From the NCBI RefSeq assembly GCF_009909195.1, contig NZ_JAAAMU010000008.1, positions 1-64,000 of the forward strand: 64,000 bases of DNA. Direction: 5' to 3'. This document shows positions 1-64,000 of the stretch, piece after piece. The translations under genes were made by a program, and so were the position numbers. The stretch's first letter is position 1. Each line of letters starts with the position of its first letter. Origin of the DNA: Paenibacillus sacheonensis (GTDB taxonomy: Bacteria; Bacillota; Bacilli; Paenibacillales; Paenibacillaceae). Below the pieces are notes generated by a model. The model made no database searches and was not told the origin of the DNA. It saw only the letters and a program-made list of their open reading frames with translations.

Positions 1-1313
1 CCGGAGCCGCGTTTGGCTGCGCCTGCATACGCGCCGCCTCTGCCGCCCGCGGCGGAACGCCCGCCGCGGCCGGCTTGTCCGCTGCGTCCGCCCGAAGGGC
101 CGCCTGCGGATGCGCCGCGACGGCCGCCGCCGCTGCGTCCGCCCGCGCCGCCCTCGCGCGGACGATCTTCGCGCGTGCGCGGTGCGCGCGCTGGCGCGCC
201 TATCGCGAGACCTTCGCGCGGGATGGACATCTGGATGCCTTTCTCGATCGCAGCCAGCTCCAGCCGGTCATGCGGCGAGACGAGCGTGATCGCGAGCCCG
301 TTCTCGCCCGCACGGCCCGTACGGCCGATCCGGTGAATGTAGCTCTCCGCATTCTCGGGAATGTCGTAGTTGAAGACATGCGTCACGCCTTCCACGTCGA
401 GTCCGCGCGCCGCCACGTCGGTGGCGACCAGCACGTGAATCTTCGCATCGCGGAACTTCTTCATGACCTGCTCCCGCTTCGCTTGCGACAAGTCGCCGTG
501 CAGCTCGGCGCTGTTAAAGCCGTTTTCCTGCAGGTAGTCGTTCAGCGCGCTCGCGCGCTTCTTCGTCCGGCAGAAGACAAGGCCTAGATACGGGTTATGC
601 TCTTCCAGCAGGCGCTTCAATTGCTCCTGCTTGTTCTTCGCGTCAACGCCGACCGTCAGCTGACGAATGGCCTTCACCGTCACCTGCGGCGCGCGCACCG
701 TAATATCCTTCGGCTCGATCATGAACCGCGCCGCGAGCGAACGCACGCCCGTCGGCATCGTCGCCGAGAACAGCATCGTCTGCTTGCGATAAGGCATTTG
801 CGTCAGGATTTCCTCGACCTCGGTCAGGAAGCCCATGTGCAGCATTTGATCCGCTTCGTCCAAGACGAGCATCTTGACCGCGCCAAGCTTGATCGTGCCC
901 CTGCGGATATGGTCGAGCAGCCGTCCCGGCGTCGCCACCACGAGATGCACGCCCCGCTTCAGCTTGCGCAGCTGCGACTCCACGTCTTGGCCGCCGTACA
1001 CGGCGAGCACGCTGAATTCGTCTTTCGTCGCGAGCCGATTCTTCAGCTCCGTCGTAATTTGCAGCGCGAGCTCCCGCGTCGGCGTCAAAATCAAGCCCTG
1101 TACGTCTTCCCGCTCCGCCCGCGTCTTCTCGAGCATCGGCAGCAGGAATGCAAGCGTCTTGCCCGTTCCCGTCTGCGCCTGGCAGATCACGTCGCTGCCC
1201 TGCATAATGACCGGTATCGCGCCTTCTTGAATCGGTGTCGCTTCCGTAATGCCTTCGTTACGAAGGGATTGCGCCCGTTCCTTCGCGATGCCTAACTGTT
1301 CAAAACCTGCCAA
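1..1313 (-). CDS. DEAD-box RNA helicase (3' part beyond window)
   Basis: This encodes an ATP-dependent RNA helicase of the DEAD-box family, a cytoplasmic RNA-remodelling enzyme. I read the frame from the reverse strand. It has a Q motif (TPIQEGA), Walker A (AQTGTGKT), PTRELA, TPGR, DEAD followed by QML, SAT, ARGLDV and [10 protein letters not shown], so both RecA lobes are complete. The last part before the window edge is rich in Arg, Gly, Ala and Pro, a tail typical of CshA-like helicases. The start is TTG at 1313, with GAGGTGG 6-7 bases upstream; the only nearby ATG is out of frame or too late. The gene stands alone, divergent from the operon that begins at 1537. The C-terminus lies outside the window. 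Family is certain; the paralog name is not. Confidence 0.9.
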
Positions 1314-1536
1314 TTCTTCCACCTCATTTTATATTCGAACCCCTTGAAACATCCCGTCTCATCAACCGGCATTTCCTATCGTACCACATTCGCGGGGGTC
1401 CCATGTACCGAATGTTCCCAAACGCGCGGCGCCGGAAAAGATTTCATGCGCGGCCCTTGTGCTTCAAACGTTCTTCATGCATAACCGTTATACTCTAGTT
1501 TACCCGGATTATTGGTCCTTAAGGAGGCTGGTCCAG

Positions 1537-1863
1537 GTGAAAGCGGCAAAATGGCTAAAATGGAAGGTCGGCGCGGCGTGCACGGTCCTGCTTGTCCTCG
1601 TATTCCAGCTCATCAAGTCCAGTCCCGCGTATCAAAACCAGCTCGACGTCACCGCAGCCGCCAAAACCGCGCCAGACTTTGGCGACCTTCGCTCCGACGA
1701 CGAGGATGACATCATGCAGGACTGGCAGGATCAGGAGCCCGGAGATTCCTATCGCGGAACGAGCCGCACGGAGAACCGGTCCTTCTCCCGGCACGGCAGT
1801 CGAGCCGGCGGGCAGCAGCAGCAAAACAGCGGCGGGTTCGACGCCAGCACGGGCCGATCGTAA
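1537..1863 (+). CDS. Small membrane-anchored protein, possible flavinylation target
   Basis: This is a 108-residue protein that I do not recognise as a named family. Residues about 12-28 form one hydrophobic segment after a Lys-rich N-terminus, so it is probably a single-pass protein with its tail outside. The tail is acidic (DDEDD near residue 55), then Ser/Arg/Gln-rich. It ends FDASTGRS at residues 101-108, which resembles the D-x-x-(S/T)-G-A-(S/T) site that ApbE enzymes flavinylate, except that Arg replaces the Ala. The next gene is apbE, 39 bases downstream, and a ferric-reductase-like gene follows. The start is GTG at 1537 because AAGGAGG lies at 1521-1527. The gene order suggests an extracytoplasmic electron carrier; this is an inference. 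Confidence 0.75.
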   Translation: MKAAKWLKWKVGAACTVLLVLVFQLIKSSPAYQNQLDVTAAAKTAPDFGDLRSDDEDDIMQDWQDQEPGDSYRGTSRTENRSFSRHGSRAGGQQQQNSGGFDASTGRS

Positions 1864-1902
1864 AATGGCCGTTTCCTCCGCGATAGATAGGAGTTGATTC
1901 GC

Positions 1903-2961
1903 ATGAAGCTTACGAATCACGCAGCGTCCGACCGGTTGTTCACGTTTCGTTTTCGTGCCATGAACACGTCCATTGCCTGCACCTTGGCCTACGAGAGCGA
2001 GGAGCAGGCCGACCGGCTTCGGCGGGATGCGGTTTCTTGGTTCCGTTATGCGGAGGAGAAATTCAGCCGCTTCCTTCCCACGAGCGAACTCGTCTATCTC
2101 AACCGCCGGGCCGGCGCGGATTGCCTCGTCTCCTCCGCCATGCTCGAGGTGCTTCAGCTCGCGGAAACGTACCGTCGGCGCACGGACGGCGCCTTTAATC
2201 CGTTCATACTGGACGCCCTGGAGCGCTGCGGCTACGAGGATTCGTTCGAACGGCTGGCCTTGGCGGATTTCATGACGGCATGCTCACCAAGAGAGCTGCC
2301 CGCGCTGTCAGCCGACGAATTAGGCATGCATGCGATCGCCATCAATCCTCGTATGAAGTCCGTCAAACTACCCGCCGGCACCTCGATCGACCTTGGCGGC
2401 ATCGTGAAGAGCTGGGCCGTCCGGCGGTTGGCCGATTGGCTTCGCCGCAAACAACGCGTGACGAGCGGTCTCGTCAATGCCGGCGGCGATCTCGCTGCCT
2501 GGAGCGATGGACCGGGCGGAGATGATTCTTCCGAAGGGCGCCCCTGGCGGATCGGCATCGAGCATCCGCGGCCGGAGGCGGAAAGCAGCCACATCGGCAT
2601 GCTTTCGCTTGTCGAAGGCGCGGCTGCCACGTCCAGCACGCTCGGACGACGCTGGCAGACGGCTGCCGGGCCGATGCATCATTTGATCGATCCCGTCACG
2701 CTGCTTCCCGCCGAGAGCGACATCGTCCAATGCACGGTCAGCGGCGGAGATCCCGTCGCCTGCGAGGTATGGGCCAAGACGCTTTGCATTCTCGGCAGCG
2801 CATCCGGCATCGCTCTGCTTGCCCGCAAGCAGCCGCCGATTGAAGCGCTCCTGTTCGGCCGCGACAGGGAAATCCTCTTCTATGGCGCAGCCGCTTCGAT
2901 CGGCTCCAAGTGGCGGGACGTTCCCGTGACGCGCCTGATTACGGCCCGTTCAACATCTTGA
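1903..2961 (+). CDS. apbE: FAD:protein FMN transferase (ApbE family)
   Basis: ApbE enzymes move FMN from FAD onto a Ser or Thr of a target protein, usually at or outside the membrane. The 352-residue product shows the family landmarks: DLGGIVKSWAV in the middle, NAGGD shortly after, HHLIDP near residue 260, and DPVACEVWAKTLCILG with the conserved Asp/Ala region near the C-terminus. No lipobox or clear signal peptide is visible, so it may act on the cytoplasmic side or use non-classical export. ATG at 1903 is chosen because GATAGGAG ends 9 bases before it; an in-frame TTG at 1894 touches that site. It is the middle gene of an operon with a small membrane protein before it and a ferric-reductase-like protein 35 bases after it. 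Confidence 0.9.
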   Translation: MKLTNHAASDRLFTFRFRAMNTSIACTLAYESEEQADRLRRDAVSWFRYAEEKFSRFLPTSELVYLNRRAGADCLVSSAMLEVLQLAETYRRRTDGAFNPFILDALERCGYEDSFERLALADFMTACSPRELPALSADELGMHAIAINPRMKSVKLPAGTSIDLGGIVKSWAVRRLADWLRRKQRVTSGLVNAGGDLAAWSDGPGGDDSSEGRPWRIGIEHPRPEAESSHIGMLSLVEGAAATSSTLGRRWQTAAGPMHHLIDPVTLLPAESDIVQCTVSGGDPVACEVWAKTLCILGSASGIALLARKQPPIEALLFGRDREILFYGAAASIGSKWRDVPVTRLITARSTS

Positions 2962-2996
2962 CTAAGCGACTCCCATAACGGATTGGAGGAAGCCCT

Positions 2997-3593
2997 ATGA
3001 TCGACCTGCTGCTGCAGCTCCCCACGTGGGACATGATTCGCGTCGCCGGCATCGCCTCGTTCTGTCTGCTGACGCTCGGCATGGCTATCGGCATCTCGTA
3101 CAACTTCGCCTTCTGGCCGCGCGGCTCCAAGCGCCGCTTATATCGGTTTCACTCCTTCTGCACGGTTGCCGGCACGGCCATCGGCCTGCTTCACGGCGCG
3201 TTTACGGTTATCGACACCTATGTGCCTTATTCCTGGTTCGGCTTGCTGGTTCCTTTCAGCTCGGATTATGCGCCCGTTTGGAGCGGCTTGGGCACGCTGA
3301 GCGGCTACGGCATGCTGTTGATTATTCTCACGACCGATTTGCGCAATAAGCTGAAGCGTCCCGTCTGGCTGATATTCCATCTGCTCTCCTATCCCGTCTA
3401 CCTGCTTGCGCTGCTGCACGGTTTCTTCCTTGGCAGCGACAGCGAGATGTTCGGCATCCGTCTCCTGTACGGCTTATCCGCTGCGCTCCTGCTCGGGCTC
3501 ACGACGGCCCGCAAGACGATGAACACCCCTGCCGCAGGTGCACCGCAGGTCGTCATCCTCAAGCCGCCCGGCCAACGTTCGGCGGACAAATAA
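2997..3593 (+). CDS. Ferric-reductase-like transmembrane protein
   Basis: The 198-residue product is an integral membrane protein with five or six hydrophobic segments and resembles the heme-containing ferric reductase transmembrane domain. Histidines lie in the expected helical settings: RFHSF and LLHGAF in one part, IFHLLSY and LLHGFF in another, which could ligate two b hemes. There is no flavin or NAD domain, so it would pass electrons through the membrane to or from partner proteins. It follows apbE closely, after GGAGG at 2985-2989, which suggests that the partner is an FMN-carrying protein such as the small membrane protein at 1537. The end of the operon is marked by a GC-rich hairpin a few bases after the stop. 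Confidence 0.82.
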   Translation: MIDLLLQLPTWDMIRVAGIASFCLLTLGMAIGISYNFAFWPRGSKRRLYRFHSFCTVAGTAIGLLHGAFTVIDTYVPYSWFGLLVPFSSDYAPVWSGLGTLSGYGMLLIILTTDLRNKLKRPVWLIFHLLSYPVYLLALLHGFFLGSDSEMFGIRLLYGLSAALLLGLTTARKTMNTPAAGAPQVVILKPPGQRSADK

Positions 3594-3596
3594 AAA

Positions 3597-3619
3597 CCGC
3601 CGGGCTCAAGGCCCGGCGG
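3597..3619 (-). terminator. Terminator between convergent genes
   Basis: A perfect 9-bp stem, CCGCCGGGC and GCCCGGCGG, encloses a 5-base loop. Read on the minus strand it is followed by a run of T (complement of 3592-3596), so it ends the nos transcript. On the plus strand no T run follows, but the hairpin may still help end the apbE operon. Confidence 0.8.
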
Positions 3620-3622
3620 CTA

Positions 3623-3874
3623 TCATTTCAATCGGAGCAATATCGCTTGCAGCAGCCGGATCATCTCGGCGACGCCTCGAAAGAGCAGCCCTGCCGCGAT
3701 TGCGGCAACCAAGGTTACGGCGAACGCCGCATAATCCTCCTTCACCAGCGGAAACAGCGAGCCGACGGTTCCCATGGCCCCGATCGTCCATGCGAGAGCG
3801 GTCAGCCAGGAGGCGACTCTGTTATCTCTCCGGTCGGTATAATCCAATTCGTAACGATTCAAGTCCGATTTCAT
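3623..3874 (-). CDS. Small two-helix membrane protein coupled to nos
   Basis: This 83-residue protein has two hydrophobic helices, about residues 23-43 and 50-64, after a polar, charged N-terminus (MKSDLNRYELDYTDRRD). I do not recognise the family. Its ATG overlaps the TGA of the nitric oxide synthase gene by ATGA, so it is very probably translated by coupling to nos. A terminator follows its stop directly. Such coupling suggests a function connected with the synthase, for example membrane association or electron supply, but nothing in the sequence shows a cofactor site. A longer reading frame extends upstream through nos in another frame and is not credible. Confidence 0.8.
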   Translation of the reverse strand: MKSDLNRYELDYTDRRDNRVASWLTALAWTIGAMGTVGSLFPLVKEDYAAFAVTLVAAIAAGLLFRGVAEMIRLLQAILLRLK

Positions 3875-5016
3875 CCCTTGTTCTTCCCCTCCCGGTCCAT
3901 GCGTGGCAGCGCCTGCTGGTAGAAATAATTCGGAGTCCTCTCCGTGTCGTCGAAGCGCGTGTGAAAGATGCCCGTCGTTGCCGGAGACAACGGCGGAATA
4001 AGCCACGACCATCGCCCCGTCGGCGTGCGGCCGCTCTGCCGCTCCTTCTCCGCGAACAAGGCAAACTGCTTGCTTGCCGTGTGATGGTCGACGATCGTCA
4101 CGCCCTTCGATTTGAACGAATGCAGCACCGCCACATTCAGTTCCACGAGCGCCCGGTCCCGCCACAGCGCGGCTTCCCTGGACGTATCCCCCCCCATCAA
4201 GGCAGCCAGCTTGGGCAGCATATCGTAGCGGGCAGCGTCCGCCAGATTGCGCGCGCCGATCTCCGTTCCCATGTACCAGCCGTTGAAAGGCGCCGCCGTG
4301 TAATGCAGCCCGCCGATTTCCAGCCGCATGTTGGAGACGAAAGGCACGGCGTACCATCGCAGCTCCAACCGCCCGAAGGACGGCAGATCCGGATGAACGA
4401 GCGGCACCTCCAGCACGATTCCCTCCGGTAAATCGTACCAGCGCGGCTCACGTCCTTCGAGCTGAACGACAAGAGGCAGCACGTCGAAGGGCGTCCCTGC
4501 CCCGCGCCAGCCGAGCTCTTCGCAGAACCGCGTCAGCTCCGCCGAGATCGGATCCCCGATGACGGAGCCGTCTGCCTGCGCATACCCCGCATACCGAACC
4601 AGCTGTTCGTTCCAAATCCGGATTCGTGGCCGGTCCGCACTCGCCGAAGGAGCAAAAATCGTAATCGCGGGCAATATCTTCCCGCCATTGGTGGCATATT
4701 CGATATGTCGAAAGACCGCGTCCGCGATCTCGTCTTCCGTCTTCGCCGCGCGTGCGTCCTGAACGATCAGCGAATCCCAGAACAACCGCCCGATGCAGCG
4801 GTTGCTGTTGCGCCAAGCCAGCTTCGCGCCGTAGGCCAGCTCCCCGCTCGTATGCGTGTAGGTTCCGGACTCCGCGAGCTCGTCCGCGATCCGCGACATT
4901 CTAGCCTCGGTCTCCTGCCGCGGTAAGCCGAGCTCCGCTCCGTATTGCTCGATAAAACGACTGGCTTCCTCCAACAGCTCCTGACGGCCGACGGCGGTCG
5001 ATTGATGTAATGTCAT
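3871..5016 (-). CDS. nos: Nitric oxide synthase, oxygenase type
   Basis: This makes nitric oxide and citrulline from arginine using a heme-tetrahydropterin oxygenase domain; the electrons come from a separate reductase, as in other bacterial NOS. The 381-residue protein contains the heme thiolate motif WRNSNRCIGR with Cys74, the substrate-pocket region PFNGWYMGTEIG with its Glu, and WSWLIPPLSPATTGIFH near the C-terminus. The length is close to Bacillus NOS, which is about 360 residues. No reductase domain is fused. The start is ATG at 5016. The gene is convergent with the apbE operon and divergent from the NADPH dehydrogenase gene at 5197. Bacterial NOS is known to protect against oxidative stress and antibiotics; that role here is an inference. 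Confidence 0.95.
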   Translation of the reverse strand: MTLHQSTAVGRQELLEEASRFIEQYGAELGLPRQETEARMSRIADELAESGTYTHTSGELAYGAKLAWRNSNRCIGRLFWDSLIVQDARAAKTEDEIADAVFRHIEYATNGGKILPAITIFAPSASADRPRIRIWNEQLVRYAGYAQADGSVIGDPISAELTRFCEELGWRGAGTPFDVLPLVVQLEGREPRWYDLPEGIVLEVPLVHPDLPSFGRLELRWYAVPFVSNMRLEIGGLHYTAAPFNGWYMGTEIGARNLADAARYDMLPKLAALMGGDTSREAALWRDRALVELNVAVLHSFKSKGVTIVDHHTASKQFALFAEKERQSGRTPTGRWSWLIPPLSPATTGIFHTRFDDTERTPNYFYQQALPRMDREGKNKG

Positions 5017-5120
5017 TGTGAGATCCCTGCCCGCTTAACTGAGTTTGGCTTAACCATTCGCCTTATTATATCAAGATTCACCCCCCGTTTTCCGGGGTAA
5101 GGAGGTCAATCCTGTGAATG

Positions 5121-5152
5121 TACTTTAATTAAGTAAGTTACTGCATTATAAT
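5121..5152 (+). promoter_or_regulatory. namA promoter with overlapping inverted repeats
   Basis: A perfect -10 element TATAAT lies at 5147-5152; the -35 match (5124-5129, TTTAAT) is weak. Between them lie TACT-N7-AGTA at 5121-5135 and AGTAA-G-TTACT at 5132-5142. Two overlapping palindromes inside the spacer suggest a repressor site. The TACT/AGTA half-sites resemble operators of HxlR/DUF24 redox regulators that control quinone and nitro reductases in Bacillus. The regulator is not in the window. Confidence 0.55.
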
Positions 5153-5196
5153 GAACGGAAGATTGTATTCGTATCCGTGAGAAGGAGTGATCCCGC

Positions 5197-6243
5197 TTGA
5201 CCCAACCCCATATATCTTCACCCTACGAGCTGAAAAGCTTATCGCTGCGCAATCGGACCGTGATGGCGCCGATGTGCCAATATGCCGTCGACGCGAAGGA
5301 CGGTATTCCGAACGAATGGCATTACGTCCACTATGTGTCCCGCGCCGTCGGCGGAACGGGCCTGATCATCATGGAAATGACGGATATCGAGCCGGACGGC
5401 CGCATTACCGATTACTGCCTCGGCTTATGGTCGGATGCGCACATCCCGGCGTTCAAGCGCATCATCTCGGAGGTGCATAAGCACGGCGCGAAGATCGGCA
5501 TCCAGATCGCCCACGCCGGGCGCAAGGCCGAGCACGTCGACCAGCCGGTCGGGCCTTCCGATAAAGCGTTCAGCGACGCTTACCGCAAGCCCCGCGCGCT
5601 GAGCACCGAAGAAGTCCTCGCCATGGTCGGCAAATTCAAGGACGCTGCCCGCCGCGCGGTCGAGGCCGGGGTCGATACGATCGAGCTGCACGGCGCGCAC
5701 GGCTATCTGATCCATCAGTTCCATTCGCCGCTCATTAACGACCGGACGGACGAATACGGCCAGGACCGCGCCTTGTTCGGCGAGCAGGTCATCCAAGCGG
5801 TTCGCACCGTGATGCCGCCGGATATGCCGCTTATCATCCGCGTATCCGCGGCGGAATACGCCGACGGCGGCTACGAGCTCGCCGAGGTCATCGACGTCTT
5901 CCGGCGTTACCGGGATGCCGGCGCCGATCTGTTCCACGTCTCCAGCGGCGGCGAAGCGCCGGTGGGCAGCCGGAAGCCGAGCTTCCATCCCGGCTACCAG
6001 GTCCCGCTCGCACGCGAGCTGAAAGCCGCGCTAGGCGTGCCCGTCATCGCCGTAGGCATGCTCGACGATGCCAAGCTCGCCGAGGCGACGCTGGCGGAAG
6101 GCGACGCGGATCTGGTCGCCGTCGGCCGAGGCATGCTTCGCGATCCATACTGGGCGCTGCATGCCATCCAAGCCAACGCCGGTTCCGACGCCGGCTCCGT
6201 CGCCTCCGGGTTTATTCCGCGGCAGTACCAGCGCGGATACTGA
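5197..6243 (+). CDS. namA: NADPH dehydrogenase, old yellow enzyme family
   Basis: This FMN enzyme reduces electrophilic enones, quinones and nitro compounds with NADPH in the cytoplasm. The 348-residue product matches the YqjM/NamA class: MAPMCQY with the redox-tuning Cys near residue 26, QIAHAGR with the FMN-pocket Gln, the paired active-site histidines in ELHGAHGYLIHQF, SPLINDRTDEYGG-like loop (here DEYGQ), RVSAAEY and the C-terminal phosphate-binding DLVAVGRGMLRDP. The start is TTG at 5197, with GAAGGAG at 5181-5187 at ideal spacing. It is monocistronic: it diverges from nos and ends before a strong terminator at 6333. A palindromic operator-like sequence in the promoter suggests induction by electrophiles. 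Confidence 0.95.
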   Translation: MTQPHISSPYELKSLSLRNRTVMAPMCQYAVDAKDGIPNEWHYVHYVSRAVGGTGLIIMEMTDIEPDGRITDYCLGLWSDAHIPAFKRIISEVHKHGAKIGIQIAHAGRKAEHVDQPVGPSDKAFSDAYRKPRALSTEEVLAMVGKFKDAARRAVEAGVDTIELHGAHGYLIHQFHSPLINDRTDEYGQDRALFGEQVIQAVRTVMPPDMPLIIRVSAAEYADGGYELAEVIDVFRRYRDAGADLFHVSSGGEAPVGSRKPSFHPGYQVPLARELKAALGVPVIAVGMLDDAKLAEATLAEGDADLVAVGRGMLRDPYWALHAIQANAGSDAGSVASGFIPRQYQRGY

Positions 6244-6332
6244 TCGGCATTTGCTTAGGGGAGCATGATTACCTGCCCCTAGCAAGCATGGCTCACGAAA
6301 GTCTCTAGAAATCTACAAACTCTTGCAGCACG

Positions 6333-6377
6333 AAAAGTCCCCAGCTCCCGCCGGTTAGCGGAACTTGGGGACTTTTT
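6333..6377. terminator. Bidirectional terminator
   Basis: AAAAGTCCCCA at 6333-6343 pairs with TGGGGACTTTTT at 6366-6377. The A and T runs on the two sides make it work in both directions, between convergent namA and the GH42 gene. Confidence 0.88.
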
Positions 6378-6402
6378 CGATGCCTATCCGGTTCGGGGAA
6401 AC

Positions 6403-8466
6403 CTACGCCCGGCGCTTCAAGATGCGCACGCCGTAAATCGGCAGCGACGCGCTGCCCTCGACCTGCTCGCCCGACTCTAAATCGACATAACCGCGGGCGT
6501 CCAGCTCAACTTGCTGCGCTTCGCCGCTAAAGTTCATCAGGAAGACATATTCCGACTCGCAGTCCGTCCGCACCTGCGCCGTCACGCCGCTTGGCAGGTC
6601 TGCCGGCAGCGTCCGCGGTACGCCGGCCTCCTCCGCGACGCGTGCATAGAACGCAAGCAGGAAATCGCCCTTCAAGCGCGTCGCCATATGGTACGCCCGT
6701 CCCCGACCCAGCCGATTGACCGTCAGCGCCGGCCGGCCGGCATAGAAGTCGTCCGTATACACGCCAAGCACCTCCGCGGTCTCCGCATGGATCAGCTCGC
6801 ACAGCTCGTGCGACCCGAAGCGGCCTTCGATGCCGAGCGGATTGCCTGCGGCAAGCTCGATGCCGTTACGATCGCCATCGTACAAGCCGTCGATCTCTTC
6901 GGCCCAGATGCCCAGCGTCTTGCGAAGCGGTCCCGGCCATCCGCCCAGATGGACGAGGTCTCGTTCGTCCACGATGCCGGACCAGTACGTGGTCACGAGC
7001 GTACCTCCGCCCTCGACGAACTGCTCCAGCTTACGGCCGGTCTCCTCCCGGCAGAGGTACAGCATCGGCGCCACGATCAGCCGGTAGCCGGCCCAATCAT
7101 CCTCCGAGCCGACGATGTCCGTCGGTACCCCCAGCTCCCAGAACGCCCGATGATGGGCCATGACGGTCTCCTCGTAATGAATGCCGGTGTTGCGCGGTCC
7201 CCCGGCGTCCTTCACGGCCCAGCGGTTGTCCCAGTCGAAGAGGATCGCGGTCTCCGCAGGCGTCGGCGTTCCCGTGATCTCCGATACCGCCGCCAGCGTC
7301 CGGCCAAGGGCGGCTACGTCCTCGAAGACGCGGGTATGCTCGTGACCTGCATGGTCGACGACCGCGCCATGGAACTTCTCGCTCGCTCCGCGGCTTTTGC
7401 GCCATTGGAAATATTGCACCGAATCCGAGCCGTGCGCCACTGCCTGCAGCGAGGAAAGCCGGTGCATGCCGGGACGTTTGAGCTTGCTGACCGCCTGCCA
7501 GTTGGTCGCGCTCGGAACGCTTTCCATCAACAGGAACGGCTGCCGCTTCATCGAGCGGTACAGGTCGTGATAGAACGCGAAGGAAGATGCGATGCCGCTG
7601 TCGTCCTTTGCCTCGTGCCAGGTCGGATACGCATCCCACGAGATGACGTCGAGCTCGCGCGCCAGCTTGCGGTAATCGAGCGATTCGATCATATGCATGT
7701 TCGTCGTGACGGGCAGCGCCGGGTTGGCCGAACGGACGGCTTCGATCTCGTGGCGGCAAAATGCGATCGTTTGATCCGTGACGAACCGCCGCCAATCGAG
7801 ATTATGCCCGTGAACGGCGTATTCGCCATGCGGCGCCGGAGATTCGATCTGCGACCAATCCGTGAAGGTATGCGCCCAGAACGACGTCCACCAAGAGAAA
7901 TTAAGCGCCTCCAGCGTCACGTACTTGGCCTGCAGCCATTCCCGGAATTCGGCCTGGCAATAGCCGCAGTGGCATTCGCCGAGGTACTCGTTGGAGATAT
8001 GCCACCCGACGACCGCGGGATGCTGCGCATATCGTTCCGCCAGCAGCCCGTTGATGACGGCCGTCTTCTCGCGGTATACCGGCGACGAATAACAGTGATT
8101 GTGCCGGATGCCGTGCAGATTGCGGACGCGGTTCGCTTCCACGCGCAGCACCTCGGGATATTTCTCGGACATCCAGGCCGGTCGCGCGCCGCTCGGCGTC
8201 GCAAGCCACGCGTAGATGCCGTTCTCCGCGAATGTATCCAGCACCCCGTCCAGCCAGCCGAATTCGAATACGCCTTCCGCCGGCTCCAAGGCCGCCCACG
8301 AGAAAATGCCGACCGCCATCACGTTGCAGCCGGCCAGCTTCATCAGCCGGATATCCTCCTTGAGCACGTCCGGGTCATGCAGCCATTGGTCGGGGTTATA
8401 GTCGGCTCCGTGCATCAATACGGGCAGTTTGGCGCTTACCGGTGGCAGCTTGCTCATGCTCTTCAT
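6403..8466 (-). CDS. Beta-galactosidase, glycoside hydrolase family 42
   Basis: This is a cytoplasmic retaining beta-galactosidase of family GH42. The product of about 687 residues has the TIM-barrel start (YNPDQWLHDPDVLKEDI), the acid/base Glu in WHISNEYLGE, a Cys cluster (CHCGYCQ) that is typical of the metal site in this family, the nucleophile Glu in LLMESVPS, and the later trimerisation and beta-sandwich domains. ATG at 8466 is preferred over ATG at 8505 because GAGGAG lies at 8477-8482 and family members start near this point. It has no signal peptide. It is divergent from an AraC regulator at 8578 that probably controls it. The natural substrate may be plant galactan oligosaccharides rather than lactose. 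Confidence 0.93.
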   Translation of the reverse strand: MKSMSKLPPVSAKLPVLMHGADYNPDQWLHDPDVLKEDIRLMKLAGCNVMAVGIFSWAALEPAEGVFEFGWLDGVLDTFAENGIYAWLATPSGARPAWMSEKYPEVLRVEANRVRNLHGIRHNHCYSSPVYREKTAVINGLLAERYAQHPAVVGWHISNEYLGECHCGYCQAEFREWLQAKYVTLEALNFSWWTSFWAHTFTDWSQIESPAPHGEYAVHGHNLDWRRFVTDQTIAFCRHEIEAVRSANPALPVTTNMHMIESLDYRKLARELDVISWDAYPTWHEAKDDSGIASSFAFYHDLYRSMKRQPFLLMESVPSATNWQAVSKLKRPGMHRLSSLQAVAHGSDSVQYFQWRKSRGASEKFHGAVVDHAGHEHTRVFEDVAALGRTLAAVSEITGTPTPAETAILFDWDNRWAVKDAGGPRNTGIHYEETVMAHHRAFWELGVPTDIVGSEDDWAGYRLIVAPMLYLCREETGRKLEQFVEGGGTLVTTYWSGIVDERDLVHLGGWPGPLRKTLGIWAEEIDGLYDGDRNGIELAAGNPLGIEGRFGSHELCELIHAETAEVLGVYTDDFYAGRPALTVNRLGRGRAYHMATRLKGDFLLAFYARVAEEAGVPRTLPADLPSGVTAQVRTDCESEYVFLMNFSGEAQQVELDARGYVDLESGEQVEGSASLPIYGVRILKRRA

Positions 8467-8577
8467 GTTAATTTCGCTCCTCGTCGCATCGTCATATTCG
8501 CTCATCTGCTTTTATCTTAGAGCAAGCCTGGCGTATACTTGTAGAAGATTCGCCGCCAATAATCGTACAATCCGAAC

Positions 8578-9435
8578 ATGGAGTTGATCGTTTGCATGAT
8601 GCCCTTCCTGCTAGCCGAATTCGCCAACCGGGAAAAGGAATTGCCGCTCTACGTCTGCTGCATCGGCAGCCATGAGCAGAAGCAGCTGCAGCGCCAAGGC
8701 GGCTACCCTGCGCATCAGCTGTTTCTGTGCCGCCGCGGGAGAGGGACATTCCGCCTCGCCGGCGGTCGCAGCCTGTCCATGACGCCTGGAATGGCGCTTC
8801 TTCTTCCTGCGGGGGTGCCGCATGACTATGCGCCGTCGGATGCCGATGACGAAGCGTGGGATCTGGGCTTCATCGCCTTCGAAGGCAGCCTTGCCCCTTC
8901 GCTTCTGGAACAGATGAGCAGGTTCGCGCTGACTGCCGTCAAGGCACAGAACTTCGACACGCTGTGGGAGCAGCTCGCGGCGCTGTGGCATCTTATCAGC
9001 TTGAACGGCGAACATGCGTATTGGGAGGCGTCCAAGCGGCTCTACGATATTTTGCTTACCCTGCTCGAGGGACAAGCGCCGGCACGCCAGGAGCAAGGCG
9101 GCTTATATCCGTTCCCGCAGTCCAATGCCGCCCTGCAGGCCGCCGTCAAACTCATGCATGACCATTACAACGAACGGCTGCTGATCGCGAATATCGCACG
9201 GGCCGTCGGCTACTCCGTGCAGCATTTTCACCGCTTGTTCGTCGCCGGCTACGGCATGACGCCGCAGCAGTACCTGCTCCAATTGCGAATGAGGCGGTCG
9301 GTACAGCTCATGGGCGATCATCCCGGCATTCCGGTAGAGAAGGTCGCGCAGCAGCTGGGCATGGAGACGAGTTATTTTATCCGTATGTTCAAGCGGACGT
9401 ACGGCGCCACGCCGAAGCAGTACGTGAAGCCCTGA
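8578..9435 (+). CDS. AraC family transcriptional regulator
   Basis: The 285-residue product has an N-terminal cupin-like sensor domain (MTPGMALLLPAGVPHDYAP) and two C-terminal helix-turn-helix motifs (IANIARAVGYSVQHFHRLF and VEKVAQQLGMETSYFIRMFKRTYGATPKQY), the classic AraC/XylS arrangement. It is divergent from the GH42 beta-galactosidase with about 110 bases between the genes, so it is most likely its activator, with a sugar as effector. The exact start is uncertain: ATG at 8578 has no clear ribosome binding site, while ATG at 8596 has GGAG 12 bases upstream. A further 45 bases after its stop, a damaged SDR gene begins on the same strand. Confidence 0.9.
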   Translation: MELIVCMMPFLLAEFANREKELPLYVCCIGSHEQKQLQRQGGYPAHQLFLCRRGRGTFRLAGGRSLSMTPGMALLLPAGVPHDYAPSDADDEAWDLGFIAFEGSLAPSLLEQMSRFALTAVKAQNFDTLWEQLAALWHLISLNGEHAYWEASKRLYDILLTLLEGQAPARQEQGGLYPFPQSNAALQAAVKLMHDHYNERLLIANIARAVGYSVQHFHRLFVAGYGMTPQQYLLQLRMRRSVQLMGDHPGIPVEKVAQQLGMETSYFIRMFKRTYGATPKQYVKP

Positions 9436-9480
9436 ACCGGCCGCCTTTCTAATCGACAGCTTATCCAAGGAGGCATTCTC

Positions 9481-10050
9481 ATGAAACCATTGGCAGGACA
9501 AATCGCCGTCGTGGCGGGAGCGACGAGGGGCGCAGGGCGGGCCATCGCCGTCAGTCTGGCTGAAGCCGGCGCATTCGTGTACGCGACCGGCCGAAGCGTG
9601 CGCGGAAATCCGTCGGATATCGGACGCCGGGAGACGATCGAGGAAACGGCGGACGATTACCGCTATCGCGGCAATTTGCCCTGCAGCCTGGCGAAAATCT
9701 CCGGTATTCACTTGGCCGAAGCCCAAGCCGCGGAATTGAAGTCGTACGGCGTGGCCGCCGCGGCCGTGACGCCGGGATTTCTCCGCTCGGAGGAAATGCT
9801 GGACTACTTCGGCGTGACCGAGGCGAACTGGCGTGACAGCGCGGCCGAGGATCCGCATTTTCTGCAATCCGAGACGCCGTTCTTCGTCGGTCGGGGGATT
9901 GCCGCGCTGTCCGCCGATCCGAACAAGTTGGATCAGTCCGGTCGAGTCCTCACCTCGTGGGGGCTCTCGGACCAATACGGCATCGAGGACATCGACGGCC
10001 GTCGTCCGCATTGGGGCCGGTACGCGGAGGAGCAGGGCTTTTACAAGTAA
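9481..10050 (+). pseudogene. SDR family oxidoreductase with internal deletion
   Basis: The 189-residue frame is open but is only part of a short-chain dehydrogenase. The N-terminus is normal: GATRGAGR gives the G-x-x-x-G-x-G dinucleotide motif at residues 13-19, and ATGRS and ETIEETAD follow. At residue 58-59 the sequence jumps directly to DYRYRGNLPCSLAKIS, which in related proteins lies about 115 residues later. The strands with the conserved NNAG-type motif and catalytic Ser are therefore missing. The catalytic Tyr of Y-x-x-x-K is replaced by Cys68, with Lys72 kept. The C-terminal part (TPGFLRSEEMLDYFGVTEANWRD) is well conserved. It has a good AAGGAGG site. An in-frame loss with an active-site change suggests a decayed gene or a non-enzymatic remnant. 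Confidence 0.8.
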
Positions 10051-10151
10051 CGGACGGTTGACCGCGCGCCCCGTCTCCCTGCGTTCGCATTCTCGTTAAA
10101 ACATGATAAACTGAGGCTAACCACAAGGAATCAGGAAAGGCTGGGTATCGG

Positions 10152-10961
10152 ATGGAACATACGTTTACGATCGAGCCGGGCGGGTTCAGCGCTTTCGAGG
10201 ACGAAGACGCGCTGATCGGGCAGTGCAAGGAATGGGGCCTGTTGTCCGACAAAGCGGTCAAGTCGAAAGCATTCGTCTACAAGCGCGGCGGAAGCACCCT
10301 CCCCTGCACGATCGTCGGCATCGTCGATTTTATGACGGCCGTCATTGAATTCGAGAACAAGCAGCGGCATCTGATCCACCCTTCGCTGCTCAAGGAGATG
10401 CAGGCTTCCACTTACGGGCAGAGGCAGCGTGCCGTAGAAACGGCGGAAGCCGAGACATCGGACGCGTCGGAAGAAGCGTCGCTTGCGGAAGCGGTCGCCG
10501 TCAAGGAAGCTTTGGACGACGAGACGAACGAGGCTGCTTCGGACGCGAAGCCTGGTGCAGCAGCGCCGGTCGTCGACAAGCAGCCGCCTACGCCGGACAA
10601 GCCTCAAGCGGAAAAACAGCCAGTGACGGCCGCGAAGGAGAAACCGGCCAAGAAGAAGTCGGCCAAGCCTCAGCTTCCGGAAGAGAAGGTCAAGCTGACG
10701 GCCGTCGTCAAGGAATTCACGACCGTCCCGAACCACTTCGCCGACGAAGACGACGAAGTCATCGTCTACGAGAACGTGGCGATCGTGGAGCCGGAGCTCG
10801 AGCTCGGCGACGCCTGGTCCAGCCATAGCAACACCCTCAAGAAGCTGGAGCTGGAAGTCGGCGACGCGATCACGTTCGAGGCGAAGATCGTCGCCAAGAA
10901 GCTCACCAAGCATCCCGTGCCGTACAAAATCAATAATCCCAGCAAGATCGTAAAGCAATAG
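10152..10961 (+). CDS. Hypothetical protein with Ala/Glu/Lys-rich linker
   Basis: I do not recognise this 269-residue protein. Residues 1-95 form a compact domain (CTIVGIVDFMTAVIEFENKQ resembles a small beta-barrel that ends with LIHPSLLKEMQ). Residues about 100-180 are low-complexity, rich in Ala, Glu, Lys and Pro (AAKEKPAKKKSAKPQLPEEK). Residues about 182-269 form a second ordered domain with KLTAVVKEFTTVPNHF and LELEVGDAITFEAKIVAKKLTKHP. There is no signal peptide, so the protein is cytoplasmic. ATG at 10152 follows AGGAAAGG. The gene is monocistronic and ends in a very strong terminator. The two-domain layout with a charged linker could suit nucleic-acid binding, but no motif proves it. 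Confidence 0.85.
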   Translation: MEHTFTIEPGGFSAFEDEDALIGQCKEWGLLSDKAVKSKAFVYKRGGSTLPCTIVGIVDFMTAVIEFENKQRHLIHPSLLKEMQASTYGQRQRAVETAEAETSDASEEASLAEAVAVKEALDDETNEAASDAKPGAAAPVVDKQPPTPDKPQAEKQPVTAAKEKPAKKKSAKPQLPEEKVKLTAVVKEFTTVPNHFADEDDEVIVYENVAIVEPELELGDAWSSHSNTLKKLELEVGDAITFEAKIVAKKLTKHPVPYKINNPSKIVKQ

Positions 10962-10975
10962 CGCGCATGCGAAAG

Positions 10976-11014
10976 AGCGGCAGCCTCGGAATGATTCCGA
11001 GGCTGCCGCTTTTT
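10976..11014 (+). terminator. Strong intrinsic terminator
   Basis: A perfect 16-bp stem (10976-10991 with 10995-11010) has a 3-base loop and is followed by TTTT. It ends the hypothetical gene before the convergent S-layer-type gene. Confidence 0.93.
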
Positions 11015-11042
11015 GCGTGGAAGATGCTTGATATGGCGGTAC

Positions 11043-13247
11043 TCAGTCAGGCGCCGACACTTCAACGAAACTATAACTGCTGGCAAGTTCTTGGTCATCG
11101 ACTGTCTTGATCGTGTACTTGACCGTAAACGTGCCCACTTTCTTGAACGTCGTCGGGAAAATCGTCGTCAGCCCTTCGTCCGATTCATATGCAGCTTCAA
11201 CGCTGCTGAGCAGGAAGCCGTCCGGCGGTCCCCAAGCCAGCACGAGGTCTTGACTCGTGTCTCCCTCTTGTACCACTTCCGGTGCTCCCCCTAGGATGGG
11301 ATCGATCGTAATGTCGTCCGAGGTGATTCCTTCATAGGGCATGCCTTCAACGGGGCTTTTATGAATGGATGCGTAAATGCGTACCTTCTTGTCCGCATCG
11401 GCGCTCCCTACATGGCCTTGAACCGTGACCGCATTATTGAATTCCACGCCATAGTTGGCAAAAACCATTCCGTTCGCTTGAATGTTCAAACGGGTAAGAT
11501 CAAGGACGGTCAGGTTCATCGGCGTATCCGTACCGATTTGTCTCACGTGATTACCGTTTGCATCCACGACGTACACCGTGAATTCGATTTGATAATTGCC
11601 CGGCTTTTCGAACGTGACCCAATACGGCGTAGTCGATCCGTCGTCATCGCCGAACCCTTCCGCAAAGGCGGCCAAGGGAAGCCCGCTTCCTCCCCAACGA
11701 TAAACAGTCCTGCCGCCTTCTTCGGCAATAACATTCGGCGAACTGCCCTCTATATCCTCAATATGAATATCATCCGAGCCGATATCGCCGATCACCGTGG
11801 CTTCGATGACGAAATTGGCATTCAGGTCTGCTTGCGGTACCACGCCGGAAACCGTCACGGGGAGCTCGAAATACTCGCCGCCTACGGCGTCCGTAATATC
11901 GTCAGCCCCTATGCTCAGGTACGGAACCAAGTCCGTGACACTGACGGAGGACTCGTCGCTTGTCGTTTCGATCGTTTGGGAATACACGTTGCCCGCATTC
12001 GCTACGTTGATTTGGAAGCTAACTGCGCCAAGCGGGTCGGAACTATCCACGACATACGTGGCTGTATTCAGGAATGACCCGTTATCCGCTACGGAAGCGA
12101 AGCTTGCCGGGTTGCCGCCGTTAATCTTGAAACTGCCCAGCTTCGACGCTTTTGTCGCCGTACGGAACGTCAGCGTGATCGTATCGCCGATCGTCGCCGT
12201 CGTCGGTACCGCATTGCTGGATTGAATATGAACGGCCGTTACGGCAAACGCTGCATTCACCGTCGTGACGTTCAATGCCGTACTCGCATTCGATACATTG
12301 CCCGCCGCGTCTCTAGCCTTGACCGTGAACAGGTAAGCCGTGCCTTCCGTCAGGCCCGTGACGTTGAAGGACGTCGATGTCGGCGAGCCGATCTTGACGC
12401 CGTCTTGGTAGATGTCGTAGGCATAGACGCCGTAATTGTCCGTGGAAGCCGTCCACGTGAGCGTCAGGCTCGTTTGGGTCAGGCTGCCTTCGTGCAGGTC
12501 TTGCGGGATGGAAGGAGCGGACGTATCGCCGCTCGGCACCACGACCACCGGTGGATCCGTTTGCGGTTTCGAATCGGTATCGGGCTTTGAATCCGTGCCC
12601 GGATTCGTACCCGTGTCCGTATTCTCTTTCACGGTTTGGAGAAAGCCGGCTCCCATCTGCGCCGCCTGCTCGCGGGTCGCATCTCCCTTCGGATTGAACG
12701 TTCCGTCGGCGTTGCCCTTGATCAGTCCCAGCTTCAACGCCGCCGCGACGTAACCTTTCGCCCAACCAGAGATGCTGTCGGCATCCTTGAACGGAAGCGA
12801 TTCGTTCGAGGCGTCAGGCTGTTTGCCGAGCGCCCGCACCATGATCGCAGCGGCCTGCTCGCGGGTCAGCGGCATGTCGGAACCGAACGTATCCGTGCTG
12901 AGACCCGTCACGATCCCCGCCTTGAACAACGCCCCGACGTAGTCCGAAGCCCAATCCGGCACATCCTTGAACGTGCTTGACTCCGAAGCGCCTTCTACCT
13001 TCAAGCCCAATGCTTTTGCGATGATAATGGCGAACTGCGCGCGCGTCAGCTGGCCTGTCGGATCGAATTTACCATCCCCGAGACCATTGATAATACCGGC
13101 TTCCAACAGTTTTTGGATCGCGTCTTTCGCGTAAGAGCCTTCGATGTCCGTGAAGGTTCTGTTTTCGGCCAGGCCCGTTCCGGCAGCGCCGAGGGAGCCC
13201 ACGAGCAGCGCGGCGGACAGTGCCGCCGACATGATTTTCTTGTTCAT
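11043..13247 (-). CDS. S-layer-homology surface protein with FnIII domain
   Basis: The 734-residue product is a cell-surface protein. It begins with a signal peptide (residues 1-27, ending near GTGLA), followed by three SLH domains (about 29-85, 90-150, 155-210; each has the FxDxx...W/Y...A and LTRAQFA or TREQAA pattern) that anchor to wall polysaccharide. Residues about 215-240 are a Thr/Asp/Lys/Pro linker, and about 243-332 form a fibronectin type III domain (LTLTWTASTDNYGVYAYDIYQDG). The remaining 400 residues are beta-rich and contain two related copies of an unassigned domain that each carry a DDI.I motif and F.K.G.(Y/F).(I/V).(F/Y)T near the end. AGGAGGAAGAA precedes ATG at 13247. No enzyme motif is visible. 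Confidence 0.92.
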   Translation of the reverse strand: MNKKIMSAALSAALLVGSLGAAGTGLAENRTFTDIEGSYAKDAIQKLLEAGIINGLGDGKFDPTGQLTRAQFAIIIAKALGLKVEGASESSTFKDVPDWASDYVGALFKAGIVTGLSTDTFGSDMPLTREQAAAIMVRALGKQPDASNESLPFKDADSISGWAKGYVAAALKLGLIKGNADGTFNPKGDATREQAAQMGAGFLQTVKENTDTGTNPGTDSKPDTDSKPQTDPPVVVVPSGDTSAPSIPQDLHEGSLTQTSLTLTWTASTDNYGVYAYDIYQDGVKIGSPTSTSFNVTGLTEGTAYLFTVKARDAAGNVSNASTALNVTTVNAAFAVTAVHIQSSNAVPTTATIGDTITLTFRTATKASKLGSFKINGGNPASFASVADNGSFLNTATYVVDSSDPLGAVSFQINVANAGNVYSQTIETTSDESSVSVTDLVPYLSIGADDITDAVGGEYFELPVTVSGVVPQADLNANFVIEATVIGDIGSDDIHIEDIEGSSPNVIAEEGGRTVYRWGGSGLPLAAFAEGFGDDDGSTTPYWVTFEKPGNYQIEFTVYVVDANGNHVRQIGTDTPMNLTVLDLTRLNIQANGMVFANYGVEFNNAVTVQGHVGSADADKKVRIYASIHKSPVEGMPYEGITSDDITIDPILGGAPEVVQEGDTSQDLVLAWGPPDGFLLSSVEAAYESDEGLTTIFPTTFKKVGTFTVKYTIKTVDDQELASSYSFVEVSAPD

Positions 13248-13542
13248 TCTTCTTCCTCCTAGCTAAGCTGCTTTTCTTAGTTCCAACGACAGACAACAAC
13301 AGCAATGAAATGAATTTGAAGCGCATGAGCGACCAGCATGGAGTTGTGTGGTTCTTCACGGCAATAAGGCCTATACTCAATCCGTGCGGATCCGAATAAT
13401 GCGACTATATTTCTATCGGGGTTCCGAATATAAAACTTTAGATCTAGGACGTAATACTTAGCTCATTTGAAGGTTTGCCTATTTTCTTTACCGTAAAAAG
13501 CTGCCTTCACCGAAGCAGCAACTAACAATGTAAAAAAAAGGA

Positions 13543-13571
13543 TTGACGCTGAAACTGCGAACGGATATAGT
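13543..13571 (+). promoter_or_regulatory. SigA-type promoter of the sulfatase operon
   Basis: TTGACG at 13543-13548 and TATAGT at 13566-13571 are separated by exactly 17 bases. Transcription would start near 13578, giving a leader of about 155 bases before the GTG start. Confidence 0.8.
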
Positions 13572-13656
13572 AAACTCATTAATTCGCATTGAATTACTCG
13601 GCATTAGATCGGCAGTCCCGTTCAGTTTCATAGCCAATCGACCGACCAGTTATCTG

Positions 13657-13711
13657 GAGGTTCCCGTTGCATCGCATGTTTCCCATGCCATGCAATGGGA
13701 ACCTCTTTTTT
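13657..13711 (+). terminator. Leader terminator (attenuator candidate) before sulfatase
   Basis: Arms at 13657-13678 and 13684-13705 form a 22-bp stem with one G-U pair and one mismatch around the loop TTTCC. Six T residues follow (13706-13711). It lies between the promoter and the ribosome binding site of the first operon gene, 23 bases before GTG at 13734, so transcription must pass it. A small hairpin (CCAG-TTAT-CTGG) directly overlaps its left foot and could form part of a switch. Confidence 0.85.
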
Positions 13712-13733
13712 ATTCACTAAGGGGGAGTTAAAC

Positions 13734-15362
13734 GTGAGTCAACGACCGAACGTGCTTTTGATTTTGAACGACGATATGGGGTATTCGGACATCGGCTGTT
13801 ACGGCGGGGAAGTAAGCACGCCTAACCTGGACCGCCTGGCCGCGAACGGCCTGCGCTTCTCGCAATTCTATAACACGGCCCGCTGCAGCCCTACGCGCGC
13901 ATCGCTCTTGACCGGATTGCATCCGCATCAGACGGGCGTCGGCATCCTGGTCGACGATGACGGTCCCGAAGGGTACGCCGGCAACCTGAACCAGCGCGGC
14001 GTGACGATCGCCGAAGTGCTGAAGGCTCAGGACTACCATACCTATATGAGCGGCAAATGGCATGTCGCCACGGATATTTTCAATCCGAACGACACCTGGC
14101 CGAGACAGCGCGGCTTCGACCGCTATTATGGCATCATTACCGGCGCGGCGGATTATTACCAGCCGGTGACGCTGACGCGGGATAACGACAACGCGGAGCA
14201 TGAGGCACTGGCGGACGACTTTTATTTGACGGATGCGATCAGCGACGACGCAGTCCGCAATATCCGCGACCATGCCGCGGCCAATCCGGATCAACCGTTC
14301 TTCCACTATGTCGCTTACACGGCGCCGCACTGGCCGCTGCATGCACCCGAGGAGGATATCGCGAAATACAAAGGCCGGTTCGACGAGGGCTGGGATGTTC
14401 TTCGCGAGAAGCGTCTGAAACGCCTCGTCGAACAGGGGCTCCTGGATCCTTCCTTGGCATTGTCGGAACGCGATCCTTCTCAACCGGCTTGGGAGGACGC
14501 GGACGTGAAGGAGTGGCGGCTGCGGCGAATGGAAGTTTATGCGGCCCAGATCGACCGGATGGATCAGGGAATCGGACGTATTTTGCAAGCGCTCGAGAAC
14601 ACCGGCCAACTGGACAATACCTTGATCTTGTTCCTTGCGGACAACGGCGGCTGCGCGGAAGAGCTCGACGAACCGTTCACGAGCTTCTTGAAGAAGCGCA
14701 GAAGCCTGCTCGAGCGAGCGAAGGACGGCAGCCCCATCGTGTACGGCAACAATCCGAGGGAACTGCCCGGCTCGCAGCGCACCTACCAGAGCTACGGCGT
14801 CGCTTGGGCGAACTTATCCAATACGCCGTTTCGGCTGTATAAGCACTGGATCCACGAAGGCGGCATCTCTACGCCGCTCATCGCGCACTGGCCGGCAGGC
14901 ATCGGGGAGCAAGGCGGCATTCGCCATTCGCCGGGGCAGCTGACGGACATTATGGCGACGGTGCTCGAAGTTACCGGGGCGCCGTACCCGCAGACGTATC
15001 AAGGACGCGACATTTTGCCGTTCGAAGGCGAGAGCTTGGCCCCTCTCTTCAAGGCGGAATCCGACGACCGCGGCAGAGGACCGCTTTTCTGGGAGCACGA
15101 AGGCAATAGCGCCGTTCGGACCGGGCCGTGGAAGCTGGTGCGGAATTATCCGGAAGCCTGGGAGCTGTACGATATCGAAGCGGACCGCACGGAGCTGAAC
15201 GATCTGGCTGCGGACTACCCGGATAAGGTACGGGAGCTCAGCGGCTTATACGAGCAATGGGCGGCAAGAGCCGGCGTCGTTCCTCGGGAGAAGATTCTGG
15301 AGATCTATTCCAAGGCGCGCGGCGAGGACATCTCGGGCGGAGCGCATTTCATTCAAAAATAA
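13734..15362 (+). CDS. Sulfatase (arylsulfatase type)
   Basis: This 542-residue hydrolase removes sulfate esters, probably from a sulfated polysaccharide or sugar. The signature C-S-P-T-R at residues 51-55 provides the Cys that must become formylglycine, and metal-binding residues occur in NDDMGYSD near the start, GKWH in the middle and LADNGG later. No signal peptide is present, so the enzyme should be cytoplasmic and act on imported substrate. GTG at 13734 follows GGGGGAG at 13721-13727; the upstream in-frame ATG at 13695 lies inside the terminator hairpin. A sugar ABC transporter follows directly, which fits uptake of a sulfated saccharide. No formylglycine-generating enzyme is encoded in the window. 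Confidence 0.93.
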   Translation: MSQRPNVLLILNDDMGYSDIGCYGGEVSTPNLDRLAANGLRFSQFYNTARCSPTRASLLTGLHPHQTGVGILVDDDGPEGYAGNLNQRGVTIAEVLKAQDYHTYMSGKWHVATDIFNPNDTWPRQRGFDRYYGIITGAADYYQPVTLTRDNDNAEHEALADDFYLTDAISDDAVRNIRDHAAANPDQPFFHYVAYTAPHWPLHAPEEDIAKYKGRFDEGWDVLREKRLKRLVEQGLLDPSLALSERDPSQPAWEDADVKEWRLRRMEVYAAQIDRMDQGIGRILQALENTGQLDNTLILFLADNGGCAEELDEPFTSFLKKRRSLLERAKDGSPIVYGNNPRELPGSQRTYQSYGVAWANLSNTPFRLYKHWIHEGGISTPLIAHWPAGIGEQGGIRHSPGQLTDIMATVLEVTGAPYPQTYQGRDILPFEGESLAPLFKAESDDRGRGPLFWEHEGNSAVRTGPWKLVRNYPEAWELYDIEADRTELNDLAADYPDKVRELSGLYEQWAARAGVVPREKILEIYSKARGEDISGGAHFIQK

Positions 15363-15394
15363 ATATCAACTCATATTCGGGAGATGACCTTATC

Positions 15395-16774
15395 ATGACG
15401 AAAAAAACTTGGCTGGGCAGCGCCGTTTCGCTGACTCTGTTAGCCAGCCTGCTCGCCGCATGCGGCGCCAATGGAAGCCCGAACGGCAATTCGAACAGCC
15501 CGAACGCCGGTTCGGACAATGCCGCAACCGCCGGCGGTACGTCGGGCGCGGCCGCGAACGCGGACGCCTCCAAGAACGAGCCGTCCGAGAAGCCGGTCAC
15601 GATCAACTTCTGGTTCCCCGGCGAGAGCCAGGTGCTGGAGGACTATTTCATCAACGCGGCGAAGGAGTTCGAAGCCTCGCAGTCCCATATTAAAGTGAAC
15701 GTGACGGTGCTGCCCTCCGGAGCGGACGAAATCGATGCGAAGCTGAACGCCGCGAAGCTCAGCGGCACTTATCCGGACGTGTTCTCCGCCTATCTGATCT
15801 TCATGGGAACGCGCGGCGCGCTCAACGAATTCGCGGATCTGGGCGGTTACCTGGACAAGTGGGAAGATAAGAGCGATATCCAGGAGAGCGCGCTGGACCT
15901 GGGCAAGTATCAAGGCAAATCGATCGGCGTCGGCTACTTCCCCGCTCCGGAAATCATGACGTACCGGAAGGACTTCTTCACCGAGGCCGGTCTTGATCCG
16001 GAGAAGCCGCCGACCAATTGGGAGGAATTGAAAGCCGACGCCGAGAAGCTGACCGTAAAGGACGACAAGGGCAATATCGTTCGCGCCGGCGTCGACGTTC
16101 CGCTGAACAACGCAAGCCCGTTCTTCGAAGCGTTCATGCGCCAGAACGGCTCCCCCATCATCGACGAGGAGAAGGGCGTGCCGGCATTCGCGGACCAGGC
16201 ATCGACGGAAGCTTTCGAATACTTGACCGATTTGTACCAGTTGGGCGCCATTCCTTACGATTATCAGAAGAAAGACACGGTTCCGTTCGTGAGCGGCAAA
16301 TCGGCCATTTCCTACCTGACGCCGGCGGCCATCAGCAATCTGCTGAAAGACAAACCCGATCTCAAGGATAAAATCGGTTTCGGTCCCGTGCTGGAGCGGA
16401 AAAACCATGTCGCTTTTACCGGTTACCGCTTGTTCACGATCGGCAGCACCAGCAAGCTCAAGGACGAATCGTGGGCATTCATCACCTTCATGATGAGCAA
16501 GGACCAAATGTGGAAACGGTATAAACAGCTGCAAATTCCGATCGTGCGCAAGTCGCTGGAAGACCAATTTATCGCGGCCAATCCTGCCATCAACAGCGTG
16601 CTCATCGATTACGTCAAGAGCGGAAAAGGCAAGCCCGTCACGCCGTTCACCACAAGATACAACAAATACATTCACCAAGCTTACGAAGAATCGGTAACCA
16701 AGGCCAAACCGGCCGCTCAAGCGCTGCAAGACGCCCAGGATGCGCTGATTCAGGAATTGAAGACGATCAAATAG
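15395..16774 (+). CDS. Sugar ABC transporter substrate-binding lipoprotein
   Basis: The 459-residue product is an extracellular solute-binding protein of the carbohydrate group. The N-terminus is a lipoprotein signal with the lipobox LLAAC (Cys near residue 21), followed by a low-complexity Gly/Asn/Ser/Ala tether of about 40 residues. The mature part starts INFWFPGESQVLEDYF and continues with typical bilobal fold patterns (PDVFSAYLIFMGTRGALNEFADLGGYLDKW, TYRKDFFTEAGLDPEKPPTNWEE with the usual EAGLDP...P.TW-type motif). ATG at 15395 follows GGGAG. It lies between the sulfatase (32 bases) and the two permeases (11 bases), so all four form one operon. The ATPase subunit is not encoded here and is probably shared. 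Confidence 0.94.
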   Translation: MTKKTWLGSAVSLTLLASLLAACGANGSPNGNSNSPNAGSDNAATAGGTSGAAANADASKNEPSEKPVTINFWFPGESQVLEDYFINAAKEFEASQSHIKVNVTVLPSGADEIDAKLNAAKLSGTYPDVFSAYLIFMGTRGALNEFADLGGYLDKWEDKSDIQESALDLGKYQGKSIGVGYFPAPEIMTYRKDFFTEAGLDPEKPPTNWEELKADAEKLTVKDDKGNIVRAGVDVPLNNASPFFEAFMRQNGSPIIDEEKGVPAFADQASTEAFEYLTDLYQLGAIPYDYQKKDTVPFVSGKSAISYLTPAAISNLLKDKPDLKDKIGFGPVLERKNHVAFTGYRLFTIGSTSKLKDESWAFITFMMSKDQMWKRYKQLQIPIVRKSLEDQFIAANPAINSVLIDYVKSGKGKPVTPFTTRYNKYIHQAYEESVTKAKPAAQALQDAQDALIQELKTIK

Positions 16775-16785
16775 GAGGCGATCGC

Positions 16786-17724
16786 ATGGAACGCGCGGCC
16801 GACATCGACATCCCCGCCGTACGATCGGCAGGAGCCGAAGCCGTTGTTCGCAGACGGAAGCGCAGGCTCGATGCCGATCCGATCGGATACCTGCTTATCC
16901 TGCCGTTTTATCTGTTTCTGCTCCTATTCGTGCTGGCGCCGATCGGGTACAATCTGTTTCTCAGCTTTACCAACTACAATTTGGACACGATGCATGGCGT
17001 GGGGATCAATAATTACAAAGCCTTGTTCTACGACCGTTTCTTCGGAATCGCGCTAAAGAATACGGCGATCTACGCCTTTTTCACGCTCGTCTTGACCGTG
17101 GCGTTCGGACAGATCCTCGCCGTGTTCCTCAACTACAAATGGGGCGGCATCAAATGGGTGCGCATGAGCTTCTTCTCGCCGTACGTCATCTCGATGGTCG
17201 CCGCGTCGATGATCTGGCTTTGGATTTACGAGCCGAGCCACGGCGTCGCGAATACGCTGCTCGAAGCCATCGGCCTGAATAAGGTTCAATGGCTGCAGGA
17301 TACGAAGTGGGCGATGCCGGCGGTTATTTTTACGGGTTTTTGGAAATTTCTCGGCTATAACGTCGTCATCTTCCTCGCCGGCCTGCAGGGCATATCCCGC
17401 GATTTATACGAAGCGGCCGCGGTCGACGGCGCAGGCGGCTTCCGGCAGTATCTGAAGATCACGATCCCTCAGCTGATGCCGGTTACCTTCTTCCTGATCG
17501 TTACCGGCTTGATCAACAACTTCAACGTGTTCGAGCAGATTCAAATCATGACGGGCGGCGGACCGCTCAATTCGACGACGACATTGGTCCACCAGATTTA
17601 CAACCGGGCTTTCCAGGAATTCCTGATCGGTTATGCGGCGGCGATGTCCATCGTCCTGCTGTTCCTCGTCGCGCTCCTCACGGCGGCTAATTTCTGGTAT
17701 GGCAGCCGCAGCCATGAATCATAG
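16786..17724 (+). CDS. Sugar ABC transporter permease (MalF type)
   Basis: The 312-residue integral membrane protein has six main hydrophobic segments after an Arg/Lys-rich cytoplasmic start (VRRRKRRLD). The EAA loop that docks the ATPase is present as EAAAVDGAGGFRQYLKITIPQL. The family pattern GGPLNSTTTLVHQIY occurs in the late periplasmic loop. It is the first of two permeases and is preceded by GGAGG at the expected distance; it ends 12 bases before the second permease. It should form a heterodimer with that protein and receive sugar from the lipoprotein at 15395. Confidence 0.94.
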   Translation: MERAADIDIPAVRSAGAEAVVRRRKRRLDADPIGYLLILPFYLFLLLFVLAPIGYNLFLSFTNYNLDTMHGVGINNYKALFYDRFFGIALKNTAIYAFFTLVLTVAFGQILAVFLNYKWGGIKWVRMSFFSPYVISMVAASMIWLWIYEPSHGVANTLLEAIGLNKVQWLQDTKWAMPAVIFTGFWKFLGYNVVIFLAGLQGISRDLYEAAAVDGAGGFRQYLKITIPQLMPVTFFLIVTGLINNFNVFEQIQIMTGGGPLNSTTTLVHQIYNRAFQEFLIGYAAAMSIVLLFLVALLTAANFWYGSRSHES

Positions 17725-17736
17725 GGGGATGGCGCA

Positions 17737-18600
17737 ATGGTCAAAAAATCGGTAACGATTCCCGTGTCGGTCGTCATGGTATTCGTCTCGCTCGCCATGC
17801 TGGTTCCGTTTCTAATGATGGTGCTGACTTCGCTCAAGACGATGGATGAGATATTCGCTCCGCATTTCGTGTGGATCCCGGACAAATGGCAATGGTCGAA
17901 TTATAAGGAAGCCTTCTCCCAGGGTGACTGGGGAAGGTACTATTTCAACACGACTTACGTGACCGTCGTCACCGTCGTGCTCAGCCTGCTTATTAATTCG
18001 TTCGCCGGTTACGCGTTCGCGAAGCTGAATTTCAAGGGCCGCGATCTCTTGTTCTTCATCTCGCTCGTCGGTCTGATGATTCCGCCGCAGGTGACGATGA
18101 TTCCCGTGTTCATCATCCTGAAGCATATCCCGCTCGCCGGCGGCAACGACTGGGTCGGGCACGGCGGCCTCGGCTGGATCGATTCGTACAACGGGCTGAT
18201 CGCGCCTTATGTGGCCGGCTCGTTCGGGGTCTTCTTGTTCCGGCAATTCTTCCTGCAAATCCCGAAGGAGCTGGACGATGCGGCGAAGATCGACGGGATG
18301 GGGCGGGTCCGCGCGTTCTTCAATATCTACGTGCCGCTCAGTAAGCCGGTATTCGCTACGCTCATCGCGCTCAAAGCCGTGGCCTCCTGGAACGAGTATA
18401 CGTGGCCGCTCATCATTACCAGCTCGGAGCATATGAAGACGGTGCAGCTCGCACTGACGGTGTTCCGCGACGAGAACCAAACGCAGTGGAATCTCATGAT
18501 GGCCAGCACGACCATCATGGTGCTGCCGCTGCTCGTGCTGTTCGTGTTCACGCAGCGCTATTTTATCGAGGGAATCGTGAGTACCGGGGTAAAAGGGTAG
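17737..18600 (+). CDS. Sugar ABC transporter permease (MalG type)
   Basis: The 287-residue protein is the second permease of the sugar importer. It has six membrane segments, with the EAA-type loop as DDAAKIDGMGRVRAFFNIYVPLSKP and the typical ending QRYFIEGIVSTGVKG that marks the carbohydrate group of permeases. The periplasmic segment ISPHFVWIPDKW-type (here FAPHFVWIPDKWQWSNY) also fits. GGGGG upstream provides the ribosome binding site. It is the last gene of the sulfatase operon; a terminator follows about 90 bases later. Confidence 0.94.
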   Translation: MVKKSVTIPVSVVMVFVSLAMLVPFLMMVLTSLKTMDEIFAPHFVWIPDKWQWSNYKEAFSQGDWGRYYFNTTYVTVVTVVLSLLINSFAGYAFAKLNFKGRDLLFFISLVGLMIPPQVTMIPVFIILKHIPLAGGNDWVGHGGLGWIDSYNGLIAPYVAGSFGVFLFRQFFLQIPKELDDAAKIDGMGRVRAFFNIYVPLSKPVFATLIALKAVASWNEYTWPLIITSSEHMKTVQLALTVFRDENQTQWNLMMASTTIMVLPLLVLFVFTQRYFIEGIVSTGVKG

Positions 18601-18688
18601 AATGCCGGGCGCATATCCGCGGAGCGAACACGATCCATCCGCGGCACTTCGGCCCAACAGTCAACGCGCGGGGTGCGATGTATAAGTG

Positions 18689-18714
18689 AAAAAGCTGCCG
18701 TTTGGCAGCTTTTT
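18689..18714 (+). terminator. Terminator of the sulfatase-ABC operon
   Basis: AAAAAGCTGCC pairs with GGCAGCTTTTT around the loop GTTT. The symmetric A and T runs also allow it to end the minus-strand TetM-type gene. Confidence 0.9.
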
Positions 18715-18779
18715 CATTTTGTTCCGATTGTGGCGCACGTGGTGCACCTCTTTGTTTGAATCTGCCGGGATTTCGCCAA

Positions 18780-20783
18780 TTACCCGCTCAGCGCATTGCG
18801 CATGGAGAGAATATACTTCGCCTCCTCCAGCGGATTGACGCCCCGCCGCCGGCGCGATACCTCCACGTCAGGCGGACACTCGCGGTAGCCGGCGAAGAAC
18901 GTCGTGAGCGTGCCGCGCCCTTTGGTCATCGCGCCGAGACGAGCCGGAAAATCGAGCGTCGTCGCGACCGGAAGCAGCCCTTCCAGCTCCATCCGTTCCT
19001 GACGCAGCACAGGCGCTTCGAATTCGCCGCGCATGACGACGAGCTCGTTCATTACCTTGCCGCCGTATTCCTCGGGCACCGACATGCGGAAGCGCAGCAT
19101 CGGCTCCAGCATCTTCGTGCCGACGTTGGCAAGCCCGTTCATGATGCCCATCGGCGTCGCGATGACGAAGTCGAGCGGATGGGTATGCCACACATGATGC
19201 TCGCCTTCGACGAGCGTCACGGACAAGTCCGTCACCTCCCAGTTGCGCAGCCCCTGCTGCAGCGCTTCCGGCACGCGCCGCGCCACCTCGTTCTGGTAAC
19301 TCTCCATCAGACGCTCGCCCCGCACGAGGGACTTGTATACGAGACCGCTGCCTCGCTCGCCAGGTTCGATGACAAACCGCAGAATCGCCCAGCATGGTTT
19401 CGGCGCCAAGTACGCGACGAACCCTTCGCCTGCCGCGGCCGGGGTTTCTTTGTAGATGACGGACGGCGCGCCGAACGTCACCGCCAGCTTGAACCGGCTG
19501 AGCAGGATGGAGGTCAGCACCTCCATCTGAATCGGACCCATGACCTTCAAGTGCAGCTCCCGTTCATCCTGCAGCCACTGCAGATCCAGCAGCGGATCCT
19601 CGTCCGCCAGCTCCTGGAAAGCCGCGACGACCGCGGGATAATCCCCTTCGCTGCTCCACTGCACCTGTACCGTGAGCAGCGGAACCGCCAGCCGTTTCTC
19701 GCCGGGCACCCCCTCCGGCGTACCGAGCACATCGCCGATGCGCGCGCGGCTGAGTCCGTATACGGCAGCGATGTCGCCTGCCGCGAGCACGCCGATATCC
19801 TCCGATTTCTGCCCGTGCACGCGTCGGATCTGCGTCGCTTTATCCTGCATGTCCCGCGTGTGGTTGTGCACGGTATCGCGATTGCGGATCGTGCCTTGAT
19901 AGAGGCGCACGTATGCGATTTTCCCCATGACGGGATCCCGCTCCATCTTGAATATCACGCCCGCTACCGGCGCCGACTCCGATCCCGCCGGAGCAGGCAT
20001 ATAGATCAGCACCGCATCCAGCAGCTCCTTCACGCCGATGCCGCGGTTCGAAGCCCCGAACATCACCGGAAACAACGTTGAACGATGCGCGCCTTCCACA
20101 AGCGCCTCCGCGATGCTCCGATCGTCCAACGGACGGCCTTCCAGGTAGGCTTCAAGCAGCGTCTCGTCCTGCTCCGCCGCTGCCTCCAGCAGATGCTGCC
20201 GATACGAGTCCGCCCATGGGTTGTCCGCCAGCGACTGCCCATCCAGCAGATCCGCCGAGCCGGCAAAATCAGCCTCCGCCCCGATCGGCGCCGCAATCGG
20301 CACCACGCCCGGCGACAGCAGACGCCGCAGGTCTTCGAGCACCCGCAGCGCGTCTGCGCCCATCCGATCCATCTTGTTCACGTAGACGATCGTCGGAATG
20401 TTCAGCTCGCGCAGCGCCTGCCAAATAATCTCCGTCTGCGCCTGCACGCCTTCCACCGCCGATACGATCAGAACCGCCCCGTCCATCACCCGCAGCGAAC
20501 GCTCCACCTCGGACAGAAAATCGACATGCCCCGGCGTGTCTACCAGATTGATCGCCGTCCCCTTCCATGCAAACCGCGTCACCGCCGCGCGAACCGAGAT
20601 GCCCCGTTCCCGCTCCACGTCCATCCAATCCGTCTGCGCAGTCCCCGCATCCACGCTGCCGAGGGAACGGATATGCCCGCTTTGATATAACATCTGCTCC
20701 GTCGTTGTCGTTTTGCCCGCATCGACATGGGCAAAGATTCCGACGTTGCGCAGATCGATTCTTGCTTCAGCTTTTATCGTCAT
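18780..20783 (-). CDS. TetM/TetO-type ribosomal protection GTPase
   Basis: The 667-residue product is an EF-G-like translational GTPase of the tetracycline ribosomal protection family, which removes tetracycline from the ribosome. G1 is AHVDAGKT, switch I has RGISVRAAVTRF, G3 is DTPGHVDF, and G4 is NKMD. Domains II to V follow, with CWAILRFVIEP and YQNEVARRVPEAL in the C-terminal half. The length fits TetM and TetO (about 640). Such genes occur chromosomally in Paenibacillaceae, so intrinsic resistance is possible but not proved by sequence. ATG at 20783 lies inside the end of the upstream phosphodiesterase gene, an overlap of 17 bases, so the two are probably translated together. Confidence 0.9.
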   Translation of the reverse strand: MTIKAEARIDLRNVGIFAHVDAGKTTTTEQMLYQSGHIRSLGSVDAGTAQTDWMDVERERGISVRAAVTRFAWKGTAINLVDTPGHVDFLSEVERSLRVMDGAVLIVSAVEGVQAQTEIIWQALRELNIPTIVYVNKMDRMGADALRVLEDLRRLLSPGVVPIAAPIGAEADFAGSADLLDGQSLADNPWADSYRQHLLEAAAEQDETLLEAYLEGRPLDDRSIAEALVEGAHRSTLFPVMFGASNRGIGVKELLDAVLIYMPAPAGSESAPVAGVIFKMERDPVMGKIAYVRLYQGTIRNRDTVHNHTRDMQDKATQIRRVHGQKSEDIGVLAAGDIAAVYGLSRARIGDVLGTPEGVPGEKRLAVPLLTVQVQWSSEGDYPAVVAAFQELADEDPLLDLQWLQDERELHLKVMGPIQMEVLTSILLSRFKLAVTFGAPSVIYKETPAAAGEGFVAYLAPKPCWAILRFVIEPGERGSGLVYKSLVRGERLMESYQNEVARRVPEALQQGLRNWEVTDLSVTLVEGEHHVWHTHPLDFVIATPMGIMNGLANVGTKMLEPMLRFRMSVPEEYGGKVMNELVVMRGEFEAPVLRQERMELEGLLPVATTLDFPARLGAMTKGRGTLTTFFAGYRECPPDVEVSRRRRGVNPLEEAKYILSMRNALSG

Positions 20784-21279
20784 AGTAGATGTGTTCCGCC
20801 TGAACCAGCCGGCCTCCCGTTATCGTAAATAGTCCGAAGGAATATTGAGGCTGCCTGCGCTTGTCTGCCGCCGACCCCGGATTGAACATCAGCACCCCGT
20901 CGCGTTCGCGCTTCAACGGCACATGCGAATGCCCGAAGACGATTACGTCGACGCTGCCTCGAGGGAAGGATTTGAAAGCGTTGGTCTCCGTATCCTCGCG
21001 CTTCCCAGGCCCGACATGGCCGTGCACGATACCGATGCGCACGCCGCCGAGCGTGACGATCTTGCGCCCGCCGAACTTCGCCTCGATGTCCGAGCCGTCG
21101 TTATTGCCCGCCACGCCATACGTCTCCGCATAAGTGCGCAGCATATCCCATACCGCCATCGTCATCCAATCGCCCGCATGCAGGATCGCATCGGCGTCCA
21201 CCAGTTCTCGAATCAGCCGGTCAGGCAGCTTCTTAGCCATGCGCGACATATGCGTATCGGAAACCACAACAATCTTCAT
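20767..21279 (-). CDS. Metallophosphoesterase, YfcE/MJ0936 family
   Basis: This 170-residue protein is a small calcineurin-like phosphodiesterase. The metal-binding motifs are present in order: D-T-H (SDTHMS near residue 8), HAGDWM, GVAGNND, IVHGHVG and VFGHSHVP. The length agrees with B. subtilis YsnB-type enzymes. Biochemical substrates of the family are small phosphodiesters; the physiological one is unknown. The gene precedes and overlaps the TetM-type gene by 17 bases, with both on the minus strand, so they share a transcript. Confidence 0.92.
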   Translation of the reverse strand: MKIVVVSDTHMSRMAKKLPDRLIRELVDADAILHAGDWMTMAVWDMLRTYAETYGVAGNNDGSDIEAKFGGRKIVTLGGVRIGIVHGHVGPGKREDTETNAFKSFPRGSVDVIVFGHSHVPLKRERDGVLMFNPGSAADKRRQPQYSFGLFTITGGRLVQAEHIYYDDKS

Positions 21280-21485
21280 GTCCGCTCCACTCCTTCGCCG
21301 CGCCCGTCGAGCCGCCTTCAGTCCATGGCTTTGAGACGCTTATACCTTCATTATTGGGCAAAAACGAACTTCGTTCAATAGCGCGAGGAGAAAAGGACAA
21401 TCCTCACATGAACCTTCCGCAATAATGCAGAAAAAATAAACTCCAACCCCGCTCAATCAGAAAAACCATTCCCTACTCCCATTTA

Positions 21486-21511
21486 ATATGTTAGATTATA
21501 TTACATATAGT
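21486..21511 (+). promoter_or_regulatory. AT-rich promoter region of GNAT gene
   Basis: A TATAGT -10 element at 21506-21511 lies in a conspicuously AT-rich patch. ATATGT at 21486 and ACATAT at 21503 form an inverted repeat with an 11-base spacer across the promoter. The -35 match is poor. The palindrome may be chance in such AT-rich DNA. Confidence 0.35.
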
Positions 21512-21549
21512 CTTATTTTTTTATGACCCACAGAAGAGGAGAGAGCGCG

Positions 21550-22023
21550 ATGCTGAAAATCCGCCGCTATTCCACCGCAGACCACGACGATATCTGGAGA
21601 CTGCATCTTCTTGTTATCGCCGCCGCCGGCGTTGAGCCGACGCACCAGCATTACCATGATATTTTTCATATCGACGAGCAGTATTTATCGAGCGGGGGCG
21701 AGTTCCTTGTCGGCACGGCCCAGAACGGCATGGTCGTTGCCATGGGCGGGCTGAAGAAGCTGGATGTCGATGCTGCCGAAATCAAGCGCCTGCGCGTTCA
21801 TCCCGATTTCCAGCAGCGCGGCTATGGACAGCTCATTCTATCCAGGCTGGAGGAGCAGGCCGCGGAGCTTGGTTACCGGCATCTCTACCTCGATGCGCTG
21901 ACCAATCAGCTTGGCGCGAAGAAGCTGTTCCTGAACAATGGCTATGCCCATCGCGGCGCATCCGTCATCGACGGCTTCTGGGTTAACGTGTACGAGAAGA
22001 CGCTGCTCGAGACCTCCGTTTAA
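21550..22023 (+). CDS. GNAT family N-acetyltransferase
   Basis: The 157-residue product has the acetyl-CoA-binding motif A as LRVHPDFQQRGYGQLILSRLEE, in which Q-x-x-G-Y-G contacts the pyrophosphate. Motif B follows with LDALTNQLGAKKLFLNNGY. The substrate cannot be predicted. ATG at 21550 is chosen over the upstream TTG-type opening because AGAGGAG lies 7-9 bases before it and the family begins with this beta strand (LKIRRYSTADHDDIWRL). It is a single gene that is convergent with the nuclease-helicase gene; only about 35 bases separate the two stops. Confidence 0.9.
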   Translation: MLKIRRYSTADHDDIWRLHLLVIAAAGVEPTHQHYHDIFHIDEQYLSSGGEFLVGTAQNGMVVAMGGLKKLDVDAAEIKRLRVHPDFQQRGYGQLILSRLEEQAAELGYRHLYLDALTNQLGAKKLFLNNGYAHRGASVIDGFWVNVYEKTLLETSV

Positions 22024-22059
22024 GAGCGGCGGGCATAGCCGAAGGCTGGTTTCGCTGCG

Positions 22060-24738
22060 CTACAGCACCTTATAATTCAACCATTCCTGAGGCAGCAGCC
22101 TCCGGTACGAGGGCTGCAGGTAGCGGTCATCGATAAGCAGGAGGACGCCCCGATCCTGCTCCGAGCGGATGAGGCGGCCTCCTGCCTGCAGCACCTTGTT
22201 CATGCCGGGAAACAGAAACGCATAATCGAAACCGCTGCGTCCCGTCCCATCGAAATACGCCTTCATGATATCCCGTTCGAATCCGACCTGCGGCAATCCG
22301 ACGCCGACCACGGCAACGCCGGTCAGCCGGTCGCCGACCAGGTCGATCCCCTCCGCGAAAATACCGCCCATCACCGCAAAGCCAATCACCTGCTCCTCCG
22401 CGTCGCTTTGGAAGGCGGCAAGGAACCGCTCCCGTTCTTCCTCCGACATGCGCGCGCTCTGCATGATGACGGTCGAGGAACCGGCTGCCTTCTCCACCCT
22501 TACCCCTGCCTTTGCATCCGTCCCTGCTTCCGTCTTCGATTCCTGCTGCGGCTCCGCCTCCGATTCCGACTCCGTCCGTCCCTCCCGCTGCGCCATAAAC
22601 CGCTCGTAGGCATCTTCCATATAGGCGTAAGAAGGAAAGAACAGCAGATAATTGCCCTTTCGCTCCGTCGTTACCCTGCTCAGCAGCGTTACGATCGGCT
22701 CCTTCGTCCGTTCCCGGTCCACGTACCGGGTAGACATCGGACTGATGTACACGTCCAGCTGCTCCGCGGAGAACGGGGACGGAATCACGACGGCGTAATC
22801 CTCCTCGCCGTCGCTCCCCAGCATGTCCATGTAGTAGGGGAGCGGCGTCAGCGTGGCGGAGAAGAACACCGTCGTTCGGTAGCCCTTGCCCATCGTTCGC
22901 AGCAGATGCGACGGGTCCAAGCAGAACAGCTTGACCCGCACCTCGCTCCGCGCGCATTCCGTATAGGTCACGTATCGCTCGTCGTAGAGCTTCGCCGTCC
23001 GAACGAAGTTCTGGCAGACAAAATAAAGCTCCAGCAGCTGCGCCGTACCCGCCCCGCTTCCGGGACGGGCATTCGCGGCGGGGACGCCTTCCGCCCGCGG
23101 GAGCGTTCCTGCGCCAAGAACAGCGCTTCCGTCGCCCGATTCCGGGTTACCCGCTTCTGCGGCGGCGAGATCGGAAGCGGAGCCGCTCTTGCCCGCCTCA
23201 GCGGGATCGTCGCTTAACGCGAAATCCGCAAACAAACCGTCGCTTGTCCCCGCATAATCGACGGCTTCGTCCGCCGCTCCGACACCGTCGCCGGCATCAG
23301 CCGGCCCGCTCACCCGGCCTCCCGGCCATGCAGCCCCTTCCGCATCCAGCAGCGCCCGCTCCGCCTGAACGACGAACGCCTCCGCCAGCGCAACCAATTC
23401 CTCCGGCATTTCGCCGACAGCCTCCTGCTGCTTTCCGCCGATTCGCTTGCGCTGCGCGAGCAAATAATCGTTGGCCGCCTTGGCCGTTCCGTACACGCCG
23501 GCGTTCACGCCTTTATAAGCGCGCTGCACCTCCAGAAATGCGCCTTTATGCAGCTCGGCGGAATACATCTCCCGCGCCCGGTCCACCAGATTGTGCGCCT
23601 CGTCGACAAGCACGGCCGTCTTGCGCTTCTGTTCCTCGAACATCCGCTTCAGACTGACGCGCGGGTCGAACACGTAGTTGTAATCGCAGATGATCGCATC
23701 CGCGCCATAAGCGGCGTCGAGCGAGAACTCGAAGGGGCAGACGCGATGTTTGCGCGCATAGGCCTCGATGACGTCCCGCGTCATTAACGTTTCATGCTCT
23801 CGGAGATCGAGCAGCGCCGCGTTGATGCGATCATAGTACCCGTCGGCGAACGGACAATGCTCCTTGCTGCACCGGACTTCCTCCTGGAAGCAGATCTTCT
23901 CCTTCGCCGTCAATGTCACGGCCTGCACGTGCAGCCCCTTCGACTGCAGCAGGGCATACGCATCCTCCGCGGCCACGCGGGCGATCGTCTTCGCCGTCAA
24001 ATAGACGACGCGCTGCAGCAGTCCTTCGCCGATCGCCTTGACCGCGGGGAAGATCGTCGAGATCGTCTTGCCGATGCCCGTCGGGGCTTTGGCAAACAGC
24101 TTCCGCCCGTCCAGGACGCTCTTGTATACCGCGCCCGCGAGCTTGCGCTGCCCTTCGCGATAGGCCGCGAACGGAAACGGCAGCTCCTTGATGCTGCGGT
24201 CGCGCGCGTCCGCATGCCGCACCTGCTGCAGCGCGCAATCGTAATAGGCGCGCACCATTTCCTCCAGGAACCGATCCAATTCCTCCCGCGTCCAGAGCTG
24301 CCGGAAACGCCTTTCCTCCCCGCTCTGAACCTGGACGTAAGTCAGCTGAACCGTAACGGCCGGAAGTCCGCGGTCCGCCGCGATCATGGCCGCATAGCAG
24401 CGCGCCTGCGCCCAGTGGACGGGATACGTCTCCTCCAGCCCGCCCGGCAGCCGGCCGGAGGTAGACTTGATCTCGTCGACGATGACGCTCCCTGTCTCTT
24501 CGCCCGCAAGCAAGCCGTCGCAGCGTCCATCCACGATAAAGAGGAGATCGTCCATGACGATCTCCCCTCTGACATATACTTCCCGTTCGTCTTGTTCCCC
24601 GTACTGCTTCTGCACGCGCTGATGGATCTTGGTGCCTTCCGTCAGCGCAACCGCGGTCCGGAAGCCGGATTCGATGTCGCCGCCGCGATGCGCGTACTCG
24701 ACCAATGCGCGCACCGACAGTTGAATGGTTGGATTCAT
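22060..24738 (-). CDS. PD-(D/E)XK nuclease fused to XPD/DinG-type helicase
   Basis: The 892-residue product combines two DNA-processing modules. Residues about 60-170 form a PD-(D/E)XK nuclease of the Cas4/RecB-like type: GRCDG, then VDEIKST, then QARCYA. The rest is an iron-sulfur superfamily 2 helicase like DinG and XPD: Walker A in APTGIGKTIST, four candidate Fe-S cysteines (CFQEEVRCSKEHC and VCPFEF), the DEAH box in VLVDEAHNLV, and late motifs with GIDLVGDRL and GGRLIRSEQDRG. Two low-complexity inserts, Ala/Gly/Asp-rich and Glu/Ser-rich, interrupt the helicase. ATG at 24738 has GGAG 8 bases upstream. A LexA-type box lies in the promoter, so SOS induction is likely. Confidence 0.88.
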   Translation of the reverse strand: MNPTIQLSVRALVEYAHRGGDIESGFRTAVALTEGTKIHQRVQKQYGEQDEREVYVRGEIVMDDLLFIVDGRCDGLLAGEETGSVIVDEIKSTSGRLPGGLEETYPVHWAQARCYAAMIAADRGLPAVTVQLTYVQVQSGEERRFRQLWTREELDRFLEEMVRAYYDCALQQVRHADARDRSIKELPFPFAAYREGQRKLAGAVYKSVLDGRKLFAKAPTGIGKTISTIFPAVKAIGEGLLQRVVYLTAKTIARVAAEDAYALLQSKGLHVQAVTLTAKEKICFQEEVRCSKEHCPFADGYYDRINAALLDLREHETLMTRDVIEAYARKHRVCPFEFSLDAAYGADAIICDYNYVFDPRVSLKRMFEEQKRKTAVLVDEAHNLVDRAREMYSAELHKGAFLEVQRAYKGVNAGVYGTAKAANDYLLAQRKRIGGKQQEAVGEMPEELVALAEAFVVQAERALLDAEGAAWPGGRVSGPADAGDGVGAADEAVDYAGTSDGLFADFALSDDPAEAGKSGSASDLAAAEAGNPESGDGSAVLGAGTLPRAEGVPAANARPGSGAGTAQLLELYFVCQNFVRTAKLYDERYVTYTECARSEVRVKLFCLDPSHLLRTMGKGYRTTVFFSATLTPLPYYMDMLGSDGEEDYAVVIPSPFSAEQLDVYISPMSTRYVDRERTKEPIVTLLSRVTTERKGNYLLFFPSYAYMEDAYERFMAQREGRTESESEAEPQQESKTEAGTDAKAGVRVEKAAGSSTVIMQSARMSEEERERFLAAFQSDAEEQVIGFAVMGGIFAEGIDLVGDRLTGVAVVGVGLPQVGFERDIMKAYFDGTGRSGFDYAFLFPGMNKVLQAGGRLIRSEQDRGVLLLIDDRYLQPSYRRLLPQEWLNYKVL

Positions 24739-24760
24739 CTCGCCGCCTCCGCCTCCCGCA

Positions 24761-24774
24761 AGAACATTTGTTCT
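24761..24774 (-). promoter_or_regulatory. LexA-type box in nuclease-helicase promoter
   Basis: The minus strand reads AGAACAAATGTTCT, an exact GAAC-N4-GTTC palindrome matching the Gram-positive SOS box core. It lies just downstream of a TACAAT -10 element with a TTCATT -35 at 17 bases, so bound LexA would cover the start point. The distance to the ATG at 24738 is 23 bases. Confidence 0.7.
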
Positions 24775-24809
24775 TCCATTGTACCAGTAATCGCGGTCGG
24801 AATGAAGTG

Positions 24810-27800
24810 TTACGTGTACAGCCACACCTTCAACAACGACAGCAGCTTCTCGATATCGATCGGCTTGCTGATGTAATCGGAGGCGCCGGCATCCAGGCAG
24901 CGCTGACGGTCTTCCTTCATCGCCTTCGCCGTCAGCGCGATGATCGGCATCTTCTCGAACTGCGGCATCGCTCGCAGCGCCTTCATCGCCTCGTAGCCGT
25001 CCATTTCCGGCATCATAATATCCATCAGAATGAGATCGAAGTCCGGATCCTTCTCCAGCAGCTCGAGCGCCTCGCGGCCGTTCTCCGCGAAGGAAATCCG
25101 CATATTGTAAGATTCCAGCACGTTCGATAACGCGAAAATATTCCGAATGTCGTCCTCCACGAGCAGCAGCCGCTTGCCGTCGAACGCAGCCTCGTTGTTG
25201 TAGAGGCGGTCCAGTATCTGGCGGCGATCCTCCGGCATGTCCGCTTTCACCCGGTGAAGGAACAGCGCCGTCTCGTCGAAGAGACGCTCCTGCGACTTCA
25301 CGTTCTTGATGATGATGCTCTCCGCGTATTTCTTAAGCTCCAGTTCTTCCCGCATATCCAAGTCCTTGCCGGTATAGATGATGATCGGCAGCTGCTTCAG
25401 ATGATCCAGACGCCGGATGCGGTCCAGCAGCTCGAAGCCCGTAATATCGGACAAGCCCAAGTCGAGCACCATGCAGTCAAAATGTTCCCGCTCCAGTTCG
25501 CGGAGCGCCTCATGGCCGGTCGATACGGCGGTTATCAGCACGTCGTCGTGCCCGATCAGCTCTACCATGCTGCTCCGCAGCACGAGGTCATCCTCCACGA
25601 TGAGCAGCCGCTTCAGATCGCGGCTCATGAACGACTCGACGCGGGCGAGCGCTTGCTCGATATGCGCTTTGTCGACCGGCTTCTGCAGGAATGCCATCGC
25701 GCCCATCGTCAGTCCTTTCTGCGGCTCGTCGACGACGGAGATGACATGCACCGGAATATGGCGCAGCTCCGAATGCTGCTTCAGCCGCTCCAGGATAGAC
25801 CAGCCGTCCAAGACCGGAACTTGAATGTCGAGCAGGATGCCGTCCGGTCTGTACGCATGGGCGAGTGCCAAGCCTTTGTCGCCTTCGAGCGCGACCAGCC
25901 CCTTGAAGTGGCGGGATCTGGCCATATCGAGCAGGATGCTCGCGAAACGGATATCATCCTCGATGATGAGCAGCACCCGGTCGCCGTTCTGAATACTGTC
26001 GCGGTCATCCTCCAGGGAAGACGGCAAGAGCAGCTCGGGACTGGACCATTCGATGCTTGGCGCAAGCAGCTCTTCTTTGCGCTTCGCCCCTTGACTCTCG
26101 GTCGCGAGGAAAGCTTCGGCGGCGGCGCCGGTTTCCTCCAGCACGGGACGGGCGGCGGTTTCTTCATCCGCTTCCTCGGGCAGGTAAAGCGTAAATGCGC
26201 TGCCCGAGCCTTCTTCGCTCTCGATCGCGATATGGCCGCCGATGAGCGCGGACAACTCCCGGCTGATCGTAAGGCCCAGGCCCGTTCCGCCGTACTTGCG
26301 GCTCGTCGAGCCGTCGGCTTGCTGGAACGCTTCGAAAATGATCTCCTTCTTGCCGGCAGGGATACCGATGCCGCTGTCGATGACGGAGAAGGCGATGATG
26401 CCTTCTGCCCCGCCCGCGACATTCGGCACCGCGCCTCCCGGTCGATGCACCCGAAGCGTGACATGCCCCTGATGCGTGAATTTGAACGCATTGGACAGCA
26501 GATTTTTCAAAATCTGCTGCAAACGGTGCCCGTCCGTGAAGACCGACTCCGGCAAATCGCGCTGCAGCTCCACGCGGAATTCAATGCCCTTCTTGGCGGC
26601 CAGCGGTTCGTAGCTGCGCTGCATGCCTTCGCGAATATCGGCCAGGTAGACCGCTTCCTTCTCGATCTTCATCTGTCCGGCTTCCACCTTGGACAAATCG
26701 AGAATTTCGTCGATCAGACGAAGCAGATCGGTGCCCGAAGAATGAATCGTATTCGCGAATTCCACTTGCTTCGGCTGCAAATTGCCGGACTTATTATCCG
26801 CCAGCATCTGCGAGAGGATGAGCAGGCTGTTCAGCGGCGTGCGCAGCTCATGCGACATATTGGCCAGGAACTCCGACTTGTACCGGGACGCCGTTGCGAG
26901 ATCGGTGGCTTGTTTGGCCAAGACCGCGTTCTGCTGCTCGATCTGCTTGTTGAACGCATCGGCCTGTTTCATCTGAGCCTCCAGCCGTTGGGACCGCTTC
27001 GCCAGCTCGAGATTGCTCTCTTCCAGTTCCTCCTGCTGCCGCTGGAGCCGTTCCTCCGACACTTTCATCAAATCGTTGGACGTGCGCAGCTCTTCCTGCT
27101 GGGCGAACATTTCCTCCGACTGCGCCTGCAGCTCTTCCGACTGCTGCTGCAGCTCCTCCGTCTGCACCTGCAGCTCCTCGGTAAGCGTCTTCGACTCCTC
27201 GAGCAGGCGCGCCACTTCCATTTGCGCTTTGACGTTGTTCAGCGCCGTACCCGCATTGCCGCGACTCTGCTCGATCAACTCCACGTGCAGCGGCGTGAAC
27301 GGCTGCAGGGAGGCAAGCTCGACCACGCCTTCGACTCTGCCTTCGAATTCGATCGGGAACACCAGGATGCTCGCGGGCGCGGAATCCCCCAGACCCGTCG
27401 TGATGCGAAGATGGCGTTCAGGCACTTCATCCAGCAGGAACACCCGCCTCTCCTGCGCGCTTTGGCCGACGATTCCTTCGCCGATCGCGAACCGGTCGAC
27501 GCCGGCCGGGGATCCCGAAGCGGCAAACGAAGCGCTGCGGACCAGCTTGTCTTCTTGCCGAACGTAGAATACGCCGCAGCTCGCGCCCAGCAGCAGCGCG
27601 ATCTTCGCCATGTAAGCCTGCCCGAGCTCGCTGACATGCGACGAGCCTTGGCTCGCGACCGCGACTTCGGCGATGCCGGACTGGAGCCAGTTCGTCCGCT
27701 CCTGCTTCTCGAGCAGCCCGTTCGTCGCTTCGCATAGATCCCGGACCTCGTCGCGCGTCCTCACGTCGATGCGCCGCAGCTCCTGTTTGCCCTCCGAGGT

Positions 27801-28487
27801 CGCAATATCGTGAATCGCTTTGACAACCTGTTTGATGCTCCCCACGATCGTCCCGGAGATGATAATTGAAACCAGGACCGCCAGTACGGTCACGATCAGC
27901 AGCATAATATAGAGACCGATTTTGAAGCTGGCGTTTTTGGCATCGAGATCGTTGACCCGTTTATCCGTCAGCTGTTTCTCGATACTGAGGAAATCGCTCA
28001 GCTCGAACCGAAGCGTATCGATGATCTTCTTGCCGGAATCCAGCTTGAAGAACTCCGCCACCTGCGCGTCGTCTCCGGCTTTCTTCGCGGCGATGACGGG
28101 ATCCCCGGCAATCTCGATCCATTTCTCTACGTTGGCCTTGATTTCCCGCAAATTGGCCTGTTGGCCCGGGTTATCGTTTACCAGCAGGTACAGCTGGCTG
28201 TAGTTCTCCATCCAATCCGTCCTGGCGGCCGTGTATGGATCCAGATAGGACGCGTCGCCGGTAATCACGTACCCCCGCTGACCCGTCTCCATATCCAGCA
28301 CGCGAGCTTCGATCTGGTTCGCCAAATCATGCACGGCCATATCATGGCTATTTATGAAATCGATTTCCCTGTCCATGGTACTCATTCTGCCGCTCAGCAC
28401 CGCGATCGAAACCCCGACGCTCACGAGCACGATCAAATAGCCGAGAATGATCTTGGACCTGATCGTAAATCTGACGTTCTTCAACAT
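24810..28487 (-). CDS. Hybrid sensor histidine kinase with three receiver domains
   Basis: The 1225-residue protein is a complex membrane-bound signalling enzyme. In order it has a transmembrane helix (about 12-30), an extracytoplasmic CHASE3 domain (METGQRGYVITGD), a second membrane helix (about 190-212), HAMP, a GAF domain (about 280-420), a long Glu/Gln-rich coiled coil (about 425-530), HisKA with NMSHELRTPLN, HATPase with DSGIGI and GGTGLGL motifs, and three receiver domains (VLLIIEDD, LLIVEDD, LLLVEDD). Receivers 2 and 3 keep the phospho-Asp in LDLGLSD and LMDIMMPEMDG. It has no DNA-binding output domain, so signals must leave through phosphotransfer to another protein. ATG at 28487 follows GGAGGG. 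It stands alone; the ligand is unknown. Confidence 0.94.
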   Translation of the reverse strand: MLKNVRFTIRSKIILGYLIVLVSVGVSIAVLSGRMSTMDREIDFINSHDMAVHDLANQIEARVLDMETGQRGYVITGDASYLDPYTAARTDWMENYSQLYLLVNDNPGQQANLREIKANVEKWIEIAGDPVIAAKKAGDDAQVAEFFKLDSGKKIIDTLRFELSDFLSIEKQLTDKRVNDLDAKNASFKIGLYIMLLIVTVLAVLVSIIISGTIVGSIKQVVKAIHDIATSEGKQELRRIDVRTRDEVRDLCEATNGLLEKQERTNWLQSGIAEVAVASQGSSHVSELGQAYMAKIALLLGASCGVFYVRQEDKLVRSASFAASGSPAGVDRFAIGEGIVGQSAQERRVFLLDEVPERHLRITTGLGDSAPASILVFPIEFEGRVEGVVELASLQPFTPLHVELIEQSRGNAGTALNNVKAQMEVARLLEESKTLTEELQVQTEELQQQSEELQAQSEEMFAQQEELRTSNDLMKVSEERLQRQQEELEESNLELAKRSQRLEAQMKQADAFNKQIEQQNAVLAKQATDLATASRYKSEFLANMSHELRTPLNSLLILSQMLADNKSGNLQPKQVEFANTIHSSGTDLLRLIDEILDLSKVEAGQMKIEKEAVYLADIREGMQRSYEPLAAKKGIEFRVELQRDLPESVFTDGHRLQQILKNLLSNAFKFTHQGHVTLRVHRPGGAVPNVAGGAEGIIAFSVIDSGIGIPAGKKEIIFEAFQQADGSTSRKYGGTGLGLTISRELSALIGGHIAIESEEGSGSAFTLYLPEEADEETAARPVLEETGAAAEAFLATESQGAKRKEELLAPSIEWSSPELLLPSSLEDDRDSIQNGDRVLLIIEDDIRFASILLDMARSRHFKGLVALEGDKGLALAHAYRPDGILLDIQVPVLDGWSILERLKQHSELRHIPVHVISVVDEPQKGLTMGAMAFLQKPVDKAHIEQALARVESFMSRDLKRLLIVEDDLVLRSSMVELIGHDDVLITAVSTGHEALRELEREHFDCMVLDLGLSDITGFELLDRIRRLDHLKQLPIIIYTGKDLDMREELELKKYAESIIIKNVKSQERLFDETALFLHRVKADMPEDRRQILDRLYNNEAAFDGKRLLLVEDDIRNIFALSNVLESYNMRISFAENGREALELLEKDPDFDLILMDIMMPEMDGYEAMKALRAMPQFEKMPIIALTAKAMKEDRQRCLDAGASDYISKPIDIEKLLSLLKVWLYT

Positions 28488-28582
28488 CCTAGTCGTCCCT
28501 CCACCATCGCGTAACTTGCAACTCTATTGATTCTATCACATTAATCGGCTTCGACAGGCTTGAATTCAACATTGCCGGCACG

Positions 28583-28620
28583 CAAAAAAGCAACGTTCAT
28601 GAAAAAATGAACCGTTGCTT
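28583..28620 (-). terminator. Terminator of the AI-2E family gene
   Basis: On the minus strand AGCAACGGTTCAT pairs with ATGAACGTTGCT and is followed by TTTTTT. It separates the permease gene from the kinase gene downstream. Confidence 0.9.
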
Positions 28621-28630
28621 CGAATCGCTG

Positions 28631-29716
28631 TCAATCGACCAGCTCTTCCACTTTCTCCGCCAAGAACAGCTGGTAGATGCGAACGATGATGATCTTGATG
28701 ACCATGTAGCCCGGAATCGCCAAGATGATGCCGATAAATCCGGCAACCTCGCCCGCCACGAGCAATAGAATGATCGTCGTCAACGGATGAATATCGAGAC
28801 GCCTGCCGTAAATGCTCGGCGACAGCACGTTGCCTTCGATCTGCTGCGCGATAATCGTGACCACGACGACCCAGAACACCATCGTCGGCGACACCGTGAA
28901 CGCGACGATAATCGTCGGGATCGCCCCCAGGAATTGGCCGATGTAGGGAATGATATTAAGGAAGAACGCCACGATCGCGAGCAGCAGCGAATACGGCAGG
29001 CCGATAATCAGAAATCCGATATACAGCATGACGGCGAGCAGGCACGTAATAATGACGCGCCCGACGATAAATCCGCTGAGCGCCGAGTCGATTTCCTTCA
29101 GCACCTCTTGTCCGTCCTTGCGGTAGCGCCGAGGCACGACGGCCAGAATGGACGACGGGATGTGGTCGCTCTCCTTCAGCATGTAGTACAGGATGATGGG
29201 CACGGTAGCGATGATGATCAGGAAATTCGTCACGATCGCCACGACGTTCGCCACGTAATCGGATGCCGCCGTGATGCCTTTGTTCAGGTAGTCCGATAGC
29301 TTCGTGGACAGATCCGCGTCTTCGCCCGCGAACGCGGAGAGCATCCGGTTGTCCTGCAGGCGGTTAAGCTGATTCTTGAAGCCCTCGATCAGCTCGGGCG
29401 CCCCCTTCACGAAATTCTCCACCTGCGTCTTCAGCTGCGGCCACACCACGATGCCGAATAAGCTGATGATCGCCGCCACGAACAGATAAATCAGCAGAAT
29501 CGCAAAAACTTTATTGACGCGCCGTTCCACCATCACGTTCACGATCGGGCGGAGCAAGTAATAGCAGAAGCCCGCCAGCATGAACGGCACGATCAAAATA
29601 TTAAAAATCGTCAGCAAAGGCCTGAAAATAAAACTGATCTTCGCCGTTAAGTATACGATTAGCAGCAATGCGATGATCCCCAGGCATACGCGAAAAAAAC
29701 CCTTCTGAAGCGACAT
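28631..29716 (-). CDS. AI-2E family transporter (UPF0118/PerM type)
   Basis: The 361-residue product has about eight membrane segments. The N-terminal pair is followed by a region with amphipathic helices (VENFVKGAPELIEGFKNQLNRL) and the C-terminal group contains the family signature GLPYSLLLAIVAFFLNIIPYIGQFLGAIPTI and LSPSIYGRRLDIHPL. Members include AI-2 exporters and sodium/proton antiporters, so the substrate is unknown. ATG at 29716 is chosen because GGGAGG lies 8 bases upstream; a longer frame begins at 29755 without such a site. The gene is monocistronic between two terminators. Confidence 0.9.
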   Translation of the reverse strand: MSLQKGFFRVCLGIIALLLIVYLTAKISFIFRPLLTIFNILIVPFMLAGFCYYLLRPIVNVMVERRVNKVFAILLIYLFVAAIISLFGIVVWPQLKTQVENFVKGAPELIEGFKNQLNRLQDNRMLSAFAGEDADLSTKLSDYLNKGITAASDYVANVVAIVTNFLIIIATVPIILYYMLKESDHIPSSILAVVPRRYRKDGQEVLKEIDSALSGFIVGRVIITCLLAVMLYIGFLIIGLPYSLLLAIVAFFLNIIPYIGQFLGAIPTIIVAFTVSPTMVFWVVVVTIIAQQIEGNVLSPSIYGRRLDIHPLTTIILLLVAGEVAGFIGIILAIPGYMVIKIIIVRIYQLFLAEKVEELVD

Positions 29717-29883
29717 AACCAAACCTCCCGGCATTCCACCCAGACTGCAATGCAATACCCTTCCCTTACCCGCGTTTGTCCAAGCTGAAACAAGGGGAGC
29801 TGACGACCGGCTCGCTCATTTTCGATCGGTCCCTGCGATGCCCGTTCAGCGGGGTCCGGTCCACGCCGATTCCGAACAAAATA

Positions 29884-29917
29884 AAACAGCCTCGCGCATG
29901 ATGCGCGAGGCTGTTTT
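29884..29917 (-). terminator. Terminator of the cold-shock gene
   Basis: A GC-rich 14-bp stem, AACAGCCTCGCGCA with TGCGCGAGGCTGTT, is followed on the minus strand by a T run. It lies 18 bases after the stop codon. Confidence 0.92.
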
Positions 29918-29934
29918 TAAGGAAAACGGTAAAA

Positions 29935-30135
29935 CTACAGTTTTACAACGTTTTCTGCTTGTGGTCCACGGTTGCCTTGAACAACGTTGAACTCAACGCG
30001 TTGGCCTTCGTCAAGAGTTTTGAAGCCTTCGCCGACGATTGCGGAGAAGTGTACGAATACATCGTTGCCGCCTTCAACTTCGATGAAGCCGAAACCTTTC
30101 TCTGCGTTAAACCATTTAACTGTTCCTGTTTGCAT
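29935..30135 (-). CDS. csp: Cold-shock protein, CspA/CspB family
   Basis: This 66-residue RNA chaperone is a single cold-shock domain. RNP1 is KGFGFIEV and RNP2 is DVFVHFSAI, both complete, and the protein begins [14 protein letters not shown] as expected. ATG at 30135 is chosen because GGAGG lies 7 bases upstream; the ORF opens 15 bases earlier without support. It binds single-stranded RNA or DNA in the cytoplasm and acts in cold adaptation or general translation. An AT-rich upstream region of more than 100 bases is consistent with the long 5' leaders of csp genes. Confidence 0.96.
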
Positions 30136-30508
30136 GGGGAATTCCTCCATAAATTAAATTAACATGTACTTTTTATTCGTGTTTGCGAAATAAAAAAATC
30201 ACACATTGAAAAAGGTACCATTGCACAAAATGACAACCCTTTTCAATACGTGAATTCAGGTGTTTTTATGACTAAGGTTATCTTATCATATCCGATTTTG
30301 AATTGCAATGAGCTTACAAGCTTTTACAAATTTTTTATCATTATACTGCAAAGCGGGCGCGCTGCAACTGCTTGCCAATGCTATTATATGCCGTCGACAA
30401 GATATATATACACGCCCAGGAAGAAAATGAATCACGATTTCAAAAAATTTCGGACGAGCTTTCCCCATCGAAGGAGATGGCGCTCCGCTCGTCCTATGGC
30501 CGCGGGCG
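30136..30508. other. Intergenic region: csp leader and add terminator
   Basis: No credible gene is present in these 373 bases. The right part of the csp leader is AT-rich. The plus-strand frame at 30250-30552 has no ribosome binding site and runs into add in the wrong frame. The add terminator occupies 30441-30494. Confidence 0.75.
30441..30494 (-). terminator. Terminator of add
   Basis: GGACGAGC and GCTCGTCC enclose an inner CCAT/ATGG stem. On the minus strand the right arm is followed by GAAATTTTTTG. Confidence 0.75.
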
Positions 30509-31531
30509 CTACAGGCCCAGCGCCGCCAGTTCCCCGTCGATGCGCTTCATAAGCGCCTGCTTCCCGGCATTCTCCAGGAACGCCGCCCCCGCCCCGTTGC
30601 GCACGATCGCCGCCAGCTCGCGGCCTTGGAAGCCGAACTTCTCCGCCGCGATGCGGTATTCGCGCGTTATGTCGGTTCCCGACACGCTCGGATTATCCGT
30701 GTTCAGCGTGATCAACAGCCCCTGTTCGAAATAGTCCCGAATCGGATAGACGTCCCAATCGGATACGGCCTTCGTCTGAATGTTGCTGACCGGGCACAGC
30801 TCGAGCGGAATGCGCTGCTCCAGTACCAGACGCAGAATGTCCGGGTTCTCCCGCAGACGGACGCCATGGCCGATGCGCGATGCGCCCAAATGCTTGACCG
30901 CTTCGTACACGTTTTCCGCGCCGGCGGCCTCGCCCGCATGGATCGTGACGGGCAGCCCGCGTTTGTGCGCGAGCGCGAACACGTCGCGGAACAGCTCCGG
31001 CGGATACGCCGCCTCGTTCCCTGCGAGGTCGACCGCCGCCAAGCCGCGGCCCGCGTATTTGGCAGCTGCTTCGATGACCTCCAGATTGTCCTTGCGGTCA
31101 TGGTTGCGCATGCAGATCGCGATCGCGCGGCCCTGGATATCGAACTGCCGCTCCGCGCGCTTCAAACCTTCTATAACATAGTGAATGGCTTCTTCCGCAT
31201 GCAGGCCTCCGCGGCGGTGAAGCTGCGGAGCGAAGCGTACTTCCATGTAACGGCAGTTGTGCGCGGCCGCCTGCTCCATCGTTTCGTAAGCGACGCGTTC
31301 CAGCGCGGCGCCGGATTGAAGGAACCGGGTCGTAAAATCAAACTTGCTCAAGTATTCCGGCAAGCTCCGGCAATCATCGTCCACCTGCATATAAGGAATG
31401 AGATCCGCCTCTACGGCCGTCGGCAGCTCGATTCCTTCGGCTGCGGCAATGGCCATCGCGGTATCCGGGCGCAGGCTTCCGTCGAGATGGACATGAAGAT
31501 CGACCTTCGGCAATGCATGCCACATATCCAT
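30509..31531 (-). CDS. add: Adenosine deaminase
   Basis: This 340-residue metal enzyme converts adenosine and deoxyadenosine to inosine forms in purine salvage. The zinc ligands and catalytic residues are visible: HVH in KVDLHVHLDGSL, H-A-G-E in TIHAGEAAG with the catalytic Glu, RIGHGVRL with the catalytic His, and NTDNPSVSGT with the last Asp ligand. The sequence length is normal for the family. ATG at 31531 follows AGGAGCG. It lies 47 bases after the LysR gene on the same strand, so the two may share a transcript and LysR may also act on it. Confidence 0.95.
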   Translation of the reverse strand: MDMWHALPKVDLHVHLDGSLRPDTAMAIAAAEGIELPTAVEADLIPYMQVDDDCRSLPEYLSKFDFTTRFLQSGAALERVAYETMEQAAAHNCRYMEVRFAPQLHRRGGLHAEEAIHYVIEGLKRAERQFDIQGRAIAICMRNHDRKDNLEVIEAAAKYAGRGLAAVDLAGNEAAYPPELFRDVFALAHKRGLPVTIHAGEAAGAENVYEAVKHLGASRIGHGVRLRENPDILRLVLEQRIPLELCPVSNIQTKAVSDWDVYPIRDYFEQGLLITLNTDNPSVSGTDITREYRIAAEKFGFQGRELAAIVRNGAGAAFLENAGKQALMKRIDGELAALGL

Positions 31532-31578
31532 AGCCGCTACGCTCCTTTTTTAGTTATGTTCGGATCTGTCGGGGCTTC

Positions 31579-32463
31579 TTATACCGCTTGCGGGCTTTCG
31601 GTCAAGAGTTCGATCAAGTAGTTCATGGACGGCGTCATATATTTGCGCTTGTGGTAGACCAGCTGCGTGTAGAACGACAGGTCTTCCATACAGAGAGGTA
31701 CCGTGCAGAGCATTTCTTTCTCGAGTTCGGAGAGGATCGTGATCTTCGGGATGAGGGCGATGCCGAGGCCGTAATAGACGCACTGCTTGATGGCTTCCAT
31801 GCTGCCGAGCTCGAACGCGAGCCGATAAGGGATCTGCCTCGTCTTGAGCTCGCGCTCGAGCGCGCCGCGGTACGTGCAGTCCTGCTCCGTCATGATGAAG
31901 GACTCCCCGCTCAACTGCTTCCACTCCACCTTCTCCAGCAGCGCGAACGGATGCGATTTGTTCGCGACGACGACCATCTCTTCCTTCCGGATGATAATGC
32001 TCGTCAGTTCGGGGTCGGACAGCGGCACGTCGAGCAGGATGCCCATGTCCGCCTCGCCCTCCCGGATCGATTGCTTCACGCGTTCCTCCTGAGCCGGTTC
32101 GAGCATGACTTGAATGTGGGGAAACACCTGCCTGAAGCGATGCAGATACTTCGGAAGATAGAAGGCGGCCATCGTTTCGATCGTCGAGATGCAGAGGGTT
32201 CCGCATTCCTGCCGCCCGATGACGGCCTTCGATTCCTGGAAGAGGTCCGCGATCTGATTCGCGTAAAGCAGCATTTGCTCCCCGGATTGGGTCAGCCGCA
32301 TCTTGCGTCCGAACCGCTCGAACAGGATAACGCCGTACTCCTGCTCCAGCTTCTGAATTTGCGTCGTTACGCTTGACTGCGCGTAGCCGAGGTTCTCGGC
32401 CGCTTTCGTGAAGTTCTGCCACTTGGCCACCTCTCGAAAGGTAAGGAAATGCTGAATGTCCAG
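31579..32463 (-). CDS. LysR family transcriptional regulator, CTG start
   Basis: The 294-residue product is a LysR-type regulator: an N-terminal winged helix-turn-helix (FTKAAENLGYAQSSVTTQIQKLE), linker helix, and effector domain (LCISTIETMAAFYLPKYLHRF). The family's usual first strand, DIQHFLTFREVA, is intact only if translation begins at CTG at 32463. In that frame TAA lies upstream and no ATG, GTG or TTG occurs between them; GTG at 32430 would delete the first helix. AAGGGGG lies 8 bases before the CTG. The next gene on the strand is add. A divergent 56-residue gene begins at 32618, and the intervening region holds a LysR-like palindrome. Confidence 0.88.
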   Translation of the reverse strand: MDIQHFLTFREVAKWQNFTKAAENLGYAQSSVTTQIQKLEQEYGVILFERFGRKMRLTQSGEQMLLYANQIADLFQESKAVIGRQECGTLCISTIETMAAFYLPKYLHRFRQVFPHIQVMLEPAQEERVKQSIREGEADMGILLDVPLSDPELTSIIIRKEEMVVVANKSHPFALLEKVEWKQLSGESFIMTEQDCTYRGALERELKTRQIPYRLAFELGSMEAIKQCVYYGLGIALIPKITILSELEKEMLCTVPLCMEDLSFYTQLVYHKRKYMTPSMNYLIELLTESPQAV

Positions 32464-32504
32464 GCTCGCCGCCCCCTTGCTTCCATCGAAAAAACCGATT
32501 GTCG

Positions 32505-32524
32505 TTATCGAATATTATAGATAA
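32505..32524. promoter_or_regulatory. Candidate LysR operator
   Basis: TTATC-N10-GATAA forms a 20-bp interrupted palindrome between the divergent LysR and 56-residue genes, about 42 bases upstream of the LysR start. A TATAAT element on the minus strand lies within it. Binding here would suit autoregulation and control of the divergent gene. Confidence 0.45.
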
Positions 32525-32617
32525 CTGCGATATCGAAGTACATGATAAACTTTCTTCAGGCAGTGAAAGGGAATGAGTACCAAAACTGCAATTTATGTGT
32601 CAATGGAGTGATGAACG

Positions 32618-32788
32618 ATGTTAAACCACTACGAGCATCAAAAACTGGCTGAAATGAAAGAGGACGCCATCCGTAAACGGGCGGATGAGCAATGGATGCA
32701 TGAGCCGGCAATCGAGGCGGGAGCCATTTCCCGGCCGAAGGGCATTCTGAAACGGATTCAGGCCGTACTGACGGCGCTGTTCGCATGA
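32618..32788 (+). CDS. Small hypothetical protein (56 aa)
   Basis: The frame begins MLNHYEHQKLAEMKEDAIRK and ends VLTALFA. GGAG at 32605-32608 lies 9 bases before ATG at 32618, which supports translation. The first 35 residues should be a charged helix; the C-terminal LKRIQAVLTALFA is amphipathic. I do not recognise the family. It is divergent from the LysR gene and could be its target. A terminator-like hairpin follows. No function is claimed. Confidence 0.65.
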   Translation: MLNHYEHQKLAEMKEDAIRKRADEQWMHEPAIEAGAISRPKGILKRIQAVLTALFA

Positions 32789-32860
32789 TGCATTTCCGCC
32801 TCCGCCTCCAACGATCGGTCTGTTACAGCCCTTTTAATCGGATATTCAGCTCGGATGAAT

Positions 32861-32904
32861 AGCGCCGGCCTCCTCGTACGAAACGTATGATGGGAGCCGG
32901 CGCT
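32861..32904 (+). terminator. Terminator-like hairpin
   Basis: AGCGCCGGC at 32861-32869 pairs with GCCGGCGCT at 32895-32903, with CTCC/GGGA pairing inside. TTTCT follows. It would end the small gene at 32618. Confidence 0.6.
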
Positions 32905-33051
32905 TTCTGCGTCGATCCCCCTCCAGCAATTTTATGCCGGCAAGCTGCGTTTGGAAGCATATCGTCGCATCTCTCCGCGCACCACGCCTTTCATTCTTGA
33001 CAGAGACTGCGGATGGCGGTGCAATTATATATTAGGAAGGATGATTTATAC

Positions 33052-34413
33052 ATGAAGTTAAATCGCCGTTTACAAATGAAAGCCCTTACCGCGCTCGGTA
33101 CCGCGGCATTAATCGCGCTGGCCGCACTGCCGCCGGGGGCATCGGTTGCTCATGCCGATAAAGCCATTGTCAGCAGCAGCACTCCCCTCTACGGCACGGT
33201 GTCGGCCCCGGCCGCGAAGCCGCTGTGGAGCTTGCAGCTGATGACGTTCAAGCAGGACGGAGCGGTCATGACCGCCGCGCTGGCCGAGAGCGGCCGCGTG
33301 TTCGCGCTCGTGAAGGGCGGACAGCTCGCAGCCTACGACGGCGCGAGCGGCAAGCAGCTGTGGAAATACGGCACGGCCCTGAGGCCGCTGTTGGTCTATA
33401 ATCAAGGCACCGTCTTCGGCCTGACGAAGGACGGCGCTATCTATGCGCTCGGGACGGATGGCAGCCGCAAATGGACGGCGGCGATCCATGCCGACAAGGC
33501 TGCCAGCATCGAGCCGATCGGCGGCATGGTCTACGTCACGGAGAATTTGACGCTCTACGCTCTGGAGCGCGCGACGGGCAAGCTGCTCTGGAAGCATACG
33601 GAAACGAGCGGTGAATATGAGGGCGGCTTGACCGGCATAACCGAGGACGACGGCGTCGTGCTGCGCAATTACATGGTACAAGGCGCGCTCTCTTCGACCC
33701 AGATCAACGCCTACGACAAGATGACGGGCAAGCAGCTGTGGACGTCGTTCCGCCAATCGCCTCCGCTTGCCGTGAAGGACGGACTCGTCTACTCCGTGAC
33801 GGACACGTTCATGGCCGGCGACAACGATCCCGTCCATAAGACGCTTCATATCGCCGTAATGAGCCTGAAAACCGGTGCCCTGAAAGGCGACCGCGTCTAC
33901 GGCTGGAACGCGCAGCCGGCGAATCCCGGCGAGTACCGGTTCGGCGGCGCATACGGCTCTGCGTTCCTGGATGGCAGCGATCTGTATGTATTTCAGGACC
34001 AGGGCGTGGCGAAGTATGATTTTGCCGCCTACAGTCCGGGCGGCAAGCCTATGCAGCGCTGGGCCGCGCCGGATCCGCGCGATTACGGGCCGTTGTACCG
34101 CGTCCACAACGGCCGGCTGCTCTATCAGGGCTTCGACGACCGCGCCATCGAAGTGCTGAAGACCTCGACCGGCCAGATCCTTCGCTTCCCGAACGGGATC
34201 CAGCCGGTCCAGACCGACCTGTACGGCAACGGCCTCTTCGTCGCAAAAGCCGACGGTACGCTCGATGCGTACGATTTCGCGGCCGTTAAGCCGGTCTTCA
34301 GCCTGAAGACCGGCTCGCGAGACTTCGAATCGACGCTCAAATCCGGCGCGATGCTGTACGTCCGTTCCGGCGGCACGCTGCATGCGGTGAAACTGCCCGC
34401 GAATCTGAGTTGA
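33052..34413 (+). CDS. Secreted PQQ-like beta-propeller protein
   Basis: The 453-residue product has a signal peptide (residues 1-36, ending VAHA-D) and several PQQ-type beta-propeller repeats, each with a pattern like G-x-x-LW (AYDGASGKQLWKYG, ALERATGKLLWKHT, AYDKMTGKQLWTSF). Such repeats form a propeller scaffold as in YfgL/BamB or PQQ dehydrogenases, but no PQQ ligands or enzyme motifs are visible. It is therefore likely an extracellular scaffold or binding protein. ATG at 33052 has AGGAAGG upstream; the earlier frame opening at 33013 lacks support. It stands between the small gene at 32618 and another small gene at 34554. Confidence 0.85.
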   Translation: MKLNRRLQMKALTALGTAALIALAALPPGASVAHADKAIVSSSTPLYGTVSAPAAKPLWSLQLMTFKQDGAVMTAALAESGRVFALVKGGQLAAYDGASGKQLWKYGTALRPLLVYNQGTVFGLTKDGAIYALGTDGSRKWTAAIHADKAASIEPIGGMVYVTENLTLYALERATGKLLWKHTETSGEYEGGLTGITEDDGVVLRNYMVQGALSSTQINAYDKMTGKQLWTSFRQSPPLAVKDGLVYSVTDTFMAGDNDPVHKTLHIAVMSLKTGALKGDRVYGWNAQPANPGEYRFGGAYGSAFLDGSDLYVFQDQGVAKYDFAAYSPGGKPMQRWAAPDPRDYGPLYRVHNGRLLYQGFDDRAIEVLKTSTGQILRFPNGIQPVQTDLYGNGLFVAKADGTLDAYDFAAVKPVFSLKTGSRDFESTLKSGAMLYVRSGGTLHAVKLPANLS

Positions 34414-34553
34414 CGCAAGGCATCTCGCCTGCACGCAAGCTGCCTGCCGGAGACGGAACCGATTGCCGCTTGTTTAACCGGATATCGACAAGGGTAAAGA
34501 TCCTTATCCGATCAACAAGCGGCCGCACAGGGCCAAAAAGGAGACTTACCCCC

Positions 34554-34760
34554 ATGTCTTACGACGATTTCGCATTTATCGTGCGCTTCAACCATATGAT
34601 GACCTTCGGCTCGCTGACGCCGCGGTCCCACGATCACGGCACCATGTTCGCGCTCATGAAAGGCGGGCTTCATAAAGCCGCCGGCGCCGGCGCGCTTCAG
34701 GTACGCCGCAGCTTCGCGAACGCCGGCCGGTCGCCGCAGCGGTCTTTGACCTACCGTTAA
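34554..34760 (+). CDS. Small hypothetical protein (68 aa)
   Basis: The product begins MSYDDFAFIVRFNHMMTFGS and has His, Gly and Arg-rich parts, but no signal peptide, membrane segment or known motif. AAAGGAGA lies 9 bases before ATG at 34554, a strong ribosome binding site that fixes the start; the earlier in-frame opening is out of line with it. A terminator follows 25 bases after the stop, which supports a real single-gene transcript. Confidence 0.65.
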   Translation: MSYDDFAFIVRFNHMMTFGSLTPRSHDHGTMFALMKGGLHKAAGAGALQVRRSFANAGRSPQRSLTYR

Positions 34761-34785
34761 CGAAACGTGCAGATCGCAGATAGAC

Positions 34786-34809
34786 GGCACCTCCTCGGGG
34801 GTGCCTTTT
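34786..34809 (+). terminator. Terminator of the 68-aa gene
   Basis: GGCACC and GGGTGCC form a short GC-rich hairpin that is followed by TTTT. Confidence 0.75.
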
Positions 34810-35049
34810 GGCGTTTCAGACATGTTTCTTCCAGCCCCGGTATACAATAACCCGACGACCCGACGGAAAGGAAAGGCAGGTTCATCGCCGGACCTCGGGC
34901 AGGGATGCTTCGTTATTCCGCCGGATTCGGCCGCGAGACCTCGGGAGAGCTTCATTGACAGTCCGCGAACGAAGTCCCTATAATGGTTCCAGCCTTTGCG
35001 ATGCTCGCGCGAAAGCGACTCATTTAGCTTCAAGGAAAGGAATCCATCC

Positions 35050-36288
35050 ATGCCCTCATCATCGGAATTATCCGCGGCGATGCCGCGTTCCAGGCGTCTA
35101 TGGACGGCCGGCGTGCTCGGCTCGCTGAGCGCCTTCGGGCCGCTCTCGCTGGATATGTACCTGCCCGCGCTGCCGAAGCTCGCCGAGGATCTGCATACCA
35201 GCACCTCCCTTGCCCAGCTCAGTCTGACGGCCTGCTTGATCGGGCTTGCGCTCGGCCAGCTCTTCGCGGGACCGATCAGCGATGTGCGAGGCCGGCGCGG
35301 CCCGCTGCTCGTCGGTCTGCTTCTCTACGCCGTATCTTCGCTGCTCTGCGCCGCGGCTCCCGGTATCGGCACTTTCATTGCGCTGCGCTTCATTCAGGGT
35401 CTAGCGGGCTCTGCGGGAATCGTCATCTCCAGAGCGATCGTGCGCGACCTGTACAGCGGCACGGAGCTGACGAAATTCTTCTCGCTGCTCATGCTGGTGA
35501 ACGGAATCGCTCCGATCGCCGCCCCGATCTTCGGCGGGCAGCTTCTCCGCTTCACGGACTGGCAGGGCGTGTTCCTCGTGCTTGGCGCAATCGGATTGGC
35601 CATGTTCATCGCCGTGCTGTTCGGTCTGCCCGAGACGCTCCCTGCCGAGCGTCGTTCCAAAGGCGGGATTATGAACACGCTCGGCACGTTCGGCGGATTG
35701 ATCGGGGACCGCGCGTTCATGGGCTACGCCCTGGCGCAGGGTTTCGTCATGGCCGCCATGTTCGCTTATATCTCCGGCTCGCCGTTCGTGCTGCAGGACG
35801 TCTATGGCGTATCGCCTCAGACGTTCAGCCTCTGCTTCGCGGTCAACGGCCTCGGCATTATCGCCGCCAGTCAGATCGCGGGGCGTCTTGCCGGCCGGAT
35901 CAACGAAACGAAGCTGCTCGTCATCGGCCTTGGCCTCGCCGCAGCCGGCGGCACCGCGCTGCTCGCCATGCTGCTCGCTCGCGCACCGCTCGGCTTCGTG
36001 CTTCCGCCGCTGTTCTTCGTCGTCGCAAGCGTCGGGATCGTCTCGACCATGGGCTTCTCGCTGGCCATGCGCAATCAAGGCCATGCCGCCGGCAGCGCCT
36101 CCGCGCTTCAAGGACTCCTATCGTTCCTATTCGGCTCCATCGTGGCCCCGTTCGTCGGCATAGCCGGCAGCGACACGGCTGTCCCGATGGGCATTCTGAT
36201 CGCTTGCCTTGACCTTGGCGCGGTTCTGGTCTTCGCTCTGCTGGTCGGACGCGGACGCAGGGCGCCGTCAGCCGAACTGCGGCGATAG
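35050..36288 (+). CDS. MFS drug efflux transporter, Bcr/CflA type
   Basis: The 412-residue product has twelve hydrophobic segments and is a proton-driven drug exporter of the DHA1 group. The Bcr/CflA hallmarks are visible: SLDMYLPALPKLAEDL at the first helix, motif A-like GPISDVRGRRGPLL between helices 2 and 3, and the RFIQGLAGSAGIVISRAIVRDLY stretch in helices 4 and 5. ATG at 35050 follows AAGGAAAGG. It is a single gene closed by a terminator at 36349. The range of substrates is unknown; relatives export bicyclomycin, chloramphenicol or sulfonamides. Confidence 0.93.
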   Translation: MPSSSELSAAMPRSRRLWTAGVLGSLSAFGPLSLDMYLPALPKLAEDLHTSTSLAQLSLTACLIGLALGQLFAGPISDVRGRRGPLLVGLLLYAVSSLLCAAAPGIGTFIALRFIQGLAGSAGIVISRAIVRDLYSGTELTKFFSLLMLVNGIAPIAAPIFGGQLLRFTDWQGVFLVLGAIGLAMFIAVLFGLPETLPAERRSKGGIMNTLGTFGGLIGDRAFMGYALAQGFVMAAMFAYISGSPFVLQDVYGVSPQTFSLCFAVNGLGIIAASQIAGRLAGRINETKLLVIGLGLAAAGGTALLAMLLARAPLGFVLPPLFFVVASVGIVSTMGFSLAMRNQGHAAGSASALQGLLSFLFGSIVAPFVGIAGSDTAVPMGILIACLDLGAVLVFALLVGRGRRAPSAELRR

Positions 36289-36348
36289 CAAGTGCGGCGA
36301 CAGCAAGGTATGCGCGATAGGCGATCGCACTGAGTTCCATCGCGCTTC

Positions 36349-36371
36349 AACCTCCTTCGGGAGGTTTTTTT
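36349..36371 (+). terminator. Terminator of the MFS gene
   Basis: AACCTCC-TTCG-GGAGGTT is followed by TTTTT, a compact UUCG-capped hairpin. Confidence 0.93.
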
Positions 36372-36381
36372 ATATATCCCA

Positions 36382-36410
36382 TTGCGAACAAGTGTTCGAT
36401 ATTATATACT
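36382..36410 (+). promoter_or_regulatory. Promoter with LexA-type box before VOC gene
   Basis: TTGCGA at 36382-36387 and TATACT at 36405-36410 are spaced by 17 bases. CGAACAAGTGTTCG at 36385-36398 overlaps the -35 element and the spacer and matches the Bacillus LexA consensus CGAAC-R-N-R-Y-GTTYG at every position. Transcription would start near 36417. Confidence 0.75.
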
Positions 36411-36488
36411 TGATTTGTGGCGATACTGGATAGGGTTGTTGACTCTTTGGATGCCCATACCAATCTAGAATCAGAGGAGCTGTTGATG

Positions 36489-36914
36489 ATGTCTTTGCGT
36501 CTGACCCCGTATTTCGTAATGAACGGCAATGCCCAGGAAGCGATCGAATTCTATGAGCGCGCGCTCGGCGCTTCGGTGCTGTTTAAGCAGACATTCGGCG
36601 AGATGCCGTCCAATCCCGACTACCCGCTGCCGGATTCCGCGAACAACCTGATCGGACATGCCATGATTAAGGTCGGCGAATCCGACTTGATGTTCTCCGA
36701 CACGTTCGGAGGCGATGAAGCCCGGATCGGCAATCAAGTGACGATCTGCATCACGCTGCAGGATGTCGAAGAGGCGCATCGCATCTTCAACGCGCTGTCC
36801 GACGGCGGACAAGTCGTCACGCCGCTCATGGAAACGCATTTCAGCCCTGCATATGGCAGCGTTACCGATAAATTCGGCATTACGTTCCAATTTTTCACCG
36901 AAGGCAAGATGTAA
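36489..36914 (+). CDS. VOC family protein (PhnB-like)
   Basis: The 141-residue product belongs to the vicinal oxygen chelate superfamily, in the PhnB-like branch: it begins SLRLTPYFVMNGNAQEAIEFYERALGA, has HAMIKVGESDLMFSD in the middle and ends with AYGSVTDKFGITFQFF. These proteins form dimers with paired beta-alpha-beta modules. Relatives include glyoxalase, bleomycin-binding and fosfomycin-resistance proteins, but PhnB-like members often lack known activity. ATG at 36489 is chosen with AGAGGAG 9 bases upstream (an ATG 3 bases earlier is also possible). The LexA-type box in its promoter suggests induction by DNA damage. Confidence 0.88.
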   Translation: MSLRLTPYFVMNGNAQEAIEFYERALGASVLFKQTFGEMPSNPDYPLPDSANNLIGHAMIKVGESDLMFSDTFGGDEARIGNQVTICITLQDVEEAHRIFNALSDGGQVVTPLMETHFSPAYGSVTDKFGITFQFFTEGKM

Positions 36915-37008
36915 TTGCTACGCTCAGGTCGCCATGACGATATGACAGGCTCATTTCGTTTTTGGCGGAGCGGCGCCATGCTTGTCTCTCATCAAGCGAT
37001 CGAACACG

Positions 37009-37050
37009 AACAAGGCTCTGCACGCCGATACGGCGCGCAGAGCCTTGTTT
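37009..37050 (-). terminator. Terminator of the GH99-like gene
   Basis: AACAAGGCTCTGC pairs with GCAGAGCCTTGTT in an almost continuous long stem. It follows the minus-strand gene at 37058 directly and can also stop VOC transcription. Confidence 0.85.
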
Positions 37051-37057
37051 GCGGTTA

Positions 37058-38188
37058 TCAGACACCGAATACCCGTTGGATGGCTTCCAAATAAGCCAAG
37101 CCGTTCTTCGTATCCGGCTCCAGATAGCTGCCTTCCGTCCATTCGTTCCACGCGTTGATCGTGAACGCGGGGAACCCGTTGAGGTCCTGCTCCAGGAACA
37201 GCTTCATCTGCTCCAGCGACGCTTGGAACCGCTCCGGCGTATTGCCTGACAGCATGCCCATGAACGGGTAGCCCAAATTGTCGAAGACATCGGACTGCAC
37301 GGTACGCGGCGAGGAATCCCAGCCCATCGTCACGTTCGGCAGATAAGGCAGTCCGTATTCGCGGGCGAATTTCTCCCAATCCGCGGCCGATTTCTCGGCA
37401 ATGTCGGCATACGGCGTCTCCGGGAACGAAGGCAGCTCCTGATGATGAATCCATACGTAAGAGGAGACGCTGTCGACGCCGAGGGCGGCCAGCATTTCAT
37501 TGCCGTTCGTGATCTTCTCTTCGCCCGGCAAGATCTGAACGCCCCAGACGACGGCATTTACATGCAGCTCGCCAAGCCCGGCCGCGCGCACGCGGTCCCG
37601 GAAATCCTCCAACGCCGCGCGCGTTTCCTCGATGCCGCCCAAGCCTTTCACGAGACTCATCAGCTCGTACACGGAGAAATACAGCTTGCCCTCTACCCGC
37701 CAGTAGTTCGGGCGCGTGAAGTAGGCAGCGATCATATGATCCGTCGCCTTCGTGAATGCTTCGCGGCTAACCGTTCCCTGCGCCAGCGTATTATACGGCT
37801 TGTTCCGAAGCGCCGGATGAATGTCGATCCAATCATGATTCGCCCACATGAGCGCGAATTTGAGCCGCTCGTTGTTGGCTGCGCCGAAGAACCCTTCCTC
37901 GAGCGCCCGTTCCAGATAAGGCCCGTCCTCGTACCAGTACCAATCAAAGATGAACGTATCCACGCCATGGTCGGCAGCGGCATCGATCTTCTGCGCCATG
38001 TGGTCCGGATTCGCTTCATCCGTATATCCCCACATCGGTACCTTCGGCAGATCATGCCCCTCGAATCGAGGCGTCGCCCGTTTCACGAGCTCCCATTCCG
38101 TCCAGTTCTCGCCATGCCAGGCTTCATTGCGCTTATCGACGTGATAATTCGGAAAATAATAGACCGCGACCTCGTACGGTTTCGTCAT
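37058..38188 (-). CDS. Glycoside hydrolase family 99-like / WbsX-type protein
   Basis: The 376-residue product resembles the WbsX/GH99-like TIM barrel proteins: VAVYYFPNYHVDKRNEAWHGENWTEWELVKRA at the start, FDWYWYEDGPYLERALEEGF, ALMWANHDW, and the ending FTINAWNEWTEGSYLEPD with the conserved acidic residues. In bacteria this domain is found in glycan-biosynthesis clusters and in hydrolases that act on alpha-mannosides; the substrate here is not known. It has no signal peptide. ATG at 38188 follows GGAGGGG. An AraC regulator and a TauE-type permease lie upstream on the same strand, so local regulation by the AraC protein is plausible. Confidence 0.85.
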   Translation of the reverse strand: MTKPYEVAVYYFPNYHVDKRNEAWHGENWTEWELVKRATPRFEGHDLPKVPMWGYTDEANPDHMAQKIDAAADHGVDTFIFDWYWYEDGPYLERALEEGFFGAANNERLKFALMWANHDWIDIHPALRNKPYNTLAQGTVSREAFTKATDHMIAAYFTRPNYWRVEGKLYFSVYELMSLVKGLGGIEETRAALEDFRDRVRAAGLGELHVNAVVWGVQILPGEEKITNGNEMLAALGVDSVSSYVWIHHQELPSFPETPYADIAEKSAADWEKFAREYGLPYLPNVTMGWDSSPRTVQSDVFDNLGYPFMGMLSGNTPERFQASLEQMKLFLEQDLNGFPAFTINAWNEWTEGSYLEPDTKNGLAYLEAIQRVFGV

Positions 38189-38400
38189 TCGTTAACCCCT
38201 CCAGCTGGTAAGAATCCGATTTGCTGACTTCATCGTACGCTACCGGACGGGTTCTGTATTTGGAGTGAGAGCGCCATCTTTTGCACAAACAGCGAAAGCA
38301 AGGGGGAAAAGGGGGATGACGAGTCGGCATCACGCCGTGGAGGTAGATTACCGTGTATCCACAACTGCAGGTTGATGCGAATTTTGCGCTTAAAGGCTCA

Positions 38401-39336
38401 TCATCCGTCGGCTGCCTGCTCCGAGCCCCGTAAGGAATCCGCGTAGGCCCGCGGCGGCAGACCCTCCAGTTTCTTGAATAAACGGCTGAAATAATGAAGA
38501 TCTTCATAGCCGCAGCGCTCCGCCACTTCCCCGATGGAGAGCCCGCCTAAGCGCAGCAGCTCCTTCGCCCGCTCCATGCGCACCCGGGTGAGATAGCGCG
38601 TCCACGATAATCCCGTCGCCTGCTTGAATAACGTCCGCGCGTACTTCAGCGTCATGCCGTAACGGCCGACGACCCGCTCCAGATCGGCCTCTGCCCGCAG
38701 GCCGGTGCCGTGCATGATAGCGATCATTTCAGCGATCATCGCTTTGTGCGGGTTGTCCTGCCGAATGCCTTCCGACGTGTGCGTCTCTTCCAGCAGCAGG
38801 CCGATGATGTCGAGCAGGCAGGCGCGCATGCGCGCTTGATAACCGAAGGGTTTGCGATCGAAAAGCGCTTGGAGGTCGACGAACCGCTCGCTGTACTTGT
38901 GCGAAGCGCCCGTCGAATAGAACGAAGGCAGCGCGAAGTCCGTAACGGTCTGCACCGGCCGCTCCAGCAGCTCTTCCTGCACGGGCACCTCGGGAAGATT
39001 CGCATAATCCACCTGCACGTAGATATCGTCGGAGAAATCCAGCTCCCGCCCCATATAGACCAGATCAAAATGGCAGGCGTAATACGCGAACGCCCCGCCC
39101 GCCGGCACCCGGCAAGCATTCAGCGTGAGCGGCGGAATGATATGAAGATCGCCAGCCCCGAGCAGCACTTCTTCGTCGCCGAGGGTGAAGAGCGCGCTGC
39201 CGCTTGTAATATAAATAAACTCGTAGTCATAAATGATCCGGCGCGGCACCCTGTACGTATCGTCGCCTTCATTGTAATGGACATAACGCACATAAGGGGC
39301 CAGCTGCTGCAGCCCGATCGGAATGGTCGTAGCCAG
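38401..39336 (-). CDS. AraC family regulator, CTG start
   Basis: The 311-residue product has an N-terminal cupin sensor (YEFIYITSGSALFTLGDEEVLLGAGDLHIIPP) and the two C-terminal HTH motifs of AraC regulators, the second as IGEVAERCGYEDLHYFSRLFKKLEG. Translation appears to start at CTG at 39336: the frame is closed by the TAG that also ends the upstream TauE gene 15 bases earlier, no ATG/GTG/TTG lies before GTG at 39291, and that GTG has no ribosome binding site. AAGGGGG lies 8 bases before the CTG. The N-terminal residues ATTIPIGLQQLAPYVR fit the family. It is co-transcribed after the permease gene; the GH99-like gene is downstream. Confidence 0.88.
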   Translation of the reverse strand: MATTIPIGLQQLAPYVRYVHYNEGDDTYRVPRRIIYDYEFIYITSGSALFTLGDEEVLLGAGDLHIIPPLTLNACRVPAGGAFAYYACHFDLVYMGRELDFSDDIYVQVDYANLPEVPVQEELLERPVQTVTDFALPSFYSTGASHKYSERFVDLQALFDRKPFGYQARMRACLLDIIGLLLEETHTSEGIRQDNPHKAMIAEMIAIMHGTGLRAEADLERVVGRYGMTLKYARTLFKQATGLSWTRYLTRVRMERAKELLRLGGLSIGEVAERCGYEDLHYFSRLFKKLEGLPPRAYADSLRGSEQAADG

Positions 39337-39351
39337 GCTCCCCGCCCCCTT

Positions 39352-40185
39352 CTAGGTCAAGATGATGCGCAGCGCGAACAGCAGCAGGGCGCCGCACATA
39401 ATGCGAATGAGCAGTACGCTGCCGATGCGGCGCGAGATGCGCGCCCCCAGCCAGCCGCCCAGCAGCGCACCCGGCGCCAGCGCCAAGACAAGCAGCCAAT
39501 CCCATTCGCCGCGGATGATATGCATGCCGCTTCCGAACAAGGCGGAGACGAAGATAACCGCCATCGAAGTGGCGGAAGCGATATGCGGCGGGAAGCGGAA
39601 CAGCAGCAGCATGGCCGGGATAAGCAGCACCCCGCCGCCGATGCCAAGCAGACCGGCAATGAGCCCGACCAATCCGCCGATGAGCAGCGCAGGCAGCGCA
39701 TTGAATCCGTATTCCTGCTGCGTCCCGTCTGCGTCGGTATAAGCGCGCACATAGCGCCATTTGCCTTGATAAGGCTTGATCCGGCTGCGAAGCAGCAGCA
39801 GGACGACCATGGACAGCATGAAATAGCCGAATAGTCGGCGAAAGGCATCCGGGTCGAAGAGCGCGGTCAAGCTTGCCCCGACCATCGACATCGGCCCGCT
39901 CGAAATCGCGAAGAAGAGCGCGCTTCGCAAATCCGCTTTGCCTTCCTTCACGAACGTCAACGTGGACGTAAACGACGTACAAACGAGCGTGCCGAGCGAT
40001 ACGCCGACCGCCATCGCCGTATCGATTTTCATGCCAAGCAAGGTCGGGCCAAGAAGGAGCAGCGCGGGCACGATAATCACCCCGCCGCCAAGACCGACGA
40101 TGGCTCCGAATGTCGAAGCCGCAAGGCCTAATACGAACATGGCAAGCAATGTGGACATGTCCCACATCATAACGGCTGGATACAC
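39352..40185 (-). CDS. TSUP family permease (TauE/SafE type)
   Basis: The 277-residue product has about eight membrane helices and two related halves, each with the TSUP-type Gly-rich helix start: STFGAIVGLGGGVIIVPALLL and LIAGLLGIGGGVLLIPAMLLLF. The family carries sulfite, sulfoacetate or other organosulfur and anionic compounds. GTG at 40185 is proposed because GAGGTG lies 7 bases upstream; ATG residues slightly later are alternatives. Its TAG overlaps the upstream border of the AraC reading frame, 15 bases before that gene's CTG start, so the two form an operon. Confidence 0.87.
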   Translation of the reverse strand: MYPAVMMWDMSTLLAMFVLGLAASTFGAIVGLGGGVIIVPALLLLGPTLLGMKIDTAMAVGVSLGTLVCTSFTSTLTFVKEGKADLRSALFFAISSGPMSMVGASLTALFDPDAFRRLFGYFMLSMVVLLLLRSRIKPYQGKWRYVRAYTDADGTQQEYGFNALPALLIGGLVGLIAGLLGIGGGVLLIPAMLLLFRFPPHIASATSMAVIFVSALFGSGMHIIRGEWDWLLVLALAPGALLGGWLGARISRRIGSVLLIRIMCGALLLFALRIILT

Positions 40186-40400
40186 GAATTCGCACCTCAT
40201 ATCGCATTTCATAATGGGTACCGCACATCCGTTTCGAGCGGCGACCGGCACGCTGCCAGGCCTCGGTTCGACAGCATATGACGGCTTCAGCGGATATAGG
40301 TACCATTATAGCGAACTAGCCGTTCTTTTCCCATCCATAGGCTTAGAATCGCATGATCAAGCGGTAAGCCATGCACGCGCTGCAAGTCCGATCCGCATGC

Positions 40401-40449
40401 AAAAATAAGGGCTTCCCCGCGTCCTCGCCGGACTTCGGGAAAGCCCTTA
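40401..40449 (-). terminator. Terminator of the Ala/Glu-rich gene
   Basis: AAGGGCTTTCCC and GGGGAAGCCCTT form the stem on the minus strand, followed by ATTTTT. Confidence 0.85.
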
Positions 40450-40472
40450 CCGTTTATTCGAAATGATCAAGA

Positions 40473-40778
40473 TCATGATTCCGCTTCTTCTCCCGCTGCC
40501 TCCTCGGCAGCAGCTTCGACTTCCTCTTCGGCAGCAGCTTCTTCAGCTTCTTCCTCGGATTCGCCGGCTTGCGATTCTTGCTCCTCGGATGCATCCGATG
40601 CATCGTCCGCTTCTTCGGCGGCTTCTTCGGATTCGTCGGCTGCTTCGGCTTCTTCAGCTGCTTCTTCAGCCGCTTCTTCCGCTGCTTCTTCGCTGGCTGC
40701 TGCGATCTCTTCAACCGCTTCGAGCTCGATAGAAGCTGCTTCGGCGTTCACCTCTACAATCTCTTCCTCATGGCTCAT
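40473..40778 (-). CDS. Highly acidic Ala/Glu-rich protein (101 aa)
   Basis: The product has 41 Glu, 4 Asp and 32 Ala among 101 residues and no Lys or Arg. It starts MSHEEEIVEVNAEAASIELE and then consists of irregular AEE and EEAAEEA repeats. It may be a long helix or be disordered; the charge is extreme. The start is firm, since AGGAGGTGAGTACC directly precedes ATG at 40778, one of the strongest ribosome binding sites in the window, and a terminator follows the stop. I do not recognise a function. Roles as a polyanion mimic, metal buffer or charge-balancing protein are only possibilities. Confidence 0.78.
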   Translation of the reverse strand: MSHEEEIVEVNAEAASIELEAVEEIAAASEEAAEEAAEEAAEEAEAADESEEAAEEADDASDASEEQESQAGESEEEAEEAAAEEEVEAAAEEAAGEEAES

Positions 40779-40789
40779 GGTACTCACCT

Positions 40790-41376
40790 CCTGGGCTTCG
40801 ATTACTATAATTGTAGCGCTTTCATAGAGGCAAACAAGGGTGTAAATTGTCGCAACCTGCCGCTTGGCAACTTTATTTTTAGATATTCCGCTTACCTGCC
40901 AAAGCTCGCTATAGGACGACAAAATACCCGCCAATCCATTGCGGGCGTTAGAGAGAAACGTTCTATTCTATGCAAATTGGTGCCGTTCTCCGCTGCGCAG
41001 GGCAGATATGAGCCGGGTCCGGGTGCGAGAGGGGCGGACCCTAATTCCGGCCATGGGGCTCCTCGAAGTTGGGCAAAGGGAACACACGATTTGGGAGCTC
41101 ATCTCCTCCATCTGGGTGAAGATTGAGCCTGATGGCGCGGTGTTAGAGGTCGAAAAGGCCAATCCTCTCTCCAGGAGGCCGGATTTATGCCTTTTGTGCA
41201 ACTTTAGAGACTCTTCCTCCCTTTGGGACGCCGAATTTGTGCCTTTTATGCAACTTTAGAGGCCCCAGGCTGTTTTCGATGGCTACCCGCCGAATTGAGG
41301 TTCGAAATTCCGGTGTCCGAAATCCTGCTCGTCCCCCCGGCGAAAACCGGCCCTTTCAATCAGTCCCCACAATAGC
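40790..41376. other. Gene-poor region with near-identical short repeats
   Basis: This stretch of almost 590 bases holds no gene I can support. A plus-strand frame at 40939-41259 lacks a ribosome binding site and depends on repeated sequence. Two direct repeats lie at 41178-41209 and 41230-41261. The left end may contain the promoter of the Ala/Glu-rich gene. Confidence 0.65.
41178..41261 (+). repeat. Pair of 32-bp direct repeats
   Basis: Both copies read GCCG(G/A)ATTT(A/G)TGCCTTTT, then (G/A)TGCAACTTTAGAG, with three substitutions, and are 52 bases apart. The sequence looks like a dispersed intergenic repeat, but only these two copies are in the window. Confidence 0.7.
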
Positions 41377-41404
41377 AAAAAAGGACAGCAATGGCTGCTG
41401 TCCT
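41377..41404 (-). terminator. Terminator of the 92-aa gene
   Basis: On the minus strand AAGGACAGCAG pairs with a 3' arm TTGCTGTCCTT and runs into TTTTTT. Confidence 0.88.
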
Positions 41405-41431
41405 TCTCCGCCTTTGATCCTCTTCGGCCGC

Positions 41432-41710
41432 TTAGTCGATGTAGCCGGCGATGCCTTTGTCCATCAGGTAGTCCATTTCCGCGTCCAAAATGTTCTCTAC
41501 CGTCAGCTCGTCCGATTTCAAACCCGGGCGGCTCAAAATATAGTCCGTCAGCTCGTCGCTGTCGATATTCACTTCGCCGTTCTTGTCTTCCTTCGCGCCG
41601 TTGATGAACGTCTGCTCGTGCTGCAGCACCTGCTCGATCAGCTTGGCGTCCGCCTTTGTTTTGCCGGCAATGTACTGCACCAGCTCGATCATGTTGATTT
41701 GCTCGCTCAC
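41432..41710 (-). CDS. Small acidic hypothetical protein (92 aa)
   Basis: The product is soluble and acidic, largely helical, with the sequence SEQINMIELVQYIAGKTKADAKL at its start and YLMDKGIAGYID at its end. I do not recognise the family. GTG at 41710 is chosen because AGGGGG lies 8 bases upstream; the longer frame that begins at 41749 has no such site. It is a single gene with its own terminator, lying downstream of the quinone oxidoreductase gene on the same strand. Confidence 0.75.
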   Translation of the reverse strand: MSEQINMIELVQYIAGKTKADAKLIEQVLQHEQTFINGAKEDKNGEVNIDSDELTDYILSRPGLKSDELTVENILDAEMDYLMDKGIAGYID

Positions 41711-41780
41711 TTCGGTTGCCCCCTGTGCATTATGGTCATGTAGCGCCATTGTAACACAGCGTCCCCGCGTACTCCAAAAA

Positions 41781-42776
41781 CTACGGGATCAACAGGATCT
41801 TACCCGTGCTCGTCCGGCTCTCGATAAGGCGGTGCGCATCCGCGCCATCCGCAAGCGAAAATATTCGCGGCGCTTCCAGCCTCAGCCTGCCCGCGAGCAC
41901 GTCCTCGAACAAGGAAGCCGACCGCGAGATCCGCGCTTCCGCCGTCGCGACATGGTTCCACAAGTCCCCGCCGGTCAGCGTCTTGCTCGCGTCCATCAGC
42001 ATCCGCGGATCGACGAGCGGCGGATCCCCGCCGGCCATGCCGAAGAACACGACCGTCCCGCGCGTGCGGACCGCCCGGAAACTGTCCATTAGCGTAGCGC
42101 CCACGGAATCGTAAGCGACGTCCATGCCGGGCTCGTCCATCCCAGGCTCGCCCCGGCCATGCGCGGCCGACCACCGCAGGCAGCCATCCGCCCAATCCTC
42201 ACCGTAGAGCAGCACTTCATCCGCGCCGGCCCGAAGCGCCGCTTCCCTCTTCTCCTCGCTGGACGTCAGCCCGAGCACGCGGGCGCCCTTGGCCTTGCAC
42301 AGCTGTACGAGCAGCTGGCCGACCCCGCCGGCAGCGGCATGAACCAGCACCCGGTCCTGCGGCCCGACGGCGAAGCTGTCGTTCGCCAGGTAATGGGCAG
42401 TCAGCCCTTGCAGCAGTACCGCGGCGGCAGTCTCGAAGCTGATCTCGTCCGGGAGCGGAATGACTTTATCCGCCGGGACGACGACGAGCTCCGCGTTGGC
42501 ATGCGGCGCGTCCGCAAAGCCGACGCGATCGCCGACTTGGACTCCGTTTACGTCTGGAGCTGCTTCTTCTATAACTCCCGCTCCCTCGTAGCCGAGGATA
42601 TAGGGCGGCTCACCGGCCAAATGGTAATGCCCGCGCCGTCGATAAACATCGGCGTAGTTGAGGCCGATCGCTTTCGTTCGTACCTTCACGGTTCCGGGCG
42701 CAAGCGCCGGATCGGCGATATCCTCGAGCGCCAGCACCTCCGGTCCGCCGAAGGCATGAAACACCAATGCTTTCAT
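41781..42776 (-). CDS. NADPH:quinone oxidoreductase, MDR family
   Basis: The 331-residue product is a zinc-free medium-chain reductase of the quinone oxidoreductase group. It has ALVFHAFGGPEVL at the start, GYEGAGVI and VGDRVGFA in the catalytic domain, the AAAGGVGQLLVQLCKAKGARVLG Rossmann turn for NADPH, and the closing HRLIESRTSTGKILL that is typical of QOR. The zinc-binding cysteines of alcohol dehydrogenases are absent. It would reduce quinones or enones by one or two electrons in the cytoplasm. GGAGGG precedes ATG at 42776. A short repeated GMDEPGMD motif in the middle looks like a local duplication. Confidence 0.92.
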   Translation of the reverse strand: MKALVFHAFGGPEVLALEDIADPALAPGTVKVRTKAIGLNYADVYRRRGHYHLAGEPPYILGYEGAGVIEEAAPDVNGVQVGDRVGFADAPHANAELVVVPADKVIPLPDEISFETAAAVLLQGLTAHYLANDSFAVGPQDRVLVHAAAGGVGQLLVQLCKAKGARVLGLTSSEEKREAALRAGADEVLLYGEDWADGCLRWSAAHGRGEPGMDEPGMDVAYDSVGATLMDSFRAVRTRGTVVFFGMAGGDPPLVDPRMLMDASKTLTGGDLWNHVATAEARISRSASLFEDVLAGRLRLEAPRIFSLADGADAHRLIESRTSTGKILLIP

Positions 42777-42877
42777 TTTGCGTATCCCTCCTGTCGTCTC
42801 TCTCTAGTGTAACCGAATCCCAAGAGAAGGATTTGGCGGGAGGCGCAAGGCTTGTTCGGTTCGAGAAGAAGGGCTGG

Positions 42878-43438
42878 TTATTTCGCGTCGCTCAGCAGCG
42901 CTTCGATATCGGCCGTCATGGACAACGGTTCGACCGTGGATTCGTAACGTCCCGCGACCTCGCCGCGGCGGTTGACGAGAAATTTCGTGAAGTTCCATTT
43001 GATGGAGTCGTCGCCCAACCACTCCGGAAGCTTCTCGCTCAGGAAGGAATGCAGCATCTTGCCGCTAGGCTCGTCGGTGTTGAAGCCGAGGAAGGGCGCC
43101 CGCTCCGTCAAGTGCCGGAAGACCGGATGGGCGTCCTCGCCCCGTACGTCCGTCTTGGCGAACAGCGGGAACGTCACGCCGTAATTCAACTGGCAGAAGC
43201 TTTGCACGTCGGAATTAGCCCCTGGCTCCTGCTCGCCGAATTGGTTAGAAGGAAACCCAAGAATGCGCAGGCCTTGATCGCCGAATTGCTCATGGAGCTT
43301 CTGCAGCTCCTCGTATTGGGGCGTGAATCCGCATTTGCTGGCCGTGTTGACGATGAGCAGCACCTCGCCTTTGTAATCCGCCAATGATTGCTCCTTGCCT
43401 TGAATGGTCGTCGCTTGCAGGTCGTATAGCGTTGTCAT
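42878..43438 (-). CDS. gpx: Glutathione-peroxidase-like thiol peroxidase
   Basis: The 186-residue enzyme reduces hydroperoxides, probably with thioredoxin or another thiol rather than glutathione. The catalytic tetrad is visible: Cys in NTASKCGFT (Cys, not selenocysteine), Gln in PSNQFGEQEP, and Trp/Asn in IKWNFTKFLV. A second Cys in FCQLNYGV is a possible resolving residue. ATG at 43438 follows GGAGG; the frame opens earlier at 43483 without support. A palindrome resembling OhrR operators lies about 35 bases upstream, which points to induction by organic peroxides. Confidence 0.94.
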   Translation of the reverse strand: MTTLYDLQATTIQGKEQSLADYKGEVLLIVNTASKCGFTPQYEELQKLHEQFGDQGLRILGFPSNQFGEQEPGANSDVQSFCQLNYGVTFPLFAKTDVRGEDAHPVFRHLTERAPFLGFNTDEPSGKMLHSFLSEKLPEWLGDDSIKWNFTKFLVNRRGEVAGRYESTVEPLSMTADIEALLSDAK

Positions 43439-43830
43439 GAACGTATTCCTCCAATTGATTTTTATAAATTTAATTGCATACAATTTAAATTGACTTTACC
43501 ATCCCCTGACGATGAAGTCAACCTCCATTCGAGGCATCTCAATCAACTCATGCGCCGGTTCGGGTGGAGCTATCGAAGCGTAACCGATACCTGCTTAGGT
43601 TGAATGTGCCGAACGTCAGGAGTAAAATAAAAGCCAACTAAGGTGCCCGCCACCATGGACTGTTCAGGTTGATTTCAGGTGCTAGGTTCACCCGCGCTGG
43701 GCGGCGGTCATGTGATGTACGAGATGCAGTTCTTGGCTCAACGCAACCATTTAGGCGTTATGTCGGGCACGGGATACAGTTCTCTTAGCCCGCCGACTAC
43801 ACGCTGTTCGATTCGAGAGGAGTTTACTTC
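43439..43830. other. Divergent intergenic region gpx-mqnB
   Basis: The left 60 bases are very AT-rich and hold the gpx promoter and operator. The remainder up to 43830 has no supported gene or hairpin. Confidence 0.7.
43472..43485 (-). promoter_or_regulatory. OhrR/MarR-like operator at gpx
   Basis: AATTG-CATA-CAATT is a perfect interrupted palindrome, 34 bases upstream of the gpx start. Its half-sites and the AAATT/AATTG extensions resemble Bacillus OhrR operators (TACAATT/AATTGTA). A TATAAA element lies immediately downstream on the minus strand. No OhrR gene is in the window. Confidence 0.55.
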
Positions 43831-44523
43831 ATGCAAAATAGGGATCGTACGATCCGCGGCCGCGTGCTCGTCGTAACCGCGGTCGACGCGGAGCGCGAAG
43901 CGGTGCTTCGCGGCGTCGCCGGCGACGATCGGTTTCACGTGATCGCCGCAGGCGTCGGCCCGGCGTCGGCCGCCGCGGGAACAGCCTTCGCGCTCGCGGC
44001 AGGCGGCGCAGCGGCAGCGGACGCCGACCGCTATGCGCTTGTAGTCAGCGCCGGCATCGCCGGGGGCTTCCCCGGCCGCGCAGCCGTCGGGTCCATCGTC
44101 GTGGCGAGCGACATCATCGCCGCCGACCTCGGAGCCGAGACCCCGGACGGCTTCGCCAGCGTGGACGAGCTCGGCTTCGGCTCGGCCCGTATCGCCGCCG
44201 ATGCCCGCATCGCGGGCGCCTTGGCCGCGGGCATCGCCGCGGCCGGTCTTCCGGTGAGCCTGGGACCCGTGCTCACCGTGTCCACCGCGACGGGCTCGGC
44301 CCATGCCGCCGCGGAGCATGAACGGCGCGTGCCGGGTGCCGCGGCTGAAGCCATGGAGGGCTTCGGCGCCGCCACGGCCGCGCGGCAGCTGGACTTGCCC
44401 GCGCTGGAGCTGCGGGCCATCTCCAACGCCGTCGGCCCGCGGGATCGGTCCGCTTGGCGGATCGGCGACGCATTGCAAGCGCTGGAACGCGCTAGCCAGA
44501 TTTTGAAAGAGGTGCTCGAATGA
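43831..44523 (+). CDS. mqnB: Futalosine hydrolase
   Basis: This 230-residue nucleosidase cleaves futalosine or its 6-amino form in the alternative menaquinone pathway. The fold and motifs are those of the MTAN/PNP family: VLVVTAVDAEREAV at the start, AAGVGPASAAAG for the phosphate-site loop, VSAGIAGGFPG, and EAMEGFGAA with the Glu that binds ribose. The protein is rich in Ala. ATG at 43831 follows GAGAGGAG. Its stop TGA overlaps the ATG of mqnD as ATGA, so both are translated as one unit. Confidence 0.93.
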   Translation: MQNRDRTIRGRVLVVTAVDAEREAVLRGVAGDDRFHVIAAGVGPASAAAGTAFALAAGGAAAADADRYALVVSAGIAGGFPGRAAVGSIVVASDIIAADLGAETPDGFASVDELGFGSARIAADARIAGALAAGIAAAGLPVSLGPVLTVSTATGSAHAAAEHERRVPGAAAEAMEGFGAATAARQLDLPALELRAISNAVGPRDRSAWRIGDALQALERASQILKEVLE

Positions 44524-45353
44524 AAATCGCTTTCTCCCCTTGTCCGAACGACACGTTCGTCTTCCATGCGCTCGTCCATGGCCTCGTGCCCGGCGCGCCG
44601 GAATTCGAAGTCACGTATGCCGATATCGACATCACGAATAACTGGGCTTCCGCCGGCGAAGGGCCGGAGGTGCTGAAAATTTCCTATGCCGCGCTGCCTT
44701 GGGTGCTGGACGATTACGCCCTGCTGCCATGCGGCGGCGCGCTCGGACGCGGCTGCGGACCGCTCGTGCTGACCAAGGACAAGCTCGGCAATCCCGCCGA
44801 GCTGGCCGGCAAACGGGTCGCCGTGCCCAGCGAGCGCTCCACGGCTTACCTGCTGTTCCGCCTGTGGGCTGCGCAGAACATCCCGGGCGGCAACCTCGAC
44901 ATCGTCGTCATGCCGTTTCATGAGATCATGCCCGCCGTTCGGGACGGCGCGATCGACGCCGGACTCGTCATCCATGAAGCGCGCTTCACGTACCAGAACT
45001 ACGGCCTGAGCCTGGTCGCCGATATGGGAAGCTGGTGGGAATCCGATACCGGCCTGCCGATTCCGCTCGGGGCCATTATCGTCCGCCGTTCCCTGGACAC
45101 GGCTTCGCTGACCAACTGGATTCATGCATCCGTGGAATACGCCTGGCGGCATCCCGAAGCCTCGCAGGACTATGTCATGGCGCACGCGCAGGAGATGTCG
45201 CCGGATGTCGCGAAGCAGCATATCTCGCTCTACGTCAACGAATTCACCGCCAATCTTGGCGCCAGCGGTTACGCCGCCATCGAATCGCTGCTCGGCCGTG
45301 CCATGAGGGAAGGTCTCGTGCCGGAGTTCGACCTTGCCAAGCTGCGCGCTTAA
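44520..45353 (+). CDS. mqnD: 1,4-dihydroxy-6-naphthoate synthase
   Basis: The 277-residue enzyme converts cyclic dehypoxanthine futalosine to 1,4-dihydroxy-6-naphthoate in menaquinone synthesis. It begins MKIAFSPCPNDTFVFHALVHG, a family hallmark, and has the periplasmic-binding-protein-like fold with GRGCGPLVLTK, VPSERSTAYLLF and the conserved His in MPFHEIMPAV. It overlaps mqnB by four bases. The other mqn genes are not in the window, so they must lie elsewhere. A terminator follows at 45383. Confidence 0.95.
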   Translation: MKIAFSPCPNDTFVFHALVHGLVPGAPEFEVTYADIDITNNWASAGEGPEVLKISYAALPWVLDDYALLPCGGALGRGCGPLVLTKDKLGNPAELAGKRVAVPSERSTAYLLFRLWAAQNIPGGNLDIVVMPFHEIMPAVRDGAIDAGLVIHEARFTYQNYGLSLVADMGSWWESDTGLPIPLGAIIVRRSLDTASLTNWIHASVEYAWRHPEASQDYVMAHAQEMSPDVAKQHISLYVNEFTANLGASGYAAIESLLGRAMREGLVPEFDLAKLRA

Positions 45354-45382
45354 TCACCCTTCATCACATAGCCCCCAAGGAG

Positions 45383-45421
45383 CAGCCAACGACGCGAAAT
45401 GACGTTTTTGGCTGTTTTTTT
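45383..45421 (+). terminator. Terminator of mqnBD
   Basis: CAGCCA and TGGCTG close an imperfect hairpin with inner GACG/CGTT pairing; TTTTTTT follows. Confidence 0.8.
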
Positions 45422-45495
45422 GTGCCGGCAGGCACTTTTTCGCGTCATCGATTGTTATAGACACAGGAACCGACGGGAGGTGAACGCAACGTTAT

Positions 45496-45624
45496 ATGAA
45501 CAAGAGCAAGAGCAGGATGCCATTGAATCCGCTCGTCATGAAAATCCAAGCGGGCGAAGCATCGTTGTTCGCCGGCATCGTCGAAGAACTTCGGCAGGGC
45601 AGCGGCAGCCGGAACGGAGGCTGA
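45496..45624 (+). CDS. Possible small ORF (42 aa)
   Basis: The frame reads MNKSKSRMPLNPLVMKIQAG and ends GSGSRNGG. GGGAGGTGA lies 12 bases before the ATG, which is a long spacing, so translation is uncertain. It has no membrane segment and no recognised family. A second tiny frame follows within 3 bases and a terminator closes the pair, so the region is probably transcribed. Confidence 0.35.
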   Translation: MNKSKSRMPLNPLVMKIQAGEASLFAGIVEELRQGSGSRNGG

Positions 45625-45627
45625 CTG

Positions 45628-45720
45628 GTGACGGAGTCCGATGAACCAAGTCTCCGACTTACGCAGATCGGCAGGGTGTACGGCTGTGCGGGTATACGAC
45701 TATCAATGAACAACAAATAA
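45628..45720 (+). CDS. Possible small ORF (30 aa)
   Basis: GTG at 45628 has AACGGAGG with a 7-base spacing and lies just after the stop of the preceding tiny frame, as in coupled genes. The 30-residue product (TESDEPSLRLTQIGRVYG at the start) has no recognised family. Its stop TAA overlaps the terminator stem. Support is weak. Confidence 0.3.
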   Translation: MTESDEPSLRLTQIGRVYGCAGIRLSMNNK

Positions 45721-45744
45721 CACTTCCGCGGAGGAAGTGTTTTT
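45719..45744 (+). terminator. Intrinsic terminator
   Basis: AACACTTCC and GGAAGTGTT form a 9-bp stem around GCGGA, with a T run after it. It lies between the tiny frames and the convergent MBL gene. Confidence 0.85.
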
Positions 45745-45825
45745 CGTGCCGTATATGGTCCTGCTCGACGAGTAAATGACAGGTGGAACAGGGGCCGCCG
45801 CAGCGCCCAACTACAAGCCGCCGCC

Positions 45826-46662
45826 CTACTCCCCGCGCAGCTCCCGTTCGAACAGCTCCTGATTGCCCCGGTGAAACTTCCGCATGTTGCGCGGGAACCG
45901 GCAGCCTGCGATGAGCGCGTCGATCGCCGGCTGATCGCTCTCCCGGACAGCCTCCCGCATGGCCGCGATATACGCATAATCCGCCGTCTGCCGACGCTTC
46001 ATCTCCGCCCGATCCGTCGTCGAGGCACCGTGCCCCGGAATCAACCGCGTGATAGCGTGCGAGCCGAGCATGCTGTCGAGCTTGGCAAGCGATGCTTCGT
46101 ACAGCGTGCTGCTGTGGTAAATATACGGAAACTCGATATCCGACCAATAATCGCCTGCCAACAGGAGTCCGAGCGGTTCTACGACGGTGAACAGGCCGTC
46201 GTCGTTATGTCCGGGCGACTGGTAGAAGACGAGCGCAAGCGATCCCGAAGCGCCGAGTCTTAGCCTCACGCCGTCTCCTTCAATGGCATGCGTGATCGTC
46301 GGATACCGCATCTCGTACGGTCGCTCCAAGTAATAATCGTCGTCGAACGCCCGGATCTGCTCCACGATACGCTCCTTGGCCGCCTCATCCTTACCGGCTG
46401 CCGCGGCCGACGCGATAATCTCCGCATCGGGAAAAGCGCCGCAGCCGAGGATATGGTCGAAGTCCGAGTGCGTGAGCAGCACGTACTTCCGTTTCCCGTT
46501 CACCGCCGCGTCGTCGGCGTACCGCCGGATCTCCTGCACCTCGTGCGGGAGCCAGCTCGGATCGACGATAAGCACCGCATCCTCGCTCTGGATGACGGCG
46601 GAGGTTGTTTTGTACGACGCGCTTTCGAAGAGCGTAAGCGCGCCTTTTCGCAATTTGATCAT
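45826..46662 (-). CDS. MBL-fold metallo-hydrolase
   Basis: The 278-residue product belongs to the metallo-beta-lactamase superfamily. The metal motif H-S-D-F-D-H is visible in LLTHSDFDHILGC, followed by QSPGHNDDGLF with the next metal ligand, LLLAGDYWSDIEFP with the bridging Asp, and LIPGHGAST with the last His. The substrate cannot be deduced. ATG at 46662 is chosen as the point where the family fold begins (IKLRKGALTLFESASYKTT); GGAGG lies 13 bases upstream, longer than usual. A frame open to 46812 contains no better site. It is divergent from the FAD enzyme at 46922. Confidence 0.88.
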   Translation of the reverse strand: MIKLRKGALTLFESASYKTTSAVIQSEDAVLIVDPSWLPHEVQEIRRYADDAAVNGKRKYVLLTHSDFDHILGCGAFPDAEIIASAAAAGKDEAAKERIVEQIRAFDDDYYLERPYEMRYPTITHAIEGDGVRLRLGASGSLALVFYQSPGHNDDGLFTVVEPLGLLLAGDYWSDIEFPYIYHSSTLYEASLAKLDSMLGSHAITRLIPGHGASTTDRAEMKRRQTADYAYIAAMREAVRESDQPAIDALIAGCRFPRNMRKFHRGNQELFERELRGE

Positions 46663-46921
46663 GGTCTGCCAGCAGCCTCCGTTCGTAATAAAGTTCCGAT
46701 TCGGCGAAGGAGTCGACCTTCTTCCTTGCCGCATCCAAATGCCATTACCATTCCTATCGAATAGGCCGCATGAGACGCCGAGGTTGATTCGTCCGCCTAA
46801 GCAGCCCGACACATAGAACGACGAATTCCTGCCAAACTAGAGGAGTGATGACCCGATGGAAAATAACGCATGTCCGGGCACGATTACCCGGCGTCAATCC
46901 CCATTAAAGGAGTTGCCTCGG

Positions 46922-47845
46922 ATGATCGACTGCCTCATCATCGGCGGAGGCCTTGCCGGCCTGCAAGCCGCGATCCAGCTCGGGCGCTATGCCGCCCACG
47001 ACGTGCTCGTCATCGATTCGGACGGAGGCCGTTCCTCGATCTGCCGGAATTACCGCAACCTGCTCGGATATCCGGACGGCGTATCCGGCATAACGCTTCG
47101 CGAGGCAGGCCGCAGACAAGCTTCCGAATACGGCATCGGGATCGCCCAGGATCGGATCGCGGAGGCCGAGCATCTGGAGCAGGGCGGCTTCCGCTTCCAT
47201 GGCGCGGACGGCGCGGTGTATGACGCGCGCACGGCGCTGCTCGCCACCGGCGTCATGGACCGGCTGCCCGATTGGCCGGGGCTGCGGGAATGCCTCGGGC
47301 TGACCGTCTTCGTCTGCCCCGACTGCGACGGCTACGAGATCCGCGGACGCGAGACGCTCGTGCTCGGATCCGGCGATGTCGGCGCCAATATGGCATTGAC
47401 GCTGCTAAATTGGACAAACCGCCTGCTTTACTTGCGCCAAGAAGAGGAGACGCATCCGCTGAGTCCGGAGCTCGAGGAACGGCTGGCGGCGGCCGGCATT
47501 CCGCACCGCGTCGAGCCCGTCCAGGCCATCGCCGCCGGGAATGACGGCGTTATGCATGGCGTCGTGCTGGCAGACGGCTCGGAGCTTGCCACCGATCGGG
47601 CGTTCGTCGCCTTCGGCGGCAACGAGGTTCGTACGCAGCTGGCCGACCGGCTCGGCGCGCGTCTCCATCGCAACCGCCATGTTTGGACGGATGCCCGTAC
47701 CAAGCTGACCAGCGTCCCGAATCTCTGGGCAGCCGGCGATATCGCCCTGCACTCCGAACAGGCCACGGTCGCCATGGGCGATGGGGCGCAAGCCGCGATA
47801 TGGATCCATAAAACGCTGATAGAGGCCCGCGAGAAGCAGCTCTGA
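46922..47845 (+). CDS. Thioredoxin-reductase-like FAD oxidoreductase
   Basis: The 307-residue flavoprotein starts with the FAD-binding GGGLAGLQAA motif, carries the redox pair C-P-D-C in VCPDCDGYEI, the NADPH site GSGDVGANMA and the closing FAD motif WAAGDIALHSEQATVAMGDGAQAAIWIHK. The general layout matches TrxB and related disulfide reductases, but the residue identity of its partner is unknown and it may act on another thiol. The start is ATG at 46922 with AAAGGAG 9 bases upstream; the frame opens 66 bases earlier without support. It is a single gene. Confidence 0.9.
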   Translation: MIDCLIIGGGLAGLQAAIQLGRYAAHDVLVIDSDGGRSSICRNYRNLLGYPDGVSGITLREAGRRQASEYGIGIAQDRIAEAEHLEQGGFRFHGADGAVYDARTALLATGVMDRLPDWPGLRECLGLTVFVCPDCDGYEIRGRETLVLGSGDVGANMALTLLNWTNRLLYLRQEEETHPLSPELEERLAAAGIPHRVEPVQAIAAGNDGVMHGVVLADGSELATDRAFVAFGGNEVRTQLADRLGARLHRNRHVWTDARTKLTSVPNLWAAGDIALHSEQATVAMGDGAQAAIWIHKTLIEAREKQL

Positions 47846-47941
47846 CTGGCGGTGAATGCAGCATTTGTCCGCCTCGCATCGCCAACTTGTTACCGTATAA
47901 CATTCGCTGCGTCCATCTGCAATAACAGCCTATTGTCCGCC

Positions 47942-49399
47942 CTAACTGTTCGCTTCGTGCACCTTCAGCTGCTTGCCCTTGATCGTCGTCGTCTTCATGG
48001 CGCGAAGGACAAGCGGCCCTTTGCCGTTCAAAATATCGACGAACGTCGCGTTATCCTGCATCGCGATAATGCCGATATCGGCCGCCGTCACGCCCTCCAG
48101 CTTCGCGATCGTCCCGACAAAATCAACCGCGCGGAGCTTCTTCTTCTTGCCCCCGTTAAAGTACAGCTTCATAATGTCCTGGCTGAGGAGCTCCCGCTTG
48201 TCCGGCCGCGGCCGCTCGACCGACGCCAGCTTGCGCTCGAAGGCCGCACGCGCCGATTCGATCGCTTCCCCGGAAGGCGCCTCGAAGCGAGGCAGCGAGA
48301 ACCCCAGATAGCCTTCGATCTCGGCCAGCCTTCGCTCCTCGCGGGGCGCCGCGAACGTAATCGCCTCGCCGGTCAAGCCCGCGCGGGCCGTCCGTCCGAT
48401 CCGGTGCACGAATTTCTCGCTGTCCATCGGCAGGTCGTAATTGACGACATGCGTGACCTGCTCGATATCGATCCCGCGGGCCGCGAGGTCCGTCGCCACG
48501 AGGTACCGGAACTCCCCGCGCCGGAACGCGTGCATGACGGCGAAGCGGTCGTCCTGTTCCATGCCGCCGTGGATTTTGTCGCAGGGATATCCGCTGCGCC
48601 GCAGCTCGCGGGCGACCTCGTCGACCGCCTCTTTCGTCGAGCAGAAGACGATGCAGCTGTCCGGGTTATCCACGACCGTGACCGCTTTCAGCAGCGCGAG
48701 CTTGTTCGATTCTTCGACGATGTACAGCCGATGCGCGATTCGATCCACCGCCACGCCGGGCGACTCAATATCGATATGAAGCGGATCGCGCAGATGCGTC
48801 CGGCACAGCCGTTCCACGTCCGCCGGCAGCGTCGCGGAGAACAGCAGCGTAACCCGATCCTTCGGCAGCAGCTCCAGAATCGCCTCGACCTGCCCGATAA
48901 AACCCCGGTTCAGCATCTCGTCGGCCTCGTCGATAACGAGATACCGGATCCGCTCCACATTCAACGTGCCGCGCTGGATATGATCCAATACGCGGCCAGG
49001 GGTCCCCGCAACGGCATGGACCTTCTGCTTCAGCTCGATTTTCTGCGCGGCGAACGGCTGCTGGCCGTAGATGGCAACCGCCTTAATCCGCTTGAAGCGG
49101 CCAAGGTTGACGAGGTCCTCTTTCACCTGCCCCGCCAGCTCGCGCGTCGGCGTCAGCACGAGCGCCTGCGGACGGTTCTCCGCCCAGTCGATCCCCTCGC
49201 AGATCGGGATGCCGAACGCGGCCGTCTTCCCGCTTCCCGTCTGCGCGCGGACGGTCAGGTCCCGCTTTGCCATCACATGCGGTATCACCTCACGCTGCAC
49301 CGGCGTCGGTTCGGCGTAGCCCAGGCTGTCGACCGCCCGGAAAATTTCCGCGCTCAGCCCATAATCCTTGAATGCTTGTCCTTTTATCTCCATGCCCAT
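47942..49399 (-). CDS. dbpA: DEAD-box RNA helicase, DbpA/YxiN type
   Basis: The 485-residue protein acts on 23S rRNA in ribosome assembly. The core motifs are complete: [31 protein letters not shown], and [10 protein letters not shown]. The C-terminal about 75 residues ([45 protein letters not shown]) form the DbpA RNA-binding domain that targets hairpin 92 in 23S rRNA. The start ATG at 49399 is chosen by family alignment; GGAG lies 14 bases upstream. A second DEAD-box gene lies at the left edge of the window. Confidence 0.93.
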
Positions 49400-49556
49400 A
49401 TTCGTTACCCGATCTCCTTCGCGCACATGTTGTCTATGATGCCAGTATACCCCATCCGCATGCTTGGCGCTCGAGCCCGTTGTGCTTGAAGAGGATGGTT
49501 GAATAGAAATTCCAGTCGCGGGTAACCAGCCCCTCCCTCCTATCCCACAGACGCAT

Positions 49557-49592
49557 AAAAAGCCCCGGCCTCCCAAACAGGAGACCGAGGCC
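49557..49592 (-). terminator. Terminator of the alpha-mannosidase gene
   Basis: On the minus strand GCCTCGGTCTCC pairs with GGAGGCCGGGGC (12 pairs, two G-U) and is followed by TTTTT. Confidence 0.88.
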
Positions 49593-49626
49593 TTCGAACC
49601 GCCAGCATTCACGCCAACGTTGAAAT

Positions 49627-52600
49627 TTATAGCTTTACCTTCACCGTCTTGATCTCGAACGGCGCGAACGACAACGCATAGCCGCCGTCGCTGCTCGAAT
49701 CATCAGCCGTCAGCGCAGCGGTCTCCTGCTCCATCAGATCGGCCAACGATGCCGCTGCATGCGGCAGACGGACGCGCAGACGGACGGATGCGTTCGCGCC
49801 GGACGTCTCGTACAGACGCACGATCAGCGCGTTCCCGTCTTCCGCTTTCTTCACCGCTTCGATCATCACGCCGCGGCCCTCCAGATCGATCGCCGAGAAA
49901 CCGTCTGCCGGCAGGATGCCGGAACGGGAGCCGCCAGCTTCGACGACCGCGATCGGCGTGTTGAACGCATAGCCCGCTTTATAAACTTCCGCTGCGATAA
50001 AATCTCCCTCATGCGGCAGCAGCGCATAGTCGAACTGATGCTGCGCACGGTCGCAGGACGGGTCCGGGTAAGAAGGGCTGCGCAGCAAATTGATGCTGAT
50101 CGTGCTTCCGTTCGCGCTGTAGCCGTATTTGCAGTCGTTGAGAATCGCGGCGCCGAAGTCCGGCTGCGACAGATCGATCCATTGATGCGCGGAAATTTCG
50201 TCTTTCGCATAATCCCACATCGTATTGCGGTGGGTAGGCCGCTTCAGGTGACCGAATTGAATTTCGCAGTTGGCGAACTCGGTATAGACGTTCAGCGGGA
50301 AAATCGCGCGCAGCATGCAGCCGTCCTCCTGCCAGTCCGCTTCCGTGCCGAACTTCAGTTGCTTGCTGCCGGCGGTCAGCGAGATGCGCTGGACCAGCGT
50401 GGATTGGCCGTACGCATACCGCTGCTCGACGATCGCTTGCGGACCATCGACGAACGCGCGCGTGCCCGTCAGCTTCATCGATTCGGAGCCTGCCGCGGCA
50501 TAATCTTCCGGGAAGTCCCACGCATCGCCGTCGTCCTTGTACACCGTAAGCACGTTGGCCCGCTCGCCGGCAGCCAACACTTCGCGGCCGAGCGCCTTGT
50601 CGTAGACGGAGCCGACGCTGCCGTCCGCAAGGAAGCTCACGCGAATGAGGTCATTCTCCAAACGGTCATCCGCCGCCTGCAGAAGCTCCTGTTCCGCCAG
50701 TACCGATTGTGCATCCGAATCGATAACCGCATAGCCCATGGCCGGAACTTCCACCTCGCGCCACTGACCTTGACCGAGGCCGATCCACTCCTTGCGCGTC
50801 CAAGGCAGCGAGTTGAACAGCACCGCAGGACGTTTCGCTTCCGTGCCTGCCGCGACCGAAGCCGCCGCTTCTCTGTACGCCGCAGCCGTCAGATCGTTCA
50901 CGCGGCCAAGCAGCGCTTCGTACCGTGCCAGCGACTCGTCGAAGACTCGCGTAATCGAGGAGCCCGGCAGAATATCATGGAACTGGTAGAGCAGCGTTTC
51001 CTTCCAAATGCTGTCCAGCTCCTCGGCCGGATAAGCGCCGCCTCCCGCCGCAAAAGCAAGCGAAGCCGCGAATTCCAGCTCGCGCAGCGCCTTCTCGAGC
51101 TTGCGGTTGAAGCGTTTGTTGCGCGCTTGGCTCGTCAGCGTGCCCTGATGCTTCTCCAGGTAGAGCTCGCCTTTCCACGTCTTGTACCGGCTGGCGTTCG
51201 CGTTCAGCTTGTCGAAGAAGTCGATGGCCGGCTCCTGCTTCACCGGAATGAGCCCCTGCAGGTTTTTAAGACGCGAGAGACGCTCCAGATGCTCCTCGCC
51301 CGGCCCGCCGCCCCCGTCGCCGATACCGAATACGACGAGGCAGTGCTCGGAGACGTTCTTATCGTAGTAGTCCCGCTCCGCCTTCATGATCGAACGCGGC
51401 AGCGCCGGACCGTTGTACGTATCCTCGGGCGGCAGATGCGTCAGCACGCGGCTGCCGTCCAGGCCTTCCCAGAAGAAGGTATGGTGCGGATGATCGTTGT
51501 GCACGCTCCAGGACAGCTTCTGCGTCATGACGTAGTCGACGCCGGACTGCTTCAACAGCTGCGGCAGGCTCGCGGAATAACCGAAAATATCCGGTACCCA
51601 CAGCATGCGCATGTCCAGGCCGAACTCCTCTTGGAAGAACCGTTTGCCGTGCAGGATCTGACGAACGAGCGCTTCGCCCCCGGCGATGTTGGAATCCGGC
51701 TCGACCCACATCGCGCCCTGCACTTCCCAGCGCCCTTCCGCGACGCGCTGTTTGATCTGCGCATACAGGTTCGGATGCTGCTCCTTCACCCACTGGTACA
51801 GCTGAGGCTGACTCGCGCCGAACACGTAGTCCGGGTAGCGTTCCATCATGCGAAGCGCCGTCGCGAACGTCCGCGCGCCTTTACGGAACGTCTCCCGGAT
51901 CGGCCACAGCCACGCCAGATCGATATGCGCATGGCCGACCGCGGTCGCCGTGATCGTCGGGTCGCCGCCCTGCTTCGCTAGTTCAGCGCCGAGCAGCCTG
52001 CGCGACTCGGCTACCGTCTCGTCCGACGGGTAACGCAGCAGCAGATGGACGTCGTACAGCGCTTGGGTAATCCGCGCCGTCCGGGCGGACTTGTCTTCGA
52101 TATTTTCGATATAGTCGAGCAGCACTTCATAATCGTAGTACAGCTGACGAACCTCTTCATGGCAGATCGCGATGTCGGCTTCCTTCACGGTACCGCTGCG
52201 GTAGAAACCGAACAGGTCGTTGTTGCCGGCATCGCCCCACAGGTCGACGGTTTCCCCGCCGGCCGCGCGCTCCGCGAAAGGCAGCACGCGTTTGCCGGGC
52301 AAGCCCAGCGTCAGATCGAATTCCGAGTTTACGTTCGTCAGTCCCTGGAGCGGCGTGCCTTCCTCGTCAAAGATACACAGCTCGCCGTTTACGTCGATCA
52401 GCAATACGATCTTGGCGCCCGCCGCCGAATCCGGCACCCGGCCGCGGAAATGAAACCATGCGCAGTCCCACCGCTCGCCCCATTTGTCGCCGGCTTGCAG
52501 CTCCAGCCGTTCGCCGGACGCGCGCTCCGCGAACGTCACCGGCTCTTTCGTGGCGTAAGCCGTCAGCTCGAGCGGCGCCAGCTTTGTATAGATACGTGAT

Positions 52601-52656
52601 TCGATCCCCTGCAGCGTTTTTCGGAGAACGTCCATCTTAATCGGTGTATGCGGCAT
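49627..52656 (-). CDS. Alpha-mannosidase, glycoside hydrolase family 38
   Basis: The 1009-residue intracellular enzyme removes alpha-mannose residues. It has the GH38 zinc and catalytic motifs: [16 protein letters not shown], the nucleophile Asp in [35 protein letters not shown] for the helical region and a C-terminal beta-sandwich domain. The N-terminus starts with [23 protein letters not shown] as in other members. ATG at 52656 is chosen; ATG at 52671 is an alternative. It has its own AT-rich promoter after the terminator of the GntR/LacI-type gene, which is transcribed in the same direction and should be its regulator. Confidence 0.93.
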
Positions 52657-52674
52657 TCGATCCGTCACCATCCC

Positions 52675-52740
52675 TTTACTCAGTTGTATATGACATAATA
52701 ATATATTATATATATATAATAGATCAATCGGTTTTCTAAA
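52675..52740 (-). promoter_or_regulatory. AT-rich promoter and operator region of alpha-mannosidase
   Basis: This stretch is almost pure A and T with alternating TATATA. On the minus strand TTGATC and TATTAT with an 18-base spacer can serve as promoter. The GntR gene has a related AT-rich palindromic patch upstream of its own start (53960-53990), so one regulator may bind both. Confidence 0.45.
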
Positions 52741-52744
52741 ATAA

Positions 52745-52772
52745 AAAATGCACCCGTTCCAGGCGCATCTCT
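52745..52772 (-). terminator. Terminator of the GntR/LacI-type gene
   Basis: ATGCGCC and GGGTGCAT form the stem on the minus strand and are followed by TTTTTATTTT. Confidence 0.75.
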
Positions 52773-52780
52773 TCGCTCGC

Positions 52781-53941
52781 CTATTCGGAGGGCGGCGCCT
52801 TCGCCGTCGTCTCTCGCACGACGAGCTCCGGCTCAAGCACGATTCGCTTATAAGACGACGCGCCCCGACCTTTCCTTCGCAGCGATTCCAACAGCAATTC
52901 CCCTGCCCTGCGGCCCATTTCGCCTTCATTCTGATCGAGGTACGTGAACGCTCCCCGTTCTTTCAGCAGCCCTCCGCTCGGGTTATCGAACGCCACGATG
53001 GACAGGTCCCGCGGCACCTCGAGATCCGCCGCTTTGGCAAGCGCCGCGATATGCAGCCCGAGCGTGCTGTTGAGCGCAATATAGGCCGTAGCCGCACGGC
53101 TTGCGATCGCTTGCGCGAGCGGATTGCCCCCGCCCCTTCCCACGCCGTGCACGTTGAAATCGGTCAGCAGCAGCATCGGATCGATAAGCGCTCCCTTCGC
53201 CTTAAGCGCGCTCATGTAGCCGTTGATCCGCTCGTCGACCGAGACCGTCGCGACCGGCGTATCCGCGCATATCGCAATGCGCCGGTGCCCGAGCGCCCAC
53301 AGGTGATCCACGGCCAGCTTCGCGGCAAGCGCACCGTCCGCAAGCACGGTATTCGTCTCGACGCCGGGCAGGTAGCGGTCGATCAGCACGAACGGGTAAC
53401 CGCTCATTTTGAGCCCGATGATTTCCTCGTTGTAAACAGCCGCGTCCACCGGAAAAACAACCATTCCATCCATTGTGTCCCGCAGCTCGCGGATCAACTC
53501 CGTCTCCCGTTCCTTGTCGTTGAACGTGAACATCACGATCAGCGAGCAGCCCGCGCCCTCCACGGCAGCCCGCAGCCCCGCGAGCAGCCGGATGGCGAAG
53601 TAATCGCCGATAAACGGGATAACGACGCCGATCCGCGGCCGCGCGCCCTTGCCTTCCTGCGCCTGCAGCCGTTCCGGTTCCGAAGCATCCTCCGCCGCAA
53701 AGCCGCCGTCATCCTCCGGCACGCCTTGGACATAAGTGCCGCGCCCCGGTATACGCCGGATCCACCCTTCCCGGGCCAGCTCGCCGAGCGCGTTCGCGAC
53801 CGTTATTCGGCTGACGTCGAACTGCTCCAGCAGCTCCTTTTCCGTCGGGATCTTATCATCCGTCCGCAGCCGTCCCGCACGGATCGCATCCTTAAAATGA
53901 TTCTGAATGCGTATATATAACGGCTCCCTGTCCGTGCTCAT
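52781..53941 (-). CDS. GntR/LacI-type transcriptional repressor
   Basis: The 386-residue product joins an N-terminal GntR winged helix (PLYIRIQNHFKDAIRAGRLRTDDKIPTEKELLEQFDVSRITVANALGEL) to a LacI-like periplasmic-binding sensor domain (RIGVVIPFIGDYFAIRLLAGL, FPVDAAVYNEEIIGL). This is the AraR-type architecture, in which a sugar releases the repressor from DNA. Adjacent alpha-mannosidase suggests a mannose-related effector. ATG at 53941 follows GGAGGAGG. An acidic linker between the domains (EDDGGFAAEDASEPERLQAQEGKGARP) is longer than usual. The gene ends at its own terminator. Confidence 0.93.
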   Translation of the reverse strand: MSTDREPLYIRIQNHFKDAIRAGRLRTDDKIPTEKELLEQFDVSRITVANALGELAREGWIRRIPGRGTYVQGVPEDDGGFAAEDASEPERLQAQEGKGARPRIGVVIPFIGDYFAIRLLAGLRAAVEGAGCSLIVMFTFNDKERETELIRELRDTMDGMVVFPVDAAVYNEEIIGLKMSGYPFVLIDRYLPGVETNTVLADGALAAKLAVDHLWALGHRRIAICADTPVATVSVDERINGYMSALKAKGALIDPMLLLTDFNVHGVGRGGGNPLAQAIASRAATAYIALNSTLGLHIAALAKAADLEVPRDLSIVAFDNPSGGLLKERGAFTYLDQNEGEMGRRAGELLLESLRRKGRGASSYKRIVLEPELVVRETTAKAPPSE

Positions 53942-54512
53942 CGCCGATTTCCTCCTCCACTAAATATTTATATTCAATATATCATATAAAAGGGAGCCTT
54001 GGCATTCGATTTCCAATCCAGTCCCGACAAGGCGCCGTCGATTGCTGTAAATCGGGGTTGAACCGCAGCGAAAAAGAGGGAGGGCATGTCAGGTTTAGGC
54101 GAATGAACGCCGAATAGATCGTAAAAACTTGCCGATGAGCTTGAATGAGTCCGTTGGAAGGGCTGCATGGGGATAAACGAGACGAAGAGTAAACAGACCG
54201 TTGGAGGGAGAGGAGGGAGAGAAGTCGGACCGAAGGAGGCAGAGGAAGAGGTAGTAAGAGGCGGGAGACTAGAAGCCACGCAGGATGACCGCAGGACAGA
54301 TAACCAACCGAGGAAAACGGAATATGAAATTAGAAGTCCGATGGCCGCCCCGGTTGCACGAGGATGCGAGGATACGAGGATGCGCGCGGGTATCGACACA
54401 GGCAGCACAAAAAGATGCCCGCCGCGATTCCCGTAAAGGAACCGGCAGCGAGCACCCGTTGTTTGGTAAGATAGCCGTTCTGGCAGTTACTGCGCGAGCA
54501 GCGCGTAATGCG
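53942..54512. other. Intergenic region with a purine-rich tract
   Basis: No supported gene lies in these 571 bases. On the plus strand about 54174-54300 is strongly purine-rich (GGAGGGAGAGGAGGGAGAGA-like), and about 54358-54385 carries three short GAGGAT(A/G)C-type repeats. The minus-strand frame of 144 codons that covers this tract has no ribosome binding site and is Ser/Pro/Leu-rich only because of the composition. Confidence 0.6.
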
Positions 54513-54980
54513 CTATTTGATCTCGAGCAGCTTATATTCGATAACGCCCATCGGCGCGGTGACTTTGATGATTGCTCCGATCTTTTTGTTAAGAAGCTCC
54601 TTGCCGAGGGGGCTTTCGTAGGAAATCTTGTTATCCGCCACGTCCGCTTCGGCCGGTGCCACGATCTGATACTCGATCTTCTCGTCGAACTCCACGTCAT
54701 GCAGGATAACCGTGGCGCCGATCTGCACGCTGTCCGTATTGCCGCCTTCCACGACCCGCGCGGTGGCCAGCATTTTCTCGAGCACCATGATCCGCGTTTC
54801 CATGAACGCCTGGTCTTCCTTAGCCGAGTGGTACTCGCTGTTTTCTTTCAAGTCCCCGTAGCTGATCGCCAGCTTGATCCGCGCCGCCAGCTCTTTGCGT
54901 TTGACGTACTTGAGATCATCCAGCTCCTCCTGTAGTTTATCGAACCCTTCTTTCGTCAAAATCACTTGTTCCTTCGACAT
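54513..54980 (-). CDS. greA: Transcription elongation factor GreA
   Basis: The 155-residue factor rescues backtracked RNA polymerase by inducing transcript cleavage. The N-terminal coiled coil carries the acidic tip (GDLKENSEYHSAKEDQ, with the conserved Asp and Glu), and the C-terminal domain has ISYESPLGKELL as expected. ATG at 54980 follows GGGAG. The length is normal. The gene is single; the downstream sequence has no clear intrinsic terminator. Confidence 0.97.
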   Translation of the reverse strand: MSKEQVILTKEGFDKLQEELDDLKYVKRKELAARIKLAISYGDLKENSEYHSAKEDQAFMETRIMVLEKMLATARVVEGGNTDSVQIGATVILHDVEFDEKIEYQIVAPAEADVADNKISYESPLGKELLNKKIGAIIKVTAPMGVIEYKLLEIK

Positions 54981-55113
54981 GCTAACCGCTCCCGTTCAAT
55001 AAGATAACTCTAGTGTACCTTATTTCAGGCCGTTTGTCCGTGAAGAGGCCAACAACCCTTCGTCTCATCCCGTTATTCTTGACCAAAATGCAAACGCATA
55101 TAAGAACGGACAG

Positions 55114-55142
55114 CAAAAAAGACACCTTGCGGAAAGGTGCCT
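55114..55142 (-). terminator. Terminator of the 87-aa gene
   Basis: GGCACCTT-TCCGC-AAGGTGTC with TTTTTT lies 27 bases after the stop on the minus strand. Confidence 0.88.
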
Positions 55143-55168
55143 TCATGGTTCCGGCATGAGCGGCAGGC

Positions 55169-55432
55169 TTACAAATCCTTCGCCACATGCGGTTTGCTGT
55201 AATGGCTCGTTCCGCCCTGGCCGACCCATACTTTTCCGCCTCGCACGAACGTGATCAGCTTGGAGGCTCCCGTCGTGAGCAGCACGGTGACGGAAGCGCC
55301 GTCGCACTTGGCCACGTATACGAAGTACCCGGAACGGGTGATATGCGATCGCCAATTCCGGTCGAACTCCGAGCGCGCCACTCGATTCGAATACACTTGA
55401 TTCTCCAGCTTCGTTGCTTTCGTTCTGACCAT
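55169..55432 (-). CDS. Hypothetical basic protein (87 aa)
   Basis: The product is basic and soluble, with no signal peptide. It begins MVRTKATKLENQVYSNRVAR and has short beta-type stretches (YFVYVAKCDGASVTVLL). I do not recognise the family. AAGGATGG lies about 13 bases upstream, so the start is only fairly supported. The other open frame across this DNA begins 13 bases earlier but is Arg/Ala/Gly-biased, as is typical of an antisense or shifted frame. It lies between greA and rlmN on the same strand, and a strong terminator follows it. Confidence 0.6.
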   Translation of the reverse strand: MVRTKATKLENQVYSNRVARSEFDRNWRSHITRSGYFVYVAKCDGASVTVLLTTGASKLITFVRGGKVWVGQGGTSHYSKPHVAKDL

Positions 55433-55531
55433 TCGCCGCCGCCATCCTTTCGAAATAAGATTCTGCCTTATCTTATTCCGAGCGCGTCCGAACGGTATGG
55501 ACAGCTCTCCCTTTGCCGGTAGCTCGCATTC

Positions 55532-56593
55532 TTAGCCGGAGGCTCGCATTTGCTTGCTGCGCAGCTGTCCGCAGGCGGCGTCGATATCGGTGCCGTGCTC
55601 CAAACGAACGCTGACGCTGACCTGACGCTTCTTCAGCGCGTCGTAGAAGCCGCGAATGGACGATTGCTCGCTCCGCTGGTACTGGCTGTGCTCGTCGACG
55701 GGATTGTACGGGATCAGGTTCACGTTGACGCTTGCGCGGCGCTCGCCGATCAAGTCGGCAAGCTCCAGGGCATGCTCTTCCCGGTCGTTCACGTCACGCA
55801 GCAAGATATATTCCAGCGTAATGCGGCGCTTGTTCTTGCTGATGTAGTAATCGATCGCCGCCATCAGCTTCTCGATCGGGATCGCCCGATTGATCTTCAT
55901 GATCCGCGTGCGCAGCTCATTGTTCGGCGCATGCAGCGAGATCGCGAGATTCACGCCGAGGCCGCGGTCGGTGAATTCGATGATTTTGTCCGCGAGTCCG
56001 CTCGTCGATACCGTGATATGCTTGGCCCCGATGGCGAGCCCTTTGTGATCCTTGATGACGTCCAGGAAGTCGACGAGGTTCTCGAAGTTATCGAACGGCT
56101 CGCCGATGCCCATGACGACGACGTGGCTCACGCGCTCGCCCCGGCCGGCCGCGTCCAGGTACAGCTGCACCTTCATGATCTGCTCCGCGATCTCGCCCGC
56201 CGAGAGATCCCGGCTCTTGCTGATCAGCCCGCTCGCGCAGAAGCTGCATCCGATGTTGCAGCCGACCTGCGTCGTCACGCAGACGGACAAGCCGAATTTG
56301 TGCCGCATGAACACGGTCTCGATCAGATTGCCGTCCTGCAGCTTGAAGAGGAATTTGACCGTGCCGTCCGCCGATTCCTGCTTCGTATGCTCGGTCAGCG
56401 TCTCGATGTCGTAGTGCGCCGCGAGCAGCGAGAGGCACTCTGCATTCACGTCCTCCATCGCTTCGAACGACGTGACGCGCTTTCGGTAGAGCCAGTCCCA
56501 CGCCTGCAGCGCACGCGATTTCTTATGTCCATGCTCCTGAAGCCAAGCGGTCAGCTGCTCGAGCGTTAATCCATATATAGAAGGTTTATTCAT
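55532..56593 (-). CDS. rlmN: 23S rRNA A2503 methyltransferase, RlmN family
   Basis: The 353-residue radical SAM enzyme methylates C2 of A2503 in 23S rRNA and A37 in some tRNAs. The cluster motif C-N-I-G-C-S-F-C is present, followed by [25 protein letters not shown], and the C-terminal DIDAACGQL with the resolving Cys. The second methyl-carrying Cys also appears. Radical SAM relatives of the Cfr type share the fold; the GIGEPFDN motif and overall sequence match Firmicute RlmN better. ATG at 56593 is supported by the family start ([16 protein letters not shown]). Firmicutes often carry two RlmN paralogs. Confidence 0.9.
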
Positions 56594-56769
56594 TGCCCAA
56601 GTCCTCTTTTCAATAGCAGTACTGCGTTCATATTCCCTTTCATTCTCCCAAAATTCAACGGCGAATACAAGAGCCGGCCTCTTTTGCCAAATGGAGATCG
56701 ATATGGTATGGTAAAACTATCCTATTATGATTTAAGTTACCTAATTCAAAATACAAGGAGTCCTTATCC

Positions 56770-57033
56770 ATGCCCAATAAACTCAAGCTCGGCTTCATCC
56801 CGCAAGAGAATCAGCTGGCCATGCTGTATACGCAAGGCGGTCCCAGAGAAGGCGCAGGGCGCAAAGGAATCGGCGGCACGCGGAAGGTGTCCTTGACCTT
56901 GACGGAGGATGATTGGGCAGCATTCGAGGCCATCTGCCAGGATCGTCCCTGCTCCAAATCCGAGCTGCTCCGCGAGATCATCCACGGCTACCTGCATTTG
57001 GCAGCGAATACGAACCACAACGAGAGGGAGTGA
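56770..57033 (+). CDS. Ribbon-helix-helix-like small protein
   Basis: The 87-residue protein has a basic N-terminal tail with GGPREGAGRKG, then VSLTLTEDDWAAFEAICQDRPCSKSELLREIIHGYL, which fits the ribbon-helix-helix pattern of a beta strand and two helices seen in DNA-binding Arc/MetJ-type proteins. AAGGAGTCC precedes ATG at 56770. Its stop is 4 bases before the ATG of the second beta-clamp gene, so the two are one operon. It may be the regulator of the clamp gene or a partner; neither is shown. Confidence 0.75.
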   Translation: MPNKLKLGFIPQENQLAMLYTQGGPREGAGRKGIGGTRKVSLTLTEDDWAAFEAICQDRPCSKSELLREIIHGYLHLAANTNHNERE

Positions 57034-57037
57034 AGCC

Positions 57038-58189
57038 ATGCTCGTCGACGTCCAGCAAGCGGCGCTCCATGCCGCCCTTCAGCGGTTGACGCCCGCGATT
57101 CCCGCTAAACCGGCTGTTCCGATTCTCGGCGGGATTCGCCTGCGAGCAGGCGCCGACGGCCTGTGGCTGACGGCCGGCAACGGAGGGATGACGATCGAAG
57201 CTCGTCTCTCTGCAGGAGCCGGTGCAGGAGATACAGCCGTCCGCCAATCGGGACAGCTCGTCGTCCCGGCGCGAACGCTGCTAGCCCTCGTCCGATGCTT
57301 GCCTGCCGGCTCCCTCTCGCTGGAATCCGCAAGCAGCTCAAGGTTGAATATTCGAACGGCAAGCGCGGTTTTCCGGTTAAGCGCGTTCGCTGCCGAGCAT
57401 TACCCGGAGCCGGCTCTTCCGGAAGCGGCCCATCAGCTGCGTTTCGAGAGCTCGAGGCTGAAGCAGCTCGTCCGGCGTCTCGCCTTCGCCGCCGCAAGCT
57501 CCGACGCCCGGCCGGTTCTGACGGGGATTTGCTGCAGCATGACGATGGCCGGCATGACCTTCACCGCAACGGACGGCGTACGGTGCTCGATGCTGCGCCT
57601 GCCTTGGAAAGCCGGCGATGCCGCAGCCACCCCTTCTTCGCGCACCATCATCATCCCGGCGCATCCGCTCCTGGCTTTCGTCAATGCGCCGAAGTACGAA
57701 GACGGCCCCGCGACGACGATGACGGCCGGATCGAACGGCGTGCGGTTCGAATGCGACGGAGTCTGTCTTCAGCTGCCGCTGCTGGAAGGCGCTTACCCCT
57801 CTCTCGACCGCATCGCCTCCGACGAACCGACCACCTTCCTCCGTCTCCAAGCGGTCGATTTGCTCCAAGCGCTGGAGCGCTCGGCCGCTTTCGCGGGGGA
57901 GCGCCGGCTCGTGAAGCTCGTCGTCCATCACGAGCGCGTAACCCTTTCCTCGCATGCCGAAGGAACAGGGGATGCCGAAGAAATCCTCCCCTTCTGCACA
58001 GTAAGCGGAATGCCACTCCAGATTACGTTTAACGGAGCCTACATGCGGGACATGCTCCAAACCGTCAGCGGAAGCTTGATTACGCTATCCTTCTCCGATC
58101 CGCGCAAGCCGATCGTCATTACCGCCCCGGCTTTCGGCGAGGATGAATGGCTTTACGTAATGACGCCGGTCCGGACCGCGGACGAATGA
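57038..58189 (+). CDS. DNA polymerase III beta-clamp paralog
   Basis: The 383-residue product is a sliding-clamp protein. All three clamp domains are present: it begins MLVDVQQAALHAALQRLTPAIPAKPAVPILGGIRL, has RLAFAAASSDARPVLTGICCSM in domain II and YMRDMLQTVSGSLITLSFSDPRKPIVI in domain III, and ends with WLYVMTPVRTADE, in which the P-x-R matches the clamp's C-terminal pocket. It differs strongly from standard DnaN and lacks the usual dnaA-dnaN setting, so it is a paralog. GAGGGAG and the neighbouring stop lead to ATG at 57038. It follows the ribbon-helix-helix gene. Confidence 0.88.
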   Translation: MLVDVQQAALHAALQRLTPAIPAKPAVPILGGIRLRAGADGLWLTAGNGGMTIEARLSAGAGAGDTAVRQSGQLVVPARTLLALVRCLPAGSLSLESASSSRLNIRTASAVFRLSAFAAEHYPEPALPEAAHQLRFESSRLKQLVRRLAFAAASSDARPVLTGICCSMTMAGMTFTATDGVRCSMLRLPWKAGDAAATPSSRTIIIPAHPLLAFVNAPKYEDGPATTMTAGSNGVRFECDGVCLQLPLLEGAYPSLDRIASDEPTTFLRLQAVDLLQALERSAAFAGERRLVKLVVHHERVTLSSHAEGTGDAEEILPFCTVSGMPLQITFNGAYMRDMLQTVSGSLITLSFSDPRKPIVITAPAFGEDEWLYVMTPVRTADE

Positions 58190-58321
58190 CGCCGGTCCAC
58201 GGCCCAGCGCCTCGCTTTCGCGCGGCGGCAAGACCGCCCATATCGAAGCCGGCGTAATATTGTCCGAATCACTTCGGGTTTGTCTATTTGATGGTAGCCG
58301 TACGCTTCTGGAATATGATAC

Positions 58322-58342
58322 AATGATACAAAATGTATCATT
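58322..58342 (+). promoter_or_regulatory. Palindromic operator candidate before Hcp-like gene
   Basis: AATGATACA and TGTATCATT form a perfect 9-bp inverted repeat with the 3-base spacer AAA. An extra ATGATACA copy lies directly upstream. It is 27 bases before the TTG start of the first Hcp-like gene, so it probably covers the promoter or start region. Confidence 0.6.
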
Positions 58343-58368
58343 AAAATCATTCAAGGGAGCTGATCGTA

Positions 58369-58941
58369 TTGTTTAAATGTTTGCTGCCGAGACCCTTTAT
58401 CGTTATGCTGGCCCTTATGATCGCCGCACTTGCAATTCCCGTAACCGCTTCCGCCGCACCCGGGACTACGCGCATGATTCTCGAACTCGCCAATATCAAG
58501 GGCGAGAGCAAGGATGCCGGCCATAAAGGCGGCATCGAAATTTTAAGCTTCTCGTTCGGCGCAACAAACACCGCAACGGTCGTCGGAGGCGGCGGAGGCG
58601 GTGCGGGCAAGCCTCAGTATAACGATTTCAGCTTCATGAAATATTTGGATTCCTCTTCTCTGCCGCTCCTGGGTAACCTGGCGAGCGGTAAAGCGATCAA
58701 GGACGGCACGCTGTATTTCTACGGATCTGGAGATTCCAAGCCTTATCTGACGGTCAAGCTGGAGCAGATCTTCATCACGTCCAGTCAATACTCGGACTCA
58801 GCTGGCGGAAATCCCTTTACGGAATCGTTCTCGCTTCGCGCCTCGAAGATGACGTTCTCCTACCAGGCCTACGACGGGGCAGGCCGCCCGCTTCCACTCC
58901 AAACGCTGGAGATCGATCAAAACGCCGGCAAAGTCAGCTAA
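58369..58941 (+). CDS. Secreted Hcp-like protein
   Basis: The 190-residue product has a signal peptide (residues 1-30, cleaved near ASA-AP) and an Hcp domain like the type VI secretion tube protein: ILELANIKGESKDAGHKGGIEILSFSFGA, then a Gly-rich loop, then NDFSFMKYLDSSSLPLLGNLASGKAIKDGTLYF and ESFSLRASKMTFSYQAYD. No T6SS gene is in the window, and the organism appears Gram-positive. The start is TTG at 58369, with AAGGGAG 9 bases upstream. It is the first gene of a set with a small peptide and a second Hcp-like protein. Its function in a Gram-positive is unknown. Confidence 0.88.
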   Translation: MFKCLLPRPFIVMLALMIAALAIPVTASAAPGTTRMILELANIKGESKDAGHKGGIEILSFSFGATNTATVVGGGGGGAGKPQYNDFSFMKYLDSSSLPLLGNLASGKAIKDGTLYFYGSGDSKPYLTVKLEQIFITSSQYSDSAGGNPFTESFSLRASKMTFSYQAYDGAGRPLPLQTLEIDQNAGKVS

Positions 58942-58967
58942 CTTAAGATGAACGGAGGCAGATGACG

Positions 58968-59147
58968 ATGAGCTTTTCTCAAACGGAGAATTTGAAACAT
59001 GCGGGCAGCCTCAAGAACCTTAAGCGACCTTGGGAGGCCCCCGTGCTGCAGGTGCTGAGCGTCATGAAAACGGAAGGCGGTCCCGACAAGCCGTGGCAGT
59101 TCCTCCCGAACGACGGATTCTACAAACGGAACCAGTTCGACAGCTGA
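58968..59147 (+). CDS. Lasso-leader-like small peptide (59 aa)
   Basis: The peptide begins MSFSQTENLK, then has KRPWEAPVLQVLSVMKTEGGP at residues 19-39, which resembles the (Y/W)-x-x-P-x-L-x-x-L-x-V-x-x-T-x-G leader of paeninodin-type lasso precursors. The following 21 residues, DKPWQFLPNDGFYKRNQFDS with one extra residue, would be the core. Counting from the Gly after T-E, residues 7-9 are W, Q and F, so no Asp or Glu is available for the lasso ring, and no cyclase or peptidase gene is in the window. AACGGAGG lies 9 bases before ATG at 58968. It lies between the two Hcp-like genes. Confidence 0.7.
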   Translation: MSFSQTENLKHAGSLKNLKRPWEAPVLQVLSVMKTEGGPDKPWQFLPNDGFYKRNQFDS

Positions 59148-59232
59148 ATCCGCGGCGGCTCCAGCCGCCGTGCCGGAGTGCGCCGCAAACCGGCGTCTTC
59201 ATTGCAATCGTCCTATAAAGGAGTAGATCGAT

Positions 59233-60090
59233 TTGTTCGCGAGAATGCTTCAAGTGAGCCTGGCAGCGGTTATTCTGTCCGCGATCCTGCTTTTCTTCCC
59301 GTCGCAACCGCCCGCTTACGCGGCGAGCGGCGCTCCTTCCATCCTGCTTACGCTGGACGGCATCAAAGGCGAGTACTCCGACAGCAAGATCAAGGATGCC
59401 ATCCCCGTCGATAGCTATGGCTTCGGAGCCGAAGCATCCCTCTCGTCTCCCGGCGGCCAACAGGTAAAGCCGTCCTTTAGCGAGATAACGCTGGCCAAGC
59501 GGGCAGATGCCGCCTCCTTGCCCTTGTTGAAGATGCTGGCGACCGGCAAGCACGTCAAGGACGGCTACCTGTATTTTCAAACCCGCGGCGCGGATCGAAG
59601 CTTCACTTACATGATCGTGCACCTGTCCGAAATTGTCGTGACGGACTACGAGGTCGGCGGATCTTCGGAAGCCGGACTTGAAGAGACGCTGAAGCTGCAG
59701 GCCAAGTCCATGCTGTTCAAGTATACGATGCAGAAGCCCGACGGATCGGCGGGACCGACGTCGACGGTATCGATCGGCAGTCCGGCCGCCGAGACCTCCG
59801 TGCTTACCAAATACCACTTCGAGCCGATCATGGCCACCACCGCGAAGGGGTATCAGTACATCCAAGGCTTTACGGTGACGCTGCAAGCGACTGCCTCGAA
59901 CAATGAAGCGACGGGGACGAAATACCGGATCAACGGCGGGGCTTGGACCGATTACACCGGCCCGTTCGCGATCTATGCGGAAGATACGCATACCGTCGAG
60001 TACTACAGCACCGACGAAGCCGGTGACGTCGAGTCGCCGAGCGTCATGAATTTCGATGACGGAACGTTCGCCGGCAGCGGCAGTTATTGA
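59233..60090 (+). CDS. Secreted Hcp-like protein with OmpL47-like domain
   Basis: The 285-residue product has a signal peptide (1-30, ending AYA-AS), an Hcp domain (about 34-185; LTLDGIKGEYSDSKIKDAIPVDSYGFGA near the start, LKLQAKSMLFKYTMQ near the end) and a C-terminal domain YRINGGAWTDYTGPFAIYAEDTHTVEYYSTDEAGDVE that is typical of OmpL47-like beta sandwiches. Compared with the first Hcp-like protein it adds this binding-type module. The start is TTG at 59233 with AAAGGAG 9 bases upstream, the same arrangement as in the first gene. A hairpin of nested stems follows at 60114. Confidence 0.88.
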   Translation: MFARMLQVSLAAVILSAILLFFPSQPPAYAASGAPSILLTLDGIKGEYSDSKIKDAIPVDSYGFGAEASLSSPGGQQVKPSFSEITLAKRADAASLPLLKMLATGKHVKDGYLYFQTRGADRSFTYMIVHLSEIVVTDYEVGGSSEAGLEETLKLQAKSMLFKYTMQKPDGSAGPTSTVSIGSPAAETSVLTKYHFEPIMATTAKGYQYIQGFTVTLQATASNNEATGTKYRINGGAWTDYTGPFAIYAEDTHTVEYYSTDEAGDVESPSVMNFDDGTFAGSGSY

Positions 60091-60113
60091 CCGCCCGCCT
60101 TGGATCGGCCTAA

Positions 60114-60170
60114 CCAAACAGGAGCTGTCTTCCGCCATCTCACATGGCGGCAAGCACGGCTCCTGTTTGG
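60114..60170 (+). terminator. Nested hairpin after the Hcp-like operon
   Basis: CCAAACAGGAGC at 60114 pairs with GCTCCTGTTTGG at 60159, with an inner CCGCCAT/ATGGCGG stem. No T run follows, so it may be a transcript-end structure or a repeat rather than an intrinsic terminator. Confidence 0.55.
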
Positions 60171-60731
60171 CGTTTGCGACAACTTAATCTATGCGGATTG
60201 TTGCCTCAGCTCAGCCTTCGGGCTTGCTTAACGTGCCACGGCGACCAACGATCCGTAGCAGCCGGGCTGCCGGATCGGCTCAGGCCGATCGGTCCTGTTC
60301 GATGCCGGGTTGAAAAACGGCGCAGGCGGTTTCGTCGCGTACAATGATCTGACTTCGGGTGTCCAAGGGAGCTCCGCTCGCGCACGCCGAAGAATGCGAC
60401 TGTCCCTCGTTGATCGTGCCTTGTCTCCTGCCCGTCTCGCCGTACGGCAAGAAAATACAAGCGTGGAGAGAAGGTGAAGCTATTGGTATGATAGAGGCGA
60501 TTGGTTTGCGTTCTCGTCGCGAGACGAGAATGCAGCATTCGCCTGCTTCGTAAGCATAGGATTGGTTTGCGTGTACAACCGGAGATTGAACATGCAGCAT
60601 TCAGCCGCTTCGTAAGCATAGGATTGGTTTGCGTTCACCGACGGAAGTCGGGGAATGCGGCATTCATCCCGCTTGATCGAGCAGCAATAATTCTGCTTCA
60701 TCGAATAATACAACCAGAAAGGAGCCCATCC
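60171..60731. other. Region without gene: repeat array and regulator leader
   Basis: From 60171 to 60498 I see no gene or clear element. At 60499-60682 lies a tandem repeat, and the ribosome binding site of the Crp/Fnr gene follows at about 60717-60725. Confidence 0.7.
60499..60682 (+). repeat. Three tandem 61-bp repeats with variable hairpin
   Basis: The units begin at 60499, 60560 and 60622. Each opens GATTGGTTTGCG, then has 20-22 variable bases, then TGC(A/G)GCATTC, 4-5 bases, and in units 1 and 2 GCTTCGTAAGC-ATAG (unit 3 has GCTTGATCGAGC). The variable part forms a hairpin in each unit: 8 of 8 pairs with loop GCGA, 6 of 7 pairs with a 7-base loop, and 8 of 9 pairs with loop GGAA. Confidence 0.82.
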
Positions 60732-61238
60732 ATGCAGTTAAACAAAGGCGAGATCTTATTCCGCCAAGGGGAATCCGGCCCCCTCTTCCATCTGCGCAGC
60801 GGCCTGCTCAAAATCATGCGCGTCCATCCGGACGGGACGCCGTTTCTCGTCAATATCATCACGCCCGGAGAAACGATCCCGCATCATTCCCTCATCAGTC
60901 CGAATCCGTATTTCGGCACGGCCGTCGCGTTGGCCGCCTCCGAGATCGACGTCATCTCTGCAGCGGACTGGTATCGGCAGCTGCAGGACGATGCCGACCG
61001 GTGCCGGGAAATCGCGCTGCTGCTGCAGGACAAGCTGCGCATGATGCAGCAGCGCATCGACCAGCTCACGCAGATCGCGCCCGCGGATAAGCTGCGCAAG
61101 CTGCAGGCCTGGTTTCACTTGTATATCGGCGAGGCGCCGCTGACGGACGTGCTGACGCAGGACGAGGTCGGCCAGCTGATCGGCTTGCGCCGCGAAACCG
61201 TCAACCGGCTCCTCCGCGTCCAACGAGCCAAGTCTTGA
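60732..61238 (+). CDS. Compact Crp/Fnr family regulator
   Basis: The 168-residue product has a short cyclic-nucleotide-type sensor (KGEILFRQGESGPLFHLRSGLLKIMRVHPDGTPFLV) and a C-terminal HTH (VLTQDEVGQLIGLRRETVNRLLR). The recognition helix has R154-E155-T156-V157-N158-R159, which matches E. coli CRP R180-E181-T182-V183-G184-R185, so a TGTGA half-site is expected. Compared with about 220-residue relatives it lacks the N-terminal helix and ends right after the recognition helix; a repeat array begins 4 bases after the stop. GAAAGGAG leads to ATG at 60732. Local target candidates are the flavohemoglobin gene and its CRP-type site. Confidence 0.85.
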   Translation: MQLNKGEILFRQGESGPLFHLRSGLLKIMRVHPDGTPFLVNIITPGETIPHHSLISPNPYFGTAVALAASEIDVISAADWYRQLQDDADRCREIALLLQDKLRMMQQRIDQLTQIAPADKLRKLQAWFHLYIGEAPLTDVLTQDEVGQLIGLRRETVNRLLRVQRAKS

Positions 61239-61241
61239 CTC

Positions 61242-61321
61242 CCCTGCCCTGCCTTGCCTTGACCTGCCTTGCCCTGCCTCGCCCTGCCCTGCCTTGCCCT
61301 GCCTCGCCCTGCTCTGCATTG
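61242..61321 (+). repeat. Degenerate pentanucleotide array
   Basis: Sixteen consecutive 5-base units follow the pattern C-C-Y-Y-G with minor changes (CCCTG, CCTTG, CCTCG). It begins 4 bases after the stop of the Crp/Fnr gene and ends 46 bases before the hmp stop, between two convergent genes. Confidence 0.85.
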
Positions 61322-61366
61322 CACATTCCCGCATTGCCGGTTCTTTCCCATCCCCCAAAGCCAGCC

Positions 61367-62584
61367 TCAATCCAGCGCACCGGCCGGACCGAAGAACTCA
61401 AAGCGGCGGTCTTGCGCCGGAACGCCCCAATCCTTCAGCGCCCGATTCACCGTCTGCATGAAAGGCTGCGGCCCGCAGAAGTAGAATACGGCCTCCTTCG
61501 AGGCAACGACCTCCTGCAGCCACGGAAGGTCGATCCGGCCTTCTTTGTGGTACGCGCCCGCTGCCCGGTCATCCGCCGTAGGCGCGGCGTAGATCCAGAA
61601 GGTCGAGAATTCCGGCCGCCCGCTCACCATGCCTTCGACTTCATCCTTCAACGCATGCATGCCGCCATGCTGCGCGGCATGAATGAACGTTACGCTCCGT
61701 GCCGGCCGTTCCTCCGCAAGCGTCCGCAGCATGCTCACCATCGGCGTCAGACCCACGCCTCCGCTGATGAGCACGACGGGACGCGCATCCGTCCGATCCA
61801 GTTTGAATTCGCCGGCAGGCGCGGACACCTGCAGCACGCTTCCTTCTTGAACGTCCGCATGCAGGTAGACGGACACTCTTCCCGCCTGACGATCATCCGC
61901 CGTATTTTCCCGTTTCACCGAGATACGGTAATACGCGGCCCCCGGGTGCCCCGACAGACTGTACTGCCGAATGTGGGTGTGCTCTTCGCCCGGAATGTCC
62001 ATTTTAACGCTGATATATTGTCCAGGCTCGAAATCCGCGATGGCTCCGCCGTCCACCGGCTCCAGATAAAACGACGTAATGACCTCGCTCTCCTGTACCT
62101 TCCTCGCCACCTTGAAGGGACGATAACCTTCCCAGCCGCCGGGCTGCGACTCGGCCTGCCGGTACATCTCCGCCTCCACGCCGATAAACGCATCCGCGAT
62201 AATGCCGTACGCTTCCGCCCATGCGCCCAAGATCTCATCCGTCGCCGCATCGCCCAGCACGTCCTTGATCGCGCCCAGCAGATGTTCCCCGACGATCGGA
62301 TAATGCTCCGGCTTAACGCCGAGGCTCCGATGCTTGTGCGCGATGCCCCGGACGACCGGCAGAATGGCCTCCAGCTTCTCGATGTTCACGGCTGCCGCGT
62401 AGACCGCGTTCGCAAGCGCCGTCTGCTGCCTGCCCTGCTTCTGATTCGCGTGGTTGAATATATTCAGCAGCTCCGGATGACTTTGGAACAGCCGCTCGTA
62501 GAACCGTTTCGTGATCGTCGTTCCGTGGATCTCCAGCACCGGTACCGTTGCTTTGATAATATCAATGTTGGCTTGGCTTAACAT
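61367..62584 (-). CDS. hmp: Flavohemoglobin, nitric oxide dioxygenase
   Basis: The 405-residue enzyme converts NO to nitrate with O2 and NAD(P)H. The globin domain (1-140) has KRFYERLF with the distal Tyr, [15 protein letters not shown] with the proximal His, and [11 protein letters not shown]. The FAD-binding domain has [10 protein letters not shown] and the NAD domain [12 protein letters not shown] and [13 protein letters not shown]. The length equals known Hmp proteins. ATG at 62584 follows GAGG. Its promoter has a TATACT -10 and no -35, but a perfect CRP-type palindrome at the class II position. It is convergent with the Crp/Fnr gene and divergent from the globin sensor. Confidence 0.96.
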
Positions 62585-62629
62585 GCTTGAACGCCTCGCT
62601 TTCCTCTTGCGTGTATTGGATATGGCTTA

Positions 62630-62673
62630 AGTATAAGGCCCGGCAGCCGACTGGACTGTGATTGCAATCACAG
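62630..62673 (-). promoter_or_regulatory. hmp promoter with CRP-type palindrome
   Basis: On the minus strand the -10 is TATACT (62635-62630). The -35 region (62653-62658) reads CAGTCC and is not recognisable. The 18-bp palindrome CTGTGATTGCAATCACAG at 62656-62673 is perfect and matches TGTGA-N6-TCACA. Its centre is about 41.5 bases upstream of the inferred start (near 62623), the usual position for class II activation. Confidence 0.75.
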
Positions 62674-62854
62674 CGTTTGGGAACAAACGGTGACAGCAGG
62701 ACAAATCAGCGGATTATGAAGGCGAAGTAAGTCCATTTATTGAACTCCCCAGGCAGCGAATTCGCCATAAGCTGGTAATTACGAAGGAATATGATGGATA
62801 TTGTCGAATGAAATAAGCATAAATGTAGGCCTTACCTACCAGGGGAGATTAACG

Positions 62855-63856
62855 ATGACGATTCAATTGAACGAACAACGCAAAAAACAGCTTGCTTATA
62901 TCGGCATTACGGACGAGGATTTGGCGTACCTGCACGGAAAACGCGAGCTTTTTGAACAAATCACGAGCCAGGTGGTCGACCAGCTGTACGAGCAAGTCGT
63001 GGCCGTTCCCGAGCTGTCGGCCATTATCCGCCAGCACAGCACGCTCGACCGGCTCAAGGAAACGCAGCGCTGGTACTTCATGTCCTTGACGAACGGCGTC
63101 ATCGACGAGGCTTTTATCGAGCGCCGCATTCTGATCGGCAACATCCATTCCCGGATCGGACTGACGACGGACTGGTATTTGGGCACCTATATGCTCTATC
63201 TCGACACGGCCGTGCAGCATTTCAAGCGCATCGCTCCGGATTCGTGGATGACCATTATCTTGGCGCTGTCCAAAATGTTCAACCTCGACTCCCAGCTGGT
63301 GCTCGAAGCCTACGAGAAGGACGAGAAGGATAAAATCCAGGCGCTGTCGGATGCCAAACAGACGACGCTGACGACCATCAGCCGAATCGTTCAAGAGCTC
63401 TCGGCCATGATCGTGGAACTGAGCAGCAGCAGCCAGTCCGTCGCGGATTCCGCCACCCATACGGCAGACATCCAGGACCAGGCGAACGTCAAAGTACGCG
63501 AGCTGCAGTCCAAGATCGGCGAGATCGACGGCATCGGGTCGCTGCTCCAGGAAATCTCCGACCAAAGCCAGCTGCTCGGCATCAACGCCGCCATTGAAGC
63601 GGCGCACGCAGCCGATCACGGCCGCGGCTTCGGCATCGTCGCGAACGAGATCCGCAAGCTGGCCAGCCATTCCAAGGAGTCGCTGGTCACCGTGCGCGAA
63701 AAGCTGCAGGAAATCACGGGCGTCATCGGCGAGGTCATGCAGGACGCCGAACGGACGTCCACGCTGGCGCGCGACCAGGCCGCGAGCTCGCAGGAGCTGA
63801 CGTCCTTCGTGCAAATGATCGAGACGATCACCTTGGAGCTCGAGAGCATCCAATAA
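62855..63856 (+). CDS. Globin-coupled chemotaxis-type sensor (HemAT-like)
   Basis: The 333-residue product joins an N-terminal sensor globin (1-165; QRWYFMSL, and NIHSRIGLTTDWYLG with His98 as the probable proximal ligand) to a methyl-accepting signalling domain (EISDQSQLLGINAAIEAAHAADHGRGFGIVANEIRKLA). It has no membrane segments, so it is a soluble heme sensor, of O2 in B. subtilis HemAT and possibly NO here. It is shorter than HemAT (432), mainly in the signalling helices. AGGGGAG leads to ATG at 62855. It is divergent from hmp, with 270 bases between the starts. Confidence 0.93.
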   Translation: MTIQLNEQRKKQLAYIGITDEDLAYLHGKRELFEQITSQVVDQLYEQVVAVPELSAIIRQHSTLDRLKETQRWYFMSLTNGVIDEAFIERRILIGNIHSRIGLTTDWYLGTYMLYLDTAVQHFKRIAPDSWMTIILALSKMFNLDSQLVLEAYEKDEKDKIQALSDAKQTTLTTISRIVQELSAMIVELSSSSQSVADSATHTADIQDQANVKVRELQSKIGEIDGIGSLLQEISDQSQLLGINAAIEAAHAADHGRGFGIVANEIRKLASHSKESLVTVREKLQEITGVIGEVMQDAERTSTLARDQAASSQELTSFVQMIETITLELESIQ

Positions 63857-63907
63857 TCGGCTTCATTGGACCGCCAACGAGTAAGCTTTTCGTCAAAACG
63901 GCTAAAC

Positions 63908-63944
63908 GGCTGGACCGGCGCTTTCACCGGTTCGGCCTTTTTTT
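63908..63944 (+). terminator. Terminator of the globin sensor gene
   Basis: GGC-TGGACCGG pairs with CCGGTTCGGCC across a short loop and is followed by seven T. It lies about 50 bases after the stop. Confidence 0.88.
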
Positions 63945-64000
63945 GCCGGTTGCATGCCGCGATTGCGATATTCCGGCATAATTGCCCATTCATTGGCGCA

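Follow-up and report, generated by a model that had tools for sequence, protein, structure and literature searches.

Two described classes of peptides come closest to the small precursor that is the subject of this work. The first is that of the lasso peptides of the paeninodin type (NF033524; PadeA, PbaA), with which this precursor has in common a WxxPxL leader, a Thr before the cleavage site and a C-terminal Ser. Published reports indicate that the paeninodin RRE PbaB1 prefers WxxP leaders (PMC13381572), that a conserved Thr in the penultimate position of the leader is a recognition feature (PMC10368454), and that the linear precursor of paeninodin is phosphorylated by PadeK on its C-terminal Ser, where in pseudomycoidin PsmN puts a hexose (both PMC9266682). 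The second class is that of the linear polyphosphorylated peptides (LPPs), for which one report (PMC13381572) describes a similarly lasso-like leader, the absence of a ring and a precursor presented by an RRE, in this case one that prefers YxxP leaders. According to the same report, LPP leaders conform to YxxPxVLxHQxIxFETxxS, the LPP clusters contain their own RRE, a signal-peptidase-like protease and a kinase, and in LppA the third core residue is the Ser that is modified; in contrast, the leader of the peptide found here, WEAPVLQVLSVMKTE, departs from the LPP motif, and its conserved Ser is C-terminal. It also mentions that in P. alginolyticus one RRE gene of the LPP cluster, one of the lasso cluster and one exopolysaccharide-related gene rise together in stationary phase, and describes the role of both paeninodins and LPPs as unknown.

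The peptide is encoded in a cassette of the 64,000-nucleotide stretch of Paenibacillus sacheonensis DNA analysed here (the window), which corresponds to contig C45 of a host genome of 7.4 Mb in 46 contigs. The cassette includes three genes of the forward strand, i.e., Hcp1 (58369..58941, 190 aa), the lasso-leader-like precursor that matches NF033524 (58962..59147, 61 aa), and Hcp2 (59233..60090, 285 aa). Both Hcp genes start with TTG, with the layouts AAGGGAG-CTGATCGTA-TTG and AAAGGAG-TAGATCGAT-TTG, and by inspection both products begin with a signal sequence of the Sec type; Hcp2 has in addition a C-terminal beta domain (59785..60087, forward strand, delimited by alignment) with the tail NFDDGTFAGSGSY, and this element is common to the partners of the peptide. 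For the peptide, the second ATG (58968) suits the ribosome binding site better than the first, making a product of 59 aa the likely one. Its leader motif, W-x2-P-x-L...T-x (59031..59075, forward strand), is of the RRE-binding type, with cleavage expected after T-x, and the predicted core region GGPDKPWQFLPNDGFYKRNQFDS (59076..59144, forward strand) ends in Ser. An earlier sequence-only reading had described these three frames, their TTG starts and near-identical ribosome-binding-site spacing, all of which were confirmed on the sequence. The two Hcp domains were likewise verified (PF05638, E 9e-28 for Hcp1 and 1.4e-17 for Hcp2), as were the paeninodin-like leader (NF033524, E 1.4e-5, 24.7 bits, below the 27-bit cut-off) and the lack of a ring acid, positions 7-9 of the core being W-Q-F.

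Directly upstream of the cassette lies a gene for a DnaN-like sliding clamp (56909-58189, forward strand), and a similar gene precedes a solitary Hcp1 in another genome (G014, L018), both identified by inspection. On the 3' side of Hcp2, the inverted repeat AAACAGGAG...CTCCTGTTT (60117..60168, forward strand) reads as a possible terminator, and a terminator scan gave no call for it. Further on, upstream of a Crp-family gene, GATTGGTTTGCGTTC occurs three times (60499-60636; copies 87-100% alike and 61-62 bases apart, two of them inside a 54-base repeat). The region 60501-63856 encodes this Crp-family regulator, a flavohaemoglobin and, by inspection, a globin-sensor-like methyl-accepting protein, which perhaps form a nitric-oxide or oxygen response set.

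The distribution of the peptide was determined with a profile made from three members (A1), which was searched against 394 genomes of the family. Matches at E<=0.01 occur in 162 of them, and near-full-length matches (E<=2.5e-8) at 49 places in 47 genomes; the weaker matches listed cover mainly the leader, and all eight that were inspected (L088-L095) are lasso precursors. A second profile, built from 27 members (A4) and searched in 388 genomes, separates the peptides from the lasso precursors, since 48 places match at E<=3.8e-17 and the next match is at 4e-8. Outside the family, an order-wide search of 349 genomes gave eight with matches at E<=1e-7; five of these were inspected, and in four (G411, G423, G414 and G442) the peptide adjoins an ORF with the C-terminal domain, while the fifth (G404) has an apparent lasso precursor with no such neighbour. 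A plasmid-borne peptide was rejected after a tblastn search of 72,556 plasmid records at E 1e-3 yielded nothing. A search of the open-licence PMC literature found no title or abstract on the peptide family or on a lasso-leader/Hcp pair. NF033524 is matched by 26 of 27 members at E<=0.01, and among six relatives scanned singly, three reach its cut-off (one at 27.1 bits), over the leader part; as judged from these alignments, NCBIfam covers only the leader of this family.

Comparison of 29 members selected from the places above with 11 lasso precursors from the same bacterial family, three of them from the host genome, revealed which parts of the two are alike. In all 29 peptides and all 11 controls, a Thr lies exactly 13 residues past the leader Trp and the last residue is Ser. 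The core of the peptides follows instead the pattern W-x-[FY]...S, and an acid is present anywhere in positions 7-9 in 5/29 of them, two at position 9, versus an Asp at position 9 in 11/11 controls. By this comparison, the family has the leader and tail of paeninodins and a replaced ring-forming part, and a canonical lasso core was ruled out by positions 7-9. An atypical lasso or macrolactam, in which an acid seven residues past the core Trp (W+7) accepts the ring bond and the cut site is unusual, seems quite doubtful to us: such an acid is found in 27/29 peptides, and in two short-core ones (G008 and G020) it coincides with position 9 counted from T-x, the place of the Asp in the lasso controls, but in other members the distance from T to W varies, leaving the acid in variable positions, and W+7 is a Gly in the window member, which also has no acid at 7-9. 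On sequence grounds, the peptide lies outside both the lasso and the LPP definitions that were applied.

A recurrent feature of the surroundings of the peptide is a secreted partner. A same-strand ORF with the C-terminal domain of Hcp2 adjoins it in 48 of the 49 places; in one genome (G132; L064, L220) the peptide is present and no ORF with this domain was found. Counting from the longest-frame start, partner and peptide lie within 100 bases of each other or overlap in 36 of 38 measured pairs; two partners with apparently interrupted frames start 0.45 and 0.95 kb off (L051 and L070, respectively), and another is cut by a contig end (L079). The N-terminal parts of the partners are varied and consist of Hcp (12/49 places), carboxypeptidase-regulatory repeats, SLH domains or a lectin-like fold; a domain scan of nine partners identified two Hcp, five CarboxypepD_reg, one SLH and one Laminin_G_3. 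None of nine lasso precursor loci inspected has a neighbour with the C-terminal domain. In the reverse test, carried out in 22 genomes of genus g1, nine places match the C-terminal profile to at least position 96 of 100 and eight of them have the peptide alongside. The peptide was absent from all the remaining loci retrieved, 20 in number, whose matches to this profile are partial. The short-core peptides of G008 and G020 were noticed through this test; they fall below the strong A1 matches, that of G008 reaching 4.6e-7 with A4. An attenuator-type leader ORF was rejected because in 10 of the 38 pairs the partner comes first and the peptide second. By alignment, the C-terminal beta domain proves to be the conserved link between the peptide and its partners. 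Core divergence correlates at 0.55 with the N-terminal part of the partner, where unlike kinds align improperly, and at 0.32 with the C-terminal domain; the core tracks the N-terminal part more closely, which may speak against simple recognition of the C-terminal domain.

In the window this partner is Hcp2. The predicted structure of the Hcp1 monomer (AF2, pLDDT 83.6) has as its best Foldseek match in the PDB the Hcp of P. aeruginosa (1y12, TM 0.90 on target). The model of Hcp2 (pLDDT 65.3, built on four sequences), of too low a quality to read in detail, also gives Hcp proteins as its best PDB matches. The C-terminal beta domain of Hcp2 matches NF047446 (E 1.1e-12), and a sequence search of the PDB with this domain returned a single match, an engineered FN3 fusion (E 0.013). 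Domain and predicted fold liken the window proteins to the Hcp/TssD of type VI secretion (PF05638), from which they differ by the Sec-type signal, the extra C-terminal beta domain on one of them, and a host genome devoid of a sheath gene. In effect, VipB/TssC has no match in the host genome, with E. coli as a positive control, so the cassette is not a type VI apparatus, in agreement with the earlier statement that the Hcp pair is no part of one, and the candidate of a T6SS component was discarded. A defence system was discarded as well, since PADLOC gave no match at E 0.01.

Hcp genes are found in 33 of the 394 genomes, and two of them together in 13; the peptide accompanies the pair in 12 of these. 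The remaining one, P. lycopersici (G007), has the Hcp pair with no intervening peptide and carries the peptide elsewhere in the genome beside another partner. Named carriers of the triplet are P. artemisiicola MWE-103 and Cohnella sp. JJ-181. In 26 other named records with Hcp relatives, mostly from Proteobacteria and Acidobacteria, the peptide was absent from the stretches examined, and a third Hcp gene of the host genome (C3, L002/L102) adjoins neither a lasso-leader peptide nor the operator described below. The co-conservation of Hcp and peptide that had been proposed holds for genomes with an Hcp pair, but not for the peptide at large, as Hcp as a constant partner was ruled out by 37 of the 49 places, where none occurs in the stretch read. 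Seen in this way, the Hcp-centred view is too narrow, given that other partners keep the same C-terminal domain. The model first advanced for this DNA, in which Hcp rings carry or protect the peptide in an export or toxin-like device, is on these results very improbable. It would suit the 12 genomes with Hcp pair and peptide and the predicted Hcp fold, but it is at odds with those 37 places, with the lack of both a PADLOC match and a sheath gene, and with the low dN/dS of the core in relatives, which is unlike that of diversifying toxins; none of the tests run here supported it.

Regarding the enzymes that could mature the peptide, when the host genome's own copies served as BLAST references, neither the 64-kb window nor 66 other cassette-type loci (472 kb with the window, many loci being just 3 kb long) contained an ORF resembling B1, B2, the cyclase or the kinase. 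The host genome has two lasso loci, on contigs C2 and C42, with proteins assigned to B1 (NF033536, E 3e-38) and B2 (NF033537, E 8e-30 and 4e-28), and cyclase-like (NF033535, below the cut-off) and HprK-like kinase proteins (weak matches, below the cut-off). The C2 locus (L281 3337-19087, at approx. 83-99 kb of the contig) includes precursor, cyclase-like and kinase-like genes, two of each, and, unlike C42, has no GATACA operator. The earlier remark that no lasso enzymes are near is thus correct for the window, but these two loci, and one cassette in cis, qualify it. In the genome with this cassette (G206; L324 11306-19996, seen on a widened stretch), the peptide and an SLH-domain partner lie directly after a lasso operon, in the one-strand order cyclase, lasso precursor (with Asp9), kinase, B1, B2, NTP-transferase-like gene, ABC transporter, SLH partner with the C-terminal domain, and peptide; here the lasso markers were assigned by BLAST to the host genome proteins and the other genes by inspection, as were genes on the other flank that resemble an exopolysaccharide operon.

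The presence of B2, defined as PF13471 at E<=1e-8, was recorded in 261 of the 394 genomes, including all 47 with the peptide versus 214 of the 347 others (G008 and G020 being counted among the latter). Likewise, B2 is present in 13/13 genomes with an Hcp pair, G007 included, versus 6/20 of the rest of the Hcp genomes, and in g2 (taken as Cohnella on the basis of G043) in 7/7 Hcp genomes with the peptide and 0/10 without it. The relatedness of the genomes and the wide occurrence of B2 in the family make this co-occurrence weaker than the raw p suggests. The product of the within-genus tail probabilities is 4e-5, with g2 as the only genus significant by itself (0.002), and the limits of g2, g9 and g15 were taken from listings. 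On our reading, the peptide is probably matured by lasso enzymes that are usually encoded elsewhere in the same genome.

A second connection with the lasso operons is a putative operator, the palindrome GATACA-AAA-TGTATC (58325..58339), which ends 29 nt ahead of the TTG of Hcp1 and is the sole match with <=2 mismatches in the window (expected 0.06). When 55 cassettes were scanned from 400 bases upstream to 90 bases into the longest frame, the exact site was found in 33 and a site with <=1 mismatch in 45, as compared with 0.0 and 0.1 per set in shuffles; no site was found at the other 10, two of which have little upstream sequence. The 1.29 Mb of the host genome that was scanned contains three sites with <=1 mismatch, i.e., at the window cassette, where the C42 lasso operon begins (a sulfotransferase-like gene) and before a UDP-glucose-dehydrogenase-like gene of C42, and none of 59 background 20-kb stretches of this genome has one. 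For peptide genomes, 20 lasso regions of 20 kb each were picked by hand, and the exact site occurs in 16 of them and one with <=1 mismatch in 18; in 18 it lies just ahead of a cyclase or sulfotransferase gene (12 exact, gene names by inspection), and several g2 regions show a further site ahead of a Wzz-like gene, also named by inspection. The corresponding numbers for lasso regions of genomes with no strong peptide are 6/20 and 9/20, and a single shuffle of the 40 regions gave 0 exact sites and 1 with <=1 mismatch. The operator is absent from the C2 lasso locus and from the G206 region. Lone Hcp loci have a site (<=1 mismatch) in 7/19 cases, 5/6 in genomes with B2 and 2/13 in genomes without it. 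Several g5 genomes have a second exact copy approx. 290 bases farther upstream (L043 1144-1158, L053 1132-1146). In the g5 lasso operons and before the g2 Wzz-like genes (L284-L300), the palindrome often comes directly after TTGACA, and because of this it may fill the spacer of a promoter.

Of the 49 peptide frames, which had been expected to be unbroken in relatives, one (G157) is interrupted by an in-frame stop before the leader motif. Estimates of dN/dS were 0.078 and 0.079 in two g5 groups and 0.32 in g2, the window's own subgroup being too small and outside this set; in the three groups the value of the core is below that of the leader. The triplet recurs in other genera, and with purifying selection in three groups of relatives it appears to be more than chance; the idea of a conserved set of secreted protein and lasso-leader peptide that is not a canonical lasso locus was borne out. 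It could be argued that the leader motif is a relic, and that the peptide acts with no enzymatic maturation as a small chaperone-like or co-secreted partner. This would agree with cassette loci empty of lasso enzymes, with a core under tighter constraint than the leader, and with the partner found beside the peptide almost everywhere; yet it leaves unexplained the exact leader register and C-terminal Ser in 29/29 members, the co-occurrence with B2, the operator shared with lasso genes and the G206 gene row, and we consider it rather unlikely.

The reading that we favour, and hold to be fairly probable, is that of an orphan RiPP-like precursor, distinct from lasso peptides, that is read by the paeninodin machinery, shares its regulation with lasso genes and probably with those for exopolysaccharide, and acts outside the cell with a secreted partner. 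It is based on features seen in the sequences: the leader and C-terminal Ser, the pairing, the enzymes in the same genome and in one case in the same gene row, the shared operator-like site and selection in relatives. With the paeninodin-type lasso peptides, the family shares the operator-like site, common in many genomes, and one gene row (G206), whereas it differs by the lack of the core Asp9, an aromatic core, enzymes that are usually not adjacent and the pairing with a secreted protein. According to the favoured reading, the WxxPxL leader would be bound by the paeninodin-type RRE protein B1 of a lasso locus located elsewhere in the genome, the HprK-like kinase of this locus may phosphorylate the C-terminal Ser, and the protease B2 would cleave after T-x. 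With no acid at core position 9, the lasso cyclase would be unable to form the usual ring, and the product would be linear or modified differently. After export, the peptide would act extracellularly together with the secreted protein encoded by its neighbour, Hcp2 in this case, in an envelope or exopolysaccharide programme governed by the common operator. We infer all the steps past transcription, from binding, cleavage, phosphorylation and export to contact with the partner and a role in the matrix, and contact with the partner is the weakest of them.

A bolder proposal, which we regard as unlikely, is that the paeninodin machinery processes both its own lasso peptides and a set of dispersed linear peptides, each dedicated to one secreted scaffold. 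The matured peptide, its C-terminal Ser bearing either phosphate or a phospho-sugar, would dock on the scaffold encoded next to it, be this an Hcp, lectin-like, SLH or repeat protein, and would tie it to exopolysaccharide, being a structural adaptor and not an antibiotic; if this is true, the family could constitute a new RiPP-like class. If the favoured reading is true, a RiPP pathway serves precursors scattered far from its own gene cluster, and genome mining centred on clusters would miss such precursors or call some of them lasso peptides, as NF033524 does. Gene position links the family to surface-type proteins and the operator links it to lasso operons, which would make the question of the roles of paeninodins and LPPs directly testable and may offer a new handle on the extracellular role of peptides with lasso leaders.
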